A stretch of 14,014 nucleotides of DNA from Streptosporangiaceae bacterium (GTDB lineage: Bacteria; Actinomycetota; Actinomycetes; Streptosporangiales; Streptosporangiaceae): assembly GCA_025934635.1 (NCBI GenBank), contig JAICWX010000229.1, positions 1-14,014 on the forward strand, read 5' to 3'. The translations under genes and the position numbers were made by a program. The first letter of the stretch is position 1. Every line of letters begins with the position of its first letter. Below are positions 1-14,014 of this stretch, piece by piece. The notes beneath the pieces are model-generated. The model was not told the origin of the DNA, did no database searches, and saw only the letters and a program-made list of their open reading frames with translations.

Positions 1-857
1 ACATCTTCCGGGACGGGAAGGCCTACGACGTGGTGGTCTGGAGCCCGGAGCGGACCAGGCACAGCTTCTCCGACATCGAGAACCTGCCGATCGACCTGCC
101 GTCGGGCGGGCACATCAGGCTGGGCGAGGTCGCCACGGTGGCGCTCCAGCCGAACCCCAACGCCATCGACCGGCAGGGCGACTCCAGGTACCTCGACGTG
201 GGGGCGGCCGTGCAGGGCCGCGACCTCGGCTCGGTGGTCAACGAGATCAGGCAGAAGCTGGGTTCGGTGCAGCTGGCCCGCGGGTACCACACGGAACTGC
301 TGGGCGAGTACCAGGAGCGGCAGGCGGCGCAGAGCCGGCTGCTCGAGTCGGCGCTCATCGCCGGGCTGCTCATCCTGCTGCTGCTGCACGCCTCGTTCCG
401 GCACTGGCGGCTGGCCCTTCTCACCTTCGGGACCCTGCCGATGGCGCTGGTCGGCGGCGTGCTGGCGGCCTGGCTGGCCGGGGGGATCATCTCGCTGGGC
501 TCGCTGGTCGGGTTCTTCACCGTGTTCGGGATCGCGGCCCGCAACGGGATCTTGCTGATCAACCACTGCCAGCACCTGGAAGAGGAGGAGGGGATGACGT
601 TCGGCCGGGAGCTCGTGCTCCGCGGCGCCCGCGAGCGGCTGGCCCCGATCCTGATGACGTCACTGGCCACCGGGCTGGCCCTGGTCCCGCTGGTGGTGCT
701 GGGGACGCGGCCGGGACACGAGATCGAGCACCCGCTCGCCGTCGTCATCCTCGGCGGCCTGTTCACGTCCACGCTGCTCAGCCTGTTCGTGCTGCCGTCG
801 CTGTACCTCCGGTTCGGGCACCGGGGACAGCCGGCACCGGGTACCGCCGAGATATAG
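1..857 (+). CDS. Heavy-metal-type RND efflux pump (CzcA/CusA-like), C-terminal part only
   Basis: This is the last 284 residues of an inner-membrane RND pump; the gene starts upstream of the window and the frame is open from base 3. RND pumps use the proton gradient to export substrate, and the CzcA/CusA branch exports metal cations. Visible parts are the end of a periplasmic porter/docking domain and then five likely membrane helices: one near 325-395, a cluster at 410-560 that includes the family-typical stretch FGIAARNGILLINH, one near 640-700 and the last near 740-815. Full-length members are usually a little over 1000 residues, so about a quarter is present. No periplasmic adaptor or outer-membrane channel gene is visible here. 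The lipoprotein gene follows 12 bases downstream. The RND family is near certain; the metal subclass is inferred from motif similarity. Confidence 0.9.
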   Translation, partial: IFRDGKAYDVVVWSPERTRHSFSDIENLPIDLPSGGHIRLGEVATVALQPNPNAIDRQGDSRYLDVGAAVQGRDLGSVVNEIRQKLGSVQLARGYHTELLGEYQERQAAQSRLLESALIAGLLILLLLHASFRHWRLALLTFGTLPMALVGGVLAAWLAGGIISLGSLVGFFTVFGIAARNGILLINHCQHLEEEEGMTFGRELVLRGARERLAPILMTSLATGLALVPLVVLGTRPGHEIEHPLAVVILGGLFTSTLLSLFVLPSLYLRFGHRGQPAPGTAEI

Positions 858-869
858 GAGGAACGGGTG

Positions 870-1778
870 ATGTTCACCAGGCCGCGTCCGCGATCACTCA
901 TGCCGGCCGGAGCGCTGGTGGCGGCGTTCGCGCTGCTGGCCGGATGCGGTTCTTCCGGTACCGGGGGCGGACAGCCCGCTCGTTCGGCTCAATCTTCTCG
1001 GTCGGCCCCGGCCACGACGGACGGGCAGGCGTACGGCCGGTTCACCCGGCCGCTCACCGTGGACAACCCCATGTTCCCGCTCGCCGTCGGCACCGAGTTC
1101 AGCTACCAGGGCACGATCGTGCAGGACGGGGAGACCAAGCCGCACAGCGTCACCTTCACCGTCACCGACGTGATCAAGAAAGCCGACGGAGTCCAGACGG
1201 TGGTGGCCTGGGACCGGGACTTCCTCGGCGGCCAGCTGGAAGAGCAGGAACTGGCCCTCTTCGCCCAGGACGACCAGGGCAACGTGTGGAACTTCGGTGA
1301 GTACCCGGAGGAGTACGACGAGAGCGGCAAGTTCACCGGGGCGCCGAGCACCTGGATCAGGGGCGCGGACGGTGCCTACGGCGGCGTCCACCTGCCGGCC
1401 CAGCCCCGGGACGGCATGAAGTACCGGGAGGGCCTGGTCCCGGCGATCGAGTTCGACGACGTCTCCGTGGTCACCAAGACCGGCCAGCAGAACTGCGTGC
1501 CGAAGCACTGCTATCAGCAAGTTCTCGTGGTCGACGAGACCAGCCCCAACGACCCCGCCAGCGGTCACCAGCTCAAGTACTACGCGCCGCGCGCCGGGCT
1601 CATCCGGGTGGGCGCGCGCGGCGGGGACGCCCAGGAGTTCCTCACGCTGACCGCCGTCCGCCACCTCGGCCCGGCGGAGCTGGCCAAGACGCGGACCGCG
1701 GTGCTGGCCATGGACCAGCGCGCCTACCGGGTCAGCAAGGTGTACCGGTCGACCAGGCCCGCCCAGCCCCGCGGCTAG
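870..1778 (+). CDS. Secreted lipoprotein of unknown function
   Basis: This 302-residue protein has a lipoprotein signal peptide: a basic N-terminus (RPRPR), a hydrophobic stretch and the lipobox LLAGC with the lipidated Cys at residue 26. A Ser/Gly/Ala-rich linker follows, then a soluble domain beginning near 'NPMFPLAVGTEFSY'. From memory this resembles an unnamed bacterial family with 'NPYFPL..G..W.Y.G' and 'YAQD..GNVWYFGE' motifs; here the second motif reads 'FAQDDQGNVWNFGE'. A Cys pair (NCVPKHC) could form a disulfide. A strong ribosome site, AGGAGG at 856-861, overlaps the RND pump stop and sits 8 bases before this ATG; an in-frame GTG at 867 is an alternative start. The spacing implies co-transcription and probably translational coupling with the pump. 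Its function is unknown; a role in the cell envelope with the pump is only a guess. Confidence 0.85.
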   Translation: MFTRPRPRSLMPAGALVAAFALLAGCGSSGTGGGQPARSAQSSRSAPATTDGQAYGRFTRPLTVDNPMFPLAVGTEFSYQGTIVQDGETKPHSVTFTVTDVIKKADGVQTVVAWDRDFLGGQLEEQELALFAQDDQGNVWNFGEYPEEYDESGKFTGAPSTWIRGADGAYGGVHLPAQPRDGMKYREGLVPAIEFDDVSVVTKTGQQNCVPKHCYQQVLVVDETSPNDPASGHQLKYYAPRAGLIRVGARGGDAQEFLTLTAVRHLGPAELAKTRTAVLAMDQRAYRVSKVYRSTRPAQPRG

Positions 1779-2461
1779 TCCGCGAGGCCATGCCGGAAGG
1801 CGTAGCCGACCAGCTGGCCGCGGTCCCGCGCCCCGGTCTTGGCGAGCAGGTGGTTGATGTGGCTCTTGACCGTCGCGCCGGAGATCCGGAACTGACCGGC
1901 GAGCTCGGCGTTCGACAGGCCCGCGGCGATCGCGGCGAGCACCTCGATCTCGCGCGAGGTGAGGCCGTCCAGGGCCGGATCCGGCAGGCTGGCCGCCTCG
2001 GCCGGGGGGCCGGCCACGCCCAGCGGCTGGCCGCTGAGCACGGCCTCGACCAGCCTGCGCTGTACCGACGGGTCCAGCTGGGCGTCGCCGGCGCGGACCG
2101 ATGACAGCGCCCGGAGGATCTCGCCGGAGCTGGCGTTCTTGGTGAGGAAGCCACGCGCGCCCGCCTGGAGCGCCGCGAACACCGAATCGTCGTCCGAGTA
2201 CGCGGTCAGCACCACGACCCGGGTCTGCGGCTGCCGCTGCACGATGGCCCGGGTGGCCTCCACCCCGCCGCCGTTGGGCATGCTGAGGTCCATCAGGACG
2301 ACGTCCGGCGCCGAGGCCGCCGCCTGGCGCACCGCGTCGGCTCCGTCCACCGCCGTGCCGGTCACCTCGATCCCGGGCAGCAGGCCGAGCAGGAGGGACA
2401 AGCCGTCGCGGACCACTTTCTGGTCATCGGCCACGAGCACCCGCAGCGGCTCCGCGCTCAC
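1775..2461 (-). CDS. NarL/LuxR-family response regulator
   Basis: This 228-residue cytoplasmic transcription regulator is the partner of the kinase encoded just upstream. The N-terminal receiver domain has the acidic pair in 'VLVADDQ', the phospho-accepting Asp58 in 'LMDLSMP' and Lys108 in 'FLTK'. The C-terminal LuxR-type helix-turn-helix (about 165-223) has the typical 'LTSREIEVLAAIAAGLSNAELA' opening and 'GATVKSHINHLLAKTG'. I chose the GTG at 2461 because it overlaps the kinase stop as GTGA, a standard translational-coupling arrangement; the frame stays open upstream to 2500, inside the kinase gene, but those extra residues do not belong to the receiver fold. Its stop shares CTAG with the stop of the convergent lipoprotein gene. 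Target genes cannot be read from the sequence; self-regulation or control of the neighbouring pump is possible. Confidence 0.93.
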   Translation of the reverse strand: MSAEPLRVLVADDQKVVRDGLSLLLGLLPGIEVTGTAVDGADAVRQAAASAPDVVLMDLSMPNGGGVEATRAIVQRQPQTRVVVLTAYSDDDSVFAALQAGARGFLTKNASSGEILRALSSVRAGDAQLDPSVQRRLVEAVLSGQPLGVAGPPAEAASLPDPALDGLTSREIEVLAAIAAGLSNAELAGQFRISGATVKSHINHLLAKTGARDRGQLVGYAFRHGLAD

Positions 2462-3681
2462 GTGGCCGGCACCGGCGCGGCCCGGCCGGCTGGCAGCCAC
2501 AGGCGCACCGCGAAGCCGTCGGCCGAATGCCCGGCCTGCAGGCGGCCGCCTTTCAGCGCGGCTCGCTCGGCCATGCTGGTCAGGCCGAAACCGCCCGACG
2601 GCAGCCCGGCCCCGGCCCGGTCTCCGCCGCTGTCCACGACCGAGACCTCCACGCCCCCGTCCGTCCAGGTGAGCCGTACCGCCACCCGGACCCCCCGGCC
2701 CGCGTGCTTGGCCACGTTGGCCAGGGCTTCCTGGACCACGCGGTACAGCATCAGCCCGGCGTCGGCCTCCAGCATCCGCGGCGCCCCGTCCACCTCGAGC
2801 GTGATGGGGATGCCGAGCGCAGCCGCGGTATCGGAGACCAGGCCGGGTACGCTGGCCGGCCCGGGGAGTTCGTCATCGCGCAGCATCGCCATCGCCCGTC
2901 GCGCGTTGAGCACGCCGATGCAGGTCAGCTTGTGCGCGTGGGCGATCTGCCCGACGAGGTCGCCCCCGGCGGCGGTGGTGATGGCCGTCAGCCGCGCGGC
3001 TTCCAGCTGCACGGCCAGCACGGAAAGGCTGTGCGCCAGGACGTCATGCAGGTCACGGGCCAGGCGCGAGCGCTCGGCCAGCACCGCCTCCCGTTCCCTG
3101 GCCTCGCCCGCGGCCGCCTCCTGCACCAGCAGGGCCTCGGCCTGGTGACGGGCGCCCACGCTGGCCGCCGCGAACTCCGAGATCGTGAACAGGAAGCCGA
3201 AGGCGGACAGGACGGCCAGGATGGTGGCGGCCGGGTTGGCCGAGTCGATCGCCTCCTCCGCCGCGATCGCGGCCACGACCGGACCGCCGGCCAGCATGGC
3301 CACCCGCGGCGGCGTGCGCAGGGCCAGGCCCACCACGGCCATGTAGCCGACCACGTATCCCGAGCCGTCGGCCAGCCAGTCAAGCCCGGCGCCGCACAGG
3401 CCCACGCCCATCAGGGCGGGCACCGCGACGCGCAGGTCGCTCCCCCACCCGGACAGCCCGGTCACCGACAGCACGGCCGCCATCGCCAGCAGGATCACGA
3501 TGCCCGGCCCGGCCCCGCCGGCGGGCAGGCCGCCCGCCAGGATCCCGCCTCCGACGCCGGTGATGGCGATCAGCAGGAGCGGAGCCAGCCACGAGCGCGT
3601 CTCGCGGCTCCCCGCCCCGACGGGCAGGAAGCGACCCAGGGCAGGCGCCTGCGCCAGCCGCAACCAAATGCCAGGCGGCAC
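2458..3681 (-). CDS. NarL-type sensor histidine kinase (HisKA_3)
   Basis: This is an integral membrane sensor kinase of about 407 residues. The N-terminal half has five or six hydrophobic segments with little extracytoplasmic sequence, suggesting sensing in or at the membrane. A short coiled-coil-like linker rich in Ala, Glu and Arg leads to the HisKA_3 dimerisation domain with the phosphorylated His212 in 'ARDLHDVLAHSL'. The HATPase domain shows the N-box 'VVQEALANVAKHA' (Asn322), the acidic 'VVDSGG' (Asp350) and the G-box 'GFGLTSM'. I chose the GTG at 3681 because AGGAG lies 6 bases before it; the frame remains open to an ATG at 3750, which would add 23 residues, but GGGG abuts that ATG without spacing. 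The gene overlaps the downstream regulator by 4 bases. The signal is unknown. Confidence 0.92.
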   Translation of the reverse strand: MPPGIWLRLAQAPALGRFLPVGAGSRETRSWLAPLLLIAITGVGGGILAGGLPAGGAGPGIVILLAMAAVLSVTGLSGWGSDLRVAVPALMGVGLCGAGLDWLADGSGYVVGYMAVVGLALRTPPRVAMLAGGPVVAAIAAEEAIDSANPAATILAVLSAFGFLFTISEFAAASVGARHQAEALLVQEAAAGEAREREAVLAERSRLARDLHDVLAHSLSVLAVQLEAARLTAITTAAGGDLVGQIAHAHKLTCIGVLNARRAMAMLRDDELPGPASVPGLVSDTAAALGIPITLEVDGAPRMLEADAGLMLYRVVQEALANVAKHAGRGVRVAVRLTWTDGGVEVSVVDSGGDRAGAGLPSGGFGLTSMAERAALKGGRLQAGHSADGFAVRLWLPAGRAAPVPAT

Positions 3682-3948
3682 CGCGATCTCCTGGCACGCC
3701 GGCGCCCTTCCCCACATGCTGACCACCCCACCCATGCCCGCGCACGGCATCCCCTGTGCCCCGGGCCGCCGGGATGCCTCCCGGTCCGGCCGGCTGCCTC
3801 TACCGCGCCAGCAAGCGGCATGTCTAGTTTTCAGCGGACGCCGCTAGGGCGGGCGCCCGGTCGTGGACCACCATCGTGGCATCAGCCCGAGGTGAGCGCG
3901 TGCACACGATGTGGAGATTGTGTGGAATTCACTAGATGTAGTCCATTC

Positions 3949-3980
3949 ATCGCGGCGATAAGGTATAAGCAGGCCGCGAT
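3949..3980. repeat. Perfect 8-bp inverted repeat with 16-nt spacer
   Basis: ATCGCGGC at 3949-3956 is exactly mirrored by GCCGCGAT at 3973-3980. The 16-base spacer is A-rich (GATAAGGTATAAGCAG). It could be a dyad operator or an RNA hairpin. No T-run follows on the plus strand, so a simple terminator is unlikely. No gene lies across it. Confidence 0.5.
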
Positions 3981-4081
3981 GTTACTGGTTCCAGGCGAGG
4001 ACGGGGCCGCGAGCGTGCAGGGTGACGGGGGAACCGGCCGGGAGATCGCAGCCGCCCAGGCCCACACCAGCAGGTATGGAC

Positions 4082-4103
4082 AACTTAAGCTTGGCCATAA
4101 GTT
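4082..4103. promoter_or_regulatory. Inverted repeat AACTTA-N10-TAAGTT next to the iron box
   Basis: AACTTA (4082-4087) and TAAGTT (4098-4103) are a perfect dyad with a centre-to-centre distance of 16 bases, typical of a dimeric repressor or activator site. It ends three bases before the iron box at 4107, so a second regulator may act on the same promoter. The regulator cannot be named from the sequence. Confidence 0.4.
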
Positions 4104-4106
4104 AAT

Positions 4107-4125
4107 TTAGGTTAGGCAAACCTTA
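4107..4125 (+). promoter_or_regulatory. Iron box (DtxR/IdeR/DmdR-type operator)
   Basis: TTAGGTTAGGCAAACCTTA matches the actinobacterial iron-box consensus TTAGGTTAGGCTAACCTAA at 17 of 19 positions. A possible -10 element TAATAC lies at 4131-4136, and the left end of the box (TTAGGT) falls 18 bases before it, so the operator would cover the -35 region. That geometry fits iron-dependent repression of a transcript reading rightward into the sucrase/ferredoxin-like gene. The match is seen directly; the regulator and the direction of the effect are inferred from the known IdeR/DtxR family. Confidence 0.82.
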
Positions 4126-4431
4126 GCTAGTAATACTTTGTTAAGCATTCGCCGTCAAGAGGGCGAGATCACGTGGTCACGGTGCGCGACGTTACAGGTC
4201 CGCCCGGCGGCCCGCCGGCCGCCCGGGGGCCCGAAGGCGCAGTTCGCGGGCCTGATGGCAGGTTATGGCGGAAACCGGGCGATTACCGATCGCTTACCTC
4301 GTGAGGTCGACCGACCCGCGGGGGCCGCCCGGGCCGTCAATGTGTTCAAAGCCGAAATCACTCCGTGTCCCAGTCGAGACCGTTCCGCGCGGCCGCGGCG
4401 AAGACCTCACCCAGGCACGACAGGGATGGCC

Positions 4432-5547
4432 ATGTCGCTCGACACCTGCTCGCCCAGCCTCAATCGGCCCAGCCTCAATCGGACCAGCCCCAATCGGACC
4501 AGCCCCAATCGGACCAGCCTCACCCGGACCGGCCTCCGGCCGGGCGCCGGGCCCGGGCTGCCCGTGAAGTGCTGTGCCGACGCCACGCTGCTGCGCGGCG
4601 AGCCCATCGCCGCCAGCGCGCTGTACTGCCGCCGGTTCCTCCTGCTCGAAATGCCCGGGCCGTGGGGAAGATCCGGCCTGGACGAGAGCCAGCTGGAGCC
4701 CGGCGTCGCGGGGGCGCTGGGGGACGCGGCCGACGCGAACGACGTGCGCGTGGTGCTGATCCGCCGGCCGGGCCGCCACCCCGGCGCGGGTCACCAGCCA
4801 GGGAACCTGGCCTGGGCCATCGCCGACACCTCGCCGGGCGCCGAGCGCATCGTGTGGGGTGCCTGGCGGCGTCCGGCCGACCTGCTCGACCTGGACCTGA
4901 CCGCCATCCCCGCACCGGCGGACGCCACCGGGCCGCAGCGGGTCGCCCTGGTGTGCACCAACGGCAAGCGCGACCTGTGCTGCGCGGTCCGCGGCCGTCC
5001 GGTGGCGGCGGCGATCGCGGATGCCACTGGCTGGGACACCTGGGAGTCCTCCCACCTGGGCGGCCATCGCTTCGCGGCGACGGCACTGCTGCTGCCCAGC
5101 GGGGAGATGTTCGGCCAGCTCGACCCGGAATCCGCGGTCGAGGTGCTCAGGCAGTTCGACGCGGGCCGGATCGTGCCGTCGCACTACCGCGGCCAGTGCG
5201 CGCAGCCGGTCGCGGCGCAGGCCGCCCTGCACGTCACGGCGGTCCGGCTCGGCGACTTCCGCCGCGGCGCCATCGAGGTCGCTTCGCTGCGTCCCGGCCT
5301 GGCCGGGGCCGGAACGGGCTGGCCGGAGCCAGCCGCGGCGACCGCGGCCTGGACGGCTACCGGACGGGTGGCCGCGGACCGCTGGGAGGTCGAGGTCATC
5401 CACCGGGCCGGCGACGGCGAGCCCGCGGCGGCGTACCGGGTGACCCTGACCGGGAGCCGGTTCGCGCCGGCCCTGCTGTCCTGCGGCGACACCGAGCCGA
5501 AGGCCGAGGTCCGGTACGAGGCGATCGGCTTCACCCGGGTCGGGTAA
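4432..5547 (+). CDS. Sucrase/ferredoxin-like (Apd1-type) thioredoxin-like [2Fe-2S] protein
   Basis: This soluble protein of about 371 residues belongs to the Suc_Fer-like family (thioredoxin-like ferredoxin fold). From residue 45 it follows the family pattern: 'CCADATLLRGEPI', then 'CRRFLLLEMPGPWG', then the cluster region with Cys175 and Cys184 (a Cx8C pair in VCTNGKRDLCC) and His208/His212 in 'SSHLGGHRF'. In yeast Apd1 a Cx8C pair and an HxxxH pair ligate a bis-histidinyl [2Fe-2S] cluster, so a redox role is likely; a substrate cannot be named. The start is uncertain: ATG 4432 has AGGG 6 bases upstream, ATG 4426 is a close alternative, and GTG 4564 would begin right at the conserved domain and drop the repeat segment. 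The iron box about 300 bases upstream suggests induction under iron limitation. A strong hairpin terminator follows the gene. Confidence 0.85.
   Translation: MSLDTCSPSLNRPSLNRTSPNRTSPNRTSLTRTGLRPGAGPGLPVKCCADATLLRGEPIAASALYCRRFLLLEMPGPWGRSGLDESQLEPGVAGALGDAADANDVRVVLIRRPGRHPGAGHQPGNLAWAIADTSPGAERIVWGAWRRPADLLDLDLTAIPAPADATGPQRVALVCTNGKRDLCCAVRGRPVAAAIADATGWDTWESSHLGGHRFAATALLLPSGEMFGQLDPESAVEVLRQFDAGRIVPSHYRGQCAQPVAAQAALHVTAVRLGDFRRGAIEVASLRPGLAGAGTGWPEPAAATAAWTATGRVAADRWEVEVIHRAGDGEPAAAYRVTLTGSRFAPALLSCGDTEPKAEVRYEAIGFTRVG
4456..4530 (+). repeat. Five tandem 15-bp repeats at the 5' end of the Suc_Fer-like gene
   Basis: Five consecutive 15-base units of the form AGCC(T/C)CAATCGGACC run at 4456, 4471, 4486, 4501 and 4516; units three and four are identical and unit five is diverged (CACCC for CAATC). 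In the Suc_Fer frame they encode SLNRP, SLNRT, SPNRT, SPNRT and SLTRT. The unit length is a multiple of three, so copy-number change would keep the frame. If translation starts at 4564 the array lies in the leader instead. Confidence 0.85.
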
Positions 5548-5587
5548 GCCCCGGTCCGGTAAGCCCGGACCCGGTACGCAGACATTT

Positions 5588-5634
5588 CCGCCGTCGCGGG
5601 CGCGGCCTTTCCGGCCGGGCCCGCGGCGGCTTTC
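5588..5634 (+). terminator. Rho-independent-type terminator of the Suc_Fer-like gene
   Basis: A 12-bp stem pairs 5590-5601 (GCCGTCGCGGGC) with 5619-5630 (GCCCGCGGCGGC), with one T-G wobble. The loop contains a smaller GGCC/GGCC hairpin, and TTT follows at 5631. It sits about 40 bases after the Suc_Fer stop. The T-run is short, as is common in high-GC actinomycetes. Confidence 0.7.
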
Positions 5635-5649
5635 TGCGGTCGGCCCCGC

Positions 5650-5663
5650 GGCCCGCGCGGGCC
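5650..5663. repeat. 14-bp perfect palindrome
   Basis: GGCCCGCGCGGGCC reads the same on both strands. It lies 20 bases after the terminator hairpin and may be a second part of the termination structure; no T-run follows it. Confidence 0.4.
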
Positions 5664-5709
5664 ATTCACGTTCAGCTAGTCAGCTAAGGCTATTCAAGGG
5701 CCGATCGAG

Positions 5710-5728
5710 TTAGGCTTGGCTTACCTAC
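5710..5728 (+). promoter_or_regulatory. Second iron-box-like site
   Basis: TTAGGCTTGGCTTACCTAC matches the iron-box consensus TTAGGTTAGGCTAACCTAA at 15 of 19 positions, keeping TTAGG and ACCTA at the two ends. It lies about 375 bases before the HDO start, far for a simple repressor site, and no convincing -10 sits at the right distance. It might control a long-leader transcript, act as a distant activating site as described for IdeR at storage genes, or be weak or non-functional. Confidence 0.5.
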
Positions 5729-5793
5729 GAGCCCTCGGAACTGCTTACCAAATTATTACCGCCCGCGTAATTACTGGCCGGGTGATAACATTC

Positions 5794-5967
5794 ATGATAA
5801 GCAGATTAAAGGCCGTGACGAACGATGACATTTTTGTAAAGAGCCAACTTCCCGGATTTCCTGTGGATAGCCATTGCGTGATTGTAAGATCATTACAGAT
5901 GGCTTCGGTAAGTTCACGAGAGGCAAATGGCTATGCATTCGAGTCATTGCTGCACGGGCCGGGGTAA
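5794..5967 (+). CDS. Doubtful 57-residue small protein
   Basis: An ATG at 5794 with GGGTGA 8 bases upstream opens 58 codons ending in TAA. The product (MISRLKAVTNDD...) resembles nothing I recognise and its codon use is unlike the GC-rich genes around it. The frame also stays open upstream to the iron-box-like site. It could be a small leader gene in a long transcript, or chance in an AT-richer stretch, where open frames are rarer in this genome. Confidence 0.15.
   Translation: MISRLKAVTNDDIFVKSQLPGFPVDSHCVIVRSLQMASVSSREANGYAFESLLHGPG
5883..5897. promoter_or_regulatory. Inverted repeat TGTAA-N5-TTACA
   Basis: TGTAA (5883-5887) and TTACA (5893-5897) form a perfect dyad around GATCA in the AT-rich part of the intergenic region, about 210 bases before the HDO gene. 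The size and spacing suit a dimeric helix-turn-helix regulator. The binding protein is unknown. Confidence 0.3.
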
Positions 5968-6104
5968 CCGGAGTAGCCTGACCGCGGCGAGCGAGTCACC
6001 GTTTCCGCCCGGCCCGCCCGGCCTCTCCAGCGTGACACCACGCGGCGCCCGGTACTGACATAGTGCTGCGATCGAATATGCCGTGCACGGTGAAGGAGAC
6101 GGGT

Positions 6105-6809
6105 ATGACGCTGCTCGACAGCCGGGTCGTTTCTGAAAGCCTCGAGTCTTACGCGGGTAGCCTGCTCGCCGAGAGCACCTTCTTCTCCGGCCTCGCCGCC
6201 GGGGAGGTCCACCCGGCGCATGTCCGCGACGTCTTCGGTCAGTACTACCTGTGGCGCAACCGGTTCCACCGCTGGTTCGGGATGTGCGTCGCGAAGAGCG
6301 CGCCGGTCGACGAGACCCGGGACATCCCCCGCGTCCTGGGCGATCTCCTGACCTGCCTGCGGCACGCGATCGAGGTCGATCACCACCGGCTGACCTGGTC
6401 GTTCCTGGTCTCGCTGGGCATCGACGACCCGTCCCGGATCAAGGCCCTGCCGGTGACCGACTGCTACGCCGAGTCGTTCCTGTGCTGCTATGCCCCCGGC
6501 GACCGCAGCGGTGACGAGGCCCTCGCCGCCCTGGCCGGCCGGGGCCTGGCCGGCCCCAGCCGGGACGCGATCATCGCCAGCGCGCTGCCCCGGCATTACG
6601 GCGTGACTTCCGGACTCGAATACCTCAGCCAGCAAGATGATCTCGAGGCCGAGCACTGCCGGGCCATGTGGCGCGCGCTTGTCCGGGATCGCGCAACGGG
6701 CAGCGGGCACCTCATCGAGGCCGCCCGGCTCGAAATCTGGGAACATATCGCCTTCTGGGACGACGTGTATTACGCCCTTCTCGGAACGGAGAACGAGCTT
6801 GCCTCGTAA
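6105..6809 (+). CDS. Heme-oxygenase-fold (HDO / iron-containing redox enzyme-like) protein
   Basis: This soluble, helical protein of 234 residues resembles the Haem_oxygenas_2 / 'iron-containing redox enzyme' group. The best match is the C-terminal pattern 'RHYGVTSGLEYLSQQDDLEAEH' against a family pattern remembered as roughly 'rhYGls.e.leff..H...D..H', with 'IEVDHHRLTWSFLVSLG' matching the 'E....H...f...lG' helix. ATG 6105 is chosen because AAGGAG (6093-6098) precedes it by 6 bases; the frame runs back to 6063 without a better site. In canonical HDO enzymes an HxxxDxxH motif binds iron; here it reads Gln177-xxx-Glu181-xx-His184, and the central-helix Glu seems replaced (AGRGLAGPS). It may bind metal or heme differently, or have a non-catalytic role. 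The iron transporter gene follows 44 bases later, implying one operon. Fold assignment is fairly sure; activity is unknown. Confidence 0.8.
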   Translation: MTLLDSRVVSESLESYAGSLLAESTFFSGLAAGEVHPAHVRDVFGQYYLWRNRFHRWFGMCVAKSAPVDETRDIPRVLGDLLTCLRHAIEVDHHRLTWSFLVSLGIDDPSRIKALPVTDCYAESFLCCYAPGDRSGDEALAALAGRGLAGPSRDAIIASALPRHYGVTSGLEYLSQQDDLEAEHCRAMWRALVRDRATGSGHLIEAARLEIWEHIAFWDDVYYALLGTENELAS

Positions 6810-6853
6810 TACCCCGGCTGACATTCCGCGCCAGCGAAGACGAGGTAAGTGAC

Positions 6854-8470
6854 ATGGACGACGACTTCGATTACCGGCCGGGCGACCAGCGCCCGCGCGC
6901 CGGGACCCGCGCCCCGAGCTATCCGTACGGCGGGCCGCCCCGGACGGGGACCACCGGTCCCCAGCCCCGGCTCAACGGCACCGGACCGCTGCCGCGCATC
7001 GACGGCACCGGACCGCTGCCCCGCGTCAACGGCACCGGACCGCTGCCCCGCGTCAACGGCACCGGACCGCTGCCCCGCGTCAACGGCACGGGGCCCCAGC
7101 CCCGGCTCAACGGCCAGGCCAGCGGCACGCACGCCCGGGTCAACGGGAACGGCCAGGCGTCCACCCGCTATCAGCCGGCCAGCGGCCAGACGGGCGGGTA
7201 TCCGCTGATGAGCGGCCCGGGGATCCCCGGCTACCCGGCGGCCGGCAGCCAGGCCAAGGCGCGCCCGGGCGAGGCCAGGCCGCCCGCTCCCTGGCATCCC
7301 CCGGCGAACGGCCGCGGCAATCCCGGGTACCCTCCCGCCGGCGGACGGGGCTACCCGGAGGCAGACGGCCGGGACTATCGCGGCTACCCGCAGGCGGACG
7401 GACGAGGTTATCCGGGATACCAGCAGGCAGGCGGGCGGACCTACCCCGGGTACCCCGCGGCGGACGGCCGGGGCCAGCACGAATACGCGGAGGCAGACGG
7501 CCGGGGCCACGGATACTCCGAGGCGGACGGCCAGGGGTACCTGGAGGCCATGCTCGGCTACGACCAGGAGTACCCCGAGTCGGTGCCCGGTTACGACCAG
7601 GACTATCCCGAGTCGATGCTCGGCTATGAGCGGGACTATTCCCGGCCCGTGCTCGGCTATGAGCAGGACCATTCCCGGCCCCGGCCGGCCGGCCGCCGGG
7701 GTGCGCCGGCCGGTCCGCCGGGCGGCAAGCGCGTCCTGGGACGGCTGGTGCTCCTGCCGAAGGCCCTGCCGCTGCCGGGCCAGGCCCTGCGCGAGCACCG
7801 GGACGTATCCGGCGGCTGGCTGCGGCCGGCCGTGTTCGGCGCGATGGACGGCCTGGTCACCAACTCATCCCTGATCGCCGGCGTCGGCGGGGGCGGCGGT
7901 GCTCGCGCCGCGATCGTGCTGACCGGCATCGCCGGCCTGATCGCCGGCGCGTTCTCCATGGCGACCGGGGAGTACATCTCGGTGACCTCCCAGAACGAGC
8001 TGACCGCGGCGGAAGTGGAACTCGAGCGGCTGCAGCACCGCCACGACCGCGCCGCGAAGCTGGGCCGGCTGACCGAGATCTACATGGACAAGGGGGTCTC
8101 CCCCAACCTGGCCGAGGCGGTCGCCCGGCAGATCTCGGCCGACGAGGACCGGGCGGTCGCCACCCACGTGCGCGAGGAACTGGGGATCGACCCGGATGAC
8201 CTGCCGTCACCGCGGACCGCGGCGGCGGCGTCGTTCGCCGCCTTCACCGTGGGCGCGCTGCTCCCGCTCAGCCCGTTCCTGCTCGGGATCGCCAACCTCA
8301 AGCTGGCGCTGATGATAGCCGGCATCGCCGCCCTGGTCGGCGGGGCCGCGGTGGCGAAGCTGACCGACCGGTCGATGCTGCTCGGGGGGCTGCGCCAGTT
8401 CATCGCGGCCTTCCTGGCCACGGGCATGGCCTTCGCCGTCGGGCACCTGATCGGCGGCCACATCAGCTGA
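6854..8470 (+). CDS. VIT/CCC1-family iron (Fe/Mn) transporter with a long repetitive N-terminal extension
   Basis: This 538-residue protein is an integral membrane iron transporter of the VIT/DUF125 family, which moves Fe2+ or Mn2+ out of the cytosol. Residues 1 to about 310 are low-complexity and probably disordered: a 9-residue repeat (GTGPLPRVN), a Gly/Tyr/Pro-rich segment (GYP-ADGRG) and four 11-residue acidic Tyr repeats (LGYDQ-YPES). The VIT domain starts near residue 313 with 'EHRDVSGGWLRPAVFGAMDGLVTN' (Asp332), then 'SMATGEY' (Met369, Glu373), a helical cytosolic segment, 'EELGIDPDDLPSPRTAA' and three C-terminal helices. Typical members have about 230 residues, so the N-terminal half is extra. 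ATG 6854 has GAGGT 7 bases before it; the frame is open further upstream only as a shadow of the HDO gene. The stop overlaps tail-to-tail with the OmpR-type regulator. Confidence 0.9.
   Translation: MDDDFDYRPGDQRPRAGTRAPSYPYGGPPRTGTTGPQPRLNGTGPLPRIDGTGPLPRVNGTGPLPRVNGTGPLPRVNGTGPQPRLNGQASGTHARVNGNGQASTRYQPASGQTGGYPLMSGPGIPGYPAAGSQAKARPGEARPPAPWHPPANGRGNPGYPPAGGRGYPEADGRDYRGYPQADGRGYPGYQQAGGRTYPGYPAADGRGQHEYAEADGRGHGYSEADGQGYLEAMLGYDQEYPESVPGYDQDYPESMLGYERDYSRPVLGYEQDHSRPRPAGRRGAPAGPPGGKRVLGRLVLLPKALPLPGQALREHRDVSGGWLRPAVFGAMDGLVTNSSLIAGVGGGGGARAAIVLTGIAGLIAGAFSMATGEYISVTSQNELTAAEVELERLQHRHDRAAKLGRLTEIYMDKGVSPNLAEAVARQISADEDRAVATHVREELGIDPDDLPSPRTAAAASFAAFTVGALLPLSPFLLGIANLKLALMIAGIAALVGGAAVAKLTDRSMLLGGLRQFIAAFLATGMAFAVGHLIGGHIS
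6950..7111 (+). repeat. Six tandem 27-bp units (GTGPLPRVN) in the transporter gene
   Basis: Units start at 6950, 6977, 7004, 7031, 7058 and 7085. The three central units encode GTGPLPRVN with essentially identical DNA; the outer two read TTGPQPRLN and GTGPQPRLN, and the second reads GTGPLPRID. This recent, nearly perfect duplication keeps the frame and is likely to vary in copy number between strains. Confidence 0.9.
7310..7549 (+). repeat. Degenerate Gly/Tyr/Pro repeat (GYPxADGRG) in the transporter gene
   Basis: The segment encodes about eight imperfect copies of a GYPxADGRGY-like unit, for example GYPPAGGRG, YPEADGRD, GYPQADGRG, GYPAADGRG and YAEADGRG. Tyr and Gly dominate, with scattered Asp, Glu and Arg. 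Such sequence is typical of disordered, possibly self-associating tails. The DNA repeats have diverged more than the 27-bp array. Confidence 0.8.
7550..7681 (+). repeat. Four tandem 33-bp units of an acidic Tyr-rich 11-mer
   Basis: Units at 7550, 7583, 7616 and 7649 encode MLGYDQEYPES, VPGYDQDYPES, MLGYERDYSRP and VLGYEQDHSRP. Each has one or two Tyr and two or three acidic residues, which could bind metal weakly or interact with a partner. The array ends just before a basic Arg/Pro-rich linker into the membrane domain. Confidence 0.85.
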
Positions 8471-9227
8471 CGGCGAGCTGGTATCCCTCGCCGCGCACGG
8501 TCTTGATGAGACGGTCGCCGATCTTGGCCCGCAGGCGGCGCACGCATACGCCCACGATGTTGGAACCGGGGTCGAAGGCGTACCCCCAGACCGACTCGAG
8601 GAGCTGCCCCTTCGACACCGCCTGCCCGGCGTGCTCCATCAGCTCCTTGAGCACCAGGAACTCCAGCCGGGTGAGCGGCAGCGGGCCATCGCCCATGTCC
8701 GCCTCCATCCGGCCCACGTGCAGCGTGATCTCCCCGGCCCTGATGACCCGCCCGAAGCCGCCGTCACGCAGCTGGTTCCGCACCCGGGCCAGCAGCTCGT
8801 CCAGCGCGAACGGCTTGGTCAGGTAGTCCCGCGCGCCGAGATTGAAGCAGGCCACCTTGGACCGCACGTCGGCCAGGCGGGACAGCACGAGGACCGCCTG
8901 GCCCGGACGGTCGCGCAGCAGCTGCCGCAGCACGGCGAAGCCGTCGGCCCCGGGCATCACGATGTCCATGATGACCAGGTCGTAGGCCTCCTCCAGGGCC
9001 CGCTGGAGCCCGTCGCAGGCGGTCTCGGCCAGGTCGGTCAGCAGCCCTTCGGCCGCCAGGGCGCGGCTGAGGACGGACCGTATCGCCTCCTCGTCGTCGA
9101 TGACCAGGACGCGCGGCCCGCTCGGCGGACGCGGAAATACGGCTCCGTCGAATTCCTGCTGGTCGATCACGGCATGCCCATCGTCCCGGACCGGGCAGGC
9201 CTCCCGGGTCCCCGATTTTCCCGTCAT
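8463..9227 (-). CDS. OmpR/PhoB-type response regulator (orphan)
   Basis: This is a DNA-binding response regulator of about 254 residues. The receiver domain shows 'VLVIDDEEA' (Asp44, Asp45), the phosphorylated Asp88 in 'IMDIVMPGADGF' and Lys138 in 'DYLTKPF'. The C-terminal winged-helix domain (about 161-252) has 'PLTRLEFLVLKELMEHAGQAVSKGQLLESVWG' split across its first helices and the recognition helix 'NIVGVCVRRLRAKIG', ending in 'IKTVRGEGYQL'. The start is uncertain: ATG 9227 is preferred; the frame extends to 9329, and a GTG inside the Gln/Phe-rich lead could also serve, leaving a shorter N-terminus. No histidine kinase is adjacent, so its partner is elsewhere. It converges with the transporter gene, the two stops lying within 8 bases. 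Its own promoter must lie in 9228-9558. Confidence 0.92.
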   Translation of the reverse strand: MTGKSGTREACPVRDDGHAVIDQQEFDGAVFPRPPSGPRVLVIDDEEAIRSVLSRALAAEGLLTDLAETACDGLQRALEEAYDLVIMDIVMPGADGFAVLRQLLRDRPGQAVLVLSRLADVRSKVACFNLGARDYLTKPFALDELLARVRNQLRDGGFGRVIRAGEITLHVGRMEADMGDGPLPLTRLEFLVLKELMEHAGQAVSKGQLLESVWGYAFDPGSNIVGVCVRRLRAKIGDRLIKTVRGEGYQLAVS

Positions 9228-9282
9228 CCCATCCCGGCGGCGAATGGCCGCTCCGGACGGCATCGCGACGGCACACGATGTC

Positions 9283-9297
9283 CGTACTTCTAGTACG
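9283..9297. promoter_or_regulatory. Inverted repeat CGTAC-N5-GTACG
   Basis: CGTAC (9283-9287) and GTACG (9293-9297) are exact mirror arms around TTCTA, 56 bases upstream of the preferred regulator start. It is a candidate operator for the regulator gene; OmpR-type proteins usually bind direct repeats, so another protein may be involved. Confidence 0.4.
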
Positions 9298-9328
9298 TAT
9301 TTCGCCGCACCAGGTTCAAAGCCGAGCA

Positions 9329-9344
9329 TGACGGATTACCGTCA
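9329..9344. promoter_or_regulatory. Inverted repeat TGACGG-ATTA-CCGTCA
   Basis: Perfect 6-bp arms with a 4-base centre, in a divergent intergenic region. It can be an operator or a small hairpin; there is no T-run after it on either strand. It lies about 100 bases from the regulator start and 215 from the amidohydrolase start. Confidence 0.45.
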
Positions 9345-9526
9345 ACGCCGGCCGCCTGGATTGCCCGGTGCGAGCTGCGTTCACGGAAGGGCGTTGCGTA
9401 ACCAGGATTACCCGCCCGTTAGGTCAGGAAAGGCAGTCGCCGGGCGGCCGCGGCGCCAGCCGGGGCCGGGCGCAGCGGCGGGTCAGGCCGCCGATGGTCA
9501 GCTCGCCCGCGATCACCCCATGATCG

Positions 9527-9532
9527 TAGGAG
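9527..9532 (+). promoter_or_regulatory. Possible -10 element of the amidohydrolase gene
   Basis: TAGGAG at 9527-9532 resembles actinobacterial -10 elements and would place the transcript start near 9539, leaving a leader of about 20 bases with GGGAGG. TATGGT at 9533-9538 is an alternative but would remove most of the ribosome site. No clear -35 is seen. Confidence 0.3.
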
Positions 9533-9558
9533 TATGGTGCGGACCGGGAGGCTGGGTG

Positions 9559-11148
9559 ATGGAACTTATCGTCGAGGACGCCACCTTCGTCACGATGGCG
9601 GCCGAAACGGGGCCGGCGGACGCGATGCTGATCCGGGACGGCCGGATCGCCGCCATCGGCCCGGCCGGGCCAGTCCGCGCGGCCGCGGACGGCGCCGCGG
9701 TGGTGCGGCTGGACGGGGCCACGGTCATCCCCGGCCTGATCGACGCGCACTGTCACGTGACCGACGTCGGCTACCTGGCCGCGGCGGCCGACTGCAGCCA
9801 GCCGTCGGCGCCCGGCATCGAGGCGATCCAGGCGCGGCTCCGGGACGCGGCCGGACGGACGCCGCCGGGCTCCTGGGTCACCGGGGGCGGGTACGCGGAG
9901 TACAAGCTGCGCGAGAACCGGCACCCGACGCGGGCCGACCTGGATCAGGCCGTGCCCGACCGCCCGGCCGTGCTGTACCACACGTCCCTGCACGCCTGCG
10001 TGCTCAACACGGCCGCGCTGCGGGCGGCCGGGTTCGCCGACGGACAGCCCGATCCGCCCGGCGGCGCGTTCGGCCGGGACGGCGAGGGACGGCTGGACGG
10101 GGTGGTGTACGAAGCGCCGATGTTCGCCCTGTTCGAGGAGAACCTGCGGCGTGACATCGGCCGGATGAGCGGCGCCGGCCTGGTCCAGGCGGCGGGCCAG
10201 CGGCTGGCCGCGCTGGGCCTGACCGCGGCCTGCGACGCGGACCTGCGCCGGGACACGTTCGCCGCGTTCACCGAGGCGGACGCGGCCGGCCTGCTCAGCC
10301 AGCGGATCTACGGCCTGATCGTGCACGACAACATCGGCCTGGTCCCCCAGGGCCGCCACTCGCCCCGGCTGGCCACCGAGGCCGTGAAGATCTGGGCGGA
10401 CGGCGGGATGAGCAGCCGGACCGCGGCCATCCACGGGAGCTACCCGGTCCCGCCCTACGGCTCCGGCATCATGTACTTCGAGCCCGGCGAGCTGACCGCG
10501 ATGGTCCGCGACTTCGACGCCCGCGGCTTCCAGGTCTGCGTGCACGCCCAGGGCGACCGGGCGATCGAGACGGTCCTGGACGCTTACGCCGCGGTGCTCA
10601 AGCCCGGGTCGGGCAACCCGCGCCGGCACCGCATCGAGCACGGCGGGGCGATGTACCCCCAGCTGACCGAACGGGCGGCCGCTCTCGGCATCGTGATCGC
10701 GAGCCAGCCCGGGTTCCTGTCCGTCCTCGGCGACGGGTTCGCCGCGGCCTTCCCCCAGACGTGCGACCAGCTGTACGCCTTCGCCTCCTGGCAGCGGGCC
10801 GGCGTCACCGTCGCGGGGTCCTCCGACTCGCCGGTCATCACCGCCGACCCCCGCATCGGCATCCGCGACGCGATCCTGCGCCGTACCGGCGACGGCCGCG
10901 TGCTCGGGCCGGACGAGCGCCTGCCCGCCCGGGAGGCGCTGGCCCTGTACACCACCCAGGCCGCCTTCGCCTGCCACCGCGAGCACGAGCTCGGCACGCT
11001 GGAGGCGGGCAAGCTGGCCGACTTCACCGTCCTGGACGGGAACCCGCTCGAGCTAGAACCGGAACGGATTCCCGATCTCGGCGTCCTGGCCACGGTCCTC
11101 GGCGGGACCCCGGCCTACCAGTCAGGAAGCATCTTCAGCAATGGCTGA
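9559..11148 (+). CDS. Amidohydrolase (Amidohydro_3, YtcJ/NfdA-like)
   Basis: This 529-residue cytoplasmic metal-dependent hydrolase shows the whole superfamily pattern: an N-terminal beta-sandwich strand set, 'VIPGLIDAHCH' with the metal-binding His64/His66, 'EAVKIWADGGMSSRTA' with Lys277, 'VCVHAQGDRAI' with His329, 'HRIEHGG' with His357/His361, 'GSSDSPV' with Asp423, and the C-terminal 'LGTLEAGKLADFTVLDGNPL'. The length matches the YtcJ-like group, whose characterised member NfdA deformylates N-substituted formamides; most members have no known substrate, so neither substrate nor pathway is assigned. GGGAGG at 9546-9551 lies 7 bases before ATG 9559; the frame is open further upstream but without coding character. 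It overlaps the next small gene by 8 bases. Confidence 0.93.
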   Translation: MELIVEDATFVTMAAETGPADAMLIRDGRIAAIGPAGPVRAAADGAAVVRLDGATVIPGLIDAHCHVTDVGYLAAAADCSQPSAPGIEAIQARLRDAAGRTPPGSWVTGGGYAEYKLRENRHPTRADLDQAVPDRPAVLYHTSLHACVLNTAALRAAGFADGQPDPPGGAFGRDGEGRLDGVVYEAPMFALFEENLRRDIGRMSGAGLVQAAGQRLAALGLTAACDADLRRDTFAAFTEADAAGLLSQRIYGLIVHDNIGLVPQGRHSPRLATEAVKIWADGGMSSRTAAIHGSYPVPPYGSGIMYFEPGELTAMVRDFDARGFQVCVHAQGDRAIETVLDAYAAVLKPGSGNPRRHRIEHGGAMYPQLTERAAALGIVIASQPGFLSVLGDGFAAAFPQTCDQLYAFASWQRAGVTVAGSSDSPVITADPRIGIRDAILRRTGDGRVLGPDERLPAREALALYTTQAAFACHREHELGTLEAGKLADFTVLDGNPLELEPERIPDLGVLATVLGGTPAYQSGSIFSNG

Positions 11149-11338
11149 CCCGGCCGGCGAGATCGGTCAGCTCCGTGACGAGGAACTGCCCGCGGTCCGG
11201 GTGATCGTTCCGGCCGACCCCGGCGGCCGCACCTTCGACGACGACCTCGCGCCCGGCGACGTGATCTTCGACGGCAACCGGACGCCGATGCTCGTCTGGC
11301 ACGAGCGCTACCCGGCCGGCGGCTGGTCGCTGGCCTGA
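11141..11338 (+). CDS. Small protein of unknown function, 65 residues
   Basis: The frame begins at an ATG inside the end of the amidohydrolase gene (8-base overlap) and ends in TGA. The product is acidic and ends with 'DLAPGDVIFDGNRTPMLVWHERYPAGGWSLA' read in two parts: a compact beta-rich-looking segment with several Trp/Tyr and Pro/Gly. I do not recognise a family. The ribosome site is weak (AGGAAG at 11124-11129, 11 bases away), but coupling to the overlapping gene could compensate. GC-rich codon third positions and the clean overlap favour a real gene. Confidence 0.5.
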   Translation: MADPAGEIGQLRDEELPAVRVIVPADPGGRTFDDDLAPGDVIFDGNRTPMLVWHERYPAGGWSLA

Positions 11339-11368
11339 CCACCGCGGCGGGAGCTGAGGATTCTCGTC

Positions 11369-11374
11369 TAGGCT
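11369..11374 (+). promoter_or_regulatory. Probable -10 element for a leaderless transcript
   Basis: TAGGCT at 11369-11374 is a good actinobacterial -10 hexamer and lies 6 bases before the GTG at 11381, the spacing expected when the transcript starts on the first codon. No Shine-Dalgarno sequence separates it from the start. Confidence 0.5.
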
Positions 11375-11380
11375 GCGGTC

Positions 11381-11902
11381 GTGCCGGTTCTGATCGCGAT
11401 GTGCGGGTTGCCGTTCTCGGGCAAGTCGGTGCTGGCCGGGGCGCTGAGCCGGGAGCTGCGCATCCGGGTGCTTTCCTACGACGCCGAGCTCTACCCGGTC
11501 CACCGCCGCCGCGCGCCGGCCGGCTCGTCGGCGGCGGCCGGGTCCGACTTCGTGCAGGCGATCGCGCGCCAGGAGATAGCCGCGGTCCTGGCCCGCGGGG
11601 AGTCCCTGATCTACGACGACCTGCTGCTCGCGCGCGCGGACCGCCGCAAGCTGGCCGCCGTCGCGCAGGCGCACTGGGCCGACCTCGTGCTCGTCTACCT
11701 CGACACCCCGCCGTCGGTGATCGAGGAGCGCCGGGCGGCGAACTCGCGGACGCGGGCGCGGACCAGCGTCCCCGACGGCAACATACGGACCGATATCGCC
11801 CTGCTCGAGCCGCCGGACGAGGCCGAACGGGCCATCTACGTCAGCCCGGGCTATGTCCTGCCGGAGGTCCTGGCCGCGGTCAGCGCCCGTCTCAACCGGT
11901 GA
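11381..11902 (+). CDS. P-loop kinase-like ATPase (AAA_33 / predicted-kinase type)
   Basis: This 173-residue protein has a Walker A motif at residues 9-16 (GLPFSGKS) directly after the first beta strand 'VLIAMC'. It continues as in small kinases of the predicted-kinase group: 'YDDLLLARADRRKLAAVAQ', 'DLVLVYLDTPPSVIEERRAAN', and an Arg-rich lid (NSRTRARTSVPD). Members phosphorylate small molecules or nucleic-acid ends; the substrate is unknown. The start is a GTG with no Shine-Dalgarno but a TAGGCT element 6 bases upstream, implying leaderless translation. It is 42 bases after the small gene and 48 bases before the serine hydrolase gene. Confidence 0.82.
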   Translation: MPVLIAMCGLPFSGKSVLAGALSRELRIRVLSYDAELYPVHRRRAPAGSSAAAGSDFVQAIARQEIAAVLARGESLIYDDLLLARADRRKLAAVAQAHWADLVLVYLDTPPSVIEERRAANSRTRARTSVPDGNIRTDIALLEPPDEAERAIYVSPGYVLPEVLAAVSARLNR

Positions 11903-11950
11903 TCGGGCTGCTGCTGCGCGGCCAGCTGACGGCGGGGGAAGGATGGTCGC

Positions 11951-13039
11951 ATGGAGATCCACGGGCAGGTTGATGCGCGGTTCGGTCCGGTGCGCGAGTG
12001 CTTCGCCGCGGTCATCGGCGGTCAGGCGGGCACGGGGGCGGCCTTCGCCGCTTTTCATGACGGCCGGCTGGTGGCGGACCTGTGGGGCGGCTGGGCCGAC
12101 CGGGGGCGGACCCGGCCCTGGGCGGAAGACAGCCTGGTCCAGCCGTACTCGGTGAGCAAGCCGTTCGTGGCGGTGTGCGCGCTGCGCCTGGCTGAGCAAG
12201 GCCGGCTGGACCTGGACGCGCCGGTGCAGCGGTACTGGCCGGAGTTCCGCGCCCCGGCGACGGTGCGGCACGTCCTGTCGCACCAGGCGGGGCTGGTGGC
12301 GCTGGATTCGCCGGCGCCGGTCGAGGCCTTCTACGACTGGGACCGGATGTGCGCCCTGCTGGCCGCCCAGGAGCCGGCCTGGGAGCCCGGTACCGCGCAC
12401 GGCGAGTCGGCCCTGTTCTACGGCCACCTGGTCGGGGAACTGGTGCGCCGGGTGGACGGGCGCCGCCCCGGGCGGTTCCTGCGCGAAGAGATCTGCGGCC
12501 CGGCCGGGCTGGAGTTCGCCTTCGGGCTGAACCCGGCCGAGCAGGCCCGGGCGGTGGACCTGACCGGCCTGGACGCCGACTTCCGGGCCGCCGCCCTGGC
12601 CGGCCGTCCGGCCCTGTACGAGCGGGCCACGGCCAACCCGCCGGGAGCGTTCGACGGCGAGGTCGTCAACCGCGCGGCCTGGCGGGCGGCCGAGATTCCC
12701 GCCATCAACGGGCACGGCACCGCCCGGGCGGTGGCGGGTTTCTACCACGCCCTGGCCACGGGAGTGGCGCTCAGTCCGGGGATGCTGGCCGAGGCGGTCA
12801 GCCCGCAGTGCGCCGGGACGGACCGGGTGTTCGGGCACGAGAACGCCTGGGGGCTCGGCTTCGGTATCGACGACGACAGCTACGGCATGGGCGGGCTGGG
12901 CGGGAACTACGGGGGCACCGGCACGGACGGCGGGTACACCATCGGCTTCGTCACCGGCAGCGCCGGGGGCTTCGACCGGGCCGACGCGCTGGAGAACGCC
13001 CTGCGCGGCTGCCTCGGCCTGCCGCCCCGGCCGGACTGA
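11951..13039 (+). CDS. Serine hydrolase of the beta-lactamase (class C / EstB-like) family
   Basis: This 362-residue protein has no signal peptide and is probably cytoplasmic. The catalytic SxxK motif is Ser67-Val-Ser-Lys70 in 'QPYSVSKPF'. Other family landmarks are 'LDAPVQRYWPEF', 'VRHVLSHQAGL' (residues 105-115), 'GELVRRVDGR', 'INGHGTARAVAGFYHAL' and the Gly-rich end 'GGLGGNYGGTGTDGGY'. Relatives are esterases or peptidases, not resistance beta-lactamases. The second catalytic element, usually a Tyr in a 'GYHA'-like motif, reads 'HGESALFYGH' here, so the base is either Tyr157 or changed. GGAAGG at 11937-11942 lies 8 bases before ATG 11951. The end is 24 bases from the convergent membrane-protein gene. 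Confidence 0.9.
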   Translation: MEIHGQVDARFGPVRECFAAVIGGQAGTGAAFAAFHDGRLVADLWGGWADRGRTRPWAEDSLVQPYSVSKPFVAVCALRLAEQGRLDLDAPVQRYWPEFRAPATVRHVLSHQAGLVALDSPAPVEAFYDWDRMCALLAAQEPAWEPGTAHGESALFYGHLVGELVRRVDGRRPGRFLREEICGPAGLEFAFGLNPAEQARAVDLTGLDADFRAAALAGRPALYERATANPPGAFDGEVVNRAAWRAAEIPAINGHGTARAVAGFYHALATGVALSPGMLAEAVSPQCAGTDRVFGHENAWGLGFGIDDDSYGMGGLGGNYGGTGTDGGYTIGFVTGSAGGFDRADALENALRGCLGLPPRPD

Positions 13040-13045
13040 CGAACG

Positions 13046-13058
13046 CCGGGCCGCCCGG
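13046..13058. terminator. Possible small bidirectional hairpin
   Basis: CCGGG-CCG-CCCGG lies in the 24-base gap between two convergent genes. The stem is only 5 bp and no T-run follows, so it is at best a weak shared terminator. Confidence 0.25.
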
Positions 13059-13063
13059 GCCGC

Positions 13064-13930
13064 TCAGTTCGCCGGCGGATGCATCGTCAGGCACATCATC
13101 CCGGTAAAGATCTCTTCGTTGATGATGTAAATCATCCCGACCAGATACGGCACGCCGATGATCGCGACCAGCAGCCATACTTTCCATTTCTGGCCGTCCG
13201 CCCGCTTGGCGGTGACCCAGCGCTTCACCGGGGGGAGCCGGAGCAGGACGAGCGGGAGGCTAATCGCGACGGACTGGTAGAAACGCTGGTGGAAAACGGG
13301 GTCGCCATCTCCCTCGGGCGGGGCGAAGGTCTTGAATCCGTCGAGCAGCAGCAGGTGAATGACGATCAGCGCCCACAGGGCGTAGGTCACCCGCTGGATT
13401 CTCTTCCACTGTTTCCCGAGCCTGCGCTGCGCCGGGGTATTGGCGGTGGCCAGGACCGGGATAGCCAGCAGGACGATGAAGAGCCCGGTGACCAGGAAGG
13501 TGTGCCCGGCCAGGCGGCCGAAAACGCCCCCGGCGAAGTCGGTCGAGATGGCCGCGGTGGTCGCGTCCGAGATCCCGATCAGCGCGAACATGATGCCGTA
13601 CCACCGGCGGAGCGGCGCGAACCACCGTTGCCCGGTGACGGTGATAAGCGGGGTGATCGTCACGGCCAGGAAGAAGCAGATCTCACCGCCGGTCCCGAGT
13701 ATGTCGGCCTCGGTATTGGTCAGGCTGTCCTTTTCGTTCAGCGAGAACCAGCCGCGGGCGACGAAGATCCACGGGATGAACGCGGGCAGCCGGAGCAGGA
13801 ACAGTATGAGGGACTGCTTCTTGATGACCAGGGCCGAGAATATGAGATCCTCGCCCATCCAGGTATCTACAGTCCGGGCTTTCGCGGGCGGTTCTGGTCG
13901 ACGGCCGGCAGCTACTTCCGTATTAGCCAT
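13064..13930 (-). CDS. Multi-pass membrane protein resembling the ferric-reductase/MsrQ fold
   Basis: This 288-residue protein has about seven hydrophobic helices after a 25-residue polar N-terminus. The stretch at residues 104-197, with 'PLRRWYG', 'AGHTFLVTGLFIVLLAIPVLAT' and 'RRLGKQWKRIQRVTYALWALIVIHLLLLD' read in pieces, follows the ferric-reductase-like (MsrQ/YedZ) pattern in which His residues hold heme b. His143 and His192 are present, but the His of 'LHRLVY' is Gln179 here, and the first-helix His appears as 'GISDA'. It may bind heme differently or be a divergent member. It lacks FAD/NAD domains. ATG 13930 is preferred, with AAGGAG ten bases upstream; the frame extends to 13972. It is preceded by a short divergent region with a tandem repeat at the window edge. 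Confidence 0.65.
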   Translation of the reverse strand: MANTEVAAGRRPEPPAKARTVDTWMGEDLIFSALVIKKQSLILFLLRLPAFIPWIFVARGWFSLNEKDSLTNTEADILGTGGEICFFLAVTITPLITVTGQRWFAPLRRWYGIMFALIGISDATTAAISTDFAGGVFGRLAGHTFLVTGLFIVLLAIPVLATANTPAQRRLGKQWKRIQRVTYALWALIVIHLLLLDGFKTFAPPEGDGDPVFHQRFYQSVAISLPLVLLRLPPVKRWVTAKRADGQKWKVWLLVAIIGVPYLVGMIYIINEEIFTGMMCLTMHPPAN

Positions 13931-13982
13931 CTGTAGCTCTCTCCTTGCATGGGGATATAACGCCGCTCCCACGGAGTCATTC

Positions 13983-14014
13983 GTTGCCGCCGTCTTAGGT
14001 TGCTGCTGTCTTAG
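13983..14014 (-). repeat. Tandem 16-bp direct repeat upstream of the membrane-protein gene
   Basis: On the minus strand CTAAGACAGCAGCAAC is followed directly by CTAAGACGGCGGCAAC, 14 of 16 bases identical. The pair ends the window, so more copies may lie beyond. It is 53 bases upstream of the preferred start of the membrane-protein gene, a position that suits a regulator binding direct repeats; an AT-rich TTATAT at 13955-13960 may be part of the promoter. Confidence 0.6.

What the first reader, a model, noticed from the sequence alone, without database searches (positions are those of the whole stretch)
5710..8470. Candidate iron release/export module: HDO-fold protein paired with a VIT iron transporter under an iron-box-like site
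A heme-oxygenase-fold gene and a VIT/CCC1 transporter gene are 44 bases apart, co-directional, with an iron-box-like sequence in the region upstream. The known MbfA proteins fuse a ferritin-like domain to VIT; here a separate HDO-fold protein takes the place next to the transporter. One model is that the HDO protein binds or liberates iron or heme and the transporter removes it. I know of no described system of this make-up.
Basis: partly seen in the sequence, partly recalled or inferred. Interest (0 to 1): 0.75.

Follow-up and report, generated by a model that had tools for sequence, protein, structure and literature searches.

The report
Iron-exporter gene paired with decayed oxygenase
In what is probably an uncultured soil actinomycete, an iron-exporter gene sits in one likely operon, behind an iron-sensor binding site, with a protein that looks like an iron-dependent oxygenase but lacks half of the predicted iron-binding residues, so it probably helps or controls the exporter rather than acting as an enzyme.

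The parts
5710..5728 (+). IdeR/DtxR-type iron box, 15 of 19 matches
   Evidence: consensus from a passage of PMC8464063
5700..6104 (+). leader between iron box and HDO start, collinear with the leader of the VIT gene of G840 (ACGATGAYATTTTTGTAA and other blocks)
   Evidence: the local alignment score alone does not exceed shuffles
6105..6809 (+). HDO-fold (PF14518-like, CADD-like) protein, 234 aa
6366..6368 (+). codon 88, Ala where 173 of 177 rows aligned have Glu (predicted alpha1 ligand, first iron site)
6381..6383 (+). codon 93, His retained (predicted alpha1 ligand)
6543..6545 (+). codon 147, Gly where Glu is the predicted alpha2 (bridging) ligand
6633..6635 (+). codon 177, Gln where His is the predicted first alpha3 ligand
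6645..6656 (+). codons 181-184; E181 and H184 retained (predicted second iron site)
6854..8470 (+). VIT/CCC1-family transporter, 538 aa
6854..7789 (+). low-complexity Gly/Pro-rich N-terminal extension of the VIT (about 312 residues, tandem repeats of 27 and 33 bases), of variable length in relatives
7820..8446 (+). PF01988 VIT domain

Best explanation
This is an iron-regulated operon for metal export. Under iron excess an IdeR/DmdR1-type regulator acting at the box at 5710 raises transcription of the HDO-VIT pair (inferred from published relatives), and the VIT protein moves Fe2+ (or Mn2+) out of the cytoplasm (inferred from family). The HDO protein came from a diiron oxygenase lineage and lies between the box and the transporter. 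In the window's branch the first iron site has been dismantled while most of the protein stayed conserved, so it most likely works without a diiron cofactor, as a non-catalytic partner of the transporter (docking, gating, or binding a small ligand in the old active-site pocket).
For: Adjacent co-directional genes with no terminator between. Iron box beyond chance, and the VIT of G840 (82% identical) has a box with 2 mismatches and a collinear leader. Iron- and DtxR-induced VIT1 (DIP0116) in C. diphtheriae and a DmdR1 box at S. coelicolor vtlA are published (passages). Pair seen elsewhere by shared contig lengths. Ligand loss: window A-H-G-Q-E-H against E-H-E-H-E-H in 146 of the 176 homologs aligned. 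The 24-row clade with the window keeps E88 in 21, H93 18, E147 8, H177 3, E181 24, H184 23 of 24, but 75 other conserved sites at 91% on average. In a tree of all 177 rows without the six ligand columns the same 24 rows are one clade (SH-aLRT 99) that holds no row with the full motif. The tied best fold match PqqC is a metal-independent member of the fold (PMC13108848).
Against: No expression or binding data. The box is one site with 4 mismatches, far from the start codon. The partner role is inferred from what is lost. E90, two residues from A88, might take over as ligand, and H93, E181 and H184 could still hold one metal. Ten of the 75 other conserved sites are also kept in 70% or fewer of the clade, so the change is not confined to ligands. 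G840 has this VIT without HDO. HDO and VIT distances across the six putative pairs agree only weakly (r 0.39, 52 of 720 permutations as high). Homologs are those listed (120 of 269 and 120 of 234).
Confidence: 0.45

Rival explanations
1. MbfA-like division of labour: the HDO protein oxidises or hands over Fe2+ to the VIT channel, as the ferritin-like domain of MbfA does, using a labile diiron site.
For: Three members with a putative VIT partner keep all six ligands (P0046, P0055, P0104). MbfA's ferritin-like domain has ferroxidase activity and is needed for transport (PMC7762939, passage). HDO diiron clusters are described as labile (PMC13108848).
Against: The window protein lacks three ligands; of the other members with a putative partner, P0026 lacks one and P0051 three (EHADEY). 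The three intact cases rest on the weaker contig-length matches. None of the passages read mentions an HDO acting as a ferroxidase.
Confidence: 0.2
2. Mononuclear iron enzyme: H93, E181 and H184 form a single two-histidine one-carboxylate site and the protein oxidises a small molecule.
For: FlcD is an HDO with one iron (PMC11363339). E181 is kept in 24 of 24 and H184 in 23 of 24 clade rows.
Against: FlcD keeps the first-site ligands (alpha1 E and H, first alpha3 H), the set from which this clade lost residues. H93 is itself lost in 6 of 24 rows.
Confidence: 0.15
3. Passenger: a former biosynthetic HDO gene that landed before the VIT and is decaying without function.
For: Distant relatives sit by other genes: an NRPS-like gene (by eye) and an MFS transporter in L001, sugar, carrier-protein and aminotransferase genes in L059. 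Ligands are lost in several different ways.
Against: Open frame with coding-type third-position GC; 75 other conserved sites 91% kept, mean pairwise identity 73% in the clade against 78% in a sister sample of 17.
Confidence: 0.2

Closest known systems
HDO superfamily, CADD/PabS and BesC branches (PF14518)
   Different: Window protein has 3 of 6 ligands replaced; CADD's Tyr27 aligns to F27 and Lys152 to an Ile, so it is no p-aminobenzoate synthase of that kind; it is linked to a transporter and an iron box
PqqC / TenA (metal-independent members of the fold)
   Different: By sequence profile the solved relatives found are PabS, BesC and CADD, not PqqC
MbfA (membrane-bound ferritin)
   Same: A helical protein of formally diiron type linked with a VIT-type membrane domain and iron-dependent control
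   Different: Fused ferritin-like domain in MbfA under Irr control; separate HDO-fold protein here, ligands degraded, IdeR-type site
Iron-box VIT genes of actinobacteria (C. diphtheriae DIP0116, S. coelicolor vtlA)
   Same: VIT gene under DtxR control or with a DmdR1 box
   Different: No HDO partner is mentioned in the passages read
FlcD
   Same: An HDO that departs from the diiron motif
   Different: FlcD keeps the first iron site and lost two alpha3 ligands of the second; here the first site is damaged

Membership tests
HDO (heme-oxygenase-like dimetal oxidase) | Heme-oxygenase-like helical fold | tested here: met
HDO (heme-oxygenase-like dimetal oxidase) | Six-residue metal motif E-H-X-H-D/E-H (PMC11363339); Glu also at the third place in this family | tested here: not met
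   Window A88-H93-G147-Q177-E181-H184. Position 88 rests on conservation and the BesC alignment; the CADD alignment would favour 86, which is Arg in the window
HDO (heme-oxygenase-like dimetal oxidase) | Binds dinuclear metal and activates O2 | not testable with these tools
   needs purified protein
Canonical heme oxygenase | Proximal histidine in the first helix | tested here: not met
   No His in window residues 6-32; the role of this His is recalled. HmuO chains do appear among the fold matches, lower down
VIT/CCC1 transporter | PF01988 domain above cutoff | tested here: met
   189.6 bits against 28.1
VIT/CCC1 transporter | Pathway Asp and Met of plant VIT1 (D43, M80; numbering recalled) | tested here: met
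   D332 and M369, in 121 of 121 rows aligned
VIT/CCC1 transporter | Seven cytosolic metal-binding residues of plant VIT1 (recalled) | tested here: not met
   2 of 7 identical (E391, E442); the other five differ in the same way in at least 118 of 121 rows
MbfA | Ferritin-like domain fused to VIT | tested here: not met
   Only PF01988 found in the VIT protein; N-terminal part is low complexity
IdeR/DtxR regulon | Iron box in the upstream region | tested here: met
   4 mismatches, 11 of 20000 by chance
IdeR/DtxR regulon | Regulator binding and iron response | not testable with these tools
   needs EMSA or expression data

The most novel reading that the evidence does not exclude
The heme-oxygenase-like oxygenase fold has been taken over for iron homeostasis: a 'pseudo-HDO' without a diiron site serves as a regulatory or docking subunit of a VIT iron exporter, switched on with it by the iron sensor. 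Intact members elsewhere in the lineage would preserve the enzyme-like stage.
Probability: 0.33. Interest if true: 0.72.

Novelty: new variant of a known kind. Interest (0 to 1): 0.5.

Why it matters
The review read (PMC13108848, section 4) links the few characterised HDOs predominantly to transformations of fatty and amino acids in biosynthesis; a branch tied to an iron exporter would be a new role. Intact and degraded metal sites stand side by side in one lineage, so how an oxygenase turns into a non-enzyme can be followed and tested. It would also be an unfused counterpart of the MbfA arrangement in Actinomycetota.

Tried and rejected
Heme oxygenase reading: no histidine at 6-32. p-Aminobenzoate synthase: Tyr27 and Lys152 equivalents absent. 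Defence system: no PADLOC hit at E 0.01. RNA element in the leader: no Rfam hit at gathering scores, fold z -1.24. Plasmid records: one distant match, a Nostoc protein at 29%. The first AF2 model (32 close rows) was poor, pLDDT 40.5, and not used. The scan of viral contigs gave no relative. Contig-length matches 1417 and 1466 were dropped because both genes do not fit; 3904 (P0289 with P0128) was dropped because the HDO is 60% and the VIT 94% identical, which looks like chance. An iron box (up to 4 mismatches) within 1 kb upstream of the VIT domain was found only for G840 among 60 loci scanned, which include duplicates; this scan would miss boxes lying further off, the window's own included.

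Papers: abstract and sections 4, 5, 11 of PMC13108848; section 10 and passages of PMC11363339; passages only of PMC11965152, PMC13001254, PMC13061897, PMC8464063, PMC7762939; everything else as search listings. That no HDO-VIT pair was found in print rests, in an open-access library only. Recalled, from no call: CADD ligand numbering (one search found none of it in the paper), plant VIT1 residue numbers, the heme-oxygenase proximal histidine.

Seven rows outside it also depart from E-H-E-H-E-H (P0062, P0095, P0098, P0103, P0109, P0120, P0292), two of them only by D for E.

Full report

Regulation. The IdeR consensus in PMC8464063 (passage) has two good matches in the window: 4107-4125 with 2 mismatches, before a sucrase/ferredoxin-like gene, and 5710-5728 with 4 mismatches, in the region before HDO. 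The second arises in 11 of 20000 simulations of the intergenic region. In G840, whose VIT domain is 82% identical, a box with 2 mismatches lies upstream of VIT; between them I saw no ORF of 100 aa or more but one that starts past the box on the other strand, and the leaders align in the same order from box onward. The local alignment by itself scored 34 against shuffles of mean 24.7 and maximum 40, so the argument rests on the order of blocks, not on the score. [quoted passage not shown] diphtheriae, and S. coelicolor vtlA has a DmdR1 box.

How widespread is the pair? In the HDO search 269 proteins passed E 1e-3 and 120 were listed; the listed ones, at 61-99% identity, come from environmental or unnamed sources. 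In genomes they are rare. The genome-contig scan, which uses two short peptide patterns, gave four Streptomyces loci at 41-47% identity. In samples of whole genomes the HDO matched 2 of 394 (the centre genome itself and one weak partial match), 0 of 13, 1 of 293 and 2 of 293 (the same order), 2 of 249, 0 of 1 and 2 of 297; these samples overlap, and G852 is the only full-length newcomer. None of the five full-length loci read (L001-L004, L059) has a VIT in the sequence held; neighbours include an NRPS-like gene (by eye), MFS transporters, an aminotransferase, a carrier protein and sugar genes. VIT itself matches in 350 of 394 genomes. So the pair belongs to a narrow lineage. Four of the 120 listed VIT relatives bear names of Streptosporangiaceae or Trebonia MAGs, which is my guess for the window's source.

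Within that lineage I compared the longest contig of each HDO cluster (120 listed) with that of each VIT cluster (120 listed of 515, 119 with a length). Seven lengths coincide. Five are above 2500 bases (3714, 3720, 4297, 10925, 40493) against a mean of 0.47 and a maximum of 3 over 400 shifted comparisons; above 9000 there are two against 0.01. The two long ones are convincing; for the three short ones a coincidence cannot be excluded one by one. Across the six putative pairs, the window's included, HDO and VIT similarities agree weakly (r 0.39; 52 of 720 permutations as high). Same contig is not the same as adjacent, for the 40 kb case above all.

The iron site. The HDO literature places two ligands on helix alpha1, one on alpha2 and three on alpha3, with E-H-X-H-D/E-H in about 85% of groups (PMC11363339 section 10). 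By the alignments I take these to be positions 88, 93, 147, 177, 181 and 184; 147, 177, 181 and 184 are unambiguous, 88 less so. Of 176 homologs aligned (those listed), 146 read E-H-E-H-E-H; the window reads A-H-G-Q-E-H. A tree of all 177 rows without the six ligand columns has one clade of 24 rows with the window (SH-aLRT 99), and every row in it lacks H93 or H177, so none has the full motif (smaller trees agree). Retention there is E88 21, H93 18, E147 8, H177 3, E181 24 and H184 23 of 24, while 75 other sites that are at least 90% conserved outside are kept at 91% on average. Ten of those 75 are kept in 70% or fewer, so the change is not confined to ligands. Outside the clade 148 of 153 rows have all six when D is allowed at 181. 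In FlcD the single iron uses the alpha1 E and H and the first alpha3 H, the set from which this clade lost residues.

How it most likely works. Shown: genes, spacing, iron box, fold, ligand replacement. Inferred: co-transcription, iron induction, metal export, and the non-catalytic partner role of HDO. The pocket may still bind a ligand; among others Q46, H55, W57, C61, Y121, Y165, H214 and D219 stay invariant in the clade. A mononuclear site of H93, E181 and H184, and an MbfA-like role in the intact members, stay open.

Novelty. A VIT under an iron regulator is known, HDO enzymes are known, and departures from the HDO motif are known. A lineage that pairs HDO with VIT, with a branch that lost the first iron site, was not found in the searches made.

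Noticed in passing
window 4107-4125 and 4138-5547: A stronger iron box (2 mismatches) directly before a sucrase/ferredoxin-like gene (PF06999), so a second likely iron-regulated gene just upstream. The ORF also carries a 15-base tandem repeat at 4454-4536 near its start, so the true start may lie further in.
   Followed up: partly
window 6854-7789: The VIT's N-terminal extension is built of 27- and 33-base tandem repeats and varies in length, from about 70 to over 300 residues, among the relatives listed.
   Followed up: partly
window 8463-9329 (-): An OmpR-type response regulator gene converges on VIT and overlaps its last 8 bases, with no kinase gene directly beside it; in G840 a 72% identical regulator follows VIT on the same strand, with a histidine-kinase-like ORF (by eye) after it.
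   Followed up: partly
window 5883-5897: Perfect inverted repeat TGTAA-N5-TTACA in the HDO leader, seen by eye; not seen in the aligned G840 leader.
   Followed up: no
window 13064-13972 (-): Membrane protein with sub-threshold ferric-reductase and MsrQ-like matches.
   Followed up: no
L002 8697-10025, L003 8725-10053, L004 8698-10026: In three Streptomyces the HDO relative is followed by a conserved 442 aa ORF with no Pfam match (tested for L002), then by a long ORF (849 aa in L003 and L004, no Pfam match in L003), a possible unknown gene cluster.
   Followed up: no
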